Shown in pieces: positions 1 through 64,000 of a stretch of DNA of 64,000 nucleotides. The notes below the pieces were generated by a model. The model worked only from the letters and a program-made list of their open reading frames with translations, ran no database searches and had not been told where the DNA came from. The stretch is from Chitinophagaceae bacterium 26-R-25 (GTDB taxonomy: Bacteria; Bacteroidota; Bacteroidia; Chitinophagales; Chitinophagaceae): positions 310,001 to 374,000 of the forward strand of contig JARWSJ010000002.1 of NCBI GenBank assembly GCA_029906195.1, in the 5' to 3' direction. The position numbers were made by a program, and so were the translations under genes. Each line of letters begins with the position of its first letter. The stretch's first letter is position 1.

Positions 1-2
1 TG

Positions 3-10
3 TAAATTTG
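3..10 (+). promoter_or_regulatory. Candidate -7 element of the toxin-antitoxin operon
   Basis: TAAATTTG fits the Bacteroidota -7 consensus TAnnTTTG and lies 14 bases before the antitoxin ATG. The -33 box would fall outside the window, so only half of the promoter can be judged. Confidence 0.4.
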
Positions 11-24
11 GAAAACGCTCGTGA

Positions 25-267
25 ATGAATACAGCAAGAAATCTTGATAAAGAAATAGCGCAATATCTTCCCAAGTTAAACGATATGCAAAAAAGAACTG
101 TATTGACTGTAGTGAAGACTTTTATGCAGGAGCAGAAAGACTGGTGGGATGAAATTGGAGAAGAGCAGCAGCAGGCTATTGATAAAGCATTGTTGGATGT
201 AAAAGAGGGCCGGCTTAGGACACATGATGATGTAATGAAAAAATATAAAAGATGGCTGAAGAAATAG
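25..267 (+). CDS. Antitoxin-like protein of a ParE/RelE-type module
   Basis: An 80-residue, highly charged, Lys/Glu-rich and probably helical protein with no signal peptide. No textbook DNA-binding motif is recognisable. Its length, its position directly upstream of a RelE/ParE-fold toxin and the 16-base overlap with that gene are what identify it as the antitoxin, which in these modules binds and neutralises the toxin and usually represses its own promoter. The C-terminal part ending in KKYKRWLKK is the likely toxin-wrapping segment, by analogy. The family assignment is inferred from context more than from sequence. Confidence 0.7.
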   Translation: MNTARNLDKEIAQYLPKLNDMQKRTVLTVVKTFMQEQKDWWDEIGEEQQQAIDKALLDVKEGRLRTHDDVMKKYKRWLKK

Positions 268-566
268 TACTCGAAGTACTATGGACAAATACTGCGGAAA
301 AGAGCTTCGATAAAATTGTCAAATATCTCAACCGGGAATGGACTGAAAAGGAGGTTGAGAGATTTGTCAGACGAACAGAAGAAATGATTGGAGCTTTGAA
401 ATGTTATCCCGAGATAGGAAGACCTTCAAAGCGAAAAAAAGATGTTCGCATTGGCATTTTAGACAAACATACCCAGCTCATTTACCAATACAAGCCCTCT
501 TCCAAAACGATAAAACTCTTTCTGTTTTGGGGGATGAAACAAAACCCAGCAAAATTGAAATACTGA
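252..566 (+). CDS. Type II toxin, RelE/ParE superfamily
   Basis: A 104-residue protein of the compact RelE/ParE fold: an N-terminal strand (VLWTNTAEKSFDKIVKYL), two helices, the ParE-like turn YPEIGRPSKRKKDVRIGIL, then C-terminal strands with HTQLIYQYKP and a final IKLFLFW. Family members either poison DNA gyrase (ParE) or cut mRNA on the ribosome (RelE); the sequence alone does not settle which, though the GRPS-K-D-R segment looks more ParE-like. Its start lies inside the end of the antitoxin gene, so the two are translationally coupled. A strong hairpin follows immediately. Confidence 0.85.
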   Translation: MAEEIVLEVLWTNTAEKSFDKIVKYLNREWTEKEVERFVRRTEEMIGALKCYPEIGRPSKRKKDVRIGILDKHTQLIYQYKPSSKTIKLFLFWGMKQNPAKLKY

Positions 567-573
567 TTTCTGG

Positions 574-610
574 ATGCCGTGGTTCGTGTCTCACGAACCA
601 CGGCATTTTC
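574..610 (+). terminator. Intrinsic terminator after the toxin gene
   Basis: A perfect 15-bp stem (574-588 pairs with 592-606) closes a three-base loop and runs into TTTTC. It ends the toxin-antitoxin transcript 8 bases after the stop codon. Confidence 0.85.
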
Positions 611-705
611 ATTTGGTGTTTTCCAGCGACGGAGCGAATGACTCATTTTTTACACCATCGGTATCCCATTTCTCAAAACCTTCTTTACATTCGACGATCA
701 AATAA

Positions 706-2814
706 ATGCTTAACATGAGGAAAAATCTACTGTTGGCTGCATCAATTGCTTTGATGTGCAGTGCGAACATTTCTTTTGCCCAAAAGAAAACATTTTCATT
801 CAACGATGTTTTCAAATCAGGTGCGAATCTGAATATCACCAAACCGTTGCCGGATATTTCCAAATGGATCGACAATGAACATTACCTGGAAACGAAGAGA
901 GAAGATGGCAAAGCCACGCAATACAGTGTGGACGCCAAAACAGGCAAGGCTGTTGTTTTCACCGGACAATTGAAACCCACCCAGCCAATAGTGCCAATGA
1001 TCGGTGTGGAAGGGGCTGTGAACATGACACCTTCTCCGGACGGTAAATTTTTCGCTTATACAAAGAACAACAATCTCTACACTTTGGAGATTGCAACACA
1101 TAAAGAAAGCCAACTTACAAACGACGGCTCTGACAACATTTTGAATGGATATGCTTCATGGGTGTACTATGAAGAAATCCTCGGAAGAGCCAGTCATTAC
1201 AAGGCTTTCTGGTGGAGTGACGACAGCAAACACCTCGCGTTCATGCGTTTTGATCAATCGATGGTGCCTGTTTTCCCTATCTATGTGGCCGATGGTCAAC
1301 ATGGTTATTTGGAAAATCAACGCTATCCAAAAGCCGGCGATAAAAATCCTGAAGTAAGAGTTGGTATCGCCGATGTTGCCAATTCAAAAGTGAATTGGGC
1401 CGATTTCAACGACAAAGACGATCAGTATTTCGGCACACCAATGTGGGCGCCGGACAATACCTTATGGGTGCAGTGGATGAACCGTGACCAGAACAACCTG
1501 AAAATTTATTCAGTGGGTTTTGATGGCGCAAAAAAACAAGTGTACAACGAAGAGCAAAAAACATGGATCGTTTTGGATGAAGATGATCGTTTTCAATTCA
1601 TCAATGGCGGTAAGCAGTTCATTGTTAAAAGCGACAAAAGCGGTTGGAAACAATTGTATCTGTACAATGCCGACGGCACGTTCGTGAATGCGATTACACA
1701 GGGCGATTTTACTGTGACGGGCGTTTCGTTTGTGGATGAAAAAAACAAAGCCATTTACTTTAAAGCACGCAAAGAAAACTCGGCACGTTTCGATTTATAC
1801 AAAGCGCCTTTAAATGGCAAAGGTATTACCAGATTGACTTTCGGTGACTATACGCATGATGCGATCAATGTGTCGCCCGATGGCAGATATTTCATTACCA
1901 CTTATTCCAATCTGAACACGCCTCCAACAATGGCGCTGGTAGATAACAAAGGAAAAGTGATCCGTGAGCTGCGAGATAGCAAGGGCGCAAATTTTGACAC
2001 TTATGCACTGCCAAAAACAGAACTGGTGAGGGTGAAAAGTGATGACGGTTTGTTTGATTTGCCTGTAACGATCACTTATCCTATCAATTTCGATCCTTCC
2101 AAAAAATATCCAGTGTTGGTAAGCATTTATGGCGGCCCGGATGCAGGCACTGTTTACGACAGGTGGAAACCTGTTGGCGGCCTTAACCAGTGGTGGGCAC
2201 AAGAGGGCCTCGTGCAGGTGGCGTTTGACAATCGCAGTAGTGGTCACTTCGGAAAGAACGGCATGAATTACATTTATCGTCAAATGGGTAAATATGAAAT
2301 TGGTGATTTCATGACCTGTGGCCGCTGGTTAAAAAAACAACCGTGGATGGATAACGGCAAACTCTGCATCACAGGTGGCAGCTTTGGTGGTTACATGACT
2401 TGCATGGCGCTGACCTACGGTGCGGATGTGTTTGATTTTGGCATTGCGCAAGCTTCAGTAACCGACTGGCAGTTGTACGATACGCACTACACCGAGCGTT
2501 TTATGGATACACCAAAAGACAATCCGGATGGGTATAAAAGCACTGCCGTTGCTACATATGCAGATAAATACAAAGGATTGATAAGAATTGTACACGGCAC
2601 AACCGATGACAATGTGCATATGCAAAACAGCATTCAACTGATCAACAAACTGGAAGATCTGAAAAAAGACTTTGAGTTTATGCTTTATCCAAACGAGCGT
2701 CACGGAATAGGTTCAAACGTTGCGGCTAAGCGCATCCACAATGCTCTTGAGTCTTACAAGTTTTACTACAAGAATTTGCTGAACAAACCGATGCCGGAAG
2801 ATTTCTGGAAATAA
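706..2814 (+). CDS. Dipeptidyl peptidase IV, S9B family serine peptidase, secreted
   Basis: A 702-residue exported peptidase that should remove Xaa-Pro or Xaa-Ala dipeptides from peptide N termini in the periplasm or at the cell surface. A signal peptide ends near SFAQ; a second start at 715 would give a cleaner signal. The N-terminal half is the DPP-IV beta-propeller and carries the double glutamate that holds the substrate amino group (E156-E157 in WVYYEE). The C-terminal half is the alpha/beta-hydrolase domain with nucleophile S559 in GGSFGG, D634 in DDNVH and H666 in ERHGIG, so the triad is complete. Length matches bacterial DPP-IV. It stands alone, with a CACTAAG palindrome just after it. 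Confidence 0.93.
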   Translation: MLNMRKNLLLAASIALMCSANISFAQKKTFSFNDVFKSGANLNITKPLPDISKWIDNEHYLETKREDGKATQYSVDAKTGKAVVFTGQLKPTQPIVPMIGVEGAVNMTPSPDGKFFAYTKNNNLYTLEIATHKESQLTNDGSDNILNGYASWVYYEEILGRASHYKAFWWSDDSKHLAFMRFDQSMVPVFPIYVADGQHGYLENQRYPKAGDKNPEVRVGIADVANSKVNWADFNDKDDQYFGTPMWAPDNTLWVQWMNRDQNNLKIYSVGFDGAKKQVYNEEQKTWIVLDEDDRFQFINGGKQFIVKSDKSGWKQLYLYNADGTFVNAITQGDFTVTGVSFVDEKNKAIYFKARKENSARFDLYKAPLNGKGITRLTFGDYTHDAINVSPDGRYFITTYSNLNTPPTMALVDNKGKVIRELRDSKGANFDTYALPKTELVRVKSDDGLFDLPVTITYPINFDPSKKYPVLVSIYGGPDAGTVYDRWKPVGGLNQWWAQEGLVQVAFDNRSSGHFGKNGMNYIYRQMGKYEIGDFMTCGRWLKKQPWMDNGKLCITGGSFGGYMTCMALTYGADVFDFGIAQASVTDWQLYDTHYTERFMDTPKDNPDGYKSTAVATYADKYKGLIRIVHGTTDDNVHMQNSIQLINKLEDLKKDFEFMLYPNERHGIGSNVAAKRIHNALESYKFYYKNLLNKPMPEDFWK

Positions 2815-2829
2815 GCGAGGAGAATAATC

Positions 2830-2907
2830 ACCACTAAGGCACTAAGGACACTAAGCCTCACCAAGAAGCTTCTTAGTGCAACTAAGTGTCCTTAGCGCCT
2901 TAGTGGT
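2830..2907. repeat. Inverted repeat, CACTAAG word family (copy 1)
   Basis: The left arm is built from repeats of CACTAAGG and the right arm is its reverse complement built from CCTTAGTG; the centre is AAGAAGCTTCTT. It lies between the convergent dipeptidyl peptidase and biotin ligase genes, where it could terminate transcription in both directions. Other copies are at 22523, 35182 and 39141. Confidence 0.85.
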
Positions 2908-2918
2908 AAATGAACGAC

Positions 2919-3659
2919 TCACACCACCAAACTGACCTCTCCAAGGCTAAATTCACGCTCCATTGTATCAAAAGTCATCAGTTTTCCCTGTTCGTTCACG
3001 CCTTTGATGATTGTTTCAAAAACGGCGATATCCTTTCTTAACTTCACTTTTTGTCCCTTTTTGTACAGGATTGCGTTGTAGTTATCCAATGTTTCCTGCA
3101 AAGGTGCAGAAAACAGCAGGTCATATCTTTTTTGAAGGCAACTGCACAGTTCCTTGGCCATTTCTACTGTAGGAAAGGTTTTCCCTGTAATTTGCTTTAG
3201 TGAAACCGGGTTTGTAACGCCTTCGGCAAAAACAGTCTGGTTGATATTCAGGCCGATTCCCACGATGGCAAATTGCCAATTATTGCCGGCAAGGACGTTT
3301 TCTATCAAAATGCCCCCTGCCTTTCTGTCACGCCAGTAAATATCATTTGGCCATTTAACCGCAACATCGTCAATCGCATATTTTTTAAAGAAGTCATAAC
3401 AACCTGCAGCAATTGCCGCGCTTAGGAAGAATTGCCGGGTGACCGGAAGCCCCGAAGGCTTGAGCACAAGGGAAAGCATGATGTTTTCCAGCGCTGTGGT
3501 TTTCCATTGGCGCCCCAATTGTCCCTTTCCGGCCGTTTGTTCGTGCGCAAAAAACGCTGCTCCGTGAGTGGCCAATCCTTCATGTGCCATTGCCATGGCA
3601 TAGTTGTTGGTGCTGTCAATACTAGTCAATTCGGTAAAAGGGAAGCCTATAGTTACCAT
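2919..3659 (-). CDS. birA: Biotin--[acetyl-CoA-carboxylase] ligase
   Basis: A 246-residue enzyme that activates biotin with ATP and attaches it to the biotin carboxyl carrier protein. The adenylate-binding loop is GKGQLGR (residues 44-50), a variant of the GRGRxGR motif, and KWPND at 102-106 is the second diagnostic motif. It lacks the N-terminal winged helix of E. coli BirA, so it is the monofunctional, non-repressor type usual in Bacteroidota. It is divergent from rsfS and convergent with the dipeptidyl peptidase gene. The start codon is the first ATG, just before STNNY, which begins the catalytic domain. Confidence 0.93.
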   Translation of the reverse strand: MVTIGFPFTELTSIDSTNNYAMAMAHEGLATHGAAFFAHEQTAGKGQLGRQWKTTALENIMLSLVLKPSGLPVTRQFFLSAAIAAGCYDFFKKYAIDDVAVKWPNDIYWRDRKAGGILIENVLAGNNWQFAIVGIGLNINQTVFAEGVTNPVSLKQITGKTFPTVEMAKELCSCLQKRYDLLFSAPLQETLDNYNAILYKKGQKVKLRKDIAVFETIIKGVNEQGKLMTFDTMEREFSLGEVSLVV

Positions 3660-3684
3660 ACATAAAGAAGTTGGAAAAGATTAT

Positions 3685-3692
3685 TACTTTTG
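3685..3692 (+). promoter_or_regulatory. Candidate -7 element upstream of rsfS
   Basis: TACTTTTG fits TAnnTTTG, 203 bases upstream of the rsfS start. No clear -33 TTTG is present. A bulged hairpin followed by CTTTTTG lies downstream at about 3732-3772 and would sit in the leader of such a transcript; it could be an attenuator. Confidence 0.25.
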
Positions 3693-3895
3693 AGCATTGC
3701 GAATGTAGTATTTTCTTTATTTTGAGATGGTAAAGGCTGCTGAAAAACAGGAACTGGGTTTCAGCCTCTTTTTGAAAATCGTAAGGGCGACTTTTGAATG
3801 TAGTTTACTTAGTTACGGGGCTATTTTACACAAGAAAACATCCCCGGAATCACAATAGCAACCTACTAATATTTAATTACTAAAAGATTTCATTA

Positions 3896-4300
3896 TTGGA
3901 ACAATTGTCAGTATTAGCTACCCGCAAACGTAGCAGTGTAGCAAGGTTAACGAAGAGCTCCAAAATCCTCAAGGTCATCATTCATGCTATTCAGGAAAAA
4001 AAGGGTGAAAACATAATAGCTATGGATCTTCGAAAAATCCCTGAAGCAGTTGCAGACTTTTTTATCATTTGCCAGGGATCGTCCTCTCCACAGGTAAAAG
4101 CTATATCAGATTCTATAGAAATGGAAGTGAAAGAGCAGTGCGAAGAAATGCCTTACAGGCAAGAAGGGCGCTCGGGCTTGCAATGGGTGCTGATAGATTA
4201 TGTGAACGTTGTGGTACACGTGATGCAACCTGAAACCCGTAAATTTTACAAACTCGAAGAAATGTGGAGCGACGCGGAAGTAACTGAGCACAACGGCTAG
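3896..4300 (+). CDS. rsfS: Ribosomal silencing factor RsfS
   Basis: A 134-residue member of the RsfS/YbeB/Iojap family, which binds ribosomal protein uL14 and blocks subunit joining when nutrients are short. The family core is clear: LRKIPEAVADFFIICQGSSS, the conserved Q-EG--S-WVLIDY segment (QEGRSGLQWVLIDYVNVVVHV) and FYKLEEMW at the end. The reading frame starts at a TTG; there is no ATG before the conserved core, so the N-terminal 30 residues (basic, Ser/Arg-rich) depend on that non-standard start. ftsH follows after 49 bases, a neighbour pair common in Bacteroidota. Confidence 0.9.
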   Translation: MEQLSVLATRKRSSVARLTKSSKILKVIIHAIQEKKGENIIAMDLRKIPEAVADFFIICQGSSSPQVKAISDSIEMEVKEQCEEMPYRQEGRSGLQWVLIDYVNVVVHVMQPETRKFYKLEEMWSDAEVTEHNG

Positions 4301-4349
4301 GCATTGAACCAATAACCAACAAGCAATAATTTAGAATAAGACTAATATC

Positions 4350-6443
4350 ATGTTACCAGAAGATAAACAACCAAATAACAAAGGCCAGTTCCCAAAGATG
4401 CGTCCTAAAGATGACAGAAACGCTCCGAAAGGACCAAAATTCAACATCTATTGGGTGTGGGGAGCTATCGCAGCGATCCTGCTCAGCTTTCAGATTTGGG
4501 GCTCGTTCAACCAGGAAGGCACGAAGATCAACCAATACCAGTTTTTCCAGGATATGCTTTCCAAGGGAGACGTTGAAAAAATAGCATTGGTTAGCAGTGG
4601 CAATAAGAACCTGGTGAGAGTTTTTATTAAACCTGAAAGTCTCAAAAAAGACTATTATAAAAACCTTATCGCTAAAAATTCAATGCGTGTTACGACCGAC
4701 AAAGGCCCGCAGTTTGAATTTACGATTGCAAAACCGGAAATATTTGCAGATGATTTGCGTGATTACTATACTAAAAATCCATCTGTAAAAGAAGTTCCAC
4801 GTGAAGATATCAGCGAATCAGAATGGTTGAGCCAATTCATCGGATACATTTTCCCGATCGTTGTGATCGTACTGATCTGGATATTGCTGATGCGTAAAAT
4901 GGGCGGTGGCGCCGGCGGAACCGGTGGTCCCGGCGGTATTTTCAGCATTGGAAAATCAAAAGCTACTCTTTTTGACAAAGGCACAAAAGTAAACATCACT
5001 TTCAGCGACGTAGCCGGTTTGGACGAAGCGAAAGTAGAGGTGATGGAAATAGTTGACTTCCTGAAGAATCCGAAGAAGTATACATCGCTTGGCGGTAAGA
5101 TACCGAAAGGTGCGTTGCTCGTAGGACCTCCGGGAACGGGTAAAACGCTATTGGCAAAAGCCATGGCGGGTGAGGCGCAGGTTCCTTTCTTCAGCATGAG
5201 CGGTAGTGATTTCGTGGAAATGTTTGTGGGTGTTGGTGCGAGCCGTGTGCGTGACCTGTTCAAACAAGCGAGAGAAAAATCACCTTGCGTAATATTCATT
5301 GATGAGATTGATGCGATCGGTCGTGCCCGCGGTAAAAACGCGATCATGAGCAACGACGAGCGTGAAAGCACGTTGAACCAATTGCTGGTGGAAATGGATG
5401 GCTTTGGTGGTGACAGCGGAATTATCGTGTTGGCCGCAACGAACCGTCCGGACGTTTTGGATAGCGCTTTGTTGCGTCCAGGCCGTTTCGACAGACAGAT
5501 CAGCATTGATAAACCGGATGTGAAAGGTCGTGAAGCGATTTTCAAAGTGCATCTGAAACCAATCAAAATTTCAAACACTGTAGATATTCATAAACTGGCT
5601 GAACAAACTCCTGGTTTTGCAGGTGCAGATATCGCGAACGTATGTAACGAAGCTGCATTGATTGCTGCCCGTAAAGGTAAAGCCGGTGTGGAAATGGAAG
5701 ACTTTCAGGATGCGGTGGACAGAGTGATCGGTGGTTTGGAGAAAAAGAACAAGATCATTTCTCCTGACGAGAAAAAGATCATCGCCTACCACGAAGCCGG
5801 ACACGCCATTTGCGGCTGGTACCTGGAGCACGCATATCCTTTGCTGAAAGTTACCATCGTTCCGAGAGGTACTGCTGCTTTGGGTTACGCGCAATACACT
5901 CCGAAAGAACAATATCTGTACAACACAGATCAATTGTTGGATCAGATTTGTATGACGTTGGGTGGCCGTGCAAGCGAAGAGATCTTCTTCAACAAAATTT
6001 CTACAGGTGCGCAAAACGACCTTCAGCAAATTACCCGTACAGCATATGCAATGATAACCGTGTATGGTATGAACGATAAAATAGGTAATGTAAGTTTCTA
6101 CGATCCACAGACGGAAAATTCATTCACCAAGCCATACTCTGAAGAAACATCTAAGATGATCGACGAAGAAGTAAGAAAATTGATTGATGCTGCTTACGAA
6201 CGTACCAAGGCGTTACTTACTGAGAAGAAAGGTGATGTTGCAAAACTTGCAGAAGCACTATTGGATAAAGAAGTTCTGTTCCAAAGCGATGTGGAAGTGT
6301 TGATCGGAAAACGTCCGTTTGAAGAGAAGAAAGTGCTGGATGTAGACGGTAAAGATCATGGATCAAGTTCAACAATGGGAGAGATCAGCGAAGGTGTTCC
6401 CCCTTATGATAGCGATGTAACAAACAAAGCATTGAATAATTGA
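4350..6443 (+). CDS. ftsH: ATP-dependent zinc metalloprotease FtsH
   Basis: A 697-residue membrane-anchored AAA+ protease that degrades damaged membrane proteins and regulatory proteins. One membrane segment lies near residues 32-50 and another near 165-182, bracketing a periplasmic domain. A Gly-rich linker leads into the AAA module with Walker A GPPGTGKT at 259-266, Walker B VIFIDEID, and the second region of homology ending RPGRFDRQI. The zinc site HEAGH is at 481-485. Length is typical with a slightly longer charged N terminus. The TGA stop codon lies inside the first arm of a TTGAAA-word palindrome, so the last residues (LNN) may be repeat-derived. Confidence 0.97.
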   Translation: MLPEDKQPNNKGQFPKMRPKDDRNAPKGPKFNIYWVWGAIAAILLSFQIWGSFNQEGTKINQYQFFQDMLSKGDVEKIALVSSGNKNLVRVFIKPESLKKDYYKNLIAKNSMRVTTDKGPQFEFTIAKPEIFADDLRDYYTKNPSVKEVPREDISESEWLSQFIGYIFPIVVIVLIWILLMRKMGGGAGGTGGPGGIFSIGKSKATLFDKGTKVNITFSDVAGLDEAKVEVMEIVDFLKNPKKYTSLGGKIPKGALLVGPPGTGKTLLAKAMAGEAQVPFFSMSGSDFVEMFVGVGASRVRDLFKQAREKSPCVIFIDEIDAIGRARGKNAIMSNDERESTLNQLLVEMDGFGGDSGIIVLAATNRPDVLDSALLRPGRFDRQISIDKPDVKGREAIFKVHLKPIKISNTVDIHKLAEQTPGFAGADIANVCNEAALIAARKGKAGVEMEDFQDAVDRVIGGLEKKNKIISPDEKKIIAYHEAGHAICGWYLEHAYPLLKVTIVPRGTAALGYAQYTPKEQYLYNTDQLLDQICMTLGGRASEEIFFNKISTGAQNDLQQITRTAYAMITVYGMNDKIGNVSFYDPQTENSFTKPYSEETSKMIDEEVRKLIDAAYERTKALLTEKKGDVAKLAEALLDKEVLFQSDVEVLIGKRPFEEKKVLDVDGKDHGSSSTMGEISEGVPPYDSDVTNKALNN

Positions 6444-6568
6444 AAATTGAAAGTTGAAAATTGAAAATTGAGAAACTTTGAATAAGGCGTTGGGGCATTG
6501 CGATGTAGATTTTTCAGTTTTCCATTTTCAGCTTTTCATTTTCCATTTTCAATTTTCAACTTTCAATT
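6439..6568. repeat. Inverted repeat, TTGAAAG/TTGAAAA word family (copy 1)
   Basis: The left arm (6439-6475) is a run of TTGAAAA/TTGAAAG words; the right arm (about 6511-6568) is a run of TTTTCAA/CTTTCAA words. The left arm contains the ftsH stop codon and the right arm ends four bases before the ATG of the next gene. Other copies are at 11387, 33197, 53039, 55975 and 56804, with a single arm at 42131. Confidence 0.85.
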
Positions 6569-6571
6569 GAT

Positions 6572-7213
6572 ATGAACGTTTCACCATCCAAGGAAAATAT
6601 TTTAAAGAAAATAAGAAAGGCGTTGAGTAGCTCAACGCCTATTCCTTTTTTACAAAGTGAGGGAAACAGCTCCGTTTTTCAACCCTCACGGCAAGAATTG
6701 GAAGTGCAGTTTGCCGAAGAATTCACCAATCTGAAAGGCAAATTTGTGTATTGCATGAATAAAGGAGAACTGGCCGATCAGCTTTCCCACCTTGTAGCGG
6801 GCAATCACTGGGAAAAACTTTTCTGCAATGAAACTGACTTGCGCAATAACTTTTCAGGTGCACTTGGTCAGTGGTATACAGACGATCTCAAAAATTGTGA
6901 TGCCAGCATTACTTCATGCGAATGCTTGGTCGCCAGAACCGGAACCATTGTAATGAGTGCAGGTCAGGAAAGTGGACGTACAGTAAGTGTGTATGCACCC
7001 ATTCATATTTGCATTGCCTATACAAAGCAACTTGTGTACGATGTGAAGGATGGGTTATTATTTATGAAAGACAAGTACGGCACCAATTTACCATCGCTGA
7101 TAACTTTTGCAACCGGCCCCAGCCGCACAGCAGACATCGAAAAGACATTGGTTGTGGGCGTACACGGACCGAAGGAGGTTTATTGCTTTTTGGTAGAAGG
7201 AGGAAATGACTGA
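6572..7213 (+). CDS. LUD-domain (LutC/YkgG family) protein
   Basis: A 213-residue protein of the LUD family, named for the lactate utilisation protein LutC. The diagnostic C-terminal stretch is present: ATGPSRTADIEKTLVVGVHG followed by PKEVYCFLVE, and an internal ALVARTG-type segment reads CLVARTGTIVMSAGQ. In lactate operons LutC works with LutA and LutB, but neither is nearby, so a role in lactate oxidation cannot be claimed. Solo LUD genes are common in Bacteroidota and have no firm function. The start codon follows the right arm of a palindrome after only a few bases, with no room for a Shine-Dalgarno sequence. Confidence 0.85.
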   Translation: MNVSPSKENILKKIRKALSSSTPIPFLQSEGNSSVFQPSRQELEVQFAEEFTNLKGKFVYCMNKGELADQLSHLVAGNHWEKLFCNETDLRNNFSGALGQWYTDDLKNCDASITSCECLVARTGTIVMSAGQESGRTVSVYAPIHICIAYTKQLVYDVKDGLLFMKDKYGTNLPSLITFATGPSRTADIEKTLVVGVHGPKEVYCFLVEGGND

Positions 7214-7303
7214 ATAAACTGAATAACTGAATAACTGAATGGTTGAATATCAAAGAGTCTTTATAACATTGAAACACTCAGTTATTCAGTTAATCAATAA
7301 TTC
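7209..7303. repeat. Inverted repeat, TAACTGAA word family (copy 1)
   Basis: The left arm is a run of GAATAACT words and includes the TGA stop of the LUD-domain gene; the right arm is TCAGTTATTCAGTTA-type. It ends six bases before the next ATG. Further copies are at 16751 and 58188, with single arms at 26688 and 42475. Confidence 0.83.
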
Positions 7304-7308
7304 AAACC

Positions 7309-7707
7309 ATGTCAGTTCACTTATTCGTATATGGCACACTTCGCAAACCCTTCGCGATGCATTCGTTGATAGAGGATTATTTTTCTTTCGTTTGCAACGC
7401 GCAGGTAAAAGGAAAACTCTATTACGAAGGTAGTTTTCCCGCAGCAGTACCTGTAGAAGGCGAGAACTATATACAAGGTGAGTTGTACAAATTGAGGAAT
7501 GATGACTTTTTTGAGGAAGCCTTTGGCAAATTGGACGAATATGAGGAAGTAAATGATGGATTATTCAAAAGAGAATTGGTAAGTATTTTTCCGGAAAATA
7601 ATTTAATAACAACCTGGATATACTGGTACAATAGAAGTGTTGAAAATTTTGTGGTGATAGAATCTGGAGATATACTGGAGTATTATAACAATCAAAAAAT
7701 AAAGTGA
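7309..7707 (+). CDS. Gamma-glutamylcyclotransferase-like (AIG2-fold) protein
   Basis: A 132-residue protein beginning with the family signature LFVYGTLR (residues 4-11), followed by the G-LY-L segment (VEGENYIQGELYKL) and LDEYEEV, which contains the glutamate position used for catalysis in the fold. Relatives release 5-oxoproline from gamma-glutamyl amines or peptides, but many bacterial members have no tested substrate. It ends seven bases before lpxH, so the two are probably co-transcribed. Confidence 0.83.
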   Translation: MSVHLFVYGTLRKPFAMHSLIEDYFSFVCNAQVKGKLYYEGSFPAAVPVEGENYIQGELYKLRNDDFFEEAFGKLDEYEEVNDGLFKRELVSIFPENNLITTWIYWYNRSVENFVVIESGDILEYYNNQKIK

Positions 7708-7714
7708 AGTAAGA

Positions 7715-8473
7715 ATGGAATTGGCGCCCAATAAAAAAGTTTATTTTCTATCCGATTTTCATTTAGGTGTTCCCGATCATGCAACAAGTCTCACCAGGGA
7801 AAAACGCATTGTGGAATTTTTGAGCATCGCACAAAAGGATGCCGCGCACATTTTTATTGTAGGCGATCTGTTTGATTTCTGGTATGAATACAGAAAGGTA
7901 GTGCCAAAGGGTTACGTGAGGATTTTGGGAAAAATGGCCGAGATAACTGATAGTGGCATTCCAATAACATTCTTTGTCGGCAATCACGATATGTGGATGC
8001 GGGATTATTTTGAGAAAGAATTGAACATTCCTGTTTACTACGAGCCGAAAGAATTTGTCTTCAACAACAAAACATTTTTAGTGGGACATGGCGATGGTCT
8101 TGGTCCCGGAGATCACGGCTATAAGTTTATTAAGAAGATATTTCGCAACCCCGTTTGTAAATGGCTGTTTGGCGTGTTGCCGCCAGCTATAGGCGTAGGT
8201 GTTGCAAACTACATGAGTCATTCCAGCCGCGCTGCGACGGGCGAAAACGACAAGAAGTTTTTAGGTCCCGAAAATGAATGGCTGATCATTTACAGCAAAG
8301 AGATTTTACAAAACAAACACTACGATTACTTCATTTTCGGACACAGGCATTTGCCAATTGATTTTGATCTTGGCCAGAACAGCCGTTACATAAATCTTGG
8401 CGACTGGATCTACTATGACAGCTACGCAGAGTTTGATGGCAATGACCTTCATTTAAAATATTACAAGGCTTGA
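7715..8473 (+). CDS. lpxH: UDP-2,3-diacylglucosamine diphosphatase LpxH
   Basis: A 252-residue calcineurin-like phosphoesterase of lipid A synthesis, cleaving UDP-2,3-diacylglucosamine to lipid X and UMP at the cytoplasmic membrane face. All metal-ligand motifs are present in order: SDFHLG (residues 13-18), VGDLFDFW, GNHDMWM, HGDGLGPGD and the C-terminal GHRHLP. The aromatic and basic cap between residues 125 and 175 is also typical. The Bacteroidota form is longer at the C terminus than E. coli LpxH. It overlaps the next gene by four bases. Confidence 0.9.
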   Translation: MELAPNKKVYFLSDFHLGVPDHATSLTREKRIVEFLSIAQKDAAHIFIVGDLFDFWYEYRKVVPKGYVRILGKMAEITDSGIPITFFVGNHDMWMRDYFEKELNIPVYYEPKEFVFNNKTFLVGHGDGLGPGDHGYKFIKKIFRNPVCKWLFGVLPPAIGVGVANYMSHSSRAATGENDKKFLGPENEWLIIYSKEILQNKHYDYFIFGHRHLPIDFDLGQNSRYINLGDWIYYDSYAEFDGNDLHLKYYKA

Positions 8474-9354
8474 GAAAGTTTTTAGTCATATTATCCCTCG
8501 TTGTATTGAATGCATCATTTGCAAACGCATTTCCTTGCCGCAATGATGCACAGGTTGTCTATCAACTATCAACTAACAACCAACAACTATTCTCCGACAC
8601 TGTTCCGCCAGCTGCGGACCTCAAATTGCTGCAGGTCATCGAGGGCGATATCATCAATTTCACTGTAGACAACCTGGGCAATGTTTATCTCATCAATAGT
8701 AAGTACCAGCTTAAGAAACTCAACGAGAAAGGTGATTCAGTGGGTGTTTTCAATGAGGTAAGGCGATATGGCAACCTCACTTACATCGATGCAACAAACC
8801 CTTTAAAGGTGTTGTTATATTTCCAGGATTTTACAACGGTCGTAGTGCTGGACAGGGTGTTGAACAAACGCTATACGTTTGATTTACGTCAGCAAAACAT
8901 AATGCAGGCACGTGCCATCAGCCAATCATTCGATAACGGCATTTGGGTGTATGATGAAGTGGAAGCAAAGCTTAAAAGGCTTGACGACAATGGAAATGTG
9001 ATTGACAATTCTTCTGATTTTCGTGTGTTGTTCAGCACGCCGCCAACGCCTGTAGACATTGAAGATCACGACAAACTGGTTTATCTCTACGATCCTAAAC
9101 AAGGGCTGTTCATTTTCGATTATTATGGAAGTTTAAAAAATAAAATTGCTTTGCTGGGTTGGGAAGATTTTCAGGTAATTGACAAAACTGTTTTCGGCAG
9201 AAAAGGTAATGTGCTGGAAAAATATGAAACCGGCACGCTAATGCTGAACGAACTGGCATTCCCAGCGATACTTACGAACGTAGAAAAATGCCGTATCTCT
9301 GTAAATAAATTATACTGCCTTTCCAGCGGGAAGGTGTATGTGTATGAATTGTGA
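8470..9354 (+). CDS. Secreted propeller-like protein of unknown function
   Basis: A 294-residue protein with a signal peptide (hydrophobic core LVILSLVVLNASFANA). It starts at a TTG that overlaps the lpxH stop (TTGA), and no other start fits, so translation is probably coupled. The mature part has repeated short strand patterns with D-LGNVYLIN, DDNGNVID and YLYDPKQGLFIFD, like NHL or beta-propeller blades, but no named family is recognised. Residues just after the signal peptide (YQLSTNNQQLF) are encoded by a run of CTATCAACTA/CTAACAACCAAC, the same word that makes intergenic palindromes elsewhere, so this stretch looks inserted. The gene lies between lpxH and an MscS channel. Confidence 0.75.
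   Translation: MRKFLVILSLVVLNASFANAFPCRNDAQVVYQLSTNNQQLFSDTVPPAADLKLLQVIEGDIINFTVDNLGNVYLINSKYQLKKLNEKGDSVGVFNEVRRYGNLTYIDATNPLKVLLYFQDFTTVVVLDRVLNKRYTFDLRQQNIMQARAISQSFDNGIWVYDEVEAKLKRLDDNGNVIDNSSDFRVLFSTPPTPVDIEDHDKLVYLYDPKQGLFIFDYYGSLKNKIALLGWEDFQVIDKTVFGRKGNVLEKYETGTLMLNELAFPAILTNVEKCRISVNKLYCLSSGKVYVYEL
8567..8592 (+). repeat. TAGTTGTTAG-word arm inside a reading frame
   Basis: This stretch matches the right arms of the palindromes at 9359, 30500 and 53899 but lies within the secreted protein gene, in frame. It has no adjacent complementary partner; the nearest opposite-strand arm is about 800 bases downstream, just past the stop codon. Confidence 0.75.
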
Positions 9355-9358
9355 GAGA

Positions 9359-9457
9359 AGTTGTTTGTTGTTAGTTGATAGTTGTTAGGAGGTGCAAAAG
9401 AATGCACTGCTCCAACCTCAACTCTAACAACTAACAACCATCAACTAACAACTATCA
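9359..9457. repeat. Inverted repeat, TAGTTGTTAG word family (copy 1)
   Basis: The left arm is TTGTTAGTTGATAGTTGTTA-like and the right arm is its complement in a run of CTAACAA/CATCAAC words; a smaller GGAGGTGCA/TGCACTGCTCC stem sits in the centre. It separates the secreted protein from the MscS gene and ends two bases before the MscS start codon. Confidence 0.85.
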
Positions 9458-9459
9458 AA

Positions 9460-10548
9460 ATGAATTTTCTTCAACACGAATTTCTTAGCAATACTATTGA
9501 GAGTTACATCATATGTGCGATCACGATTTTTATTATCCTGATCTTTAAAAGATTATTCTCAAAATATATAGCCAGCATACTTTTCAGGCTTATTAAGAAC
9601 ACATCCTGGAAAGTGAGCCGCGAATCTTTTTTTGACCTGCTGGTGCAACCACTGGAAATTTTCCTGGTGCTGCTTGTCACCTTTGTAACGTTGGATAAAC
9701 TTACATTTCCCGCCGCGTTTCATTTCAGCATACACAAGGTAGCTGCGGAGCAGATTATTGATTCCATTGGCAGCTGTATTATCATCATTGCATTCATTGG
9801 AATGTTGCTGCGATTCATAGATTTTATCGCCACTACCATGCAGGACAACCAGGCGCAGTTTTCCCATCATGTTGCGGAAACGAAAATGGTGTCCTTCTTC
9901 AAAGACTTTTTCAAAGCAATCATTGTTTTGATTGGCATTATACTGGTGATTCGTTTTGCATTTCATAAAGATGTTACCAAACTGCTTGCAGGTCTAAGTA
10001 TCGTGGGTGCTGCCATAGCTTTGGCTGCAAAAGAAAGCCTGGAAAACCTGATTGCTTCATTCATCATCTTTTTCGATAAGCCTTTTCATATCGGCGACAG
10101 CGTGAAGGTGTTAAATATTTCCGGCTCCGTAGAAAAAATCGGATTGAGAAGCACGAGGATCCGCACAGATCAAAAGACATTTGTTACCGTACCCAATAAG
10201 CAAATGGTGGATAGTGTTCTGGACAATCTTACGCTGAGAAGTTTGCGCCGCGCAGATATCCGTTTGGAAATAAGCCTTTCAACATCTGCTGACACCATGC
10301 AAAAAATAGCTGACGGCATCAAGAAAATTCTCACACATCCTGTTGTAACAAACAGCAATGTAACCTTTAGCGACATTACACAAAACGCATACATTTTAGC
10401 GGTAGAATATTACACCGGCGTTATTCCTCAGGAAGATTTCAACCAGCTAAAGCAGACGATCAATTTACAGGTATTGCGATTGCTGGAAGTTAATAAAGTT
10501 GAGCTAGCAGGAAAGGACACAAGGATAATTATTGGGAAGGAGGTTTGA
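9460..10548 (+). CDS. MscS-family mechanosensitive ion channel
   Basis: A 362-residue inner-membrane channel that opens under membrane tension to relieve osmotic pressure. Hydrophobic segments lie near residues 12-28, 55-75, 100-120 and 150-180. The pore-lining helix and beta domain follow the family pattern: LLAGLSIVGAAIALAAKESL, then IASFIIFFDKPFHIGD and VEKIGLRSTRIRT, then the VPNKQMVDSVLDN segment. The start at 9460 is chosen because the 26 residues upstream in the open frame are only translated palindrome. The gene converges on the MerR-type regulator. Confidence 0.9.
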   Translation: MNFLQHEFLSNTIESYIICAITIFIILIFKRLFSKYIASILFRLIKNTSWKVSRESFFDLLVQPLEIFLVLLVTFVTLDKLTFPAAFHFSIHKVAAEQIIDSIGSCIIIIAFIGMLLRFIDFIATTMQDNQAQFSHHVAETKMVSFFKDFFKAIIVLIGIILVIRFAFHKDVTKLLAGLSIVGAAIALAAKESLENLIASFIIFFDKPFHIGDSVKVLNISGSVEKIGLRSTRIRTDQKTFVTVPNKQMVDSVLDNLTLRSLRRADIRLEISLSTSADTMQKIADGIKKILTHPVVTNSNVTFSDITQNAYILAVEYYTGVIPQEDFNQLKQTINLQVLRLLEVNKVELAGKDTRIIIGKEV

Positions 10549-10569
10549 TGCAGAAGACTTAACTCTTAA

Positions 10570-10605
10570 CACAAAAAAATCATCACAATCATGACAATCA
10601 TGAAA
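10570..10605. repeat. Single arm of an ATCATGACAATCATG word repeat
   Basis: A run of ATCAT-CAATCATGACAATC lies in the gap between the convergent MscS and MerR genes. The same word forms a full palindrome at 50891-51087. Confidence 0.6.
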
Positions 10606-10626
10606 ATCAGTGTTCCGTTTTCTTTT

Positions 10627-11313
10627 CTACATATTGGTTTTCAGCTCCAATAAAAACGCCTTCAACTTTTGCAATGAAACTGTAATCTCAAATTGCTGGT
10701 CAGCTTTTTTCTTTTGATTTTTAATGTAGTCTTTAGCGCCTTCCATGGTGTATTTTTTCTCGCGCAGAAGATGGTAGATCATGTGAATGTTTTTTACATC
10801 CACCGGACGGAAGAAGCGGTCGCCCTTTCTGTTTTTCTTGGGTTGGAGAAACCCGTCGAATTCATTGGCCCACAGGCGCAGCAAAGAATAGTTTACATGA
10901 AACATTTCCGCCACTTCGCCAATAGAATAATATTGTTTTTGAAAAAGCACCTCATCATCAGGAATATTGATAAGGTCAACCTCGGCATTCATTTCCTTGA
11001 ATGACTTACGGCCGCGTTTGCCCGGTTGTTTAGGCAAAGAAGAAGCCGCTTTTGGCTTTCTGCCTCGCGTAGTCTTCGGCATTGCTGTTGGCATAGTTAC
11101 GTGAATTTTTGCTGTTGGCATCGGTGCGACGACCTGCACAACTGGCGTGATTTCAGAAACCTCGTTTACAACGGCGGGAACCGGGGAAGATGGAGATGCT
11201 TCTTCAGATGCAGGAACTTCAGCTGGCACCGCACTGACAGGCGGAGTTGGAACCGGTTGAGCCGGCTCTTCAAATCCAAAATCCAATGCTGTTTGTCGAA
11301 ATTCCCTCATCAT
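10627..11313 (-). CDS. MerR-type regulator with AT-hook-like linker
   Basis: A 228-residue protein with a Pro/Val/Ala-rich N terminus (about residues 15-80), two basic AT-hook-like motifs (TTRGRKPK at 81-88 and KRGRKSF at 99-105), and a MerR-type winged helix (YYSIGEVAEMFHVNYSLLRLW, 128-148, then FFRPVDVKNI). It lacks the long dimerisation coiled coil and effector domain of classical MerR proteins, so it is likely a small DNA-binding protein of the type often found beside M23 peptidases in Bacteroidota. No ligand can be predicted. It follows the M23 gene on the same strand across a palindrome with an internal hairpin. Confidence 0.8.
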   Translation of the reverse strand: MMREFRQTALDFGFEEPAQPVPTPPVSAVPAEVPASEEASPSSPVPAVVNEVSEITPVVQVVAPMPTAKIHVTMPTAMPKTTRGRKPKAASSLPKQPGKRGRKSFKEMNAEVDLINIPDDEVLFQKQYYSIGEVAEMFHVNYSLLRLWANEFDGFLQPKKNRKGDRFFRPVDVKNIHMIYHLLREKKYTMEGAKDYIKNQKKKADQQFEITVSLQKLKAFLLELKTNM

Positions 11314-11386
11314 AGGCTTGGTAAAGATACAATCCTTGATGGTAGTGGCACGGGGATTTACGTGACTGTGGAAAAATTGGGTATTA

Positions 11387-11525
11387 ATTGAAAATTGAAA
11401 GTTGAAAATTGAAAATGGGGTTCTAAGAAAGTCTCGTTTTATAAAAGCAAACGGTTTGAAGGCTAACCCTCAAACCGTTTTACATTATTTAGGCCCCAAA
11501 ATTTTCAATTTTCAACTTTCAACTT
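11387..11525. repeat. Inverted repeat, TTGAAAG/TTGAAAA word family (copy 2)
   Basis: The arms at 11387-11418 and about 11500-11525 enclose a second, unrelated stem (AAACGGTTTGA at 11449-11459 pairing with 11470-11480), which itself resembles a terminator. It lies between the M23 and MerR genes, both on the minus strand. Confidence 0.83.
11449..11484 (-). terminator. Hairpin inside the palindrome, after the M23 gene
   Basis: An 11-bp stem with a 10-base loop lies downstream of the M23 peptidase stop on the minus strand and could terminate its transcript before the MerR gene. The T-run on that strand is weak, so a bidirectional or structural role is also possible. Confidence 0.5.
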
Positions 11526-11529
11526 TCCA

Positions 11530-12507
11530 CTAATCAAAGCTCTGATTGCTCGCCGACGCCATCTTCAACAAGCGGTCGTATTGCTCTGGCGTTAAATCGT
11601 TATAGAAAAAGTAAACAGGATCGAGGGGCTTGCCGTTTTTGTGTACTTCGTAGTGGCAGTGTGGGCCTGTTGATTTTCCTGTGCTTCCCACATAACCGAT
11701 GATTTCACCACGTTTTATCTTTTGGCCCGGCGAACATTTCACCTTTACCATGTGGCCATACAGCGTTTCATAGCCATAACCATGGTTAATGACCACGTGG
11801 TTCCCATATCCGTTACCGGTGTTACCTGCAACAGAAATGGTACCGTTTGCCGTAGCATAGATAGGTGTTCCCTGCGGAGCAGCAAAGTCAAGACCAGCGT
11901 GCATTTTAACGGTTTTGTATACCGGATCAATACGGTGACCGAACCCAGAAGCGATACGGCTAAGGTCTTTGTTGCTCACCGGCTGAATGGCCGGAGTGGC
12001 TGCCAGCATCACCTCCTTATTTTTTACAAAACCTTCAATTTCGTTGTAAGATTTATCTTCATAAGCAATGCGCATCGTAAGGTTGTTAAGCGTACGTGCA
12101 ATAGACCCCGAAAGATCGTTTTCATCCATGCCCTGCAACAGTTCCAGCTCTTTTTTCTTTTCCATTTCCTTTACGCGGGCGCTGTCCGGAATCGGATCTG
12201 CTTCAAAGATGGAGCGGTAAACATTATTGTCGCGCTTCTCCAGGTCAGTCATTTGCTGTTGCAGCTTTTGCATGCGATCCTGCAGAACAGCATAGTTATT
12301 TTGCATATTCTCAAACCGGCCACTCATTACTTTTTCTTTCGGAGAATCTATGTATCGGAAGGCGATGGCTACTATTATTAGTGAGGTAACAATACTCGCG
12401 GCTATAAAGCCCAATACTCGTAACAGTTTTACGTGTAAAGGGGTTTCAAGCTTTTCATAGCGAAGGCTATTGGTATTATAGAAATATTTTATTTTTTTCA
12501 TGGCCAC
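11530..12507 (-). CDS. M23-family peptidoglycan endopeptidase, membrane-anchored
   Basis: A 325-residue protein with a cytoplasmic basic N terminus, one membrane segment (about residues 33-50), a coiled coil (about 65-95, MQNNYAVLQDRMQKLQQQM) and a C-terminal LytM domain. The zinc ligands are visible: H203 and D207 in MHAGLDF, and HCH at 283-285 in GPHCHYEVHKNGKPLDP. It should cut peptide cross-links in the cell wall or, like the MepM and EnvC groups, regulate such cutting. The domain order matches Bacteroidota M23 proteins encoded next to a small MerR-type gene and alaS, as here. Confidence 0.92.
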   Translation of the reverse strand: MAMKKIKYFYNTNSLRYEKLETPLHVKLLRVLGFIAASIVTSLIIVAIAFRYIDSPKEKVMSGRFENMQNNYAVLQDRMQKLQQQMTDLEKRDNNVYRSIFEADPIPDSARVKEMEKKKELELLQGMDENDLSGSIARTLNNLTMRIAYEDKSYNEIEGFVKNKEVMLAATPAIQPVSNKDLSRIASGFGHRIDPVYKTVKMHAGLDFAAPQGTPIYATANGTISVAGNTGNGYGNHVVINHGYGYETLYGHMVKVKCSPGQKIKRGEIIGYVGSTGKSTGPHCHYEVHKNGKPLDPVYFFYNDLTPEQYDRLLKMASASNQSFD

Positions 12508-12628
12508 TGCGAAAAAAACACGCGTTTTATTAGCGTCAGTGTTAAAAATACGTTTTCTAAGGAACTGACAAATTAAAAATTACTCCAATTATAAAACCTG
12601 AAAATAGCTGTAACTATTTTCACTCCCT

Positions 12629-12636
12629 ATCTTTGC
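12629..12636 (+). promoter_or_regulatory. Candidate -7 element of alaS
   Basis: TATCTTTG fits TAnnTTTG and lies 74 bases before the alaS start. No matching -33 TTTG is seen at the usual spacing. Confidence 0.4.
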
Positions 12637-12709
12637 ACTCATTTCTTCCGGAGTTATCCACAAATATAGTTTCCCGGAAGGCAACTAACAACCAAAGATT
12701 GTTCCGTTT

Positions 12710-15328
12710 ATGCTAACAAGTGCAGAGATACGTCAAAAGTTTCTAGATTTTTTTGCTTCCAAAGGACATGCTATTGTGCCTTCGGCTCCTATTGTGGTTA
12801 AGAATGACCCTACATTGCTGTTTACCAATGCGGGCATGAACCAGTTTAAAGATTATTTCCTGGGCAACAAAAAAGCGCCCTCTTCACGCATAGCGGACAC
12901 TCAAAAATGTTTACGTGTAAGTGGTAAACACAACGACCTCGAAGAAGTAGGTGTTGACACGTACCACCACACGATGTTTGAAATGCTCGGCAACTGGAGT
13001 TTTGGCGACTATTTTAAAAAAGAAGCCATCGAATGGAGCTGGGAGTTGCTGGCAGAGGTTTACGGAATTCCCAAAGACAGGTTATACGTTACCATATTTG
13101 AAGGCGACGCGAAGGAGAATTTGCCTAAAGATGAAGAAGCGTTTAGCGAATGGAAAAAATGGATAGCAGAAGACAGAATTCTCTTGGGTAACAAAAAAGA
13201 CAATTTCTGGGAAATGGGCGATACCGGTCCGTGTGGTCCTTGTACAGAGATCCACGTAGATTGCCGTCCAGATGACGAAAGAAAAGCAGTAGATGGAAGA
13301 ACATTGGTGAACAACGATCACCCGCAGGTGATTGAAATTTGGAACAACGTATTTATTCAGTTCAACCGTTTGAAAGACGGTTCACTTGAACTGCTGCCTG
13401 CAAAACACGTTGATACCGGCATGGGCTTCGAGCGCCTGGTAAGGGTTTTGCAACAGAAAACTTCCAACTACGATTCCGATGTATTTACAGGAACAATTGC
13501 TGCGACAGAAAAAATAACAGGCAAAAAATACGACTTTTCCGATACCAAACAGGCAATCGCTTTCCGCGTAATTGCTGACCACATCAGAGCCATTGCTTTT
13601 ACCATTGCAGACGGACAATTGCCAAGCAATACCGGGGCAGGTTACGTAATCAGAAGGATCTTGAGAAGGGCGGTTCGTTACTACTTCTCTTATTTAGATA
13701 TGAAAGAACCACTATTGTATCAATTGATGCCGGTTCTTGCAGAGCAATTCAAAACTGTTTTTCCGGAACTCATCCAGCAATTGGATTTTGTAGGCAAAGT
13801 GGTGAAAGAAGAAGAAGATGCTTTCTTAAGAACACTTGAAAAAGGACTGAAGAAAATAGATGAAGTAATCGCTCAAACGAAAGGAGGGGCGATCAATGGA
13901 GAAGCTGCTTTCGAATTACTGGATACTTATGGTTTCCCGATTGACCTTACAAGATTGATCGCTCAAGAAAATAATTTGAAAGTTGACGAAGAAGCTTTCG
14001 AAAAAGCATTGACACAACAAAAGGATCGTTCCCGTGCAGCAACTGCGCTTGACACAGAAGACTGGGTAGTGCTGAAAGATACTGCCAACACTAGCTTTGA
14101 AGGTTATCATACTTTGAATACAGAAACCAAAGTAACCAAATACCGCAAAGTAAAAGCGAAAGGAAAAGAATCGTTCCAGATCGTATTGGAAGCAACTCCA
14201 TTCTATGCTGAAAGCGGCGGACAGGTAGGCGATACAGGCATTTTACTTTTCGACGGTGAAGAAATAGCGGTAACAGATACTAAAAAAGAGAATGACCTTA
14301 TCATACACTTTGCAGAGAAATTGCCTGTAAATGTTACGGCAATTGTGTCTGCAAAAGTGGCTCAGGAAAAACGCAGAAAAACAGAGGTACATCACTCCGC
14401 TACGCACTTGCTGCATGCAGCGTTGCGGAAAGTGTTGGGCACGCACGTGGCACAAAAAGGATCATTGGTGAATGAAGAACATTTGCGTTTTGACTTCTCG
14501 CATTTTGCGAAAGTTACCGATGAAGAAATCGCGCAAATCGAAGCGATCGTAAATGAAAAGATCCGTGAAAATATTCCGGTGGTAATAAAAGAACTACCGA
14601 AGGAAGAAGCGATACAACTCGGTGCCATGGCGCTTTTCGGTGAAAAATATGGTGACCGTGTTCGCGTGGTGATCATGGACCCTAAATATTCAATTGAGCT
14701 CTGCGGTGGTACACACGTAGGCGCTACGGGAGAGTTGGGTTTCCTTAAAATAAAACATGAAAGTGCAGTGGCTGCCGGTGTTCGTCGTATTGAGGCAGTG
14801 AGCGGTCATGCAGCAGAAGTGTTTGTGAACGATCATTTGCAAACATTGGCCAGCATAAAAGAAACACTTAAAAATCCGAAAGACGTAGCAAAAGCAATTG
14901 AAAGCACACTAGCTGAGGCAGCTGATCTCAGAAAGAAAGTTGAGCAATTTGAATCCCGTTTCCTTGGAGCTCTCCGCGAAGAGATCATCAAAAAAGCAAC
15001 TGTGATCAACGGCGTAAGCTTTATTGGTGAAGTAGTAGAAGTGAGCAGTGCAGATGCGTTGAAAAAACTTTGCTTCGATCTTAAACAAAACCTTGATGAA
15101 TACGTGGCCGTTCTTTGCGCGAATGTTGACGGTAAAGCATCCGTTGCCATTGGCATCAGCGATAAAGTAGTTGCTGCAAAAGGTTTGGATGCAGGCAAGA
15201 TCATCAAAGAACATGTTGCTCCGCTCATCAAAGGCGGCGGCGGTGGCCAAAAAACTTTGGCAACTGCAGGCGGACAAGATGTGAGTGGCTTGGAAGCGGT
15301 GATTGAGAAAGTGAAAGGGCTGGTGTAA
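12710..15328 (+). CDS. alaS: Alanine--tRNA ligase
   Basis: An 872-residue class II aminoacyl-tRNA synthetase charging tRNA-Ala. The N-terminal catalytic core starts at once (EIRQKFLDFF, FTNAGMNQFKD, HHTMFEMLGNWSFGDYFK). The editing domain has its zinc ligands H562 and H566 (HSATH) and C665/H669 (CGGTH), so mischarged Ser-tRNA-Ala should be cleared. The C-Ala domain ends with GGGGGQKTLATAGGQ, typical of the family. The gene is complete and of normal length, and its stop TAA lies in an AATTAAT run followed by a terminator. Confidence 0.97.
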   Translation: MLTSAEIRQKFLDFFASKGHAIVPSAPIVVKNDPTLLFTNAGMNQFKDYFLGNKKAPSSRIADTQKCLRVSGKHNDLEEVGVDTYHHTMFEMLGNWSFGDYFKKEAIEWSWELLAEVYGIPKDRLYVTIFEGDAKENLPKDEEAFSEWKKWIAEDRILLGNKKDNFWEMGDTGPCGPCTEIHVDCRPDDERKAVDGRTLVNNDHPQVIEIWNNVFIQFNRLKDGSLELLPAKHVDTGMGFERLVRVLQQKTSNYDSDVFTGTIAATEKITGKKYDFSDTKQAIAFRVIADHIRAIAFTIADGQLPSNTGAGYVIRRILRRAVRYYFSYLDMKEPLLYQLMPVLAEQFKTVFPELIQQLDFVGKVVKEEEDAFLRTLEKGLKKIDEVIAQTKGGAINGEAAFELLDTYGFPIDLTRLIAQENNLKVDEEAFEKALTQQKDRSRAATALDTEDWVVLKDTANTSFEGYHTLNTETKVTKYRKVKAKGKESFQIVLEATPFYAESGGQVGDTGILLFDGEEIAVTDTKKENDLIIHFAEKLPVNVTAIVSAKVAQEKRRKTEVHHSATHLLHAALRKVLGTHVAQKGSLVNEEHLRFDFSHFAKVTDEEIAQIEAIVNEKIRENIPVVIKELPKEEAIQLGAMALFGEKYGDRVRVVIMDPKYSIELCGGTHVGATGELGFLKIKHESAVAAGVRRIEAVSGHAAEVFVNDHLQTLASIKETLKNPKDVAKAIESTLAEAADLRKKVEQFESRFLGALREEIIKKATVINGVSFIGEVVEVSSADALKKLCFDLKQNLDEYVAVLCANVDGKASVAIGISDKVVAAKGLDAGKIIKEHVAPLIKGGGGGQKTLATAGGQDVSGLEAVIEKVKGLV

Positions 15329-15356
15329 TTAATAATTAATAAAGAATAATTAATAG

Positions 15357-15393
15357 GCGGTTATCATGAGAATGGTAGCCGCTTTTCTTTTTT
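15357..15393 (+). terminator. Intrinsic terminator of alaS
   Basis: An 11-bp stem with two G-U pairs (15357-15367 with 15372-15382) and a four-base loop is followed by TTTTCTTTTTT. It ends the alaS transcript. Confidence 0.8.
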
Positions 15394-15536
15394 AATAACT
15401 TTTGGTGGTACACTGGCCAGCCGCAAACGAAATGCAGTTTTCGTCATTGTTTGTTTACGGGGTGACGGCCTATTAATTACTAAATACCAGCATCTTCCTA
15501 AAAAATAGTTAAAAGGAAAAATTGAATTGCGAAAGT

Positions 15537-15566
15537 TTTCGTATATCGGAAAATGAAGTATATTTG
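15537..15566 (+). promoter_or_regulatory. Candidate promoter of the double-PDZ gene
   Basis: TATATTTG at 15559-15566 is an exact TAnnTTTG -7 element, with TTTC at 15537-15540 in place of the -33 TTTG at 18-base spacing. The start codon is 43 bases downstream, a plausible leader length. Confidence 0.45.
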
Positions 15567-15609
15567 ATCTACGAAAAAAAACGTAGTTAGTTCATATAAA
15601 CATTCTGGT

Positions 15610-16692
15610 ATGAAACATTTTGTAAAAACAATCGCGCTGTTTGCAAGCGTCCTCGCCTCAGGAGCCCTATTTGCACAGGGTGTTAAAAACGGGGTTAAGT
15701 CAAAAGATAAGGATAAGCTTGATCAGTATGATGAGATCATCATTAAAAAGAAGAGCGATAGCGACAAGGATCGCAAACTTACCATTGAGATCAACAAAGG
15801 AGTGGTAACCGTTAATGGCAAAAAGGTAGAGGAATTTAATGACGATGACCTTGCGGTTATCCAGAAAAAAATAAGAATTCACGTCAATGCAGATGACATG
15901 GCTTTCGCTGATGGTGCGCCAATGCCTCCATTTCCTCCAACACCGCCGGCGCCGGGCGCGAGACCAAATCCGCAGTTTCGCACAAAAACTTATTCTATGA
16001 ACGTGAATGATTCGAGAGGTTTTCTTGGCGTCAAAACTGAGAAAGACAATGGTGCTAAAATAACCGACGTAACAGCGGGAAGCCCGGCAGAAAAAGCAGG
16101 ATTAAAGGTTGGTGACATCATTACTAAAGTAGATGACGTTGCCATCACATCTCCGGAAGATCTTTCAAAAGCGGTTGGTTCATATAAACCCAATGAAAAA
16201 ATAACCATCACCTACAAACGCAATAAAAAGGATCAAAAGGTTACTACCACCCTGGGCAAACGTCCGCCACAGGCAATGACCTACAATTACAATTTCGAGG
16301 AACCACAGGAGTTCCATTTCGATTTTGACCAGAAACAACTTGATGAGCAGCTAAACGCCCTGGGTGACATGAATGGCGACATGAAAGTTTACGGTTTCCG
16401 CGGTCCCAATGCCAGTCCGAGACTTGGCATCAAAGCACAGGATACCGAAGATGGTAAAGGCGTAAAAGTATTAAGCGTGGAAGATTCTTCCAACGCAGCC
16501 AAGTCAGGCTTGAAAGAAGGCGATATCATCACGTCTTTTGATGACAAACCAATTGCCAACACAGAGCAGCTAGTCGCAGCCTCAAGAGATGCAAGAGAAA
16601 AAAGCACCATTCCTGTAAAAGTTACACGAAATGGTGTTAACCAGGACCTGGAAATAAAAATTCCAAGGAAACTTAGAACCGCGAATTTATAA
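15610..16692 (+). CDS. Secreted protein with two PDZ domains
   Basis: A 360-residue exported protein with a signal peptide ending at ALFAQ, a charged Lys/Asp region (20-80), a Pro-rich linker with PPFPPTPPAPGARPNP, then two PDZ domains: residues about 135-205 (SRGFLGVKTEKDNGAKITDV, AEKAGLKVGDIITKVDD) and about 262-345 (LGIKAQDTEDGKGVKVLSV, KSGLKEGDIITSFDD). The PDZ domains are of the DegP/HtrA type, but no trypsin-like protease domain is attached. It probably binds peptide C termini in the periplasm as an adaptor or chaperone; its partner is unknown. A terminator follows closely. Confidence 0.85.
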   Translation: MKHFVKTIALFASVLASGALFAQGVKNGVKSKDKDKLDQYDEIIIKKKSDSDKDRKLTIEINKGVVTVNGKKVEEFNDDDLAVIQKKIRIHVNADDMAFADGAPMPPFPPTPPAPGARPNPQFRTKTYSMNVNDSRGFLGVKTEKDNGAKITDVTAGSPAEKAGLKVGDIITKVDDVAITSPEDLSKAVGSYKPNEKITITYKRNKKDQKVTTTLGKRPPQAMTYNYNFEEPQEFHFDFDQKQLDEQLNALGDMNGDMKVYGFRGPNASPRLGIKAQDTEDGKGVKVLSVEDSSNAAKSGLKEGDIITSFDDKPIANTEQLVAASRDAREKSTIPVKVTRNGVNQDLEIKIPRKLRTANL

Positions 16693-16716
16693 TCAGTATA
16701 AACAGCCGATCGTTTG

Positions 16717-16747
16717 GGGCATGAGCGCATAGCTTGTGCCCTTTTTT
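16717..16747 (+). terminator. Intrinsic terminator of the PDZ gene
   Basis: A 10-bp stem containing two G-U pairs (16717-16726 with 16732-16741) and a five-base loop is followed by six T residues. Confidence 0.85.
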
Positions 16748-16750
16748 AAT

Positions 16751-16915
16751 GGTTGAATAACTGAATAATTGAATAACTGAAGGGAAAGCCGCCATAATTG
16801 ACTCTCCAACTAATTGTCTGAATGTCAACATTCAGCGAGCGATCAGTTATTCAGTTACTCAGTTACTCAGTTATTCAATGATTCTGCCGTTCAATAACTC
16901 GTTTATTCGATTATT
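16751..16915. repeat. Inverted repeat, TAACTGAA word family (copy 2)
   Basis: The left arm is three TGAATAA-type words (16751-16780). The right arm, from 16843, is longer and more degenerate, running TCAGTTACTCAGTTACTCAG and then TTCAATAACTCG. It fills the gap between the PDZ gene and gatB and ends just before a candidate promoter. Confidence 0.8.
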
Positions 16916-16919
16916 CCGG

Positions 16920-16927
16920 TAGTTTTG
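16920..16927 (+). promoter_or_regulatory. Candidate -7 element of gatB
   Basis: TAGTTTTG matches TAnnTTTG 28 bases before the gatB ATG. The -33 position would fall in the palindrome arm and has no TTTG. Confidence 0.4.
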
Positions 16928-16955
16928 CAGATATTCTCTAAAGAGGCAATTAACT

Positions 16956-18407
16956 ATGGTACAAGGTAAAGACAAGTATGAAGTGGTTATTGGATTGGAA
17001 GTGCACGCACAGTTGCTTACAAAAAGTAAACTTTTCAGTGGCGACAGTGCTACGTTTGGCGGTGAAGCAAATACGCATATAAGTCCAATCACGCTGGCCT
17101 ATCCCGGCACATTGCCTAAATTAAACAAAGAAGCAGTAGAGCTGGCTATCAGATTGGGTTTGGCTTGCGGTTGCGAAATTGAGCGAATCAACTATTTTGC
17201 CCGCAAAAACTATTTTTATCCCGATCTTCCCAAAGGCTATCAAATATCACAGCACACAACGCCCATTTGCAAAGGCGGTTTTGTAACTATCCGCACCGGC
17301 GACGGTAAACGCGACGTGGTGCTGAATCGTATTCACCTGGAAGAAGATGCAGGAAAAAGCATTCACGACGTGGATGACAAAAACACTTGCGTGGACTACA
17401 ACCGCGCCGGCGTGCCACTGGTGGAAATTGTAACAGAGCCAGACCTTCACAGCAGCGAAGAGGCTTACGCTTACATCACCGAACTGCGCAAGCTGGTTCG
17501 CTATCTTCATGTGTGCGATGGCAACATGGAAGAAGGTAGTTTGCGTTGCGATGCCAATATTTCCATCCGCCTGAAAGGGGAAACAAAACTCGGAACCAAG
17601 GTAGAGGTGAAAAACCTGAATAGCATCCGAAATGTAAAAAAAGCGATTGATTACGAAGTGGACAGAATGGTGGAACTGGTAGAAAAAGGCGAGTCGATCC
17701 TGCAGGAAACACGCAGTTTTGATGCGACAAACGATACCACGTTTTCTTTGCGCTCAAAGGAAGAGGCGAACGATTACCGCTATTTCCCTGATCCCGATCT
17801 GCCGCCATTTATAGTAAGTGAAACACAACTGCAAAAAATAAAAGATGCAATGCCGGCATTGCCGGAGCAACTGGTGAACAAATACATGGAGCAGCTGAAC
17901 CTGCCGGAGTATGACGCCCGTGTAATTTGCGACGACGGCGGAACCATTCACTATTTTGAGAAACTCATAAAACATGGGAGCCACGCAAAACCGGCTGCAA
18001 ACTGGTTACTTGGGCCCGTTAAATCTTTCCTCAACGATCACAACGTATCTATAGAGGATTTCTCTTTAAAACCTGAAAAGCTGGCTGACATTATTGAACT
18101 GGTGGAAAGCGGTAAAGTAAATTTTTCCATTGCTGCACACAGAATTTTCCCGGCACTGGTGAAGGATGGCACTAAAACTGCGCTTGAAACTGCCACTGAA
18201 ATGAACCTGTTACAGGAATCCGACACCGACAGCATCGCAACATGGGTAGATGAAGTGCTGGCCAAAATGCCGGATAAAGTGGCAGAATACAAAAAAGGAA
18301 AGAAAGGCTTGATCGGTTTGTTTATGGGTGAAGTGAAAAAAGTGTCAAAAGGCAAAGCTGATCCTAAAGTCACTACTCAATTGCTGACAGAAAAACTTAG
18401 TCAATAA
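16956..18407 (+). CDS. gatB: Asp/Glu-tRNA(Asn/Gln) amidotransferase subunit B
   Basis: A 483-residue kinase subunit of the GatCAB complex, which converts Glu-tRNA-Gln (and Asp-tRNA-Asn) to the amidated forms in the cytoplasm. The family landmarks are clear: VIGLEVHAQL near the start, YPDLPKGYQISQ, the phosphate-handling region EEDAGKSIHD, DYNRAGVPLVEIVTEPD and YRYFPDPDLPP. The C-terminal helical and YqeY-like tail that binds the tRNA is complete. gatA and gatC are not in this window. It is followed after 16 bases by the thioredoxin-fold lipoprotein gene. Confidence 0.96.
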   Translation: MVQGKDKYEVVIGLEVHAQLLTKSKLFSGDSATFGGEANTHISPITLAYPGTLPKLNKEAVELAIRLGLACGCEIERINYFARKNYFYPDLPKGYQISQHTTPICKGGFVTIRTGDGKRDVVLNRIHLEEDAGKSIHDVDDKNTCVDYNRAGVPLVEIVTEPDLHSSEEAYAYITELRKLVRYLHVCDGNMEEGSLRCDANISIRLKGETKLGTKVEVKNLNSIRNVKKAIDYEVDRMVELVEKGESILQETRSFDATNDTTFSLRSKEEANDYRYFPDPDLPPFIVSETQLQKIKDAMPALPEQLVNKYMEQLNLPEYDARVICDDGGTIHYFEKLIKHGSHAKPAANWLLGPVKSFLNDHNVSIEDFSLKPEKLADIIELVESGKVNFSIAAHRIFPALVKDGTKTALETATEMNLLQESDTDSIATWVDEVLAKMPDKVAEYKKGKKGLIGLFMGEVKKVSKGKADPKVTTQLLTEKLSQ

Positions 18408-18423
18408 TTTTCAACGATAATAG

Positions 18424-19641
18424 ATGCAATATTTAAGAAAAACATTACTGGCAATCACTTCTGTGTTATTGCTTTTTACAACGGCTTGCAACTCTAAAAA
18501 AGATGGTGCTTTCAAAGTAATCGTACACTACAAAAACGCTGACAAATTAATGTACTTGCCCAACTCTGGCGATTCTGCTAAAGTGGTAAGTGTCGTGAAA
18601 GTGTTTTTTGAAGAAATACCTTTTGGCGAAGATCAAAATCCGATATTGCTGGATACCGGTGTGTTGAAAGCAAACGACGGAACGCTTACCCTGAAAGGAA
18701 ATGGTGCGCAGGAAAATATCTACCAGTTGTCCGTAGAAAACGGTCCTATTGTAGCGTTGATCAACGATGGAAAAGAAATTACTGTCGACATTGATTTTGC
18801 TAAGCACAAAGATTACTACACAATAAGCGGTTCTGAAGCAAGCACTCAACTGAAAGATTACCTGTACACATACAGCGATAAAATTTACAGTGCCAATGTA
18901 GCATTCAAAGCAATGGATAGCCTTAAGAAAAGCGGCGCTTCCGATAGCCTTATTATTCTTGCTACAGAAAAAAAGAATGGGGAGTTGGACAAATTGAACA
19001 GCTTTATCAATGGTACATTAACAAGCAACAGTTCTCATCCCGCAATCAATCTTTTCATACTTGGGTTTTCTTCACGCTCTTTCCAAAAGGAGATGTTTGA
19101 AAACGCATTGAATGAAAGCGTGAAAAAATTTCCTGATTATAAGCCGTTGACGCAGTTAAAAACAAACTACGACAACCAGGTTAAAATGGCACAGCAACAA
19201 CAGGAGGAAGCTCCCAAACTTATGTGGGTGGGTAAACAAGCACCTGCATTGACATTGCCTGATGTGAATGGTAAGAATGTTTCCATTGCAGATTTTAAAG
19301 GCAAGTATTTACTGGTAGATTTCTGGGCGAGCTGGTGTGGCCCGTGCAGAGGTGAAAATCCCAATGTAGTAGCAGCTTTCAACAAGTACAAGAGTAAAAA
19401 TTTTGCCATTCTTGGAGTGTCTTTGGACAAAGAAAAAGAGCCATGGCAAAAAGCAATAGCGGCAGACAAACTGGCCTGGACGCATGTGAGTGATCTGCAA
19501 TACTGGAATAGCTCTGCTGTAAAAACTTTTGGTTTTGAAGGCATTCCCTACAATGTATTAATTGATCCACAAGGAAAAATTATCGCAGAATCTTTGAGAG
19601 GCGATGATCTTGATAAGAAACTCGCCGAGGTACTAAAATAA
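18424..19641 (+). CDS. TlpA/ResA-like thioredoxin-fold lipoprotein
   Basis: A 405-residue exported protein with a lipobox ending at C22 (LLFTTAC). Residues about 25-140 match the DUF4369 type of N-terminal domain common in Bacteroidota thioredoxins (YKN-DKLMYL, LDTGVLKANDGTLTLKG). The C-terminal domain (about 265-405) is the AhpC/TSA/thioredoxin fold with the redox pair C305-GP-C308 in WASWCGPC and a cis-Pro segment FEGIPYNVLIDPQG. It should reduce disulfides outside the cytoplasm, perhaps for cytochrome c maturation, though no such genes are adjacent. Confidence 0.9.
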   Translation: MQYLRKTLLAITSVLLLFTTACNSKKDGAFKVIVHYKNADKLMYLPNSGDSAKVVSVVKVFFEEIPFGEDQNPILLDTGVLKANDGTLTLKGNGAQENIYQLSVENGPIVALINDGKEITVDIDFAKHKDYYTISGSEASTQLKDYLYTYSDKIYSANVAFKAMDSLKKSGASDSLIILATEKKNGELDKLNSFINGTLTSNSSHPAINLFILGFSSRSFQKEMFENALNESVKKFPDYKPLTQLKTNYDNQVKMAQQQQEEAPKLMWVGKQAPALTLPDVNGKNVSIADFKGKYLLVDFWASWCGPCRGENPNVVAAFNKYKSKNFAILGVSLDKEKEPWQKAIAADKLAWTHVSDLQYWNSSAVKTFGFEGIPYNVLIDPQGKIIAESLRGDDLDKKLAEVLK

Positions 19642-19727
19642 GTAAAAAGTAAAAAGTCAAAATTCAAAAAACGGCCTCAAATAGTTAGAGATCTTTTTTT
19701 GACTTTTGACTTTTTAATTTTTAATTG
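19639..19727. repeat. Inverted repeat, AAAAGTCAAAATTC word family (copy 1)
   Basis: The left arm reads AAGTAAAAAGTAAAAAGTC with AAAATTCAAAA, and the right arm TTTTTTGACTTTTGACTTTT. It begins at the stop codon of the thioredoxin-fold gene. Other copies are at 40094 and 61661. Confidence 0.78.
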
Positions 19728-19769
19728 GGTTGTACCAAAATTTCTACAAACAGTAAAAATATAATTGCA

Positions 19770-19797
19770 AAGATGGTCGCTGAGGCCATCTTTTTTT
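19770..19797 (+). terminator. Intrinsic terminator upstream of treY
   Basis: AGATGGTC pairs with GGCCATCT around loop GCTGA and is followed by seven T residues. It lies 130 bases beyond the thioredoxin-fold gene and 75 before treY, so it either backs up the preceding palindrome or acts as an attenuator. Confidence 0.75.
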
Positions 19798-19870
19798 ATT
19801 TATAGTACAAAGCATATTCCCGGCGTAATATTTTAAGTGTTTTGGTTTTAAAAGAGAACTCAAAACTCAA

Positions 19871-22531
19871 ATGCTTCATCCTTCCTCCACATATCGCATA
19901 CAATTCAACAAGAATTTTACATTTAAAAATCTTGCGTCAATCATCGATTATCTCGACGAGCTGGGTATTTCAACCATTTATGCTTCGCCTATTTTTAAAG
20001 CGATGAATGGAAGCGATCATGGCTATGATGTAGTTGATCCAAACATTATAAATGATGAAATCGGAACACTTGAAGAGTTTCGGGCTTTGACGGAAACATT
20101 AAAGACGAAAGGTTTTTCGTGGATACAGGATATTGTGCCCAACCATATGTCGGTGTTTGACACTAACTACAGATTGTGGGATGTTTTGGAAAGGGGTCGA
20201 AGCTCCACTTACGGAAACTATTTCGATATCGATTGGGATCATCCTCAATTGAAAGACAGGATCATGTTGCCATTTCTGGAAGCCAGTTTGCAAAAGTGCA
20301 TAGAAGAAAAGAAAGTTGTATTGCGCTTTGGGGGGAATGGATTTGAAATATGTTACTATGACCATCATTATCCGGTAAAGGCCGATAGCTACGATTTGTT
20401 GCTTTCACAATGTGGCTTGGAGAAAAGAGCCTACCAAAAAGATTTGCAAGAATTGCTTGCAAACAAACATGCTGACTATAAAAGCTGGCAGAAAATAAAA
20501 AAGCAGTTCATCGAAAGGCTTTCTTGTGTTAAAGAAAAAATAGAAGGCGGTTTAAAACAAATCAACGAAAACAGTGACCTGCTCCTGCAACTTGCAAATG
20601 AGCAGTTTTACAAACTTGAATGGTACGAAGAGTCGGACAGAATAATGAACTTCCGACGTTTCTTTACCATCAGCAGTTTGATTTGTGTGCGCATTGAAGA
20701 TGAAATTGTTTTTAACGATTATCACCAGCTCATAAAACAAATGTACGATGAGGGATTGATCCAGGGGCTGCGGATCGATCACATCGACGGCTTAAAGGAC
20801 CCCGCCGGTTACATAAGACAATTAAGAAACTTACTTGGAAAGGATTGCTACATCATTGCTGAGAAAATTCTTGAAATAAAAGAACAACTTCCTGAATCCT
20901 TTGATTTGGAAGGAACAAGTGGCTACGAGTTTCTTTCTTACATCAACCAGGTATTGACTGATATGAAGGGGTCGGAAAAACTTGTGTCGTTTTACAACCA
21001 ACATGCACCGGATTTTCAAAATTATTATGACATCGTTTTTGACAGAAAATTTTCTTTCCTTGAAAAATATATGCGCGGCGAGTGGGACAATCTTATCCGT
21101 TTGCTCCTTTCGTTAAATATTATAGAAGACAGATCAATAAAGGAAGAGGAACTCCATCAGGCATTGGGAACCTTCATGGCAGCGTTTCCTGTATATCGTG
21201 TTTACATTGATCAGTTTCCGGTTGATGATATCAGCAGCGAAATGATAAACAAAGCATTTAAAGATGCCGGAAACAGGGCATCTCAATTGAAACCTGCATT
21301 CCATGCATTGAAAAAATTGTTTGATGATCGCGATGAAAAACAAAATGAACGTTTGCAATTCATTCAGCGGCTCATGCAATTTACTGGGCCGCTCGCGGCA
21401 AAAGGAGTCGAGGATACCACGTTCTATTTATACAATCCGTTGATCTCGCACAATGAAGTAGGTGATTTGCCTTGTGTGTTCGGTATTCCGGTGAACGGGT
21501 TTCATGAAAAAATGCAACAACGGCATCGGGTAAACCCTTTATCGCTTAACAGCACTTCCACACATGACACCAAACGTGGAGAAGATGCGCGTGTCAGAAT
21601 AAATGTTTTAAGCGAATTGGCAAACGAATGGACAACGCTTGTCTCTCACTGGAAACAAATCAATGCGTCGTTTAAGAAGCGTGTGAAAGAAGTGCAGGCG
21701 CCTGTTTTCAATGACGAGTATTTTTTATACCAAAGTATTGTCGGTGGCTTTCCCGAAGATCTAAATACAAGTGACGAAAGTAAAGATCGCTTGAAATGGT
21801 TCTACACAAAGGCTTTGCGCGAATCGAAATATTTCAGTACGCCATCCAAACCAGATGACGACTATGAAAAAGCATGCATGGCGTTTATCGATGCATTGTT
21901 TGATCCATCACATGCATTTTTGTCCAGCATTGTTCCGTTTGTTAGAAAAGTGAAATTGTATGCTGAAATATATAGTTTGTCGCAGGTGGTAATAAAATCA
22001 ACAGCGCCGGGCATTCCCGACTTTTACCAGGGCAGCGAACTTTGGGACCTTAGTTATGTTGACCCCGATAACAGGCGTCAGGTAAACTATGATTTGCGAA
22101 AAGCATTGATGAATGAATTGATACAAAACGAAAAACGATCTTTAGAAGACGTGCTTTGCTGGTCGCAGAATAAATTGCTTGTCGGCGGGCAAAAAATGTT
22201 TACTACCCGAACAATGCTGCAATTCCGCAAAGCAAACAACACACTGTTTATCGAGGGCGATTATATTCCACTCGAAGTAGAGGAAGGCAAGCGCAAAGTA
22301 ATTGCCTATGCAAGAAAGATGGACGATAAATGGGTGATAGTAGTTGTCCCGACGGGATTGGTTGCTGCACAGAAAACAGGATGGGAAGGGGTTAATATTC
22401 CGATGCCGAAAGATGCACCAAAACATTGGAGAAATATTTTTACAGGCGAACTTATTTCATCCAACGGGGAGTTAAAACTCGAAAAGGTTTTTAATCAGTT
22501 TCCTGTGGCGGTTCTCGAGAATTACCACTAA
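19871..22531 (+). CDS. treY: Maltooligosyl trehalose synthase
   Basis: An 886-residue GH13 enzyme that rearranges the reducing-end alpha-1,4 bond of maltodextrins to alpha-1,1, the first step of the TreY-TreZ route to trehalose. The TreY start is clear (STYRIQFN, YLDELGISTIYASPIF, GSDHGYDVVDP), as is VPNHM. The GH13 catalytic residues are visible: nucleophile D303 in GLRIDHIDG, acid/base E331 in IIAEKI, and D566 in STHDTKRGED. Late landmarks GIPDFYQGSE and DPDNRR are present. treZ is not in the window. The stop codon TAA, and the codon before it, lie in the first arm of a CACTAAG palindrome. Confidence 0.95.
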   Translation: MLHPSSTYRIQFNKNFTFKNLASIIDYLDELGISTIYASPIFKAMNGSDHGYDVVDPNIINDEIGTLEEFRALTETLKTKGFSWIQDIVPNHMSVFDTNYRLWDVLERGRSSTYGNYFDIDWDHPQLKDRIMLPFLEASLQKCIEEKKVVLRFGGNGFEICYYDHHYPVKADSYDLLLSQCGLEKRAYQKDLQELLANKHADYKSWQKIKKQFIERLSCVKEKIEGGLKQINENSDLLLQLANEQFYKLEWYEESDRIMNFRRFFTISSLICVRIEDEIVFNDYHQLIKQMYDEGLIQGLRIDHIDGLKDPAGYIRQLRNLLGKDCYIIAEKILEIKEQLPESFDLEGTSGYEFLSYINQVLTDMKGSEKLVSFYNQHAPDFQNYYDIVFDRKFSFLEKYMRGEWDNLIRLLLSLNIIEDRSIKEEELHQALGTFMAAFPVYRVYIDQFPVDDISSEMINKAFKDAGNRASQLKPAFHALKKLFDDRDEKQNERLQFIQRLMQFTGPLAAKGVEDTTFYLYNPLISHNEVGDLPCVFGIPVNGFHEKMQQRHRVNPLSLNSTSTHDTKRGEDARVRINVLSELANEWTTLVSHWKQINASFKKRVKEVQAPVFNDEYFLYQSIVGGFPEDLNTSDESKDRLKWFYTKALRESKYFSTPSKPDDDYEKACMAFIDALFDPSHAFLSSIVPFVRKVKLYAEIYSLSQVVIKSTAPGIPDFYQGSELWDLSYVDPDNRRQVNYDLRKALMNELIQNEKRSLEDVLCWSQNKLLVGGQKMFTTRTMLQFRKANNTLFIEGDYIPLEVEEGKRKVIAYARKMDDKWVIVVVPTGLVAAQKTGWEGVNIPMPKDAPKHWRNIFTGELISSNGELKLEKVFNQFPVAVLENYH

Positions 22532-22752
22532 GGCACTGAGGGTCTTTTTAACCACAGAGATAACAGAGATTTTTTCACGGAGGAAAGGAGAATGTACTTC
22601 GAAAATAAATAATAGCTCGAGAGCATAGAGGGGACATTGAAATTTACTAGAGCTCCTTTTCTCTGTGAAAAAAACTCCTTCCCTCTGTGGTAAAAAAAGA
22701 ACGCGAAGCATTCCTCCTTAGTGAAGCTTAGTGCCCTTAGTGACTTAGTGGT
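22523..22752. repeat. Nested inverted repeats: CACTAAG word outside, CACAGAG word inside
   Basis: The outer arms (CCACTAAGGCACTGAGG near 22523; CTTAGTGACTTAGTGGT ending at 22752) enclose an inner pair (about 22550-22590, CCACAGAGATAACAGAG; about 22650-22692, CTCTGTGAAAAAAACTCC then CCCTCTGTGG). Two vocabularies are therefore nested concentrically between treY and the phytase-like gene. Confidence 0.85.
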
Positions 22753-22784
22753 AAACAACGTATTTTGCACATAAAATAAGTTCG

Positions 22785-23897
22785 ATGAAGTTTATTGCCG
22801 TCGCGTTATCTTTTTTGGTTGTAGGAAACATCAACGCCCAAACCATAAAAAAACTCACTTTCCTCAACGAGTTTGACATCCCTTATAACTTTCAGTTTCA
22901 AAATACCACCGTCGGTGGTTTGTCCGGGATAGACTACGATCCGAAGGCAAATGAATATTATCTCATCTGCGACGATAGGGCCGTTATAAATCCCATAAGA
23001 TTTTACACAGCAAAAATTAATTTGAAAGCAGATAAAATTGACACTGCTTTTTTTATCGGCCAAAAAGAATTACGTCAATCCAACGGCGCACTTTACCCAT
23101 CTTTAAGCACTGATCCCGCGCACGCTCCCGACCCGGAGGCCATCCGTTTTAACAGCACAAAAAAATATTTTGTCTGGACATCTGAGGGTGACAGGATCAT
23201 CAAAGACGACAATGCTATTTTGCAGGATCCGGCAATCATTATAACGGATAACAACGGAAAAGACATTGGCCATTTTCCATTGCCAGCTCAGTTTCTTATG
23301 AAGAAAGAAGAGAAAGGGCCAAGGCAAAACGGTGTTTTTGAAGGTGGATGTTTTGCCGACAACAACAAAACAATGTACGTAACTACCGAAGCGCCTTTGT
23401 ACCAGGATGGGCCGGCCGCCGGCTTAAAAGACACGACGGCTTACGTTCGCATTTTGAAATATGATGTAGAAAAGAAAAAGTTATTGGCGCAGTATGCTTA
23501 CAGGCTGGCGCCCATTGCGCACGCACCTATGCCGGCAGATGGCTTTAAAGTAAACGGCATCGTTGATATTTTGTCAATTGGTGGGGATGAATTTTTAATT
23601 ACCGAAAGATCCTTTTCAACAGGCGTGAAAAACTGCACCATCAAAGTTTTCAAATGCAATTTCAAAACTGCGCAGGATGTGTCTAATATTCAATCGCTGA
23701 AAGCAAACAAACCAAAAGTGCTGGCAAAAAAGCAGTTGTTGCTAAACATGGATTCGTTGAATAGATATATTGACAATGTGGAAGGTGCAACCTTCGGTCC
23801 CCGTTTATCAAACGGCAAGCGCAGCATGATCTTCGTTTCCGATAATGATTTTTTACAGGGGCGGAAGACGCAGTTTTTGTTGTTCCAGATTGATTAG
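22785..23897 (+). CDS. Secreted esterase-like protein of the phytase family
   Basis: A 370-residue protein with a signal peptide ending NINAQ. It fits the 'esterase-like activity of phytase' family, a beta-propeller fold: GGLSGIDYDPKANEYYLICD near residues 44-63, PDPEAIRF near 117, and a C-terminal NVEGATFGPRLSNGKRSMIF with VSDNDF. Family members are annotated as phosphatases or esterases on weak biochemical evidence, so the substrate is open. It is bracketed by two palindromes and looks like a single-gene unit. Confidence 0.8.
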   Translation: MKFIAVALSFLVVGNINAQTIKKLTFLNEFDIPYNFQFQNTTVGGLSGIDYDPKANEYYLICDDRAVINPIRFYTAKINLKADKIDTAFFIGQKELRQSNGALYPSLSTDPAHAPDPEAIRFNSTKKYFVWTSEGDRIIKDDNAILQDPAIIITDNNGKDIGHFPLPAQFLMKKEEKGPRQNGVFEGGCFADNNKTMYVTTEAPLYQDGPAAGLKDTTAYVRILKYDVEKKKLLAQYAYRLAPIAHAPMPADGFKVNGIVDILSIGGDEFLITERSFSTGVKNCTIKVFKCNFKTAQDVSNIQSLKANKPKVLAKKQLLLNMDSLNRYIDNVEGATFGPRLSNGKRSMIFVSDNDFLQGRKTQFLLFQID

Positions 23898-23928
23898 TTT
23901 CGGCCCACAGCGTGCACTTGATTTTTTA

Positions 23929-24128
23929 ACCACTGAGGAAAAGAGCTTTTTTCTCAGTGGAAAGGAGGGAAGCTGTGAAAAAAATAGTTTTACGTCGGCG
24001 ACGAGAAGACGAGTGTTGACGTAACGGCGGGCACAATTCTCCTTTGCTTTCCTATTTTGTGATTCGCTAGAGTTTCGGTGTCAATCCTCCTTTCCTCTGT
24101 GAAAAAAACTCTGTTAACTCTGTGGTTA
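23929..24128. repeat. Inverted repeat, CACAGAG word family
   Basis: The left arm reads AACCACTGAGGAAAAGAG and the right arm TCCTCTGTGAAAAAAACTC then CTCTGTGGTT. The same words make the inner arms of the nested element at 22523. It fills the gap before deoC; the open frame running upstream of deoC (from 24122) is partly this repeat. Confidence 0.8.
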
Positions 24129-24196
24129 AAAAAAAAGCAGCACCCTTACGAAGCAGTCCAAAATCACTAACTTCGGCCCATAATTTTCTAACACAT

Positions 24197-24871
24197 ATGA
24201 ATATAGCAGGATATATAGATCACACGATATTAAAGCCAACCACCACATTGGCGGAAGTAGAGAAGTTGTGCGGCGAGGCCGTTAAATATGGCTTTGCAGC
24301 CGTTTGTGTACCGCCTTCATTTGTAAAACGCGCAGACGCCATTCTGGACCCGACAGATGTAAAAGTGGCAACTGTAGTAGGTTTTCCTTTTGGTTATTCC
24401 GCAACTGAGGCGAAACTTGCAGAAACTGTGTTGGCTCTTGTAGACGGCGCGGACGAAATAGACGTCGTGATCAACCTCATCGCTTTACGCATGAATGACT
24501 GGGATTTCCTGGTAAAAGAAGTGAAACTGCTGGCGGAAGTGATCCACAATAAAGGCAAAGTTTTCAAGCTGATTGTGGAAAGTGGCATCCTTTCTGATAA
24601 TGAAATAATAGAATGTTGTGAAAAGCTGGGCGGCGCGGGTATCGACTTTATGAAAACTTCTACGGGCTATGCGGAAAAAGGTGCAACAGTGGAAGCCGTG
24701 CAACTTATGCGCAAGCATTTACCATCAAATATCAAGATCAAAGCATCCGGTGGTATCAGGGATTTCGAATTTGCGAAAAAACTGGTGGATGCGGGTGCCG
24801 ACCGATTGGGATGCAGTGCCAGCGTAGCCATTGCAACAGGTGATCCTTCATTCGATACAAAAGGATATTAA
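24197..24871 (+). CDS. deoC: Deoxyribose-phosphate aldolase
   Basis: A 224-residue class I aldolase that splits 2-deoxyribose 5-phosphate to glyceraldehyde 3-phosphate and acetaldehyde in deoxynucleoside breakdown. It begins at the ATG of MNIAGYIDHTILKP, the usual family start; 25 residues upstream in frame come from the repeat. The Schiff-base lysine is K153 in DFMKTSTGY, and the proton-relay lysine is K182 in IKASGGIR. Length is typical. A SPOR-domain gene follows 18 bases later. Confidence 0.95.
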   Translation: MNIAGYIDHTILKPTTTLAEVEKLCGEAVKYGFAAVCVPPSFVKRADAILDPTDVKVATVVGFPFGYSATEAKLAETVLALVDGADEIDVVINLIALRMNDWDFLVKEVKLLAEVIHNKGKVFKLIVESGILSDNEIIECCEKLGGAGIDFMKTSTGYAEKGATVEAVQLMRKHLPSNIKIKASGGIRDFEFAKKLVDAGADRLGCSASVAIATGDPSFDTKGY

Positions 24872-24889
24872 CAGAAAAAAAATAAAACT

Positions 24890-25312
24890 ATGAAACTCGC
24901 ATTTGTGATGTTCATGATCTGTACAGTGTTTTATGCAAACGCGCAAAACACGACCAGTGTAGCAGTAAAGAAAGATCCTCGCATTGATATGCTTATAAAA
25001 AAGCAAATGCAGATCAACGAAGCCACCACTCGCGCTTCCAGAAGTTCTGCGCAAGGTTTCAGAATACAGGTGATCAACACAAGCGACAGAAACAAAGCGA
25101 TTGCCGTTAAAACCAAAGTATACGAGCTCTATCCTGATCTTAAGGCATACCTCCTGTACCAGGCGCCTTATTTTCGCCTGCGTGTAGGCAATTTTAAAAC
25201 ACAGGACGAAGCAATGGCCTATCAGAAAAAACTGGCAAAGCAATTTGACAACACCATTGTCGTTAGAGATATTATCGAAGTCAAGCCAGATACGCTGGAT
25301 GATTCGAACTAA
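24890..25312 (+). CDS. Secreted SPOR-domain protein
   Basis: A 140-residue protein with a signal peptide (MFMICTVFYANAQ) and a single SPOR domain from about residue 50 to 130 (GFRIQVINTSDRNKAIAVKT, YFRLRVGNFKTQDEAMAYQ). SPOR domains bind glycan strands stripped of peptides at division sites. With no other domain it probably localises to the septum or moderates wall enzymes. It sits between deoC and the amidohydrolase with short gaps on both sides. Confidence 0.88.
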   Translation: MKLAFVMFMICTVFYANAQNTTSVAVKKDPRIDMLIKKQMQINEATTRASRSSAQGFRIQVINTSDRNKAIAVKTKVYELYPDLKAYLLYQAPYFRLRVGNFKTQDEAMAYQKKLAKQFDNTIVVRDIIEVKPDTLDDSN

Positions 25313-25340
25313 TTGTTTCCCTATTACTCCTAAACATTCT

Positions 25341-26531
25341 ATGGATTTATCAGACAAAATAAAAAAACTGGCGGCGACATATGCAGACGAATTCATCGAC
25401 GTTCGCCATCATTTGCATGCCCATCCTGAACTGAGTTACAAAGAATTTGAAACATCAAAATTCGTTCAGAATAAATTAAAATCATTCGGCATTCCTTTCA
25501 CCATCATGGCAGAAACCGGCGTGGTGGGCATTATTGAAGGTAAAAATCCATCATCACGCGTGATTGCATTGCGTGCAGATATGGATGCATTGCCCATACA
25601 GGAAGAAAACGAAGTGGCCTACAAATCAACCAATGCAGGTGTAATGCATGCATGCGGTCATGATGTTCACACTACCATTTTACTTGGTGCAGCTAAAATA
25701 TTAAACGAGTTAAAGAACGAGTGGGAAGGCACGGTTAAGCTGATCTTCCAACCCGGTGAAGAAAAAAATCCCGGTGGCGCCAGCCTTATGATAAAGGCAG
25801 GTGTGCTGGAAGACCCTGTGCCGCAGGGCATATTCGGCTTGCATGTTCACCCCGGACTTGAAATAGGAAAAGTGAGTTTCCGAAGCGGAAAAGTAATGGC
25901 GAGTGCAGATGAACTGTACATGACCATTCGCAGCAAAGGTGGTCACGCCGCGGCTCCGCATTTAACAACAGATACCATTTTGGTGGCTTCGCACCTGGTA
26001 ACAAGCTTGCAGCAAATCATAAGCAGAAATAGAAATCCGCTGAATCCGTCGGTATTATCCATCACGTCGTTTCAAGGCGGCTATACTACCAACGTTATTC
26101 CAAGCGAAGTTAAACTGATGGGTACCTTTCGTGCGCTGGATGAAGAGTGGCGCTACAAGGCACATGACCTCATTCGCAAACTATCAACAGAGCTTGTACA
26201 CTCGATGGGTGCTGAACTGGATCTACTGATAGATGTGGGTTATCCAAACGTATATAACAACGAAGCGCTGAACAGTGTTGCAGTCGCACTTGCAGAACAA
26301 TTCTTAACGAAGGAAAAAGTAGAAGAGACTGAAGTGAGAATGGGCGCGGAAGATTTTGGCTACTACTCACAGGTGATCCCCGGGTGCTTTTATAGACTCG
26401 GCGTTATGAACGTGGAAAAAGGGATTACTTCCGGCGTACACACTCCAACATTCAACATCGATGAAAGTGCGATTGAAATAGGTATGGGAATGATGGCGTG
26501 GCTGGGAAGCGTAGCTACAATTAATAATTAA
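25341..26531 (+). CDS. M20-family amidohydrolase (N-acyl amino acid hydrolase type)
   Basis: A 396-residue dimetal amidohydrolase of the hippurate hydrolase/IAA-amino acid hydrolase group. Landmarks: RHHLHAHPELSYKEFET (22-38), RADMDALPI (78-86), metal-site CGHDVH (105-110), QPGEE (137-141) with the catalytic glutamate, and the C-terminal MGAEDFGYYSQVIPG. The start at 25341 is preferred because the upstream in-frame extension overlaps the SPOR gene. Substrate cannot be told from sequence. The last residues (TINN) and the stop are encoded by an AATTAATAATTAA run. Confidence 0.92.
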   Translation: MDLSDKIKKLAATYADEFIDVRHHLHAHPELSYKEFETSKFVQNKLKSFGIPFTIMAETGVVGIIEGKNPSSRVIALRADMDALPIQEENEVAYKSTNAGVMHACGHDVHTTILLGAAKILNELKNEWEGTVKLIFQPGEEKNPGGASLMIKAGVLEDPVPQGIFGLHVHPGLEIGKVSFRSGKVMASADELYMTIRSKGGHAAAPHLTTDTILVASHLVTSLQQIISRNRNPLNPSVLSITSFQGGYTTNVIPSEVKLMGTFRALDEEWRYKAHDLIRKLSTELVHSMGAELDLLIDVGYPNVYNNEALNSVAVALAEQFLTKEKVEETEVRMGAEDFGYYSQVIPGCFYRLGVMNVEKGITSGVHTPTFNIDESAIEIGMGMMAWLGSVATINN

Positions 26532-26548
26532 TAATTAAGAATTAATAG
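26521..26548. repeat. AATTAATAATTAAG word arm at the M20 gene end
   Basis: A run of AATTAATAATTAATAATTAA covers the stop codon of the amidohydrolase gene. No close complementary arm follows; a matching opposite-sense run (TTCCTAATTCTTAATTCTTA) lies at about 27620-27648 beyond the HD-domain gene. Confidence 0.6.
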
Positions 26549-26572
26549 TGTGCTTCGCTAAGATATTGAGAG

Positions 26573-26638
26573 GGCTTCGATAGGGTCAGATCTGGCATCC
26601 TAATTTCGATGTCAGGGTCATCCTATCGAAGCCTTTTT
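26573..26638 (+). terminator. Terminator-like hairpin after the M20 gene
   Basis: GGCTTCGATAGG at 26573-26584 pairs with 26622-26633, with additional partial pairing inside, followed by TTTTT. It ends the deoC-SPOR-M20 transcript. Confidence 0.7.
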
Positions 26639-26687
26639 AAACATAAGCGATAGTAGCAGAATTAAAACAATAGTCGACTCCCAACAT

Positions 26688-26767
26688 CAGTTATTCAGTT
26701 ACTCAGTTATTCAGTCATTGCCCTGGGGCCTAACAACTCTCAACTTTCAACTCTCAATTCTCAACTA
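26688..26767. repeat. Two single word arms before the HD-domain gene
   Basis: A TCAGTTATTCAGTTACTCAG arm (about 26688-26716) is followed by a run of CAACTCTCAACTTTCAACTC (about 26728-26767). Neither has a clear partner nearby. The second ends two bases before the ATG of the HD-domain gene. Confidence 0.65.
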
Positions 26768-26769
26768 CC

Positions 26770-27429
26770 ATGAACCTCCAACACTGGGAAAACGCCTTCA
26801 TCAACTACTTGCATGAACACTATAAAAGTGATGATGCTGCGCATGACCTCAAACATTTCAACCGTGTTTGGAAAACGAGTCAGTACATCAACAATGCAGA
26901 AGGCAACGTTGCCGATTCACTTGTATTGCTGGCTGGCAGCTATTTTCATGACTATGTAACGGTTCCTAAAAACAGTCCCGATAGAAGCAAAGCCTCAAAG
27001 TTTAGCGCTGATAAAGCGGTTGAGATATTGCAAAATGATTTTCCCGATTTTCCCAAAGAGAAATTACAGGACGTGGCCCATGCCATTCATGCTCATAGTT
27101 TTTCAGCAGGCATACCTCCCCAAACAATGGAGGCAAAGATCTTGCAGGATGCCGACCGAATGGAAGCCCTGGGAGCCATCGGGCTAGCTCGTGTATTTTA
27201 CACAGCCGGTTTATTCAAATCAAATCTCTTTCATGCCGACGATCCTTTTGGCAATGACAGAACCTTAAACGATAGCCAGTTTGCGCTCGATCATTTTACG
27301 CTCAAACTTTTCAAATTGCCTGCATTGATGAACACCGCTACCGGCAAGCAATTGGCAGAAAGCAATGTGGGATATCTTAAAGCGTTTGTTGCGAAACTGA
27401 AAGCTGAAATGAATGGTGTTTTTGATTAA
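26770..27429 (+). CDS. HD-domain phosphohydrolase
   Basis: A 219-residue protein of the HD superfamily. The metal ligands are at H25 (AHDLKH), the HD pair H60-D61 in YFHDY, and a C-terminal aspartate in QDADRMEALGAIGLAR. The arrangement resembles the YedJ/YpgQ type of small HD hydrolases. Substrate is unknown; related enzymes hydrolyse nucleotides or phosphate esters. The gene is isolated by repeats on both sides. Confidence 0.85.
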   Translation: MNLQHWENAFINYLHEHYKSDDAAHDLKHFNRVWKTSQYINNAEGNVADSLVLLAGSYFHDYVTVPKNSPDRSKASKFSADKAVEILQNDFPDFPKEKLQDVAHAIHAHSFSAGIPPQTMEAKILQDADRMEALGAIGLARVFYTAGLFKSNLFHADDPFGNDRTLNDSQFALDHFTLKLFKLPALMNTATGKQLAESNVGYLKAFVAKLKAEMNGVFD

Positions 27430-27436
27430 GAAATTT

Positions 27437-27554
27437 AGGCTGTTTGAAAAATAAAAAGAATGTTACTTGTCATCCCGACGAAGGAGGGATCTGAGTCCTG
27501 CACCAGCAGCAATGTTGCGCAAGACGCAGATCCCTCCTTCGTCGGGATGACAAG
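27437..27554. repeat. Dispersed palindromic element with GTCATCCCGACGAAGG arms (copy 1)
   Basis: Perfect 28-base arms (27466-27493 and 27527-27554) read CTTGTCATCCCGACGAAGGA outward to GGGATCTG. The flank (GCTGTTTGAAAAATA) also matches the reverse complement of the flank of copy 2 at 34558-34653, so the unit is about 110 bases and occurs in both orientations. Confidence 0.88.
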
Positions 27555-27688
27555 CTGTCTTTCTTTACTGATTATTTGCACCATGCAAATTGAATGGGTG
27601 CTTAGCGGCAACCAAAATCTTAATTCCTAATTCTTAATTCTTAATTGTTTGCGTATTTTAGATCAACACAAGTCATCAAATCTTAAAC

Positions 27689-29806
27689 ATGGAAAAAAAA
27701 CAATTGCTACTTGCCGCAATGGTTATGATTATGACAGAAACATTTGCGCAAGCCCCTTATCCTCCAACAAGAAAAGCAGATCAGACAGATAATTACTTTG
27801 GCACTAAAGTTTCGGACCCCTATCGCTGGCTGGAAGACGACAACAGTGAGGAAACAAAAGATTGGGTAAAAAAACAAAATGACGTTACCAACACCTATCT
27901 CGCAAAAATTCCATTCAGAGCAGATGTAAAGAAGCGCCTGGAAGAATTATGGAACTATCCCAAATATGGTTCTCCCTTTAAAAAAGGCAAATACTATTAC
28001 TACTATAAAAATGATGGTTTGCAAAACCAGAGTGTTTTGTACAGGCAAAACGCGATCGACGCAGCACCGGAGGTTTTCTTAGATCCAAATAAATTATCAG
28101 CGGATGGCACTGCAGCCCTTGCTTACATTGAATTCTCCAAGAATGGTAAGTACGCGGTATATGCCATTGCACAGTCTGGCAGCGATTGGCAGATTGGCTA
28201 TGTGATGAATGCGGAAACAAAGCAACTCGTTAGCGACAAGATTGATTACATCAAGTTCGGCAGTTTTTCATGGAAAGGCGATGAAGGCTTTTATTACAGC
28301 CGTTATCCAAAGCCCGATGAAAAAAACATGCTGGTGCAGAAAAATGAATACCAGAAAGTTTATTACCACAAACTGGGAACGCCGCAAAGCAGTGACGTAT
28401 TGATTTGGGAAGACAAGCAGCATCCGTTGCGGTATTGTCGTGCCGACATTTCTGAAGATCAAAGCTTTCTTTTTATAAACGTAACGGAAGGAACAAGTGG
28501 CGGAGAAATATTGTACAAAAACCTTAAAGACACGAAACAAAAAGATTTTAAAGTCCTCGTGCCGGGATTCACAACGGAACCGGCTGTTATAGACAATTAT
28601 GGTGATAAGGTTTTATTAAGAACGAATGAAGGCGCACCAAACTTTAAAGTGGTGCTGATAGATCCTAAAAATCCAGCAAAAGAAAACTGGAAAACAATCA
28701 TTCCTGAGCAAAAGGATGCATTGCAGGGCGTTGCCACGGCAGGTGGATTTCTTTTCACCAGTTATTTAAAAGATGCCTCCACCAAAGTGTTTCAATATAC
28801 CTACGAAGGAAAACTTATCAGAGAGATTGGGCTGCCGGGAATTGGCTATGCATCAGGGTTTGGCACCGACAAGCAGTATAAAGAGTTGTTCTATACATAT
28901 ACCTCTTTTACCTATCCGCCCACTATTTTTCACTATGACATTGCATCAGGCTTATCAACTGTTTTCCGCAAATCAGAAGTGAAATTTAATGTAGACGAGT
29001 ACGAAACAAAACAGGTATTTGTAACGTCAAAAGATGGCGCAAAAGTGCCAATGTTCCTAACCTATAAAAAAGGCATTAAGCTGGATGGAAATAATCCGGT
29101 GTTGCTGTATGGTTATGGCGGATTTAACATCGCACTCACACCGGCATTCAGCATATCCAATATGTTCTTTGTTGAACAAGGCGGCATTTATGCGCAAGTG
29201 AGTTTGCGTGGTGGAAATGAATATGGCGAAAGCTGGCACCAGTCAGGAATGTTGTTGAATAAACAAAATGTGTTCAATGATATGATCGCTTCCGCAGAAT
29301 GGCTGATAGCAAATAAATACTCCAATAAAAATAAACTGGCTGTTCGCGGCGGCAGCAATGGTGGTTTGCTCGTAGGTGCAGTGATGACACAGCGCCCCGA
29401 TCTTTTTAAAGTTGCCATTCCGCAAGTAGGCGTGATGGATATGCTACGTTATCAGCGGTTTACTGTTGGCTGGGGCTGGGCCGTAGAATATGGCAATGCC
29501 GAAAAGAGTGAAGCTGATTTTAAGAACCTGTATAGTTTTTCGCCCTTACACAATTTGAAAAAAGGTACCTGCTATCCCGCGACATTGGTAACAACAGCGG
29601 ATCACGACGATAGAGTAGTGCCGGCGCATTCATTCAAATTTGCCGCAACATTGCAGGAGTGCCAAAGCTGCGACAACCCGGCATTGATACGCATCGACAG
29701 CAAAGCGGGTCACGGTGCTGGCAAACCCACCAGCAAACAAATCGACGAAGCAACCGACATATGGAGCTTTGTGATGTATAATTTGGGAATGGAATTTAGG
29801 AGGTAG
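27689..29806 (+). CDS. Prolyl oligopeptidase, S9A family, exported
   Basis: A 705-residue serine peptidase cutting after proline in short peptides. A signal peptide ends near ETFAQ, unlike the cytoplasmic animal enzyme, so it should act outside the cytoplasm. The N terminus (YPPTRKADQTDNYFG, DPYRWLEDDNS) and propeller match prolyl oligopeptidase. The catalytic residues are S556 in GGSNGG, D640 in HDDRVVP and H675 in AGHGAGKP; R642, the residue that contacts the substrate, is conserved too. Length equals that of the family. With the DPP-IV at 0.7-2.8 kb this gives two proline-specific S9 peptidases in the window. Confidence 0.95.
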   Translation: MEKKQLLLAAMVMIMTETFAQAPYPPTRKADQTDNYFGTKVSDPYRWLEDDNSEETKDWVKKQNDVTNTYLAKIPFRADVKKRLEELWNYPKYGSPFKKGKYYYYYKNDGLQNQSVLYRQNAIDAAPEVFLDPNKLSADGTAALAYIEFSKNGKYAVYAIAQSGSDWQIGYVMNAETKQLVSDKIDYIKFGSFSWKGDEGFYYSRYPKPDEKNMLVQKNEYQKVYYHKLGTPQSSDVLIWEDKQHPLRYCRADISEDQSFLFINVTEGTSGGEILYKNLKDTKQKDFKVLVPGFTTEPAVIDNYGDKVLLRTNEGAPNFKVVLIDPKNPAKENWKTIIPEQKDALQGVATAGGFLFTSYLKDASTKVFQYTYEGKLIREIGLPGIGYASGFGTDKQYKELFYTYTSFTYPPTIFHYDIASGLSTVFRKSEVKFNVDEYETKQVFVTSKDGAKVPMFLTYKKGIKLDGNNPVLLYGYGGFNIALTPAFSISNMFFVEQGGIYAQVSLRGGNEYGESWHQSGMLLNKQNVFNDMIASAEWLIANKYSNKNKLAVRGGSNGGLLVGAVMTQRPDLFKVAIPQVGVMDMLRYQRFTVGWGWAVEYGNAEKSEADFKNLYSFSPLHNLKKGTCYPATLVTTADHDDRVVPAHSFKFAATLQECQSCDNPALIRIDSKAGHGAGKPTSKQIDEATDIWSFVMYNLGMEFRR

Positions 29807-29808
29807 TG

Positions 29809-29890
29809 GAGAGTTGAGAGTTGAGAGTTGAGAGTTAAAAGTGTTGGCGGCAAATAAAGAACTCTCAACTCTCCATTCTCAACTCTCAAC
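29809..29890. repeat. Inverted repeat, TTGAGAG word family
   Basis: The left arm is four TTGAGAG words (29809-29837); the right arm is CTCTCAACTCTCCATTCTCA and CTCTCAAC (29860-29890). It starts three bases after the prolyl oligopeptidase stop. Confidence 0.85.
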
Positions 29891-29961
29891 TAAATTGACT
29901 TCTTAGTGAAACTTCTCTATCTTGTTTTTTTAACTGTTTGTAAATCCTAAAAACACACCAA

Positions 29962-30495
29962 ATGAAAAAGGTATTAAAGTACATCCTGCTGTTTGTGGTT
30001 GCAGTTATTGCAATCGTCTTAATTGCTGGAATTTTTATCTCTCGCGATTTTCATTTTGAAACAAGCATAGTGATAAATGCACCTAAAGAAAAGGTTTGGC
30101 AAAACGTGGGAACACTTGCGGGAATGGATAAGTGGAACCCATGGAATGAACGCGATCCGAATATGCAGAAAAGCATCCAGGGGCAGGATGGAACTGTTGG
30201 CGCCGTTTCCACATGGAAAGGAAACAAACAAGTGGGGAGCGGTAGCCAGACGATCAAGAAAGTAGATGCACCAAATAGCATTGAAACAGATCTTCATTTT
30301 ATAGAACCATTCGACAGCCGCGCTGTTGCCTACGTAAATCTCACCGACGAGCAAGGCGGTACAAAGGTGGTTTGGGGCTTCGATAGCCGCTTCCCTTATC
30401 CATTCAATGTATTGTCAAAATTCATGAACATGAAAGAAGGACTCGGCAAAGACTTTAACGGAGGCTTGGCGAAACTGAAAAAAATAAGCGAATAA
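29962..30495 (+). CDS. SRPBCC (START-like) protein with N-terminal membrane anchor
   Basis: A 177-residue protein with one N-terminal hydrophobic helix (residues 4-26) and a START/Bet v1-like ligand-binding domain, recognised by SIVINAPKEKVWQNV, MDKWNPWNERDPNM and a C-terminal helix after FPYPFNVLSKFMN. Such 'polyketide cyclase/dehydrase' proteins bind hydrophobic ligands in a central cavity; no enzymatic role should be assumed. It is flanked by palindromes and shows no operon partner. Confidence 0.85.
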   Translation: MKKVLKYILLFVVAVIAIVLIAGIFISRDFHFETSIVINAPKEKVWQNVGTLAGMDKWNPWNERDPNMQKSIQGQDGTVGAVSTWKGNKQVGSGSQTIKKVDAPNSIETDLHFIEPFDSRAVAYVNLTDEQGGTKVVWGFDSRFPYPFNVLSKFMNMKEGLGKDFNGGLAKLKKISE

Positions 30496-30499
30496 GATA

Positions 30500-30597
30500 A
30501 GTTGTTAGTTGATAGTTATTAGTTGTTAGGAGTGTTTGCATTATCTGTCACTGCCTGCAACTAATAACTAACAACTAACTACTATCAACTAACAACT
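30500..30597. repeat. Inverted repeat, TAGTTGTTAG word family (copy 2)
   Basis: The left arm is GTTGTTAGTTGATAGTTATT-like and the right arm CTAATAACTAACAACTAACT-like. It ends five bases before the ATG of the ABC ATPase gene. Confidence 0.85.
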
Positions 30598-30602
30598 CTA
30601 CA

Positions 30603-31775
30603 ATGCAACACACTCTCTATGAAAACCAACTGCAGGAAGTGCATGGACACTACAATGCAGGAGACTTTGACCTCGCACACAGGCGCTTGCTTGATTGTGT
30701 AATTGAAACGGCGGATATGCCGTTATTTGAAAAAGCACTCAGCTACTGCGAATGGCTCGACGCCAATGGTGAATCTTCAGGAAAAGATGCTATCCGTTCA
30801 AAGGCATTTGAACTGCTCGAAACACTACAGCATGCTGCCATTATGGATGGATGGCAGGAAAGCAACCAACTACTCACCGCCACAGACATTTCAAAAAAAT
30901 ATTCCAAAGGAAATTTTTCCCTCAACAATATAAGTGTCTCCTTGAGCAAAGGAGAGATCATAGGATTGGTTGGTGAAAATGGAAATGGTAAAACAACATT
31001 GATGCGTTTGCTCAATGGCGAGTTGAAATCCGAACAAGGCAAACTCGATTATCATTTTGCAAAAAATGATTCATTGTACGAACTGCGTTCAAAGTTGTTG
31101 TACGTGCCTCAGCGCATACCACGCTGGTGGGGAAGTTTAATGGAGAATTTGCAGTTCACACTGGCGCAACACGGTGTTAAAGACAAAAACAATTTGCTGT
31201 GGGCCGAAATAATGGTGGCAAGACTCGGCCTGCGTCCATACAAAAACTTAAGCTGGAATCGCCTGTCTTCCGGCTACAGGACAAGATTTGAACTTGCTAA
31301 AACTTTACTCCGCAATCCGCAAATATTGTTGCTGGATGAGCCATTGGCAAACCTTGACATCAATGCACAGCAAACTATTTTGCAGGATCTGAAATTTTTG
31401 TCAGGATCTATCTCCCGTCCATTTGGAATGATGATCAGTTCGCAGCACATTTACGAAGTAGAGAAAGTTTCCAATAGTATTATTTTTCTAAAAAATGGCC
31501 ATGCCCAGTATCAGCAACAATTGTCCTCAGTAAGCGAAGACGCGCCAAAACAACTGGCATTGGAAATGGAAGCCAACGCCGATAGAAATGTTATTGCCAC
31601 TGCGTTTGCAGAACTTGCAGTCGAAAAGATCCAATACAATGGAAATGTTTTCATCATTTATTTCCAGGCTGGCACCTCAATGCAGCAAGTTTTAAGTGCG
31701 CTTGCAAATAACAGCGTGGAGGTAATCTATCTAAGGGACATTTCAAATTCATCACGCCGCTTCTTTGCGAACTAA
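30603..31775 (+). CDS. ABC transporter ATPase with helical N-terminal extension
   Basis: A 390-residue ATPase. Residues 1-90 are a predicted helical, TPR-like extension (DFDLAHRRLLDCVIETADM) not found in ordinary ABC ATPases. The nucleotide-binding domain has Walker A at 124-132 (GENGNGKTT), Q-loop in YVPQ, a non-canonical signature LSSGYRTRFELAK instead of LSGGQ, Walker B ILLLDEPLANLD and an H-loop histidine in SSQH. A C-terminal domain of about 90 residues follows. The next gene, 12 bases on, encodes a multi-pass membrane protein and is the obvious partner. Substrate and direction are unknown; export or regulation of a membrane process is plausible. Confidence 0.85.
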   Translation: MQHTLYENQLQEVHGHYNAGDFDLAHRRLLDCVIETADMPLFEKALSYCEWLDANGESSGKDAIRSKAFELLETLQHAAIMDGWQESNQLLTATDISKKYSKGNFSLNNISVSLSKGEIIGLVGENGNGKTTLMRLLNGELKSEQGKLDYHFAKNDSLYELRSKLLYVPQRIPRWWGSLMENLQFTLAQHGVKDKNNLLWAEIMVARLGLRPYKNLSWNRLSSGYRTRFELAKTLLRNPQILLLDEPLANLDINAQQTILQDLKFLSGSISRPFGMMISSQHIYEVEKVSNSIIFLKNGHAQYQQQLSSVSEDAPKQLALEMEANADRNVIATAFAELAVEKIQYNGNVFIIYFQAGTSMQQVLSALANNSVEVIYLRDISNSSRRFFAN

Positions 31776-31787
31776 TTAACCCCAACC

Positions 31788-33191
31788 ATGAAAAAATTCA
31801 ATAACTGGATGCTCACCAATCATCCGCTCATATGGAACACAAGGTTTCATATCATGTTGCCCTTGGTGATTTTACTTAATATTATTTTTTTCTTCTGGGG
31901 GTATTGCCAGAAGATCAGCTTTAAGAATATTAATTACTGGCACTATCACTACAACGGAATAATAAACGGAATGGCAATATTAATTGCTTTTGTGATCGTA
32001 GTGTTTTGGCTGATTTTTTATCTGAGGCAAAATCCCTTTAAGACCTTGCTTCCTCTTTCCAGATTTTATTTGCTCAAAGAATTTATTCTTATCCTGATAA
32101 TTATTCTCGGACTTGCTTCTCCAATGTTGGTTGCTCATGAAGGGGTTAATTGTAAGATAAATAGGGTGGGCAAGCCTGTAAACATAGAAAGGGAAAAACG
32201 TATAGTGCGTTTGGCTGAACATTTTCTTCCCTTTAACCTAAATGAGTTTTCTCCACAGCAAGTGTATCTCAAAGAAGATAAAAGTGATACTCCTAAAATA
32301 GCACCCGGAATGGTGCCGGGGCTAAGTTATTTGAACTATAGGCAAACGGTCTATTTTGGAGATGAAGACAATGGCAAATACGTTGCAGACAGCTTGCTAA
32401 ATATCAGGGCCATAAGTTGGCTAAAAAACCACAGAAAGGATTCAATTATTACCTACATCGATAAGTATCTTCAGTTGAACAAAAAGTATGGCGGAGAATA
32501 TAAGTTCAGCTCTACGACACACGTGAATGCTATCTTCTCCACTGATGATTTTCTTGTAACTGCAGAAATACCTGAATATAAATTCTATAACGACAGCATA
32601 CCCAACAGAGTTTACATAGTTAACCGTAACGCGGCTACAAGCGCTATCAATACTATTCTCGACGCGAAAACTGGCCTCAAGTGGGAAGAATATCTTATGT
32701 TGGTCATGTGGGTCATTTGTATATCCTGGGTATTGTTTTCTTTTAGAATAACGCCAATAAGAACATGGTTCTCCGCTATTATTGTTGCAGGACTATTGAC
32801 AGTTGCAACGGCCGTATTGTATGTAGTATCAAATGTCGAAATCGTATTGACTGCAACACCGGTTTTTTTGGCATTAACCAGTTTTTGTATATGCATTGTG
32901 CTTATTTATAAAAAGCAGAAGAAGTTTCTTGCAGGCATTACTTACTTGCAGGCGTTGTTTGTTTTACCATTTTTTGTCATGGCCATTTATGGTGCACTGT
33001 CTCAGTACACGAGATACTCTTATTATGAGGAGGTCGTTTATCCCAGCAACTCTTTTACTCGTCAACTGCATGAGTGGCTGCAGGCCAACTCTAATAATTT
33101 TCTTATAGCAAATTGCATTTTTGCTTTACTGATGATGCTCTTCGTAATGATACCACTGATTAAAAAATGGAGAGCGAACCCGGAAGAGTAG
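31788..33191 (+). CDS. Multi-pass membrane protein, probable partner of the ABC ATPase
   Basis: A 467-residue membrane protein of no recognised family. Hydrophobic segments are at about 24-41, 60-80 and 93-115, then a long hydrophilic domain (about 116-304), then segments at about 305-323, 330-350, 355-375, 385-405 and 440-460. This three-plus-five topology around a large presumably extracytoplasmic domain recalls ABC-2-type or lipoprotein-release permeases, but no permease motif is visible. The tight spacing after the ATPase gene is the main evidence that it is the membrane half of that system. Confidence 0.65.
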   Translation: MKKFNNWMLTNHPLIWNTRFHIMLPLVILLNIIFFFWGYCQKISFKNINYWHYHYNGIINGMAILIAFVIVVFWLIFYLRQNPFKTLLPLSRFYLLKEFILILIIILGLASPMLVAHEGVNCKINRVGKPVNIEREKRIVRLAEHFLPFNLNEFSPQQVYLKEDKSDTPKIAPGMVPGLSYLNYRQTVYFGDEDNGKYVADSLLNIRAISWLKNHRKDSIITYIDKYLQLNKKYGGEYKFSSTTHVNAIFSTDDFLVTAEIPEYKFYNDSIPNRVYIVNRNAATSAINTILDAKTGLKWEEYLMLVMWVICISWVLFSFRITPIRTWFSAIIVAGLLTVATAVLYVVSNVEIVLTATPVFLALTSFCICIVLIYKKQKKFLAGITYLQALFVLPFFVMAIYGALSQYTRYSYYEEVVYPSNSFTRQLHEWLQANSNNFLIANCIFALLMMLFVMIPLIKKWRANPEE

Positions 33192-33196
33192 TTTTT

Positions 33197-33325
33197 TAGT
33201 TGAAAGTTGAAAATTGAAAGTTGAAAATGATTGGTTGCCAGGAGTGCGTGTCATTCAGCGACTCCCAATCAAAAGCGCTTTCCAACAACTTTGAACTTTC
33301 AATTTTCAACTTTCAATTTTCAATT
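33197..33325. repeat. Inverted repeat, TTGAAAG/TTGAAAA word family (copy 3)
   Basis: The arms at 33198-33229 and 33290-33324 are runs of TTGAAAG/TTGAAAA words and their complements. It lies between the membrane-protein gene and the convergent metallo-beta-lactamase-fold gene, so it can serve both as terminator. Confidence 0.85.
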
Positions 33326-33327
33326 CC

Positions 33328-34122
33328 CTAAATATCTATCTCCACGGCTTTCCCCGGCTCCAGCTTAATCACTTTCTCCGCAATATGTGATTTCGCAAAA
33401 TGGTTCATGGCTTCCTGCGATTTTTCCTGGAAATGGTCCCAGCCCTCCCAGTGCGTAGGGATGAGGTGATCCACGTGCATCATTTCTGCCACTTCAATCG
33501 CTTCGTCAGCAGTGAAGGTGTAGTAAACATCGCCTGTGCTTGCAGGGATGCCTGCTTTGCCAACATTAAGAATCGCAGTGTTTACTAAAAATCGTTCAGC
33601 CACATCTCTCACACCTTCAAACAAAACTGTGTCGCCGGAAATGTATAGCACACCGTTTGTCTGTTCTTTCCATTCAATAATAAAGCCGATGACGTGGCCC
33701 ATTTTTGCACTAACTTCTTTTGTAGAAGCGTGCTGACACGGAGTAGCGGTGATGCTAAGTTCTTCCACGGTGTCCGCTTCTACTTCAAGCGATTCCCATT
33801 CCTCCAGCGAGTAAACATTGTCAAGTTGCAATTGCTCCTCCGCTTCTTTGGTAGAAATCACACCCGGGACAGTTTCAATAAAAGCTCTGCCTGCATCATC
33901 GAGATTGTCTTTGTGTTGGTGATGGCTTAATAACACAAGATCAATTGCACCAAGGTCCGCCGTTGACATTGCCGGAGAACCTGTTTTGTGCAAATAGGTC
34001 TTGCCATCTGCACGTAAATATTTTTTGCCCGCCTCATCAAAAGCAGGATCAGTAAGGATCTTGAAGCCATTAATATCTATAAGCAAACACGCGGTGTCGA
34101 TTTGTGTAATGGTAACTTTCAT
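33328..34122 (-). CDS. Metallo-beta-lactamase-fold hydrolase (UlaG-like)
   Basis: A 264-residue metal-dependent hydrolase of the UlaG/L-ascorbate lactonase-like branch. The motif SHHQHKDNLDD (about residues 65-75) replaces the classical HxHxDH with HxxHKDN, a variant seen in this branch; ATPCQHAS supplies the next histidine, ISGDTVLFEGV the bridging aspartate, and IPTHWEGWDHF the last histidine. The physiological substrate cannot be read from the sequence. It is transcribed alone on the minus strand. Confidence 0.85.
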   Translation of the reverse strand: MKVTITQIDTACLLIDINGFKILTDPAFDEAGKKYLRADGKTYLHKTGSPAMSTADLGAIDLVLLSHHQHKDNLDDAGRAFIETVPGVISTKEAEEQLQLDNVYSLEEWESLEVEADTVEELSITATPCQHASTKEVSAKMGHVIGFIIEWKEQTNGVLYISGDTVLFEGVRDVAERFLVNTAILNVGKAGIPASTGDVYYTFTADEAIEVAEMMHVDHLIPTHWEGWDHFQEKSQEAMNHFAKSHIAEKVIKLEPGKAVEIDI

Positions 34123-34136
34123 TTGAGAGCGTTTAT

Positions 34137-34235
34137 GTTTTAGGAATTAGAAAATAGGAATTAGGAATTAGAATCTGCGCATTCTGGTGCTCAAGCTGGG
34201 ATCTTTCTAGTTCCTAATTTCTAACTCCTAATTCC
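34137..34235. repeat. Inverted repeat, TAGGAATTAG word family
   Basis: The left arm at 34141-34172 is TAGGAATTAGAAAATAGGAA-like; the right arm at 34207-34235 is its complement with CCTAATTTCTAACTCCTAAT. It lies just upstream of the metallo-beta-lactamase-fold gene, within its expected promoter region. Confidence 0.8.
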
Positions 34236-34487
34236 TTCTTTAATAAATACGATCTGCTTCAAAATTATAACAATTCACCACACTGCTTGTTTTATTTGCC
34301 CTTACAAATGACAACCTTTGTATTGTTGATGAAGAGCAACATGTTTTCGTAGTAGTTTCATTGGTTACAGTTGGGTGTATTGTAATCAAAAATGAACAGC
34401 GGATTAGTGATGATTTCAACGTTATGTCCCGGCGAAGAGAAGGGAAGGTGGTAAGTGCCGGGATATCGTTGAGTCAACAATTGAGAA

Positions 34488-34710
34488 TTAAGAATTCAAT
34501 GTCGTTTAGTTAAGGATTTTTGAACGGAATGTTGGTTGTGATCCGTTAGAAAAGACCGCTTGTCATCCCGACGAAGGAGGGATCTGGGTGATTGTTAACG
34601 CATAGTGTGCGCTAGTGTTAGGCTCAGATCCCTCCTTCGTCGGGATGACAAGCGACATGCTCTTAATTTTTCAAACAGCTTAACTAAACGACATTGAATT
34701 AAGAATTCTT
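34488..34710. repeat. Nested palindromes containing GTCATCCCGACGAAGG element (copy 2)
   Basis: The outer 22-base arms (34493-34514 and 34679-34700) are perfect complements, reading AATTCAATGTCGTTTAGTTA and onward. Inside them are perfect 29-base arms (34558-34586 and 34625-34653) shared with the element at 27437. This accounts for much of the 655-base gap between the metallo-beta-lactamase-fold and TfoX-like genes; no coding sequence is visible there. Confidence 0.88.
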
Positions 34711-34778
34711 CAAGTGAAACCTGTTTCACAGCAGGCAACCCAATTCTTAATTCTTAATTGTTAATTCCTACTTGTATT

Positions 34779-35126
34779 TCATTTCTTCTTCTTTTCTTTC
34801 GAGGACTTCGCGAATTTGTTAAACGCCAGGCAGAGATTGATCCAGTGGTCAAATTGTTTTTTCGTCTTCATCGCTTCTTCGCTTACAAACACATAGCCTT
34901 TCGCAACGCGGTCACCCATTACCATTTCCCGCACGCCGTTGTGTTCAAGCGCTGCATCCACTTCATCAGGGCCAATACGGCAAAGCATTTCTTCTTTATT
35001 TACGCCAATGCACATTTTATCATCTATCATAAAACAGATGCCACCAAACATTTTCTTTTCTTCCAGCGTCTTCTGATCAGCTAGTGCTTCTCTTACGCGA
35101 GCAAGTAGTTTTTCGTTGTAGGTCAT
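34779..35126 (-). CDS. TfoX N-terminal domain protein
   Basis: A 115-residue protein matching the TfoX-N domain: RVREAL, KKMFGGICFMIDDKMCIGV and an alternating basic/acidic middle, then a lysine-rich tail (KSSKEKKKK). TfoX proper activates competence genes in gamma-proteobacteria, but the isolated N-domain form is widespread and uncharacterised, so no competence role should be assumed. The start at 35126 (MTYNEKLL) is chosen because the longer open frame begins inside a CACTAAG palindrome. Confidence 0.85.
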   Translation of the reverse strand: MTYNEKLLARVREALADQKTLEEKKMFGGICFMIDDKMCIGVNKEEMLCRIGPDEVDAALEHNGVREMVMGDRVAKGYVFVSEEAMKTKKQFDHWINLCLAFNKFAKSSKEKKKK

Positions 35127-35181
35127 GTGGTCTGCATTTACATTATTAAATCTACCGGCTGTCTTTTTTGTCTTTTCTATT

Positions 35182-35275
35182 ACCACTAAGTCACTAAGGA
35201 CACTAAGCTCCACTAAGAGTACTCGATTATCAGGAATTCCTTAGTGGAACTTAGTGCTCTTAGTGCCTTAGTGGT
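35182..35275. repeat. Inverted repeat, CACTAAG word family (copy 3)
   Basis: The left arm is ACCACTAAGTCACTAAGGAC-like, the right arm CTTAGTGCTCTTAGTGCCTT-like. It lies between the TfoX-like and DUF1801 genes, both on the minus strand. Confidence 0.87.
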
Positions 35276-35315
35276 AAAGATTCGAGAGGTTCACGCTAAT
35301 AACTGTCGTGCACTG

Positions 35316-35663
35316 TCACTTATACAACCGCATCGCAGATCTCAAAATAAGATCGATCTTTTTCACGGGAATATCTTTTTCCGCATCGACCAGCAATATT
35401 TTCATTCTTGCTCTTTTTTCTGTTAGCAACTCCGGATGATCCAGTTTGTTTCCTTCCACTATTCCAATATACGGTTGGAGGAGTTTTTTGTGTACCCACA
35501 AATAACAAAACATTTTTCCATGAATGCAATACATCGGCATGCCGTATTTCCAGGCTTCCGTTATGTCGCTGTCCATTGAAAGAATATGTTGCCTCAAAAA
35601 CTGCAGACAGCTTTTGAAAGGTTCCTCTTTTTGAAGAAAATAGTTATCGATGGGGCGAAGCAT
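35316..35663 (-). CDS. DUF1801 (YdhG-like) protein
   Basis: A 115-residue protein resembling the DUF1801 fold: ITEAWKYGMPMYCIHGKMFCYL, VHKKLLQPYIGIVEGNKL and a C-terminal MKILLVDAEKDIP with a final helix. Members bind small ligands or iron-related partners in some species but have no general function. It starts 18 bases after the end of the upstream DUF2007-like gene on the same strand, so the two probably form an operon. Confidence 0.82.
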   Translation of the reverse strand: MLRPIDNYFLQKEEPFKSCLQFLRQHILSMDSDITEAWKYGMPMYCIHGKMFCYLWVHKKLLQPYIGIVEGNKLDHPELLTEKRARMKILLVDAEKDIPVKKIDLILRSAMRLYK

Positions 35664-35681
35664 AGATCACATTGTTATCCA

Positions 35682-36368
35682 TTACCAGAGAACGTGAAAA
35701 AGGTTGTATATGTTACCACCATATATAAACTTTCCCAGTAAAGTTAATCCAACCACAATCAACGATATTCGGAATATCCGTCTGCCGTGTGCTCTGGCTT
35801 TGTTGTTATAAATGAAAACTTTCTGCCCGTCAGGCAAAGATTTTTTGGAATAGGCTATAATCCAGCCAAACACGATGCCCGGAAATCCAAAAATGAATGG
35901 GAGTATATAGCCTGCGATGATCCAATTTGAAGAAACGCTTTCAGGTTCAGCAAGCTGTTTGGTTCTTTGTTCTTTAAGGGACGATATCTTTGCTTCAGAA
36001 AGATCAACGCCCCTTTCTTTTAGAAGTTTTTGTGCCAGTTGGTAATCAAACTTTCCCCATTCATCTGGTTTGGAAATGATTTCTTTAAGTTCGGCAGTAG
36101 TAAACTCAAATAAATAGTAGTCCTTATCAACATTATCGATTGATTCGTTGTAAAGGCTTTCGATAATTTTTTCAGCCCTTGCAAAGTCTGATTGTTTTAG
36201 CTTCAGCTCAATGTCGGCTTCCACAGCATTATTTGCGAAATTGGGATTAAAAAACTGACGGCCATTTTCTATCAATGCTTCAATGTTGTTCTCTTTAAGC
36301 TTTTCGGCTGTTGCGTTCGCTAATTCAGGGTCGTTAAATCTTTGGAAGGTAACGAAGGCGTTATTCAT
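35682..36368 (-). CDS. DUF2007-like protein with C-terminal membrane helices
   Basis: A 228-residue protein. Residues 1-70 look like the DUF2007 'putative signal transducing' fold (FVTFQRFNDPELANATAEKL, ADIELKLKQSDFARAEKII). A central helical part includes DEWGKFDYQLAQKLLKERGV. Two hydrophobic segments close the protein (about 147-170, WIIAGYILPFIFGFPGIVFG, and about 198-215). It may be a membrane-attached sensor or scaffold; no function is established. It heads the DUF1801 operon. Confidence 0.7.
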   Translation of the reverse strand: MNNAFVTFQRFNDPELANATAEKLKENNIEALIENGRQFFNPNFANNAVEADIELKLKQSDFARAEKIIESLYNESIDNVDKDYYLFEFTTAELKEIISKPDEWGKFDYQLAQKLLKERGVDLSEAKISSLKEQRTKQLAEPESVSSNWIIAGYILPFIFGFPGIVFGWIIAYSKKSLPDGQKVFIYNNKARAHGRRIFRISLIVVGLTLLGKFIYGGNIYNLFHVLW

Positions 36369-36771
36369 ACAATATAGAATGGGGTTTTGCCGAAGATAAT
36401 ATCCGTTGTATTAATAATGAAAAAAAGTAAAAACAGATACATGGTAAATTGTAAAATGTGTTGATTGATAATGTATTAAGGGTAAAAATTTGATGGATTG
36501 AACGAATTTTTCGATTGTCTTGAATTGATTTTGCCGAGGCGTGCCATTCCTGCTATAAACAAGTTGAAATTTTTATTTGTTATTAGAATCTGCAATCGCG
36601 GCCAACACCTTAAAATTCAATGTCCGGCGGCTTGTAATGGCCATTTTCGTATTTTGCGGCCCATTGCTGAATTATATAAATCAGCTGATGTGAGCGACAC
36701 CCATCCGAACGGATTCATCCGGGCGGGCAAAGTTGTTGAACCGGGTGTTACTCGTCACCTAAATTTTACAT
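36369..36771. other. Intergenic region with structured leader upstream of maeB
   Basis: The first 200 bases are AT-rich with no recognised motif. The part at 36690-36758 can fold: GTGAGCGACACCC (36690-36702) pairs imperfectly with 36743-36758, enclosing a smaller ATCCGAACGGAT hairpin (36703-36714). The structure ends 13 bases before the maeB start. A frame running through it into maeB has no recognisable product and is treated as chance. Confidence 0.4.
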
Positions 36772-39120
36772 ATGCAAAAAAAGCTAGGACGCGAACAGGC
36801 GTTAGAATATCATGCCATGGGACGACCAGGCAAGATAGAAGTAATTCCAACGAAAGAAGCCAAGACACAAAGAGATCTTTCACTTGCGTACTCTCCAGGG
36901 GTAGCAGAGCCTTGCCTCGAAATCAAAAAAAATGTAGAAAACGTTTATAAATACACCGCCAAAGGAAACCTGGTGGCTGTGATCAGTAATGGTACGGCCG
37001 TTCTTGGTTTGGGCGACATCGGTCCCGAAGCAGGAAAACCGGTGATGGAAGGAAAGGGTGTATTGTTCAAAATATTTGCAGACATCGATGTGTTTGACAT
37101 CGAGATCAATGAAAAAGATCCTGAAAAATTCGTGCAGATCGTAAAGGCACTTGAACCCACTTTCGGCGGGATCAACCTTGAAGACATCAAAGCGCCGGAA
37201 TGTTTTTACATAGAACAGGAACTGCGCAAGCAACTCGCTATTCCTGTAATGCACGACGACCAGCATGGTACAGCCATCATCAGTGCGGCGGCTTTGCTGA
37301 ATGCGCTTGAGCTGCAGAAAAAGAAAATAGAGAAAGCAAGATTTGTAGTAAGTGGCGCCGGTGCTGCGGCTTTGTCCTGCCTTAAATTATACCTGGCACT
37401 TGGGGCAAAACTTGAAAACGTAATGATCTTCGACGTTAACGGTTTTGTGCATGCAGAGAGAACAGATCTTGGCGAAACCGCCAGGGAACTTGCCGCTCCT
37501 AAAAAGCTTGATATCAATTTGGCAGGTGCCATGAAAGACGCAGATGTTTTCATCGGACTTAGCGCCGGAAATATTGTTACAGCAGAAATGGTAAAGAGCA
37601 TGGCGAAAAATCCGATCGTATTTGCCATGGCCAACCCTACTCCGGAAATTGATTACGAAATTGCCATTGCCGCCCGCAAAGACATCATCATGGCCACAGG
37701 TCGGAGCGATTATCCTAACCAGGTGAATAACGTGCTTGGGTTTCCATACATCTTCCGTGGCGCACTTGATGTAAGAGCGTCATCAATAAACGAAGAAATG
37801 AAACTTGCTGCAGTTCACGCTTTGGCCGAAATGGCGCGGAAGCCGGTTCCGGATATCGTGAACCTGGCTTATAATGAAAAGAACATCATGTTTGGCCCGA
37901 CTTATATTATTCCCAAACCACTTGATCCGCGTTTGCTGGAAACAGTAGCTCCGGCGGTAGCGAAGGCTGCAATAGAAAGCGGTGTCGCAAAATCTCCAAT
38001 CCAGGATTGGGACGCTTATACCGTTGAGCTCAACAAACGACTAGGCTTGGATAACCAGTTGATGCGTGTATTGGGTAGCAAGGCCCGGAGCCAACCTAAG
38101 CGTTTGGTATTTACAGAAGCGGACAATCTGAAAATATTGAAAGCGGCACAACTGGTGTTTGAAGAAGGTGTCGCATATCCTATACTGTTAGGTGATGAGA
38201 AAAAGATCCATCAGCTGGCAGAAGACAACCAGATTGATCTGGAAGGATTCCCGATCATTGATCCGAAAGACAAAGAGTTCAATGAAAAACGCACGCAGTA
38301 CGGAGAGATATTCTTCAAAAAACGCCAGCGCAAAGGGGTTTCCAAATATGAGTCCATCAAAATGATGCGCGATCGCAACTACTTTGGCAGTATGATGGTG
38401 GAAACCGGTGAAGCTGATGCAATGCTTTCGGGACTGACAAGAAACTACGCAGATGCGATCAGACCTGCATTACAGGTGATAGGCAAGGAAGACAGTGCCG
38501 AGAAAATTGCTGGTATGTACTTGTTGTTAACAAAGAAAGGTCCTTTGTTCATGGCAGATACAACCGTAAACTTCAACCCGACTGCAGAAGAGCTGGCCGA
38601 TATTACCTTAATGGTTGCGAAAGAAGTAAGGAACTTTAACCTGACGCCCAAAATTGCAATGCTTAGCTACAGCAATTTCGGCAGCAGCGCATCACCGGAA
38701 GCGCAGCTAATGGCAAAAGCAAGGGCCATTGTAAAGGAAAGAAATCCTTCGCTTATCGTAGATGGTGAGGTGCAGGCCAACATCGCGTTCAATCAAGACA
38801 TCTTGAAGGATAACTATCCGTTCAGCGAATTGGTGGGGCAGGATGTGAACACATTGATCTTCCCTAACCTTGCCGCAGGCAACATCGCTTATAATATTCT
38901 GAAAGAAGTAGGTGGCGCAGACGCTATCGGGCCAATATTGTTAGGTCTGAAAAAACCAGTACACATTCTGCAATTGGGAAGCTCCGTGAGAAGCATCTTC
39001 AACATGGCGCTCGTAGCAGTGATCAGCGCCCAGCAGAAGTGTAAAAATATTTCTACAGAGGAAGAGGTTAAGAAATCACGGTGGTGGAAGAAGTTTAATA
39101 AAGTGGCAAGGGAGATTTAA
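36772..39120 (+). CDS. maeB: NADP-dependent malic enzyme with phosphotransacetylase-like domain
   Basis: A 782-residue MaeB-type enzyme that oxidatively decarboxylates malate to pyruvate with NADP. The N-terminal malic domain (about 1-430) shows [39 protein letters not shown] and [14 protein letters not shown] (the NAD(P)-binding loop). The C-terminal domain (about 440-770) resembles phosphotransacetylase ([36 protein letters not shown]) and is regulatory in characterised MaeB enzymes, responding to acetyl-CoA. Length agrees with the fused form. It is a single-gene unit followed by a CACTAAG palindrome. Confidence 0.95.
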
Positions 39121-39140
39121 TGTGCTTCTCACGAATATTT

Positions 39141-39234
39141 ACCACTGGGACACTAAGGACACTAAGCTACACTAAGGGGTGTCTGAATTTCGGGTTTCCT
39201 TAGTGAAACTTAGTGTCCTCAGTGCCTAAGTGGT
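39141..39234. repeat. Inverted repeat, CACTAAG word family (copy 4)
   Basis: The left arm is ACCACTGGGACACTAAGGAC-like and the right arm CTTAGTGTCCTCAGTGCCTA-like, about 20 bases after the maeB stop. Confidence 0.87.
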
Positions 39235-39310
39235 GAGAAAAATATCGGATTGTCGTTGCTGTGAGAATATTATCAGCGTGTGCATCGTACACTTTTCCCA
39301 TTTTTACGTT

Positions 39311-39318
39311 TACATTTG
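39311..39318 (+). promoter_or_regulatory. Candidate -7 element of the mlaE-mlaF operon
   Basis: TACATTTG matches TAnnTTTG, 37 bases before the mlaE start. No exact -33 TTTG is found. Confidence 0.38.
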
Positions 39319-39355
39319 AGCTTTATTAGGGAATAAGATTTTCAATTTGTTATAA

Positions 39356-40093
39356 ATGAAGTTATTTACCGAAACAGGCAGGTATTTATTGATGCTCAAA
39401 GGAATGGTTTCCAAACCGGAAAACGGGAAGATGTACTGGAAGGAGTTTATGCATCAATGTTCAGATATTGGCATAGGATCTTTGGGAATCGTAGTGATCA
39501 TTTCTTTTTTTATGGGTGCCGTTTCTGCGGTTCAGACAGCTTATCAGCTGGTAAGCCCCATCATCCCCAAAAGTACCATCGCACAGATTGTTCGTGATAC
39601 GGTAATTCTTGAATTTGCCCCAACGCTGGTTTGTATTGTTTTGGCCGGTGTGGTAGGCAGTAAGATTGCCAGTGAGCTTGGCAACATGCGTGTGAGCGAG
39701 CAGATCGATGCACTTGAAATTATGGGCATTAACAGCAAAGCCTATCTTGTGATGCCAAAAATTCTGGCGGCATTGCTGGTAATACCAATGCTGGTTGTGG
39801 TTTCTGCGGGCCTGGGAATTCTTGGCGGACGCATTGCCGGAACTGCATCAGGTATTTTAAGTGCTACGGATTATACCAAGGGCTTGCTCCAAAACTTTAC
39901 GCCCTACAACGTTTTCTTTGCTATGGCAAAATCATACACATTTGCTTTTTTCATTTCCAGTATACCCGCCTATTACGGATATAATGTAAGTGGAGGTGCC
40001 CTCGAAATTGGTAGAGCCAGTACAAAGAGCGTAGTTGTAAGCTGCGTGCTTATTTTGATGGCGGACTATGTGTTGTCTGCATTGTTGCTGTGA
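39356..40093 (+). CDS. mlaE: MlaE-type lipid transport permease
   Basis: A 245-residue membrane protein of the MlaE/TtgB permease family, the transmembrane part of the transporter that moves phospholipids between membranes and keeps the outer membrane asymmetric. Five to six hydrophobic segments are visible. The diagnostic segments are the N-terminal amphipathic part before GSLGIVVIISFFMGA, FAPTLVCIVLAGVVGSKIAS, ELGNMRVSEQIDALEIMGIN, and the long helix ILAALLVIPMLVVVSAGLGI. The matching ATPase follows 86 bases later. Confidence 0.92.
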   Translation: MKLFTETGRYLLMLKGMVSKPENGKMYWKEFMHQCSDIGIGSLGIVVIISFFMGAVSAVQTAYQLVSPIIPKSTIAQIVRDTVILEFAPTLVCIVLAGVVGSKIASELGNMRVSEQIDALEIMGINSKAYLVMPKILAALLVIPMLVVVSAGLGILGGRIAGTASGILSATDYTKGLLQNFTPYNVFFAMAKSYTFAFFISSIPAYYGYNVSGGALEIGRASTKSVVVSCVLILMADYVLSALLL

Positions 40094-40170
40094 CAAAAAG
40101 TAAAAATTAAAAATTCAGAAGTAAAAATGGTTGCTCCGTTTTCGACTTTTGACTTTTAACTTTTGAATTA
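40094..40170. repeat. Inverted repeat, AAAAGTCAAAATTC word family (copy 2)
   Basis: The left arm reads AAAAAGTAAAAATTAAAAAT and the right arm CGACTTTTGACTTTTAACTT. It sits between mlaE and mlaF, inside what should be one transcript, so here it is unlikely to be a full terminator. Confidence 0.75.
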
Positions 40171-40179
40171 TTCTTCTTT

Positions 40180-41013
40180 ATGATTGAAGTAAAAAACTTA
40201 AAAAAAGGTTTTGGCGATAAACTGGTTATCAAAGGTGTGGATGCCACGATGCAAGCGGGTAAATGCAACCTCATAATCGGTTCGAGTGGTAGTGGTAAAA
40301 CGGTATTTATGAAATGCCTGGTGGGTCTTTTTGAGCCGGATGAAGGAGAAATTCTTTACAGTGGGCAAGATCTCGTTACCATGACCGATGAACAAAGAAA
40401 AGAAACCCGCAAGCAAATAGGAATGCTTTTCCAGGGCTCTGCATTGTTCGACAGTTTGACGGTAGAGCAAAACGTAATGTTTCCGCTCGATATGTTTACA
40501 AAAGATAGTTACCAGGACAAATTAAAGAGAGTGAACGAAGTATTGGACAGGGTAAACCTGAAGGATGCCAATAAAAAGTTTCCTGCAGAAATAAGTGGCG
40601 GTATGAAAAAAAGGGTGGGGATTGCCCGCGCCATTGTGCTTAATCCCAAATACCTCTTTTGCGATGAGCCCAACTCCGGTCTCGATCCGCAAACCTCACT
40701 GGTGATCGACCAGCTGATTAAAGAGCTTACCACGGAATATAACATCACCACAGTGATCAATACGCACGACATGAATAGCGTGATGGAAATTGGTGATAAT
40801 ATCATTTACATGTACCAGGGTGAAAAAGAATGGGAAGGAAATAACAAAGAAATAATCTTCAATAAAAACGAGAAACTCAACTCCTTCATTTTTGCCTCTG
40901 AGTTCCTTAAAGACGCCAAAGACATGCGTATGCTGGAGGTAAAAGGCAAGATTGACAACGACCGCAACATGGACGAGCTGCTGAACAGCGACGAGGATGT
41001 GCTGAACTCATAA
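40180..41013 (+). CDS. mlaF: MlaF-type ABC ATPase
   Basis: A 277-residue ATPase that powers the MlaE permease. Walker A is GSSGSGKT (34-41), the Q-loop is in MLFQGSALFDSL, the signature is ISGGMKKRVGIARAI and Walker B is LFCDEPNSGLDP, followed by the switch histidine in INTHDMNS. The hallmark of the MlaF group, phenylalanine and serine in the Q-loop neighbourhood (FQGSALF), is present. The periplasmic MCE-domain partner (MlaD) is not encoded next to it in this window. Confidence 0.92.
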   Translation: MIEVKNLKKGFGDKLVIKGVDATMQAGKCNLIIGSSGSGKTVFMKCLVGLFEPDEGEILYSGQDLVTMTDEQRKETRKQIGMLFQGSALFDSLTVEQNVMFPLDMFTKDSYQDKLKRVNEVLDRVNLKDANKKFPAEISGGMKKRVGIARAIVLNPKYLFCDEPNSGLDPQTSLVIDQLIKELTTEYNITTVINTHDMNSVMEIGDNIIYMYQGEKEWEGNNKEIIFNKNEKLNSFIFASEFLKDAKDMRMLEVKGKIDNDRNMDELLNSDEDVLNS

Positions 41014-41143
41014 GCAATTAATAATTAAGAATTAATAGAGGTGCATACCTGACGAAAGTTATACTGCAAATCTGTTTAGAAATTAGAGGGCGGTATTCAA
41101 TAAAGAATGCCGCCCTCTTAATTATTAATTATTAATTATTAAT
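41014..41143. repeat. Inverted repeat, AATTAAGAATTAATA word family, with central terminator
   Basis: The left arm (about 41017-41038) is AATTAATAATTAAGAATTAA and the right arm (about 41119-41146) AATTATTAATTATTAATTAT. The centre holds a 13-bp terminator-like stem. Confidence 0.82.
41085..41124 (+). terminator. Intrinsic terminator of mlaF
   Basis: AGAGGGCGGTATT (41085-41097) pairs with 41106-41118, giving a 13-bp stem with an eight-base loop, followed by a T-rich tail that also forms the outer repeat arm. Confidence 0.78.
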
Positions 41144-41165
41144 TCAAATTCCCGCCTCTTTGCCT

Positions 41166-41173
41166 TACTTTTG
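41166..41173 (+). promoter_or_regulatory. Candidate -7 element of sucD
   Basis: TACTTTTG matches TAnnTTTG and lies 20 bases before the sucD ATG, giving a leader of about 15 bases. No exact -33 TTTG is seen. Confidence 0.42.
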
Positions 41174-41193
41174 CCCAACTTAAAAAAAAGCGT

Positions 41194-42066
41194 ATGAGCG
41201 TTTTAGTCAACAAAAGTTCTAAAATTTTGGTTCAGGGCTTTACAGGAACAGAAGGAACGTTCCATGCCACCCAAATGATCGAATATGGTACCAATGTAGT
41301 AGGTGGCGTTACGCCAAACAAAGGCGGTACCTCTCACCTTGACCGTCCGGTTTTCAACACAGTAGCAGACGCCGTAAAAGCAACAGGCGCCAATGTTTCC
41401 ATCATATTTGTACCTCCGGCATTCGCAGCAGACGCCATCATGGAAGCTGCAGAAGCAGGTATTGAACTGGTAGTTTGTATCACAGAAGGTATTCCGGTTC
41501 AGGACATGGTAAAAGCTAAAAACTACTTGCTGGGTAAAAAGACAAGATTGATCGGGCCAAACTGTCCTGGTGTAATCACTGCTGGTGAGTGTAAAGTAGG
41601 TATCATGCCTGGTTTCGTATTCAAAACAGGTAAAATCGGTATCGTATCTAAATCAGGTACCTTAACATATGAAGCTGCAGACCAGGTTGCAAAAGCTGGT
41701 TTGGGTATTTCTACAGCGATCGGCATTGGTGGTGATCCAATCATTGGTACCCCAACGAAAGACGCAGTAGAATTATTGATGAACGATCCTGAAACAGAAG
41801 GTATCGTTATGATCGGTGAAATTGGTGGTAGCATGGAAGCTGAAGCAGCAAAATGGATCAAAGAAAACGGTACTAAACCAGTTGTAGGTTTCATCGCCGG
41901 TCAAACAGCGCCTCCGGGTCGCCGTATGGGCCACGCCGGTGCGATCATTGGCGGTGCTGATGATACTGCAGCTGCAAAAATGAAGATCATGGCTGACTGC
42001 GGTATCCACGTAGTACAAAGCCCTGCTGACATTGGTAAAAAAATGGCAGAAGTGATTAAAAAGTAA
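41194..42066 (+). CDS. sucD: Succinate--CoA ligase subunit alpha
   Basis: A 290-residue TCA-cycle subunit that carries the phosphohistidine intermediate in the conversion of succinyl-CoA to succinate with NTP formation. The CoA-binding N-terminal domain has [17 protein letters not shown] and [18 protein letters not shown] and SKSGTLTYE are conserved. The phosphorylated histidine is H247 in [10 protein letters not shown]. Length is normal. The beta subunit gene sucC is not adjacent, as is common in Bacteroidota. Codon use is more regular than in neighbouring genes, in line with high expression. Confidence 0.97.
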
Positions 42067-42083
42067 GAAGCAGACTTTTCAAT

Positions 42084-42125
42084 AAAAAAAGAGAGCGCAA
42101 ATAAAATTTGCGCTCTCTTTTTTTA
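42084..42125 (+). terminator. Intrinsic terminator of sucD
   Basis: A perfect 12-bp stem (42091-42102 with 42106-42117) with an AAA loop is flanked by an A-run on one side and a T-run on the other, so it may act in both directions. Confidence 0.92.
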
Positions 42126-42130
42126 TTAGT

Positions 42131-42158
42131 GGAAAATTGAAAGTTGAAAGTTGAAAAT
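42131..42158. repeat. Single TTGAAAG-word arm after sucD
   Basis: GAAAATTGAAAGTTGAAAGT and onward, with no complementary arm in the same gap. Confidence 0.65.
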
Positions 42159-42214
42159 GCTTTCTGTGTAGCGGTTTGCGTTTTGTGTTGAGAAATCAGA
42201 TTTTCGAAGTCCTG

Positions 42215-42376
42215 CCTTCAGCCCCAGCGGGGCGAAACGTTAGTAGCAATGTATTTGCAGCCAGCCATTTCAATGCGAGCCCCGGAGGAGCGACATGTTA
42301 AATTACGTGTCGCTCCTCCGGAGCTGGTATTAGAATCGTGTGTTGTCAGATTCTTCTACGAACGTTTAGCTCCTAC
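42215..42376. repeat. GC-rich palindromic element between sucD and the His-rich gene
   Basis: Unlike the AT-rich word repeats, this one centres on GGAGGAGCGACATG and CGTGTCGCTCCTCC (about 42285-42322), a stem of about 15 bp. It is bordered by AGCCCCAGCGGGGCGAAACG on the left and by CTCCTACGGAGCC on the right, each a small palindrome. The whole 507-base gap holds this element, two single word arms and the terminators at its edges; no gene is visible. Confidence 0.7.
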
Positions 42377-42474
42377 GGAGCCGGGACTTTGCGGATTTTG
42401 AATGCACAATTTTTGGTTGCTTTTAAAAATTGCATAGCAAAAACGTTGCAATTTTTTTCTCTGACGCACCTAAA

Positions 42475-42508
42475 CTTCAGTTATTCAGTTATTCAATTAT
42501 TCAGTCAT
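42475..42508. repeat. Single TAACTGAA-word arm
   Basis: TCAGTTATTCAGTTATTCAA followed by TTATTCAGTCATT, with no partner nearby. It abuts the terminator of the His-rich gene. Confidence 0.65.
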
Positions 42509-42537
42509 TAAAAAACCCGAACCAACTGTCCGGGCTT
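42509..42537 (-). terminator. Intrinsic terminator of the His-rich protein gene
   Basis: On the minus strand CCCGGAC pairs with GTTCGGG (one G-U pair) around loop AGTTG and is followed by TTTTTT. It lies 38 bases after the stop of the small minus-strand gene and supports that gene being real. Confidence 0.75.
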
Positions 42538-42574
42538 TTACGATTACGATCCGTAATCATAGGGAGTTATTTTA

Positions 42575-42835
42575 TTAATATCTGTGATGACCACCATGTC
42601 TGTGATGATGACGATGATGTTTCTTCATTCCTTTATGATATTTACGATCATTCTTCTCGAATGATTTGCTATTCATTTTTTCTTCCTTGTTGAAATTTCC
42701 TGGCTTGTTCATTGTGCTTGAATTGTGCGCAGGATAATTAACGGCATATTTTTTAGAATAATTGTTTTGAGCTTGTGTAGTGGAAACTGTAAGAAGCAAT
42801 CCTGCTGCTATCAGTATAGTAAATTTTGTTTTCAT
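42575..42835 (-). CDS. Small secreted His-rich protein
   Basis: An 86-residue protein with a signal peptide (TILIAAGLLLTVSTTQAQ), an Asn/Lys/Ser-rich middle, and a C terminus packed with histidine and basic residues (KHHRHHHRHGGHHRY). The mature peptide is only about 62 residues. The histidine cluster suggests binding of metal ions such as zinc, nickel or copper in the periplasm, but this is inference from composition. A terminator follows on the same strand. The opposite-strand frame over the same bases has no signal and no composition bias and is rejected. Confidence 0.7.
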   Translation of the reverse strand: MKTKFTILIAAGLLLTVSTTQAQNNYSKKYAVNYPAHNSSTMNKPGNFNKEEKMNSKSFEKNDRKYHKGMKKHHRHHHRHGGHHRY

Positions 42836-43008
42836 AATTTGATCATTTACATATAAGAAGGCCGTTGAGAAATTATGTTTAAAATGAAACCGTTACAACA
42901 TTGTTAAAGCAACAGAATGGCTCCAATGTTTGTCAAGGCTATGTGTAATCCTATTATTAATTGCATCTTCATTACAAGATTGATAACTTGAATAAATTTT
43001 TTAAGCGC

Positions 43009-46000
43009 ATGACTAATAAAATCCTTCTATGGCTGGCGTTGTTGCTATTTGTCTTTTTATGTCCGATGACCATGAAAGCACAACCGCCAAAAACCAACTA
43101 TGATGTGTTTTGGAAAAAAGTGGATTCGCTTTACTCGAAGAAAGGCCTGACAAAGTCTGCCCTCGATGAGGTGAATAAAATATATGCGCTGGCGAAAAAA
43201 GAAAACCTGCAGCCGCAAATCATAAAAGCGCTGATATACAAATCGGGCCTGGAACAAAACCTCAATGAAGATGGAGACATCAAGAACATGCAGTTTTGGG
43301 AAAACGAAATTGCACAGGCAAATGTACCTGAAACAAAAGCACTATTAAACAGCATAGCTGCAGACAAGTACAATCGTTACTTTCAAAACAACCGTTGGAA
43401 ATTTTACAATAGAACCACAACGGTAAATTTTAAGAAAGACGACCCTTCCACCTGGAGTATTGATGACTTGCAGCAAAAAACTTCCAACTTGTATCTCGCT
43501 TCGATAAAAGATGAAAAGGTATTGCAGCAAACAAAACTCGATGCATACGATCCGATATTGGTAAAAGGAAATGTGCGTTACCTGCGCCCAACATTGTACG
43601 ACTTCCTGGCAAACCGTGCGCTCGAATTTTTCAAAACAGATGAACGTTACGTTACAAAACCCGCGTACACTTTCGAAATAACGCAAGCATCAGCATTTGA
43701 TCCTGCTGCTGATTTTATTCATCGCAAGTTTGAAACAAAAGATACTGCTTCCCTGCTTTTCAAAGCCTTGATGATCTACCAAAAATTAATTGCCTTCCAT
43801 ATTAATGATCAAAAGCCCGATGCCTTGCTGGATGTGGATATACAACGACTTCAGTTTGTCTATACATTTTCTGCAATGCCGGAAAAAGATACATACTACT
43901 TTAACGCGATTAACCATGTGGCACATCAATATGAAAGTTATCCGGCAGCAGCGCAGGCATGGTACCTGGTAGCGTTGTGGTATAATAACAAAGCCGCAGA
44001 GTATAAGCCTTTAAAGGACACTGCCAATAGGTATGAGAGTATGAAGGCCAAAGAAATTTGCGAAAAAATATTGCAACAAAAAGACTCCAGCGAAGGCAGG
44101 TTCAATTGTTGGATATTGTTGCAACAAATAAAGTATCGATTGCTTACACTCCAAACGGAGAAGGTGAATGTTCCGGGACAACCATTTAGAACGTTGGTCG
44201 CTTACAGAAACATGACCAAACTACATCTTCGCATTGTTGAATTAAGTGAAAATATGAAGTCCCGGTTGGAACAAAAATATGGTGATGCAGACAGTTATTG
44301 GCGTCAGATTGTGTCCTCGAAAACGCTTAAAAGCTGGTCCCAGGATTTGCCAGATACAAAAGACTATCAGTTGCACAATGTTGAAATAAAAATCGATGCA
44401 TTACCTGTTGGTGATTATTTATTGATTGCAAGCGCCGATGAAAAATTTTCATTGGATCAGAATCCACTCGCTTTGCAACGGTTCTATGTTTCCAATATCA
44501 GCTATTTGGACGGTGAGAAAGAATATTTTGTTCTTCATCGGGAAACCGGAAAGCCATTGCAGAATGCGCAAGTTCAAACATGGCTTATGTCTTATGATTA
44601 TACGACAAGAAAAAATGTAAAGGTAAAAGGACCGCTGGGAAATACTGACAGCAAGGGTTACGTAAAGTTCGAGGCGGATTCAGTGACACGAAATAAAAGC
44701 ATACAGATTGAAATCAAATATAAAGATGATCACCTGTTTATGGATGATCAGTCTTATAATTACTATAGGCCCGAAACTGTCATATCCGCTGATACAGCAA
44801 CTTTTGAGAAAAGAAACAGAAAGGTTTTCCTGTTTAGTGACAGACTGATTTATCGCCCCGGCCAGACGATTTATTTTAAGGGCATTGCTATTACAAAGGA
44901 TTTTGTAACAAGGAAAAGTAAAATAGTGCCTGGCGAAAAAACGACCATAGCACTATACAATGCCAATAATGAAAAAATAGATTCGCTTGAACTGACAACA
45001 AATGAATTCGGTTCTTACTCTGGCAAATTTAAATTGCCCGAAGGTGTTTTAAATGGACGATTTAGTATTGAAGACAAGAAATTTATCGGTGAACTTTCTT
45101 TTTCAGTAGAAGAATATAAAAGGCCAAAATTCTCGGTGGAATTTGATACGCTTACAACCGCCTTTCGTGTGAATGACAGTATCACTATTAAAGGCAGAGT
45201 CAAAGCTTTTGCGGGAAACAATATAGACGGGGCACAAGTAGTTTATCGTGTTACAAGAGAGGCTCGCTTTATTTATCCCTGGGCAGTTTATAAAGTGAGT
45301 AATTATTTAGCTCCAATGGAAATAGTCAACGGCATCGCCACCACCGGTGCAGATGGTTCCTTTACTGTTACTTTCAGAGCAATTCCAGATGGAGGTATTA
45401 GCAGGGAAGTCGAGCCGGTTTTTGATTACAATGTTACAGCTGATGTTACAGACATCAATGGGGAAACAAGAAGTGGAAAAACGACGGTGTCTGTTGGATA
45501 TAAATCAACGCAACTAGAGATAGGCTTGGAAGAAGATGCTCAGTTACTTATAGACAGCTTTAAAAAAGTAACCGTTACTGCAATGAACTTTAATGGCTAT
45601 AAAACACCTGCACTGGTGCAGCTACAAATCTTCAAATTGCAACAACAAGAAAGATTGATTCGTAAAAGGTATTGGGAGCAGGCCGATCAATTTGTAATGA
45701 GTTATGATGACTACGTAAAATATTTTCCTAATGACGAGTATAAAGATGAAAGCAAAAAGGAAAGCTGGAAGAAACTAGAAAAGGTTGTAGACCTGACAGA
45801 TAGCGCGAACAAAGACATTCCGTTAAACTATGGTAAACTAACACCCGGTTGGTACCTGGTACAGGCAATCGCTAAAGATAGAAATGGAGATACGGTAAAG
45901 GATTTGAGGTATGTACTGTTGGATGATAACAGTAGCAAGCTGGCAATACAAACATACATCACTGCGGCAGGAGATAGAAAAAGTATTCAACCTGGTGAGA

Positions 46001-49000
46001 AGAAAACAATCATGATCGGTTCTTCCGCGAACGACGTGACACTCATTCAGGAAATAAAAAGAAATGCACTGCTTGAAAAAAGACAAGCCGAATACAAGAT
46101 TGTCAATCTAAATAATGAGAAAAAGAGATTTGATATCTCTGCCTCCGAAGAGGATAGAGGTGGTATTTCGGTTAGATGTTTTTTTGTGAACAATAATAGA
46201 TACTATGCATTCACGAACAACGTTCTTGTGCCGTGGACAAATAAAGAGTTGGAAATTAACTATGAAACATGGCGGGACAAAACACTTCCCGGCAGCGAAG
46301 AAAAATGGAAAGTGAAAATTAGCGGATCTAAAAAAGAGAAAGTGGCAGCGGAAATGCTCGCAAGTATGTACGACGCGTCATTGGATGAGTTTACATCCAA
46401 TAGTTGGAATATACCAGATATATGGCCAACTTTAGAACAAAAGATTGATTGGCACTCATCTGGAAATTTTAACCAGGTTCTGTCGGAAAATAGAGAGGCC
46501 AACGATTATAACTATAGTGAGTTTGATAAAAAATACGACGAGTTAATAAGCATTGAAGAAAGAAGACGTGTTATGATGATGAAGGCCGCAGGTGTTGTGT
46601 CTTCAAAATTCGAAGATGAATATGCGAAGGTTCCCGCGGCAGAAGCGCTGTCGGCACGAGAGTTGTCAAATGGTAATGATATATTAGCGAACCGCCTAAA
46701 TGTTGACAAAAAGAGTAAAGCATTTGACTCAAGTAACATTCAGGACGTTCAGCTGCAGGATATCGTGGGTGCAAATGCCCCTGAAAACAAATCCCCAGTA
46801 CAACTCAGGAAAAATTTCAACGAAACCGCCTTCTTCTTCCCTGATTTAAAAACAGATGCAGAAGGAAACATCAGCTTCAGTTTCATCATGCCGGAAGCAT
46901 TGACCAAATGGACGTTCCAGGCATTGGCGCACACAAAAGATCTTTCATTGGGTTACTCAACTGTAGATGTGGTAACACAAAAAGAACTGATGATCCAACC
47001 AAATGCACCACGCTTTTTACGCGAAGGAGATAAAATAGAACTGAGTGCGAAGGTGGTGAACATGAGTGATAAAGAGTTGACGGGAACAGTGCAGCTTGAA
47101 TTGCTGAATGCATCAACTATGCAACCGGTAGATGGTTGGTTCCAGAACATTCAGCCGCTGCAATACTTTACGGTTAGCGCAGGACAAAGTTCTCCAATGA
47201 AGTTTAGCGTAAACATTCCATACGGGTTTAACAATGCCGTAGTGTATCGTTTCAAAGCCATCTCCGGAAATATAAGCGATGGCGAAGAAATGGCTTTGCC
47301 GGTGGTTGCAAACAGCATGTTGGTGACAGAAAGCATGCCGTTGAATTTGCGCAACACAAATTCCAAATCATTCACTTTTGATAAATTATTGCAATCAGGT
47401 AAAAGCGAAACATTGCAGCAACATGCTTTGACGGTTGAATACACATCCAATCCGGCCTGGTATGCAGTGCAATCATTACCATACTTAACCGATTTTCCTT
47501 ACGAATGTGCCGAGCAAACATTCAACCGCTACTATGCAAACGCATTGGCAGGAATGATTGCGAATAAAGCGCCTAAGTTGAAAGCAATTGTAGAAAAATG
47601 GAACACAACAGACTCATCTGCGTTGCTGAGCAATCTGCAAAAGAATGAAGAACTGAAATCTGTATTGCTGGAAGAAACACCCTGGGTACTGGAAGCAAAA
47701 AATGAAGCACAGCAAAAGAAAAACATCGCACTGCTGTTTGACATGGTGCGCATGAATGCAAGCTTGCAAACAACCTACGACAAGCTGAAACAATTGCAAA
47801 GTGATAACGGCGGATTCGTTTGGTTCAAAGGTGGACCTGATGACAGATACATCACGCAATACATTGCAAGCAGCATCGGCCATTTGAAAAAGTTAGGAGC
47901 GCTTCAACAAACAAAACAAGATTGGAATGAAATTTCAAAAAATGCAGTTGCATATCTTGACAAGAGAATAACTGAAGATTACAATGAGTTGGTAAAAAAG
48001 AAAATTGATTTAAAGAAAAACAATCTCAGCTACATTGCTATTCAGTATTTGTACATGCGCAGCTTCTACAATGATATCGCCATTCCCGGCAGTGCTATGA
48101 ATGCGATTAGTTATTACAGAAAACAGGCGCAACAATATTGGTTGCAACAAGGCATTTACGCAAAAGGAATGATAGCTCTCGCACTAAACAGAACTGGTGA
48201 TAAAGCGAACGCCGCGGCGATCATTAAATCCCTGCAACAAAATGCCATTGTAAACGAAGAGCAGGGAATGTATTGGAAAGACGTCAGATCCGGTTATTTC
48301 TGGTACGAGGCACCAATCGAAACGCAATCATTGATGATCGAAGCATTTACTGAAATTTCAAACAATACCAAAACAGTGAACGATCTTAAAACATGGTTGC
48401 TGAAAAACAAACAAACCAATAACTGGAAAACAACGAAGGCTACAGCAGATGCATGTTACGCATTGCTGTTGCAAGGCAGCGATTGGTTGAGTGAAACGCC
48501 TGCAGTTACAATCAAATTGGGTGACAAAACAATCAGCAGTACAGATAGTAAAACAGAAGCTGGAACAGGATATTTCAAAACCACTATTGACGGCCCATTT
48601 GTAAAACCGGAGATGGGAAATATTACTGTGAATGTTACTGGCAACACTAACAATACAACGTCATGGGGAAGCGTGTACTGGCAGTATTTTGAAAGACTGG
48701 AAAACATTACGCCGTCTGCAACGCCGCTGAAGCTGAGTAAGAAACTGTTTGTTGAAAAGAACACAGATCGCGGTCCTGTGCTGCAACCGTTAAATGAAAA
48801 CGATGTATTAAAAGTAGGTGACAAGATTAAAGTGCGCATCGAACTTCGTGCCGATCGCGACATGGAATATGTGCACATGAAAGACATGCGTGCAAGTTGC
48901 ATGGAGCCGGTAAATGTAATCAGTACCTACAAATGGCAGGACGGACTGGGTTATTACGAAAGCACTAAGGATGCAAGCACCAATTTCTTTTTCAACTACG

Positions 49001-49143
49001 TAAGAAAAGGAACCTATGTTTTCGAATATCCATTATTTGTAACACATGAGGGCAATTTCAGCAACGGTGTTACAACCATTCAATGCATGTATGCACCGGA
49101 GTTCTCGAGCCATAGTGAAGGCGTGCGTGTGAACGTTGAGTAG
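43009..49143 (+). CDS. Alpha-2-macroglobulin family protein with thioester motif
   Basis: A 2044-residue exported protein. The start at 43009 gives a signal peptide (ILLWLALLLFVFLCPMTMKA, then Q); the reading frame could extend upstream to a TTG but that adds nothing coherent. About 580 N-terminal residues are helical repeats and a carboxypeptidase-regulatory-like strand segment, then macroglobulin domains beginning near residue 605 (MG2 motif YRPGQTIYFKG at 615-625), the A2M domain from about 1270 (FNETAFFFPDLKTDAEGNIS), and the complement-like helical domain with the thioester motif C1500-A-E-Q1503. Proteins of this kind trap attacking proteases by a bait region and covalent capture. It is longer than the 1500-1650-residue proteobacterial form, and no pbpC partner is next to it. 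Confidence 0.93.
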   Translation: MTNKILLWLALLLFVFLCPMTMKAQPPKTNYDVFWKKVDSLYSKKGLTKSALDEVNKIYALAKKENLQPQIIKALIYKSGLEQNLNEDGDIKNMQFWENEIAQANVPETKALLNSIAADKYNRYFQNNRWKFYNRTTTVNFKKDDPSTWSIDDLQQKTSNLYLASIKDEKVLQQTKLDAYDPILVKGNVRYLRPTLYDFLANRALEFFKTDERYVTKPAYTFEITQASAFDPAADFIHRKFETKDTASLLFKALMIYQKLIAFHINDQKPDALLDVDIQRLQFVYTFSAMPEKDTYYFNAINHVAHQYESYPAAAQAWYLVALWYNNKAAEYKPLKDTANRYESMKAKEICEKILQQKDSSEGRFNCWILLQQIKYRLLTLQTEKVNVPGQPFRTLVAYRNMTKLHLRIVELSENMKSRLEQKYGDADSYWRQIVSSKTLKSWSQDLPDTKDYQLHNVEIKIDALPVGDYLLIASADEKFSLDQNPLALQRFYVSNISYLDGEKEYFVLHRETGKPLQNAQVQTWLMSYDYTTRKNVKVKGPLGNTDSKGYVKFEADSVTRNKSIQIEIKYKDDHLFMDDQSYNYYRPETVISADTATFEKRNRKVFLFSDRLIYRPGQTIYFKGIAITKDFVTRKSKIVPGEKTTIALYNANNEKIDSLELTTNEFGSYSGKFKLPEGVLNGRFSIEDKKFIGELSFSVEEYKRPKFSVEFDTLTTAFRVNDSITIKGRVKAFAGNNIDGAQVVYRVTREARFIYPWAVYKVSNYLAPMEIVNGIATTGADGSFTVTFRAIPDGGISREVEPVFDYNVTADVTDINGETRSGKTTVSVGYKSTQLEIGLEEDAQLLIDSFKKVTVTAMNFNGYKTPALVQLQIFKLQQQERLIRKRYWEQADQFVMSYDDYVKYFPNDEYKDESKKESWKKLEKVVDLTDSANKDIPLNYGKLTPGWYLVQAIAKDRNGDTVKDLRYVLLDDNSSKLAIQTYITAAGDRKSIQPGEKKTIMIGSSANDVTLIQEIKRNALLEKRQAEYKIVNLNNEKKRFDISASEEDRGGISVRCFFVNNNRYYAFTNNVLVPWTNKELEINYETWRDKTLPGSEEKWKVKISGSKKEKVAAEMLASMYDASLDEFTSNSWNIPDIWPTLEQKIDWHSSGNFNQVLSENREANDYNYSEFDKKYDELISIEERRRVMMMKAAGVVSSKFEDEYAKVPAAEALSARELSNGNDILANRLNVDKKSKAFDSSNIQDVQLQDIVGANAPENKSPVQLRKNFNETAFFFPDLKTDAEGNISFSFIMPEALTKWTFQALAHTKDLSLGYSTVDVVTQKELMIQPNAPRFLREGDKIELSAKVVNMSDKELTGTVQLELLNASTMQPVDGWFQNIQPLQYFTVSAGQSSPMKFSVNIPYGFNNAVVYRFKAISGNISDGEEMALPVVANSMLVTESMPLNLRNTNSKSFTFDKLLQSGKSETLQQHALTVEYTSNPAWYAVQSLPYLTDFPYECAEQTFNRYYANALAGMIANKAPKLKAIVEKWNTTDSSALLSNLQKNEELKSVLLEETPWVLEAKNEAQQKKNIALLFDMVRMNASLQTTYDKLKQLQSDNGGFVWFKGGPDDRYITQYIASSIGHLKKLGALQQTKQDWNEISKNAVAYLDKRITEDYNELVKKKIDLKKNNLSYIAIQYLYMRSFYNDIAIPGSAMNAISYYRKQAQQYWLQQGIYAKGMIALALNRTGDKANAAAIIKSLQQNAIVNEEQGMYWKDVRSGYFWYEAPIETQSLMIEAFTEISNNTKTVNDLKTWLLKNKQTNNWKTTKATADACYALLLQGSDWLSETPAVTIKLGDKTISSTDSKTEAGTGYFKTTIDGPFVKPEMGNITVNVTGNTNNTTSWGSVYWQYFERLENITPSATPLKLSKKLFVEKNTDRGPVLQPLNENDVLKVGDKIKVRIELRADRDMEYVHMKDMRASCMEPVNVISTYKWQDGLGYYESTKDASTNFFFNYVRKGTYVFEYPLFVTHEGNFSNGVTTIQCMYAPEFSSHSEGVRVNVE

Positions 49144-49159
49144 GATCGGGATGTAAATT

Positions 49160-49248
49160 ATGTACGATGTCCGATGTACGGTGTACGAAATTTATCTTGG
49201 AGTAAAACTCTAAAGTATTTCGTACACCGTACATCGGACATCGTACAT
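49160..49248. repeat. Perfect inverted repeat, GTACGATGTCCG word family
   Basis: Arms of 32 bases (49160-49191 and 49217-49248) match without error and consist of GTACGATGTCCGATGTACGG-type words. It lies between the alpha-2-macroglobulin and FAD oxidoreductase genes. A single arm of the same word is at 62742. Confidence 0.93.
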
Positions 49249-49309
49249 TTAAAACGGCCCTGATCAAAATCAACTTCATCTGCGTAACATCTCTCATTAT
49301 CTTCGCAGC

Positions 49310-50365
49310 ATGCAAACAGATTATATCATTGTTGGACAGGGCATTTGCGGAACGTTTTTAAGTTGGGAAATGCAGAAGGCGAATTTGTCATTTGTCGTCG
49401 TTGACGAAGACCAACCTTTCAGCGCAACAAAAGTCGCTTCGGGTGTGATCAATCCCGTTACCGGACGACGCATTGTTAAAACCTGGATGATCGAGGATCT
49501 GATGCCGTTTGCATGGAACGCTTACACTTCTATTGGGAAAGAGCTAAACATAAATTGCATTGATCAAAAAAATATTATCGATTTTTTTCCAACGCCGCAA
49601 ATGAAGCTCGCATTTGAAGGAAGATTTGAAAAAGATCAGCGGTTTCTTTCTTTACCAAAAGATGAGAACGATTGGCGCGATAAAATAAACTACGACTTTG
49701 GTTATGGCATCATTGATCCCTGCTACTGGATAGACCTGCAGGCCCTTTTACATGCCCAGCGAAATAACCTTGTCAATAGAAATCAGCTCATTGCAGAACA
49801 CTTTGACATAAGCCTATTGCAGGTTGAGGAAAACAAAATAGTTTACAAAGATATTACGGCTTCGAAGATCATCTTTTGCGATGGCGCCAATGGATTTAGC
49901 AACCCTTACTTTAAAAACCTGCCTTACGGTGCAAACAAAGGTGAAGCGTTACTCGTAGAAATAAAGGATCTGCCTTCTGCAAATATTTTGAAGAAAGGTT
50001 ACAGCCTTGTTCCATGGAAAGAAAATATCTTTTGGCTCGGCTCCACTTATTTGTGGGAATTTGAAAATGCCGACCCTTCACCGGGCTTTTATCAGTTTGC
50101 CAAAAACTGGCTTGCGCAAACAGTAAAACTTCCATTCGAAGTGCTTGATCATATGGCTGCTATACGCCCCGCAACTTTGGAAAGAAGGCCATTTGTAGGC
50201 TTTCATCCGCAATATAAAAACATAGGCATCCTAAACGGCATGGGCACAAAAGGATGTTCGCTATCTCCATTCTTTGCAAAACAATTAGTAGAAAATATTG
50301 TCGAAGACAAGCCAATCATGCCGGAGGGTTCGGTGGAGCGGTTTAGTAAGGTGCTGGCAAGATAG
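49310..50365 (+). CDS. FAD-dependent oxidoreductase (DAO family)
   Basis: A 351-residue protein with an N-terminal dinucleotide-binding fold: IIVGQGICGTFLSW has GxGxxG at 9-14, and FVVVDED is the ribose-binding strand end. SATKVASGVINPVTGRRIVK is typical of D-amino-acid oxidase-like enzymes, and IRPATLERRPFVGFHP with ILNGMGTKGCSLSP closes the FAD site. The substrate could be an amino acid or amine. It is smaller than the tRNA-modifying MnmC oxidase domain but shares its order of motifs. TATCTTCG four bases before the ATG suggests a leaderless or nearly leaderless transcript. Confidence 0.85.
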   Translation: MQTDYIIVGQGICGTFLSWEMQKANLSFVVVDEDQPFSATKVASGVINPVTGRRIVKTWMIEDLMPFAWNAYTSIGKELNINCIDQKNIIDFFPTPQMKLAFEGRFEKDQRFLSLPKDENDWRDKINYDFGYGIIDPCYWIDLQALLHAQRNNLVNRNQLIAEHFDISLLQVEENKIVYKDITASKIIFCDGANGFSNPYFKNLPYGANKGEALLVEIKDLPSANILKKGYSLVPWKENIFWLGSTYLWEFENADPSPGFYQFAKNWLAQTVKLPFEVLDHMAAIRPATLERRPFVGFHPQYKNIGILNGMGTKGCSLSPFFAKQLVENIVEDKPIMPEGSVERFSKVLAR

Positions 50366-50442
50366 GATGTTGAGTGATGAATGATGAATGCGGGTTCAAA
50401 AATCACAGCATTGCCGGTCTTATAAGAATTCCCCTTTCCCGC

Positions 50443-50450
50443 TATCTTTG
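50443..50450 (+). promoter_or_regulatory. Candidate -7 element of the small membrane protein gene
   Basis: TATCTTTG matches TAnnTTTG, 28 bases before the ATG at 50479. Confidence 0.38.
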
Positions 50451-50478
50451 CCGCTTAACACTTAAGTAACCCTCGGCA

Positions 50479-50856
50479 ATGAGCAATGAACCCTTGTATT
50501 CCATTCCTGAAAAATTCAGGAAAGTTGAAAACCTCCACATCGTTTTTTGGCTTATTAAAGATATGAGCTGGGCAATGCTTTGGAAGCCGCTCGGCATCTT
50601 CATGATATTCCCCACCGTTTCGGTAGCCTTGTTAATTACTTGGCAAACGCGACACCTTAAAGCAGAACTCTATCACAATCTTGCAGTTGATTTCTGGATT
50701 TTCGCCAACTGCTATTGGATGGCTACAGAGTTTTTGAACAGGGATGATCTGCGCTATTACACAATCATTCCGTTTGGCATTGGACTAGCGTTCATTGCCA
50801 TTTATTATCTATTCATTTTACCTAAAGAAAAAAAGGCGGCAAAGCTCGAAGTATAG
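50479..50856 (+). CDS. Small membrane protein of unknown function
   Basis: A 125-residue protein with three hydrophobic segments (about 34-54, 72-86 and 96-114) and a basic tail ending KKEKKAAKLEV. It begins with a soluble stretch containing SIPEKFRKVENLHIVFWLIK. No family is recognised by eye, although similar short membrane proteins are common in Bacteroidota. It has its own candidate promoter and is followed by a palindrome. Confidence 0.65.
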   Translation: MSNEPLYSIPEKFRKVENLHIVFWLIKDMSWAMLWKPLGIFMIFPTVSVALLITWQTRHLKAELYHNLAVDFWIFANCYWMATEFLNRDDLRYYTIIPFGIGLAFIAIYYLFILPKEKKAAKLEV

Positions 50857-50890
50857 AGAGAACGCCCGCCTGAATGACTTAGTCGGGCAG

Positions 50891-51087
50891 GCAGATTTTC
50901 ATGATTGTCACGATTAGTTAAGATATAGATAAAAAAGAACAACGAAAATGATTGCAACAAGCACATTTAAGAATGAGAGTTGCATGTATACTAGATAAAC
51001 AGTCGTAAATCTTAATTAAACCCAAAACCTGGTTGGGCGTGAACTCAAAAAAAATCTTAACCAATCATGACAATCATGAAATTCTGC
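50891..51087. repeat. Inverted repeat, ATGATTGTCATGATT word family
   Basis: GCAGATTTTCATGATTGTCA and onward (50891-50924) pairs with 51054-51087 with four mismatches in about 34 bases. The spacer of 129 bases is longer than in the other families. A single arm is at 10570. Confidence 0.8.
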
Positions 51088-51099
51088 GTCCCGCATTCT

Positions 51100-51909
51100 C
51101 TACGCTAAATACTTGTTATAATATTTTCCCGTGATCACACTATTGGGGTCCTGGTTCAAAACCCGTACCATGGCATTATAGAGATCAGGTAGTTCGTGGA
51201 GCATGCGCATCGGACTCTCGAAGAAAGTCTCCACACTTACTGCCCAGAATTCATGATAATTCGTAGCTGCGTAATCTCCTAATAAAGTCTTTCTTCCTTT
51301 TTGCATTTCCTGAAAAACAGGTCTTGCCACTTTGGAGAAATTCTTGAATTCTTTTTTGAAAATTTTATCTTCTTCAGTACGTGTAATAAAATTTACGTAA
51401 GCCAACGCGTGGGCCATTTCATGCAGGCCAACATTGCTATTGTCTTGTGCATTGTGCAGGCCGTGCAGAAAATCATCCCATGACAAATAGATGCCTGTGC
51501 TATCCACATGCCCCATAAATGGCAATGAATAGTAGCCGTAATGATAGTCATGCTGCAGCACGTAGATATCATGGAAATAGTTGAGTGAAAATTTCTGCAG
51601 GCCAAGTGTGAGTTGTGTTGCCACGGCGCTGATGAGAATAGGCATGTCCTCACGTTTTTCTATGCCAACGTAGTGAAATTTTTTTGACCGCCTGAACAGG
51701 TATGTTCTGAAAAGCATCTTGTGCTGTTCTTCTGAGCTAAGCCTGTTGAAATAAGGAATGTTTTGCGAAATGATTGTCCGGTAGTAAGCTTCGTGTTGTG
51801 CGAAACCTTTTTTTCGATGGTAAAATATAAACTTCTCAAAGCGGGACTGTACAGCGCCAAAGAAGAGTATGATTAATAACACCGTACCTAAAATGTACAA
51901 GATTTCCAT
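51100..51909 (-). CDS. MtfA-type zinc metallopeptidase, membrane-anchored
   Basis: A 269-residue protein with an N-terminal hydrophobic segment (residues 4-20) and a zinc peptidase domain: the HEMAH zinc motif at 163-167 within GLHEMAHALAYVN, and a downstream glutamate E220 in NYHEFWAVSVETFFESP, the position of the third ligand in MtfA. MtfA of E. coli senses and inactivates the glucose repressor Mlc, but the Bacteroidota members lack that partner, so only peptidase activity is predicted. The start codon is the first ATG and gives the membrane segment. Confidence 0.87.
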   Translation of the reverse strand: MEILYILGTVLLIILFFGAVQSRFEKFIFYHRKKGFAQHEAYYRTIISQNIPYFNRLSSEEQHKMLFRTYLFRRSKKFHYVGIEKREDMPILISAVATQLTLGLQKFSLNYFHDIYVLQHDYHYGYYSLPFMGHVDSTGIYLSWDDFLHGLHNAQDNSNVGLHEMAHALAYVNFITRTEEDKIFKKEFKNFSKVARPVFQEMQKGRKTLLGDYAATNYHEFWAVSVETFFESPMRMLHELPDLYNAMVRVLNQDPNSVITGKYYNKYLA

Positions 51910-52138
51910 AAGGGTTCTGTTTTCTTTTGCGAATGGTGAATGGAAGCAAACGGTTCAACACAGCGAGTGGATTAAAATCTTGAACGGTTTTTGCGCTAGG
52001 AGATGTGTAATAGAAAATTTAAAACGGGAATGGAAATTGGATTTGATGTTACCAAAATAAAAACTTTTTTTCATTTATAAAAGTACCCCGTAGGGTTCTC
52101 GCAGTAAGAAATTTAAAAATAGTAAAAGTACTATGCGT

Positions 52139-52297
52139 TGATAATTAAGAATTAAGAATTAGGAATTAAGAATTCTTTCTGTGCTACACCGTGATAAGTA
52201 TCCAAACACCTTTCTTTTGGTCAAGTATTACTGCTTCCTTTCTATAATCGAAGTGGCACTGGAAGCATTCTTAATTCCTAATTCTTAATTCTTAATT
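52139..52297. repeat. Inverted repeat, AATTAAGAATTAGG word family
   Basis: The left arm at 52139-52172 is AATTAAGAATTAAGAATTAG-like and the right arm at about 52268-52297 is TTCCTAATTCTTAATTCTTA-like. Confidence 0.82.
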
Positions 52298-52538
52298 TGC
52301 CTCGATACAACTCAACTAGCCTTTTACAACTTCTGTACAGCGGTTTCCTCAGCTAATGCTTCTTCCACCTTTTTCACAGAAAAAAACTTACTTTTTTTAC
52401 ACTCGATTTGAGTCTTGTATGGCGAAGATGATATATCGCAATTTGCTCCGTCACACCTCTTGAATGCATTTCCGGGCATCTATGCAAACCCGTTCCTGTA
52501 TCCGCTTTGTAAGCTTTTTAAAACAAACAACAATACAA

Positions 52539-52549
52539 ACCTAAAACCT
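52539..52549 (+). promoter_or_regulatory. Conserved leader motif of the lipoprotein array
   Basis: ACCTAAAACCT ends five bases before the ATG and recurs at 53406, 54320 (one base different), 54835 and 55488 at the same spacing. The spacing points to translation initiation or transcript-start control. Confidence 0.6.
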
Positions 52550-52554
52550 TTATT

Positions 52555-53034
52555 ATGACACAGTTCACAAAGAAAGCTGCGATGATTATTCTATCTGTAG
52601 CAGTAATGGTCGGATGTAAAAAGGATGACAACAAAAACAGCAGCAAATCCAAAACAGAACTGCTGACTACCGGTAGTTGGAAACAAACAAGTATTTATTT
52701 TAGCCCCGCCGTGGATTGGGATGGAGATGGCCACACAGAAAATGAAGTGATTAACCTTTATTCGCCTTGTAACAGAGATGATCTAATGACTTTTAAATCA
52801 AACGGTACCGTCGTAAGCGATGAAGGCACTTCCAAATGTGATCCGTCAGATCCGCAGGTAATAGAAACAACCAACTGGAAGTTTTCAGACAATGAAACGA
52901 AGATATTGATTGGTAACCCGGGAGAGGAGGAAGCAGCACAATTGCTTGAACTTAGCACTACGGTACTAAAAGTAAAAATCACTATGGTAGAAGCGGGCGT
53001 TACTTATACGGAGACCCTTACGTTTGGGCACTAG
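52555..53034 (+). CDS. Lipocalin-like lipoprotein, array copy 1
   Basis: A 159-residue exported lipoprotein with lipobox ending at C21 (VAVMVGC). The mature part follows the Bacteroidota lipocalin-like pattern: LLTTGSWKQTS, a calcium-type loop DWDGDGHTENEV, two cysteines that can pair (SPCNRDD and SKCDPSDP), then TNWKFSDNETKILI and LLELSTTVLKVKI. The function of such proteins is unknown; the barrel suggests ligand binding at the outer membrane. First of five tandem paralogues. A palindrome with an internal stem follows. Confidence 0.85.
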   Translation: MTQFTKKAAMIILSVAVMVGCKKDDNKNSSKSKTELLTTGSWKQTSIYFSPAVDWDGDGHTENEVINLYSPCNRDDLMTFKSNGTVVSDEGTSKCDPSDPQVIETTNWKFSDNETKILIGNPGEEEAAQLLELSTTVLKVKITMVEAGVTYTETLTFGH

Positions 53035-53038
53035 GGGT

Positions 53039-53186
53039 TAGTTGAAAGTTGAAAATTGAAAGTTGAAAATGGAGGGCATTACGTGTAAACAATCCCCCTC
53101 CTATAAAATGCAGAAAGGTCGAAATCTTATTGAAGGTCGACTTTCTGCATTTTCAATTTTCGACTTTCAACTTTCAATTTCCAACT
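53039..53186. repeat. Inverted repeat, TTGAAAG/TTGAAAA word family (copy 4), with inner stem
   Basis: The outer arms are at about 53039-53069 and 53150-53185. Inside is a second stem, ATGCAGAAAGGTCGA (53108) with TCGACTTTCTGCAT (ending 53150). That inner stem is homologous to the one in the copy at 55975. Confidence 0.85.
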
Positions 53187-53421
53187 ACATTTTGTACCTT
53201 CTACGGAGCATTCTTCTATTAAGCCTTTCCTGCCTGTATAAAACCGGATTTATTTTTATACCCGATTTGCACTTTTGTACGACTATGTGAGTAGCAATCA
53301 ACCTGCATTTTTCTTTCGCTGTTTTTTGAATTCGTATCCAGTCATCTATGCAAGACCGCTATTGTATTCTGTACTATTGGTATTCACTCTAAAATAACAA
53401 TACAAACCTAAAACCTCTATT

Positions 53422-53898
53422 ATGACAAACTTTACAAAGAGAGCGGTGCTGGTGATTCTGGCTGTAGCAGTAATTGTGGGATGCAAAAAAGATGACAAAA
53501 ATAACGGCAGTAGTAAAACGCAATTGATTACATCCGGAAATTGGAAAGTAACCAGCGACTATTATGACCCTGCGGTGGATTGGGATGGAGACGGCCACAC
53601 AGAGAATGAAGTATTTAGCCTGTATAGTGCCTGCGATAAGGATGATATTCTGGTATTTAAAACAGACGGCAGTCTTACATTTGACGAAGGTGCTTCAAAA
53701 TGCGATCCGTCAGATCCACAGGTGATCGAAACCACATCATGGAAGTTTTCAAACAATGAAACTGTTTTACTTGTTGGGCCTTCAGGTTCTGAAACTTCTG
53801 TACAGCTGCTTGAACTCAGTTCAACCACCTTGAAAATAAAAGTGCCATTTACGGCACAGGGAGTTAATTACACAGAGACAACGACTTATTCGCATTAG
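53422..53898 (+). CDS. Lipocalin-like lipoprotein, array copy 2
   Basis: A 158-residue paralogue with lipobox at C21 (VAVIVGC). It keeps DWDGDGHTENEV, the cysteine pair (SACDKDD and SKCDPSDP) and TSWKFSNNETVLLV. It is the copy most similar to copy 1. The 387-base gap before it holds a palindrome and the second leader (CTATGCAAGACCGCTATTG near 53345). The stop is followed at once by a TAGTTGTTAG palindrome. Confidence 0.85.
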   Translation: MTNFTKRAVLVILAVAVIVGCKKDDKNNGSSKTQLITSGNWKVTSDYYDPAVDWDGDGHTENEVFSLYSACDKDDILVFKTDGSLTFDEGASKCDPSDPQVIETTSWKFSNNETVLLVGPSGSETSVQLLELSSTTLKIKVPFTAQGVNYTETTTYSH

Positions 53899-53985
53899 AG
53901 TTGCTGGTTTATAGTTGTTGGTTGTTAAACCTCATAGCAAAGGCTACATTTAAGCGGCTAACAACTAACAACTATTAACAATCAA
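53899..53985. repeat. Inverted repeat, TAGTTGTTAG word family (copy 3)
   Basis: TTTATAGTTGTTGGTTGTTA (from about 53909) pairs with CTAACAACTAACAACTATTA (from about 53959). It begins at the stop codon of array copy 2. Confidence 0.82.
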
Positions 53986-54084
53986 CTTTAAAAGAAACTT
54001 ATTTTTTTGTTTGCCTCCGTTATACTTTTCTACGACTACTGCAGCAATCACCTTATCTTGTTCTTTCTCGTCGCCGGCAAAGCC

Positions 54085-54190
54085 TCTCCAATCTTCCATG
54101 CAAAACCGCTACTGCGTTCAGATTCATTTATAAGCTTCCCGAAATAACCACACAAAGCTTGAATTGGCTGGTTGATAGTTGTTAGATATT
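54085..54190 (+). other. Orphan array leader without a gene
   Basis: This segment carries the array leader pattern (CTTCCATGCAAAACCGCT at about 54090, then AAATAACCACACAAAG) but breaks off where ACCTAAAACCT and the start codon should be, and continues as a TAGTTGTTAG word arm (about 54168-54187). A complete leader for copy 3 begins again at about 54250. It looks like the remnant of a sixth array copy. Confidence 0.6.
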
Positions 54191-54335
54191 CTATGCAATA
54201 CTTTATACAACGTCTACTTTAAAAAGACTGATGCACCTCTGATAAGACATCTCCAACTTTTCATGCAAAACCGCTGTGTTTCTGGTTTAGTTACAATTTT
54301 TTGCGCAATAAGATCACACATCTAAAACCTGTATT

Positions 54336-54794
54336 ATGACACAGTTTAGTAAAAGAGCTGCGATAATCGTTTTAACAGTAGCTGTAATTGCTGGATGTAA
54401 AAAAGAAAATAGTGCTCCTACAAAAACACAATTGTTAACCAGTGGCAGTTGGAAACTTACAAGCGAATATTTTGACGTTGCCGTTGACATGAATGGAGAT
54501 GGCCATGTAGAGAACGAAGTAATCAATGTTCTTCCCTCATGTTTTACAGATAACATTACGATTTTTAAAGAGGACGGTACCGTTATTCGTGACGAAGGAT
54601 TGTCAAAATGCGATCCAAATGATCCTCAGGTTATTGAAACAACCAAATGGAGATTTTCGGAGTTTGAAACTAAAATATTGATTGGAGATCCGGGCTATGA
54701 GGATGTGGGCCAGTTGGTCGAGCTCAGCGCAACTGTCTTAATGATAAAAGTCGGTACGCCTGGCAGCGGAATCACCTTAACATTCGAACACTAA
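54336..54794 (+). CDS. Lipocalin-like lipoprotein, array copy 3
   Basis: A 152-residue paralogue with lipobox at C21 (VAVIAGC). The loop is DMNGDGHVENEV, and the cysteines are in LPSCFTDN and SKCDPNDP. It is slightly shorter at the C terminus, where GSGITLTFEH replaces the longer -YTETLT- ending of copy 1. Confidence 0.85.
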   Translation: MTQFSKRAAIIVLTVAVIAGCKKENSAPTKTQLLTSGSWKLTSEYFDVAVDMNGDGHVENEVINVLPSCFTDNITIFKEDGTVIRDEGLSKCDPNDPQVIETTKWRFSEFETKILIGDPGYEDVGQLVELSATVLMIKVGTPGSGITLTFEH

Positions 54795-54850
54795 ATTGTA
54801 AACCTATATTCCAATTCGTTTCGAAGCAACACAAACCTAAAACCTTAGTT

Positions 54851-55330
54851 ATGACACCTTTTTCAAAGAAAATGGCGATGGTCATTTTAACCGTAGCAAT
54901 TATTATTGCAGGATGCAAAAAACCCGATGACAGCAACCCTTCCCAAACCGCCCTATTAACCACAGGCAGTTGGAAACTGACAAGCTTGATTTCTGACCCG
55001 GCCGAGGATTGGGACCGGGACGGCATACCCGACCGCGAAGTGATGCAGATTTTTCAGGAATGCTTGACTGATAATATCTTGACCTTTCGAGCAGATGGTG
55101 GTCTTGTGAATGACGAAGGTGCTTCAAAATGTTACGGTGTTCAGCTCCAGACAGAAATAACTCACTGGAGCTTTTTCAACGATGGAACTAAAATAATAAT
55201 GGCAAAGGCAGGAAGTTTGGATACAGTTGAGTTACTTGAACTTAGCAGAACGGTATTAAAAATAAAAGGTCCTTTCGGGCAGGGAGGGGGAGGGCTTACC
55301 GTTATTTTAACCCAAACCTACGGGCATTAA
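54851..55330 (+). CDS. Lipocalin-like lipoprotein, array copy 4 (divergent)
   Basis: A 159-residue paralogue with lipobox at C22 (VAIIIAGC). It is the most divergent copy: the loop reads DWDRDGIPDREV, and the SKCDPSDP segment has become SKCYGVQLQ, while the first cysteine (QECLTDN) remains. It has only a short leader (56 bases) and lacks the CATGCAAAACCGC element seen before the other copies. The Gly-rich GQGGGGLTV near the end is unique to it. Confidence 0.83.
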   Translation: MTPFSKKMAMVILTVAIIIAGCKKPDDSNPSQTALLTTGSWKLTSLISDPAEDWDRDGIPDREVMQIFQECLTDNILTFRADGGLVNDEGASKCYGVQLQTEITHWSFFNDGTKIIMAKAGSLDTVELLELSRTVLKIKGPFGQGGGGLTVILTQTYGH

Positions 55331-55503
55331 CAGTCAGCAATTGATAGTTGTTAGTCTTGTGTGCCGCATTCTAGCACACATACCCTTGCAACCAACACGC
55401 TTTTTCCTCTGGTGAAACATCTTCAACTTTCATGAAAAGCCGCGGTGGTCTGGTTTATTCAGATTTTTTTTCGAAACAACATTACACACCTAAAACCTGT
55501 ATT

Positions 55504-55974
55504 ATGACACAGTTTACTAAGAAAGCTGCGATGATCGTTTTAACCGTAGCTGTAATTGCAGGATGTCACAAAAATGATAGCGCTCCTTCCAAAACTGACC
55601 TTTTAACCAGTGGCAGTTGGAGACTAACCGCCTCGCATGTTGATCCTGCCATTGATGCTAACGGCGACGGGGTCGTAGAAAACGACATCTTCGCCGTTGC
55701 TCTACCATGCGTCAAGGACAACCTTATGACCTTTAAAAGAGAGGGTACCTATACTATTGACGAGGGCGCTACAAAGTGCGATCCCTCTGCTCCGCAGATT
55801 ATGGAAAGCTCGAACTGGAAATTTATGGACAATGAATCTAAAATAGTGATTGGCGATCCCGGATATGAGGAGACCGGTCAACTGCTTGAGCTGAGTTCGA
55901 CAGTGTTACAAATAAAAATCTTTATTGATGATGGCGGCTCTGGCCTTAATGTTACACAGACGTATGGACATTAG
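55504..55974 (+). CDS. Lipocalin-like lipoprotein, array copy 5
   Basis: A 156-residue paralogue with lipobox at C21 (VAVIAGC). The start at 55504 gives the signal shared by all copies; the longer open frame upstream is leader sequence. The loop is DANGDGVVENDI and the cysteines are in LPCVKDN and TKCDPSAP. Near its start it most resembles copy 3. Last member of the array; a palindrome separates it from the convergent trmD. Confidence 0.85.
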   Translation: MTQFTKKAAMIVLTVAVIAGCHKNDSAPSKTDLLTSGSWRLTASHVDPAIDANGDGVVENDIFAVALPCVKDNLMTFKREGTYTIDEGATKCDPSAPQIMESSNWKFMDNESKIVIGDPGYEETGQLLELSSTVLQIKIFIDDGGSGLNVTQTYGH

Positions 55975-56118
55975 GAGTTGAAAATTGAAAGTTGAAAGTT
56001 GAAAATGCAAAAAGGTCAAACATCGGTTATAATGTTCGACCTTTTTCGTATTATAAAACAAAGGAAATCGAGATATCAGAGCACCTCATTTTCAACTTTC
56101 AACTTTCAATTTTCAATT
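55975..56118. repeat. Inverted repeat, TTGAAAG/TTGAAAA word family (copy 5), with inner stem
   Basis: The outer arms are at 55976-56007 and 56087-56118. The inner stem (AAAAAGGTC...GACCTTTTT, about 56008-56047) resembles the inner stem at 53108. It lies between the convergent array copy 5 and trmD and is placed to terminate both. Confidence 0.87.
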
Positions 56119-56788
56119 ACTCCAGGTCCGGTCTGCGCTCTGTAGTTCGCGCCACTGCCTGTTCATAGCGCCACTGTTCAATTTTTTTAGGGTCGCCGCT
56201 TAATAATATCTGCGGCACTTCCCAACCACGAAAGCTGGCAGGACGCGTATATACTGGAGGTGCCAGTAAATTATCCTGGAAAGAATCCGTAAGGGCAGAA
56301 GTTTCATCATTCAACACACCGGGTATAATGCGCCCGATAGCATCCACCACAACCGCCGCAGCAAGCTCGCCACCACTGAGAACGTAATCGCCGATGGAAA
56401 TTTCAAGTGTAACAAAATGCTGGCGAATGCGTTCGTCAATGCCTTTATAGTGTCCACAGATGATCAGAAGATTTTCGTAAAGAGACAACCGGTTGGCAGT
56501 CTGTTGATCAAAGCGTTTGCCGTCCGGCGTCATGTAAATGATCTCATCATACTTTCTTTCACTTTGCAAATGCTCGATCGCGTTTGCCAGCGGCTCGCAC
56601 ATCATTACCATGCCGGCACCACCACCATATTGATAATCATCCACCTGTCCGTATTCATTCACGGCCCATTGCCTTAGCTGGTGCACATGCACTTCCAGCA
56701 AACCTTTTGTTTGTGCACGCTTCATAATAGAATGAGAGAAAGGGCTTTCCAGTAATTCCGGCAATACGGAAATGATGTCGATTCGCAT
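56117..56788 (-). CDS. trmD: tRNA (guanine-N1-)-methyltransferase
   Basis: A 223-residue SPOUT-family enzyme that methylates G37 next to the anticodon using S-adenosylmethionine and prevents frameshifts. It starts with the family pattern [13 protein letters not shown], and has [11 protein letters not shown], the knot segments [14 protein letters not shown] and [20 protein letters not shown], and ends in the C-terminal [19 protein letters not shown] segment. Length is typical. The usual neighbours rimM, rpsP and rplS are absent, so it is a stand-alone unit here. Confidence 0.96.
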
Positions 56789-56792
56789 AGTG

Positions 56793-56800
56793 CAAATATA
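56793..56800 (-). promoter_or_regulatory. Candidate -7 element of trmD, next to the start codon
   Basis: On the minus strand TATATTTG matches TAnnTTTG exactly and ends four bases before the trmD ATG. If used, transcription starts at or within a few bases of the start codon, giving a leaderless mRNA. Confidence 0.45.
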
Positions 56801-56803
56801 AGA

Positions 56804-56963
56804 GAGTTGAAAATTGAAAATGAGTGGATAGTCAGTCCGGAATTGAGAATTGAAAGTTGAAAATTGAATGGAGGTATTTAGAGTCGTAATTATGAGGATT
56901 TTACAACAACCATCACAAAAGAATAACCCTCATTTTCAACTTTCAATTTTCAACTTTCAATTG
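56804..56963. repeat. Inverted repeat, TTGAAAG/TTGAAAA word family (copy 6)
   Basis: The left arms (about 56804-56822 and 56841-56869) are followed by the right arm at about 56929-56963. It lies in the divergent gap between trmD and the first glycosyltransferase, so it is not simply a terminator here. Confidence 0.8.
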
Positions 56964-57003
56964 ATCTCTCTATCTTGTCCGCACTTACCAAATCACGCAC
57001 CAA

Positions 57004-58185
57004 ATGCTTTTTTTGCAGATACTCTTCTGGATTTGTCTATTTATTGTGTTTTATGCTTACGTTGGTTACGGATTTCTAATTGCTTTCCTGGTTGCAATAA
57101 AAAAGCTTTTTACCTCCAGCAGAAAGGCAGAGCAGAACTTCCAACCAACTGTTGCACTGATCATTGCAGCATACAACGAAGAAGATTTTATTTTACACAA
57201 ACTGCAAAACACCAAAGAGCTCGATTACCCCGCAGATAAACTACACGTCATTTTTATAACCGACGGTTCAACCGATAAAACGCCGGAGCTGATAAAAACA
57301 AACAGCAACTTTGAACTATTGCATTCTCCTGAACGAAAAGGCAAAGCCTTTGCAATGAACAGGGCGGTGCAATTTGCAAAAGCAGACATTCTTGTATTCA
57401 GCGATGCGAATACGTTACTGAATAAGGAATGCGTTGCTGAACTGGTTAAACATTACGCTTCGCCAAAAGTGGGAGGTGTAGCGGGTGAAAAAAAGATCAT
57501 CAAACAAACAGACGATAAAGCTTCCGCAGCAGGAGAGGGGCTTTACTGGAAATATGAATCTGCATTGAAGCGCCTGGATTCAAGCCTGAATACCATTGTT
57601 GGTGCAGCCGGAGAACTTTTTTCGGTACGTCGCGAATTATACGAGCCGGTAATGGAAGGAACCATCATAGAAGATTTTGTGCTGTCGTTACGCATCTGCA
57701 TGAAAGGGTATCTTTTCAAATATGAACCAAAAGCATTCGCTATTGAAACTGCTTCGTCGTCAATGAAGGAAGAGCAGAAAAGAAAGGTGCGCATTTGTGC
57801 CGGAGGTTTTCAGGCCATGCAAATGCTGAAAGACCTGCTAAACATTTTTAAATACAGGCTTCTTACTTTTCAATACATTTCTCACCGCGTGTTGCGTTGG
57901 GCGGTATGTCCGCTGTGCCTGGTCATTATGTTCTTTGCAAATCTGCTGATCGTCATTCTGTCACCCATGTTATTGTACAAGGTGATCATGGTTGCGCAGA
58001 TTGTGTTTTACACACTTTCCTTCATCGGCTGGCAATTTGCCAATAGAAATATCAAGATCAAAAGCTTATATGTTCCTTACTACTTTGTATTCATGAATGC
58101 AGCTGCATTCATGGGCTTCAACCGTTTCCTGAAAGGCAACCAAAGCGTTATCTGGGAAAAGGCGGGCAGGCAGAAGCTGGCGTAG
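57004..58185 (+). CDS. Glycosyltransferase family 2, membrane-bound
   Basis: A 393-residue inner-membrane glycosyltransferase. An N-terminal membrane segment (about 5-32) leads to the GT-A domain: PTVALIIAAYNEEDFI, ITDGSTDKTPELI, a DxD-type FSDANT, and EDFVLSLRICMKGYLFKYEP with the ED motif of the acceptor site. KRKVRICAGGFQAMQ takes the place of the QxxRW signature. Membrane segments near 300-325 and 328-350 close the protein. It probably adds sugars in polysaccharide synthesis on undecaprenyl phosphate or a growing chain; the donor is unknown. Confidence 0.9.
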   Translation: MLFLQILFWICLFIVFYAYVGYGFLIAFLVAIKKLFTSSRKAEQNFQPTVALIIAAYNEEDFILHKLQNTKELDYPADKLHVIFITDGSTDKTPELIKTNSNFELLHSPERKGKAFAMNRAVQFAKADILVFSDANTLLNKECVAELVKHYASPKVGGVAGEKKIIKQTDDKASAAGEGLYWKYESALKRLDSSLNTIVGAAGELFSVRRELYEPVMEGTIIEDFVLSLRICMKGYLFKYEPKAFAIETASSSMKEEQKRKVRICAGGFQAMQMLKDLLNIFKYRLLTFQYISHRVLRWAVCPLCLVIMFFANLLIVILSPMLLYKVIMVAQIVFYTLSFIGWQFANRNIKIKSLYVPYYFVFMNAAAFMGFNRFLKGNQSVIWEKAGRQKLA

Positions 58186-58187
58186 GG

Positions 58188-58298
58188 GTTGAATAAACTG
58201 AATAACTGAGTAACTGAATAACTGAGTGATTAAAATTCAAACAGACTCCTTGAACATAAACATTCAGTTATTCAGTTACTCAGTTATTCAGTTATTGA
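58188..58298. repeat. Inverted repeat, TAACTGAA word family (copy 3)
   Basis: The left arm is a run of TAACTGAA/TAACTGAG words (58188-58228); the right arm is TTCAGTTATTCAGTTACTCA-like (about 58261-58298). It separates convergent genes and can terminate both. Confidence 0.86.
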
Positions 58299-58301
58299 AA
58301 A

Positions 58302-59489
58302 TCACTCGGCAATGCCAAGAATTACTTTCGCTAACTCAATCATCCTCGGCTCCCCCGTGTATTTTCCTTTTTCATCCGAAAGTTTCACCGTTGGTTCCCA
58401 CTCCATATTTTCTGGTTTGGCTTCTATCAGTTTCATGACGATATTCATTGGTTTAACGCCGACATCGTTCGTGAGGTTGGTACCTATGCCGAACGAAATG
58501 CCAATCTTGCCCTGGCAAAATCTTGCAATTACCGCTACCTTTTCATAATTCAATGAATCGGAGAAAATGATGGTCTTATAAAGCGGGTTGATGCCAAGCT
58601 TCTTATAGTGTGCAATCGTTTTTTCGGCAAACTCAATAGGGTCACCACTATCGTGACGAACGCCGTCAAAAAGTTTGGAGAATTTTTTATCGAACTGTGT
58701 AAAAAAAACGTCCGTTGTATAGGTGTCGCTAAGCGCAATGCCCAAATCGCCGCGATAAACGTCCACCCAATGCTCTAAACCCATAATATTGGCCATTTTA
58801 AAGCCATAGCGGGCTGCGTGAAACATAAACCATTCATGTGCATGGGTGCCTATTGGCCTGGTGTTATACAGCATCGCAAGGTGTACATTGCTCGTGCCCA
58901 CAAAACTTTTACCCCCAAAGCGGCAAAGGGCCTCAACCACCATTTTTTGCACATGGTAGGAATATCTGCGGCGCGTGCCAAAGTCTGCTACGGTAACACC
59001 CAGCTCATTGTATTTTTCAAACTTGCCTTTATTAATAGCAACAATTTCGTCGTCCGACACAGGAGGTTGACCGCTGAGGCGATAATACCATTCACTCACC
59101 AGGAAAAGCAAAGGAACCTCCCAAAGAATGGTGCGGTACCAGTAGCCGCTCACGGTTATGCTTAAGTCTGTGCCGGACTGTTCAATAGTTACCTCAGATG
59201 GATCGTAGCGGTAGCCCTGCAAAAAATCAAGATAAGTAGGGTCAAGGTAGGGACAGTTTTTCCGCAGGAAATCTTTTTCATCGTTTGACAAACGCAAACC
59301 TGCCATCGAATCTACTGTCTGGCGCAGGTTTTCACCAAATCCTTCAGGAAAAGCATGTTTGCCGCGGTTAATAAATTCATAACGGGCCCGCGCATTCGGA
59401 AAAAGTTTAACCACTGCATACTGCATGGTAAACTTATAAAAATCATTATCGAGTATGGATAACAGTGAGACGGTGTTGCTTGTAATCAT
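58302..59489 (-). CDS. pncB: Nicotinate phosphoribosyltransferase
   Basis: A 395-residue NAD salvage enzyme that makes nicotinate mononucleotide from nicotinate and PRPP with ATP. Typical marks are the N-terminal SILDNDFYKFTMQ, ARYEFINRGKHAF, FGTRRRYSYHVQ (close to the active-site histidine region) and VRHDSGDPIEFAEK (PRPP site). The start at 59489 begins the family-typical MITSNTVSLL; 46 upstream in-frame residues lack similarity. It runs opposite to the glycosyltransferase genes and interrupts the polysaccharide locus. Confidence 0.95.
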   Translation of the reverse strand: MITSNTVSLLSILDNDFYKFTMQYAVVKLFPNARARYEFINRGKHAFPEGFGENLRQTVDSMAGLRLSNDEKDFLRKNCPYLDPTYLDFLQGYRYDPSEVTIEQSGTDLSITVSGYWYRTILWEVPLLFLVSEWYYRLSGQPPVSDDEIVAINKGKFEKYNELGVTVADFGTRRRYSYHVQKMVVEALCRFGGKSFVGTSNVHLAMLYNTRPIGTHAHEWFMFHAARYGFKMANIMGLEHWVDVYRGDLGIALSDTYTTDVFFTQFDKKFSKLFDGVRHDSGDPIEFAEKTIAHYKKLGINPLYKTIIFSDSLNYEKVAVIARFCQGKIGISFGIGTNLTNDVGVKPMNIVMKLIEAKPENMEWEPTVKLSDEKGKYTGEPRMIELAKVILGIAE

Positions 59490-60027
59490 ATCTAATAAGG
59501 TTAAGATACCGGCGGCAAGAAAATTGCAGTAAACTGCAGGCAAGGTGAATGGTAAACTTTGAATACGGAATTTAAAAATAATAATTGGAACAAAGCAGTT
59601 ACAATCAATTTGCTCATTGAAAATCACAATTCAGCGGCTAAAAAACATATTATATAATATTTTATTATTATATAAGTATTGACTGAAAGAACCTGTTTGC
59701 AATTCCATAATATAAAAATTAAGGCTAATGCATTTGGTTTATTGATTTTTGTTGCTATTTTTATCGGACAATTCAGTTGATCGATGTCAACTTTCTAAAT
59801 GATCGTGTATTCAACCCTTGGAAAATCAGGTGTTAAAATATTGCGATTGCCTCCCAAATATCCTGCGATAAATGCCTGATTAATTCAATCATCATTCTCA
59901 GTTAAGTCCTTTCAAAACCATGTCTCGTTTTTATTTTTCATCAATCCTAATACCCTGATGTGAGCCTATACGAACTCCATTGCTGCCTCATGAAAAATTG
60001 AGTTTATTCAAACTTAATTATTCAACA
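59490..60027. other. Long AT-rich intergenic region before the receiver gene
   Basis: A gap of 538 bases without word palindromes, unusual in this window. TTTG at 59733-59736 and TATTTTTA at 59756-59763 stand at exactly 19-base spacing, a near match to the Bacteroidota -33/-7 pair (last base A instead of G). If used, the receiver transcript has a leader of over 250 bases. No small gene is supported. Confidence 0.4.
59733..59763 (+). promoter_or_regulatory. Candidate promoter of the pseudo-receiver/sugar transferase unit
   Basis: TTTG, 19 bases, then TATTTTTA. This is one mismatch from TTTG-N19-TAnnTTTG. It lies in the only long region between pncB and the receiver gene. Confidence 0.35.
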
Positions 60028-60429
60028 ATGAAAAGAACAATTTTAGCGGTTGATGGAAGCAAAGCGATCAGGTTCCTCCTACAAAATGTGTTTGAAAGAA
60101 AATACAAAGTTGTAACCGCATCCGACGCTGCTTCTGCAATGTACTGGTTATCCAGAAACGAACTTCCTGATGCGATCATTGCTGATCCACAATTACCTGA
60201 TACAGAAAATTGGGAATTGCTGGAGCATTTAAAAAGCAGTGGTCTGTATAGCGACATACCTTTAATTGTATTATCCTCCTTGAATAAAGCCGTAATTGCT
60301 GCCAAATGTGATGAGCTTGGCGTGGCACAACATTTTTCACAACCTTTCAATCCAGTTGACCTGGTGAATTGTGTGGACAAAATGTTTACCGGAATTAGTA
60401 AGTCGACGACTAAGCTCAAAGCAGTTTAA
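60028..60429 (+). CDS. Degenerate receiver-domain protein
   Basis: A 133-residue single-domain receiver with no output domain. The start at 60028 (MKRTILAVDGSK) is the family start. The phosphoacceptor position is kept (D53 in AIIADPQLPD) and so is the serine in IVLSSL, but the acidic pair has become D9-G10 and the invariant lysine before proline is glutamine (Q105 in SQPFN). Loss of that lysine argues against normal phosphotransfer signalling, so it is probably a protein-interaction module. The next gene encodes a sugar transferase with a similar N-terminal domain, which makes it the likely partner. Confidence 0.85.
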   Translation: MKRTILAVDGSKAIRFLLQNVFERKYKVVTASDAASAMYWLSRNELPDAIIADPQLPDTENWELLEHLKSSGLYSDIPLIVLSSLNKAVIAAKCDELGVAQHFSQPFNPVDLVNCVDKMFTGISKSTTKLKAV

Positions 60430-60472
60430 GTTCAACACAGAAACAACATTAAATTATTAAACTCTTACCTGT

Positions 60473-61642
60473 ATGGAACTTGCAATTTTACCTAACATTT
60501 CAGCACCGGCATTAGAAAAAACTTTTATTAAACCTGCAACCGTAGAAACAGCAGCTTCAATAAGTTTAGATTCCGTGGCTCCCAAAGAGTTTTTTTATCT
60601 GGGTAAAAAAACTTTGAAGATCGACAGGATGATAACTCTTTTCGAAGGAGGGTATGCAGCAGAGACTGTTGATAATGCAATTTCCATTCTTGCAAGGATC
60701 ATCGCAAAAGGCGGAAACCTGCCAGGAGTCTTCATTGCAGATGGCTCCAACAATCTTGCGGCCATTAATAAACTCGCGAATTTTGTTAGTGCTCACGAGG
60801 CTCTTGCAAATGTGCCGTTGGTTCTTGAATCTTCTGACATTGATGCAGAGCAAATGACGCAATACAAAAATTGCAGGTTCATTGATGATATCATTTCAAT
60901 TGATGATGTTGCGGAAAAATTTACACAACGTGTTGTGTTTCTGAGAAAAATCAAAAACAAAAAACACCACGCAACTTTCCAAAAAAGCATTCAAACAAAA
61001 ACTCCTAAAAAAGTTGATTACAATTATGTTTTGAAAAGAGGTTTGGATATTTCAGTTGCGGCAACGTCTTTGATATTACTAAGTCCGATCTTTCTTTTGA
61101 TTTCAATTGCGATCAAACTTGAATCACGCGGACCTGTGTTCTATATTTCCAAAAGAGCAGGCAGAGGTTACAGGATCTTCAACTTTTACAAATTCCGCAC
61201 AATGGAAATGAACGCGGATAAAAAAGTGAACGACCTTAAAAACCTTAATCAGTATAATGTGTCAGATACTGGCGGCCCGGTGTTTTTCAAAATAAGCAAT
61301 GACCCGCGTATCTCTAAATTCGGATCGTTCCTGAGAAACACAAGCCTTGATGAACTTCCACAGCTTATCAACGTACTGATCGGTGACATGTCGCTGGTAG
61401 GAAACAGGCCTTTACCATTGTACGAAGCTGCAACGCTTACGACAGATGAGTGGGCTCCACGCTTTCTTGCTCCAGCGGGTATGACTGGCTTGTGGCAAAT
61501 TAAGAAAAGAGGACATGGAGACATGTCTGCTGAAGAGCGCATCAGTCTTGACATTTGCTATGCGGATAAACATAATTTTATGTACGATTTGTGGATCATG
61601 GCAAACACGCCAACCGCAGTTTTCCAGAAGTCGAATGTTTAA
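60473..61642 (+). CDS. Bacterial sugar transferase with N-terminal receiver-like domain
   Basis: A 389-residue protein. Residues about 47-160 resemble a receiver fold (a GVFIADGS strand with D90 at the phosphoacceptor place, VPLVLESSD as the next strand), without the other conserved residues. Residues 185-389 are a polyprenyl-phosphate sugar-1-phosphate transferase: KRGLDISVAATSLILLSPIF membrane helix (about 188-212), GPVFYISKRAGRGYRIFNFY, KFRTM, SLDELPQLINVLIGDMSLVG and NRPLP. It starts exopolysaccharide or O-antigen units by loading the first sugar on undecaprenyl phosphate. Fusion to a receiver-like domain suggests direct control of initiation. Confidence 0.9.
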   Translation: MELAILPNISAPALEKTFIKPATVETAASISLDSVAPKEFFYLGKKTLKIDRMITLFEGGYAAETVDNAISILARIIAKGGNLPGVFIADGSNNLAAINKLANFVSAHEALANVPLVLESSDIDAEQMTQYKNCRFIDDIISIDDVAEKFTQRVVFLRKIKNKKHHATFQKSIQTKTPKKVDYNYVLKRGLDISVAATSLILLSPIFLLISIAIKLESRGPVFYISKRAGRGYRIFNFYKFRTMEMNADKKVNDLKNLNQYNVSDTGGPVFFKISNDPRISKFGSFLRNTSLDELPQLINVLIGDMSLVGNRPLPLYEAATLTTDEWAPRFLAPAGMTGLWQIKKRGHGDMSAEERISLDICYADKHNFMYDLWIMANTPTAVFQKSNV

Positions 61643-61660
61643 GATATTATGAAGAAGACA

Positions 61661-61729
61661 GAATTCAAAAGTCAAAATTCAAAATGTGTCACTGTTTTTG
61701 AATTTTGACTTTTGAATTTTGAATTTTGA
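61661..61729. repeat. Inverted repeat, AAAAGTCAAAATTC word family (copy 3)
   Basis: The left arm is ATTCAAAAGTCAAAATTCAA-like and the right arm TTGAATTTTGACTTTTGAAT-like, with a short loop. It lies between the sugar transferase and glycosyltransferase genes, which run the same way. Confidence 0.82.
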
Positions 61730-61741
61730 TGTGTTGAAGAA

Positions 61742-62671
61742 ATGTTTGAAAAACTAACTGTAAACCACGTGCAAAAAGAACCTCTTGTTTCCATAATAAC
61801 GCTGAACTATAACCAGCTGGCTGTAACCTGTGAGTTCCTGGAATCCACACGTCACCTGACTTATAGTAACTACGAAATACTGGTATGCGATATGGCTTCA
61901 ACGGAAGATCCCACGGAAGTTATATCATCGAAGAATTTCCCCAACACAAGAATATTGGTAAGCAAACAGAACCTTGGTTTTGCCGGCGGCAACAACTGGG
62001 GCATGTCTTACGCCAAAGGCGATTTTATATTTATCGTCAATAATGACACGGAGTTGCCGCCCAATCTTCTCGAATTATTGTTGCAGCCATTTTATAAGGA
62101 TGAAACGATTGGCGTTGTAAGTCCGAAAATAAAATTCTACTTCGCTCCCAATGTGATACAGTATGCAGGCTTCAACCCGATGAACCCTTACACCGGCCGC
62201 ACTTCGGAAATTGGCCACAAGGAAGAGGATCGCGGGCAGTACGATGTTTCCGGCAATACGAATGGTGCACACGGCTGCGCCATGATGGTAAAAAGGGAAG
62301 TGGCAGAAAAAGTAGGTAAGTTCCCCGAAAAGTTTTTCCTTTATTATGAAGAATGGGATTGGTCTGCCAGGATATTAAAAGCCGGCTACAAAATATGGTA
62401 CAATGCAGAAGCTGTGGTGTATCACAAAGAATCGATGAGTGTGGGAAAACAAAATCCGATGAAGGTTTACTATCACACACGCAACCGCATATTGTACATG
62501 AGGCGCAACGCCAGTAAGTTTCAACTGGTTTCATTCTATATGTTTTTTATGTTCTTAACCGTTCCAAAATCGTTGCTGGGTTATATAAAAAACAGGCAGT
62601 TCGAACATTTGAAATTCTTTTTAAAAGGTATAGCCTGGAATTTTTATTCTTCGAGCTATTCGCCGATTTGA
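61742..62671 (+). CDS. Glycosyltransferase family 2 (rhamnosyltransferase-like)
   Basis: A 309-residue GT-A enzyme of the WbbL/RfbF-like group. Landmarks: LVSIITLNYNQLAVTCEFLE, VCDMAS, SKQNLGFAGGNNWGM, VNNDTELPPNLLELL (DxD-type motif), GVVSPKIKF, NGAHGCAMMVKREV and FLYYEEWDWSARI. The NNDTELPP and EEWDW motifs are typical of dTDP-rhamnose users, although other donors occur. The C terminus carries one or two weak hydrophobic segments. It follows the sugar transferase and probably adds the second or later sugar of the repeat. Confidence 0.9.
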   Translation: MFEKLTVNHVQKEPLVSIITLNYNQLAVTCEFLESTRHLTYSNYEILVCDMASTEDPTEVISSKNFPNTRILVSKQNLGFAGGNNWGMSYAKGDFIFIVNNDTELPPNLLELLLQPFYKDETIGVVSPKIKFYFAPNVIQYAGFNPMNPYTGRTSEIGHKEEDRGQYDVSGNTNGAHGCAMMVKREVAEKVGKFPEKFFLYYEEWDWSARILKAGYKIWYNAEAVVYHKESMSVGKQNPMKVYYHTRNRILYMRRNASKFQLVSFYMFFMFLTVPKSLLGYIKNRQFEHLKFFLKGIAWNFYSSSYSPI

Positions 62672-62775
62672 GTTGTTAGTCGTTAGTTGATGGTTGTTAG
62701 AAAATGTACAAAGTTCATTAAAAAGTAACAGCCTAAACAATTTCGTACATCGTACTTCGAACACCGTACATTGAA
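62671..62775. repeat. Two single word arms of different families
   Basis: A GTTGTTAGTCGTTAGTTGAT arm (62671-62702) and a TACATCGTACTTCGAACACC arm (about 62742-62772) stand in the gap. They belong to the TAGTTGTTAG and GTACGATGTCCG families and have no partners here. Confidence 0.65.
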
Positions 62776-62785
62776 TTTGGAAATT

Positions 62786-63985
62786 ATGCTACACACAATA
62801 CTGAACATAATCTTCGCACTATTCTTCCTCTATCTGGCAGCAAGCGTTCTGTATTTGCTCATGTTGTCCATTGCAGCACGGTTCCGTAAAAAAGTGGACT
62901 ATGGTGTGGTGGCGGAAAAGAAAAAGATCGCCGTGTTTATTCCATCGTACAAAGAAGATGGAATCATTGTGGATACAGCGTTGCAGGCCAGCCGGCATTT
63001 TTATCCATCAGAAAAATTTACCGTCATTGTAATTGCAGATAAACTACAACCGGAAACCGTTGCTAAATTAAAAGCCATTCCTGTTGAGGTAGTAGAGGTC
63101 GCATTTGATGTGAGCATGAAATCAAAATCTCTGAACGCCGCGCTTAATAAATTTGCCGGTAAAGGGTATGACATCGGGATGATACTGGATGCGGACAATG
63201 TGATGGGAACGGACTGTCTTGAAAAAGTAAACGCTGCGTTCCAGAAAGGGTACGAAGTGGTGCAATGCCACCGTACGGCAAAAAACCAGCAGACGCCGGT
63301 TGCCTTGCTCGACGCTATCAGTGAAGAGATCAACAACCACATTTTCCGCCAGGGGCAACGAGCCATGGGACTTCCTTCATCATTGATAGGGTCCGGGATT
63401 GCATTTGATTATTCCCTGCTTCACTACATTTTTAATTTGCCTGAAATACAAAACAATCCGGGGGAAGACAGAGAAATTGACGTGCAGCTTGTTATAAAAA
63501 AAATGGATGTTGAGTACATAGAAGATGCTTACGTATACGATGAAAAAGTGGCCAGCGCCGCAGTGTTTGAAAAACAACGGGTAAGGTGGCTTGAGGCGCA
63601 GGTAACGCACATAAAAGGTTTTTTGCAACCGAAGCTCGCACCGCAACGGCTCAGCCGAGTGTTTCTGCATAAATTTTTCCAGTGCTTTTTGTTACCGAGG
63701 TTGTTGTACATCGCGTTGTTTGGCTGCATGTTAATGCTCTTGCTCGTGCAATATCTTTTTTCCGCATCTTTCATCTATCCTTCACCGGAAATTTGGATTG
63801 CACTTACAGTTTTGTATTTTGTAACACTATTGCTATCAGTACCAGGTCGTTTTTACAAAATGACCACCTTTAAAGCTATATTGCACATTCCTTTATTGGC
63901 CGTATCGATGATTAAAGCCATGTTGAAGATCAAGACCAACAGGCGCTATTTCATTCATACTCCCAAGACCTTTTCCTCAAAGTAA
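62786..63985 (+). CDS. Glycosyltransferase family 2, membrane-bound (processive type)
   Basis: A 399-residue membrane glycosyltransferase. The start at 62786 gives an N-terminal membrane helix (about 7-30). The GT-A domain shows IAVFIPSYKEDGII, VIADKL, KSLNAAL and LDADNVM, then GSGIAFDY and EDREIDVQLVIKK, and QRVRW (about residues 269-273), the QxxRW motif of hyaluronan/cellulose-synthase-like enzymes. Two further membrane segments lie near 300-330 and 335-355. The polysaccharide locus probably continues past the window end. Confidence 0.88.
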   Translation: MLHTILNIIFALFFLYLAASVLYLLMLSIAARFRKKVDYGVVAEKKKIAVFIPSYKEDGIIVDTALQASRHFYPSEKFTVIVIADKLQPETVAKLKAIPVEVVEVAFDVSMKSKSLNAALNKFAGKGYDIGMILDADNVMGTDCLEKVNAAFQKGYEVVQCHRTAKNQQTPVALLDAISEEINNHIFRQGQRAMGLPSSLIGSGIAFDYSLLHYIFNLPEIQNNPGEDREIDVQLVIKKMDVEYIEDAYVYDEKVASAAVFEKQRVRWLEAQVTHIKGFLQPKLAPQRLSRVFLHKFFQCFLLPRLLYIALFGCMLMLLLVQYLFSASFIYPSPEIWIALTVLYFVTLLLSVPGRFYKMTTFKAILHIPLLAVSMIKAMLKIKTNRRYFIHTPKTFSSK

Positions 63986-64000
63986 GTTTGAGTTGCCGGT

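Follow-up and report, generated by a model that had tools for sequence, protein, structure and literature searches.

In the genus Pinibacter (Chitinophagaceae), to which the source genome was assigned, a tandem array of lipoprotein genes has undergone birth-and-death evolution, as opposed to recent amplification, dosage or antigenic variation, and it resembles an ordinary gene family of long standing with a slow turnover of copies. The window, i.e., the whole 64,000-nucleotide stretch of DNA that was analysed and whose positions are used here, holds five such genes on the plus strand, confirmed by ORF listing and homology as real genes of one family. They encode lipoproteins of 159 (copy 1, 52555-53034), 158 (copy 2, 53422-53898), 152 (copy 3, 54336-54794), 159 (copy 4, 54851-55330) and 156 residues (copy 5, 55504-55974, its start set by homology; the ORF list starts it at 55432, giving 180 residues). 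The original prediction had described five tandem genes for lipoproteins of 152-159 residues with the same signal, a cysteine pair and clear divergence, and all five reading frames fit this description: the signal peptide with its lipobox is closely alike throughout, every mature part carries one cysteine pair, and copies 2-5 share 48-64% protein identity with copy 1. Copy 4, the most diverged, starts 56 nt past the stop of copy 3, and the two are perhaps co-transcribed. Genes for an M90 peptidase (MtfA-like; 51100-51909, minus strand) and for tRNA (guanine-1)-methyltransferase (TrmD; 56117-56788, minus strand) flank the array on the left and right in three Pinibacter genomes alike, and orthologues of copy 1 are 89% identical in P. 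aurantiacus and 84% identical in P. soli. Because protein identity and synteny extend to these two further species, a chance origin of the array is ruled out.

Comparison of copy number at this site, as the original prediction had suggested, gives five genes in the source genome, three in P. aurantiacus and four in P. soli (one genome per species), with three orthologue sets conserved in the order 1-2-3. A stable, ancient set was the outcome that the original prediction held to be contrary to it; gene order and purifying selection are indeed conserved, but copy number is not. In the larger tree, the 12 array proteins of the genus form one clade (SH-aLRT 99) and copy 5 clusters with copy 3, while in a smaller tree the 12 are not split from two C1-type relatives and most forks are open. 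Copy 4 and the third gene of P. soli form long branches whose places in the tree are not fixed. Ancient synteny of the array site was considered and rejected, as the pairing of M90 and trmD was not seen outside Pinibacter among 60 family genomes, a comparison limited by draft contigs: M90 is matched in 19 genomes outside the genus, of which 18 also match trmD, the two lying on different contigs in 17 and 174 kb apart in one.

The phylogeny and dN/dS analysis indicates stable orthologue sets under purifying selection, with whole-gene dN/dS of 0.07-0.22 in all nine orthologue pairs. Synonymous sites are near saturation between paralogues, which, together with the 48-64% identity to copy 1, argues against dosage as the reason for the array. 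Concerted evolution was rejected because paralogues from the same genome show no excess similarity, the mean pS of the mature part being 0.73 for same-genome and 0.73 for different-genome paralogues. A homogenised look is confined to copies 3 and 5, in the signal peptide and the leaders; pS between their signal peptides is low, at 0.19 (about 16 sites). Six representative copies are 0.32-0.71 identical to one another across mature segments, as against 0.62-0.93 for orthologues. Copy-specific sequence is most marked in the segment surrounding the first cysteine and in strands C and G, and at residues 66-76 paralogue identity is 0.32 as opposed to 0.86 between orthologues. This pattern is compatible with diversification of ligands, as far as sequence can indicate.

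Tandem duplication that includes the leader is borne out by upstream DNA common to the copies, namely repeat family D1 (five copies of 119 nt, 63-83% identity to the reference copy). The upstream DNA had been proposed as part of the duplicated unit, with a box 90-100 bases before the ATG; the shared leader stands, but the box starts 72-74 bases ahead of the ATG in copies 1, 2, 3 and 5 and is absent upstream of copy 4. A second motif just ahead of the ATG was found in all five copies as anticipated, with ACCTAAAACCT ending 5 bases upstream, and ATCTAAAACCT in its place in copy 3. On the plus strand, the leader of copy 1 (52465-52554) features the box variant ATGCAAACCCGTT at 52482 and AACAACAATACAAACCTAAAACCT ahead of the ATG, while the leaders of copy 2 (53348-53421), copy 3 (54263-54335) and copy 5 (55432-55503) feature the boxes ATGCAAGACCGCT at 53348, ATGCAAAACCGCT at 54263 and the variant ATGAAAAGCCGCG at 55432. 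The exact 14-mer CATGCAAAACCGCT occurs at 54262-54275 (copy 3) and at 54097-54110, ahead of no gene; these are the only exact 13-mer box sites in the genome, copies 1, 2 and 5 having variants instead. The latter site belongs to a gene-less leader (about 53972-54110, plus strand) that matches leaders of P. soli and P. aurantiacus. Within P. soli it is most similar to the leader of the third gene (score 60, as against 48 for that of the second gene and 29 for the best of 300 shuffles), and the stretch 53914-54155 matches a gene-less leader of P. aurantiacus with a score of 301. Since the best match is to the leader of the third gene of P. soli, one array copy was probably lost at this point.

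Two further possibilities for the leaders were tried and rejected. A structured leader RNA received no support from RNAalifold, which found no base pair across 13 leaders, from the folding of six single leaders, which was no better than that of shuffles (z 0.16 to 1.46), or from Rfam, whose eight matches all fall under their gathering scores. As for a dispersed box regulon, the genome has 31 sites that match the 13-base box when one mismatch is allowed, versus 11 for the reversed control, a modest excess. Loci are given for 20 of the 31, and the 12 on the plus strand were examined: three lie in the array (the gene-less leader and copies 2 and 3), seven inside open frames that are 274 codons or longer, and two in other DNA, which on inspection is unlike the array leader.

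Structure prediction yielded confident lipocalin-like barrels for copy 1 (AlphaFold pLDDT 92.2, pTM 0.82) and copy 4 (pLDDT 89.4, pTM 0.82). Both models are predicted to form one antiparallel barrel of eight strands plus a short helix at the N terminus, as is characteristic of the lipocalin fold, with a calcium-type DxDxDG loop and the cysteine pair predicted in two barrel loops. G-x-W on the first strand is a lipocalin fold motif, and G40 and W42 are invariant in all 12 array proteins. The loop and the cysteine pair are likewise present in 12 of 12. A DxDGDG loop had been described for all five copies; the strict form occurs in copies 1 and 2 only, whereas copies 3-5 have a relaxed form, Dx[DN]xDG with two acidic positions after it, which is shared by all 12 array proteins of the genus and is a putative metal site of the calcium type. 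Pfam Lipocalin_4 (PF13648, cut-off 22.4 bits) is matched above the curated cut-off by copies 1 (24.3 bits) and 2 (28.3 bits), while copies 3, 4 and 5 score below it (16.7, 14.4 and 17.2 bits), and among 37 aligned family members 26 give a match with E no higher than 0.1. The DxDxDG loop, the cysteine pair and the tandem layout also set the array apart from Lipocalin_4. Glycan-binding and lipocalin-like Bacteroides structures are among the best fold matches to copy 1, including 4qrl (BACUNI_01346; Z 11.2) and 5byp (Z 10.4), which share 13-14% identity with it and whose titles name no function. Variation shows no clear excess on one strand face (0.47 vs. 0.45), and a changing cavity therefore gets no support. 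A fold alone does not establish function.

C-X-K-(D/E)2 is a surface export signal in C. canimorsus (PMC5080379). By this rule, which comes from a different family within Bacteroidota, the signal is present in eight of the 12 array proteins; in the source array it is found in copies 1 and 2 and is missing from three of the five. The proposed explanation is that one lipocalin-like lipoprotein gene in the Pinibacter ancestor would have given rise to tandem duplicates that included its leader, with copies later gained and lost. The mature proteins would be located at the outer membrane, a part of them exposed at the cell surface, and every copy may bind a ligand of its own (a small molecule, glycan or protein) on a common scaffold. 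The leader, either as an operator or as a 5' region that lacks structure, would hold the copies under similar control. We give this explanation as a whole an even chance of being correct. The leading candidate for the function is binding of ligands at the surface, with partners that differ from copy to copy, and with a potempin-like inhibitor as a weaker, fold-based rival.

The family is widespread, being present in 130 of 214 genomes. At 21 of 47 distinct loci, which were chosen non-randomly as best or tandem matches, 25 distinct members have nadE or moxR no more than 1.5 kb away, all 25 being on the opposite strand to it. The ORF filter dropped five of 71 family frames, and the tree and motif counts rest on the remaining 66, while the locus recount covers all. 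The 22 nadE/moxR-adjacent members that the tree includes are set apart together by a branch with SH-aLRT 94, and the source genome has a single member of this type at C5:101260-101715. These Chitinophagaceae members share the profile family and the cysteine motif (22 of 22 examined) with the array. They differ in lying across the branch, as single or paired genes at a different site, and in a looser loop (strict acidic form in one of 22, [DN]x[DN]x[DN]G in 16 of 22). Their export-signal count of 0 of 22 is an undercount, as the lipobox expression picks an earlier cysteine in some of them, and was set aside. It is conceivable, though improbable, that the conserved member works with Bat at the envelope and that Pinibacter amplified a sister gene into a surface array whose members act as receptors or inhibitors with separate partners. 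Slightly less probable still is an envelope or stress role linked to the Bat (aerotolerance) system, in which the array would hold extra copies of a family that has its conserved member beside moxR-bat. The recurrent position, uniform strand and clustering of the moxR-bat members speak for such a role, but the array lies elsewhere, across that branch and with no bat gene among its neighbours, the loci were picked non-randomly, and gene order alone is not function.

Equally doubtful is a role in protease inhibition of the potempin kind, known from Tannerella forsythia, in which similar-barrel small lipoproteins would block co-expressed or foreign proteases and diversify per protease. Copy 1 has its highest-scoring fold match in potempin E (8ehd; Z 11.3 over 97 residues), an M90 peptidase gene adjoins the array, and potempins are likewise small lipoproteins, encoded directly before KLIKK protease genes (PMC7296668). 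However, 8ehd is tied with 4qrl, a protein without an assigned function, and no sequence match to a solved structure is better than E 0.66. A Pfam scan of five neighbours found no KLIKK-type protease; the adjoining genes are trmD and the M90 gene, which is transcribed away from the array and whose pairing with trmD was not seen outside the genus among the 60 family genomes. A poly-immunity array, in which lipoproteins shield against several related competitor toxins, is very unlikely. Diverged small tandem lipoproteins would suit it, and the BSAP-5i immunity family is matched by copy 1 (E 0.028) and, among four of 37 family members, at E 0.003 at best, but the copy 1 match spans residues 8-45 (signal peptide, linker and domain start) at 14.5 bits against a cut-off of 150, and no toxin domain was found in the five neighbours scanned. 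Least credible of all is an antigenic or phase-variable surface repertoire, also raised in the original prediction, for which tandem surface-type lipoproteins and the small synonymous distance that copies 3 and 5 show in the signal peptide only might speak, but neither diversifying selection (whole-gene dN/dS) nor gene conversion between copies (no same-genome pS excess) was found, orthologues are stable, homogenisation within the genome is not general, and none of nine family-like matches in the source genome has internal stops.

Taken together, the array represents a small, clean case of a surface-type lipoprotein family that evolves by birth and death, in which the gene-less leader marks a copy that was probably lost. 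Attention is also drawn to an uncharacterised lipoprotein gene found repeatedly next to the bat operon, a gene directly testable by deletion.

The five + strand genes at 52555-55974 of the window encode lipoproteins of 159, 158, 152, 159 and 156 residues (copies 1 to 5 in order); copies 2 to 5 share 64%, 63%, 48% and 58% identity, respectively, with copy 1. As had been predicted, the five reading frames share one type of signal peptide and a single cysteine pair in the mature protein. A loop is also common to all five in the looser DxDxDG form, the strict DxDGDG first proposed being present in copies 1 and 2 only. This loop and the cysteine motif occur together in 12/12 array proteins of three Pinibacter genomes, and outside the array the cysteine motif is found in 22/22 of the related genes beside nadE or moxR (nadE-moxR members) and in 27/32 other family members. 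The array is a real and well-preserved, yet ordinary, set of paralogues within a known family.

The window's genome (6.5 Mb in 6 contigs) was compared with Pinibacter aurantiacus MAH-26 and P. soli MAH-24, these three being the whole genus in the search set. In all three, the array is flanked by an M90 peptidase gene and trmD. This neighbourhood was not found in the 18 non-Pinibacter genomes with both matches (60 family genomes searched), the two genes being on different contigs in 17 and 174 kb apart in one. The M90 gene itself has a neighbouring second match in seven genomes (G010, G024, G028, G030, G062, G063 and G075) and two matches farther apart in G004, G026 and G029.

The comparison of copy number proposed in the original prediction gives five genes in the window, three in P. 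aurantiacus and four in P. soli. The 12 array proteins are monophyletic in a tree of 66 family members (SH-aLRT 99); a smaller tree, with 19 rows, does not set them apart from two C1:117905-type relatives. Copies 1 and 3 have orthologues in all three species, while the copy 2 set comprises the window and P. aurantiacus genes, joined by the P. soli second gene with a support of 82. Copy 5 joins the copy 3 set at 95 in the larger tree and is unplaced in the smaller one. Copy 4 and X, the third P. soli gene, both have long branches; the larger tree joins them with a support of 82, and the smaller one places neither. A gene-less leader lies between copies 2 and 3 in the window and in P. aurantiacus; in P. 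soli it matches the leader of X best (score 60) and that of the second gene next (48), with 29 being the best of 300 shuffles. The simplest reading is that X would have been lost in the common ancestor of the window species and P. aurantiacus, and that copies 4 and 5 were either gained in the window species or kept by it alone. If copy 4 is X relocated, this history alters in detail only.

Recent amplification is the less fitting account of these copies. The proposed dN/dS analysis gave 0.07-0.22 in 9/9 orthologue pairs (Nei-Gojobori counts), several of the dS values being above 1 and rough. Synonymous sites between paralogues are near saturation. In the mature part, mean pS is 0.73 in both 19 same-genome and 38 different-genome paralogue pairs, so general gene conversion is not indicated. 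Mature-protein identity by segment is 0.32-0.71 among six representative copies vs 0.62-0.93 in six orthologue pairs, the corresponding signal-peptide values being 0.68 and 0.73. Old, separately conserved copies fit the identity and selection data better.

Upstream DNA common to the copies was borne out, but the start of the ATGCAAAACCGCT-like box is 72-74 bases from the ATG, not 90-100. It precedes copies 1, 2, 3 and 5; copy 4, which begins 56 nt behind copy 3, is without it. Within the genome, the exact 13-base box is confined to the array. The predicted ACCTAAAACCT element ends 5 bases before the ATG, with one mismatch in copy 3. Across 13 leaders (two gene-less), column identity is 0.71 in the box, 0.49 before it, 0.53 in the spacer and 0.83 at the ATG end. 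No consensus RNA structure of the leaders was found, and six single leaders fold no better than shuffled sequences; the leader may be an operator or an unstructured translation leader.

Among 25 listed inverted-repeat pairs (49 found in the scan), long repeats with arms of 30-45 nt lie at 52143-52297, 53042-53177, 53895-53991, 55973-56121, 58196-58293, 49160-49248 and 11383-11534, and at 14 further sites. At most sites the arms are themselves short-period repeats, whose units differ from site to site. After copy 1, both arms carry a TTGAAAG-like unit in the window and a GAGTTGA-like unit in P. aurantiacus, so both arms changed jointly with pairing kept; fold energies there are -61.8 and -69.1 kcal/mol, respectively, and -45.7 in P. 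soli. Two inverted repeats on CTTGTCATCCCGACGAAGGAGGGATCTG, at 27466-27554 and 34557-34654 (arms 94% and 100% complementary), we take to be REP-like. The protein at 42961-49143 is presumably alpha-2-macroglobulin-like; in P. aurantiacus and P. soli (fetched loci L075:11184-14000 and L076:11522-13999) it has the stretch VVVVGYGTAKKKDVAGA or VVVIGYGTQKKKDVTGA, which resembles the SusC plug motif, and the window copy has no GYGT.

AlphaFold models of copies 1 and 4 (pLDDT 92.2 and 89.4; pTM 0.82 for both) agree with the proposed lipocalin barrel, comprising a short helix, an 8-strand barrel and further short elements. For copy 1, the best Foldseek match is 4nw4 (E 8.5e-5, the sole one <0.001), followed mainly by lipocalins. 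The VIA-align ranking is headed by potempin E (8ehd) at Z 11.3 and by 4qrl, a lipocalin-like protein of Bacteroides, at Z 11.2; other bacterial lipocalin-like proteins and one surface glycan-binding protein come next. By the secondary structure of the copy 1 model, the loops between strands A and B and between C and D contain the DxDxDG loop and cysteines C72 and C95; both loops are probably at the same barrel end, with a putative C72-C95 disulfide. A sequence fitting the export signal described for C. canimorsus lipoproteins (PMC5080379) is present in window copies 1 and 2 and in 8/12 array proteins overall. Ligand binding at the surface or outer membrane is the likeliest function. We give roughly even odds to the whole explanation, a tandem birth-and-death array of such ligand-binding proteins, and are far more confident of its evolutionary side than of the binding. 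That the copies are potempin-like is suggested solely by the fold likeness to potempin E; according to PMC7296668, potempin genes sit directly before their protease genes, whereas no protease gene directly follows the array genes.

The family was found in at least 130/214 Chitinophagaceae genomes (profile of 37 members, E up to 1e-8, among the matches listed). All 11 fetched loci with neighbouring matches have at least two family frames, so local duplication recurs. The biggest, L109 (G134:C1:668000-678500), holds four family reading frames in 10.5 kb; an array of such size is therefore not unique to Pinibacter. A wider comparison covered 48 loci picked as best or tandem hits, 47 of them distinct (L100 and L126 being the same stretch). 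At 21/47 loci, 25 distinct members are no more than 1.5 kb away from nadE or moxR, all 25 on the strand opposite to these genes, with both genes in the fetched stretch for 21/25. Where present, the gene order is gldB, nadE, member, moxR, DUF58, bat (Pfam names). The 22 nadE-moxR members included in the larger tree make up one side of a branch supported at 94, the array falling on the other. One such member is found in the window's genome, at contig C5:101260-101715 (L079:3261-3716), the others being at 20 further distinct loci. None of the best literature matches (Bat with MoxR and lipoprotein; lipocalin-like lipoproteins in Bacteroidetes), drawn mostly from outside subscription journals, treats this member in its title or the start of its abstract. 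Ultimately, the genomic context of this related bat-side gene is a more useful lead than the array.
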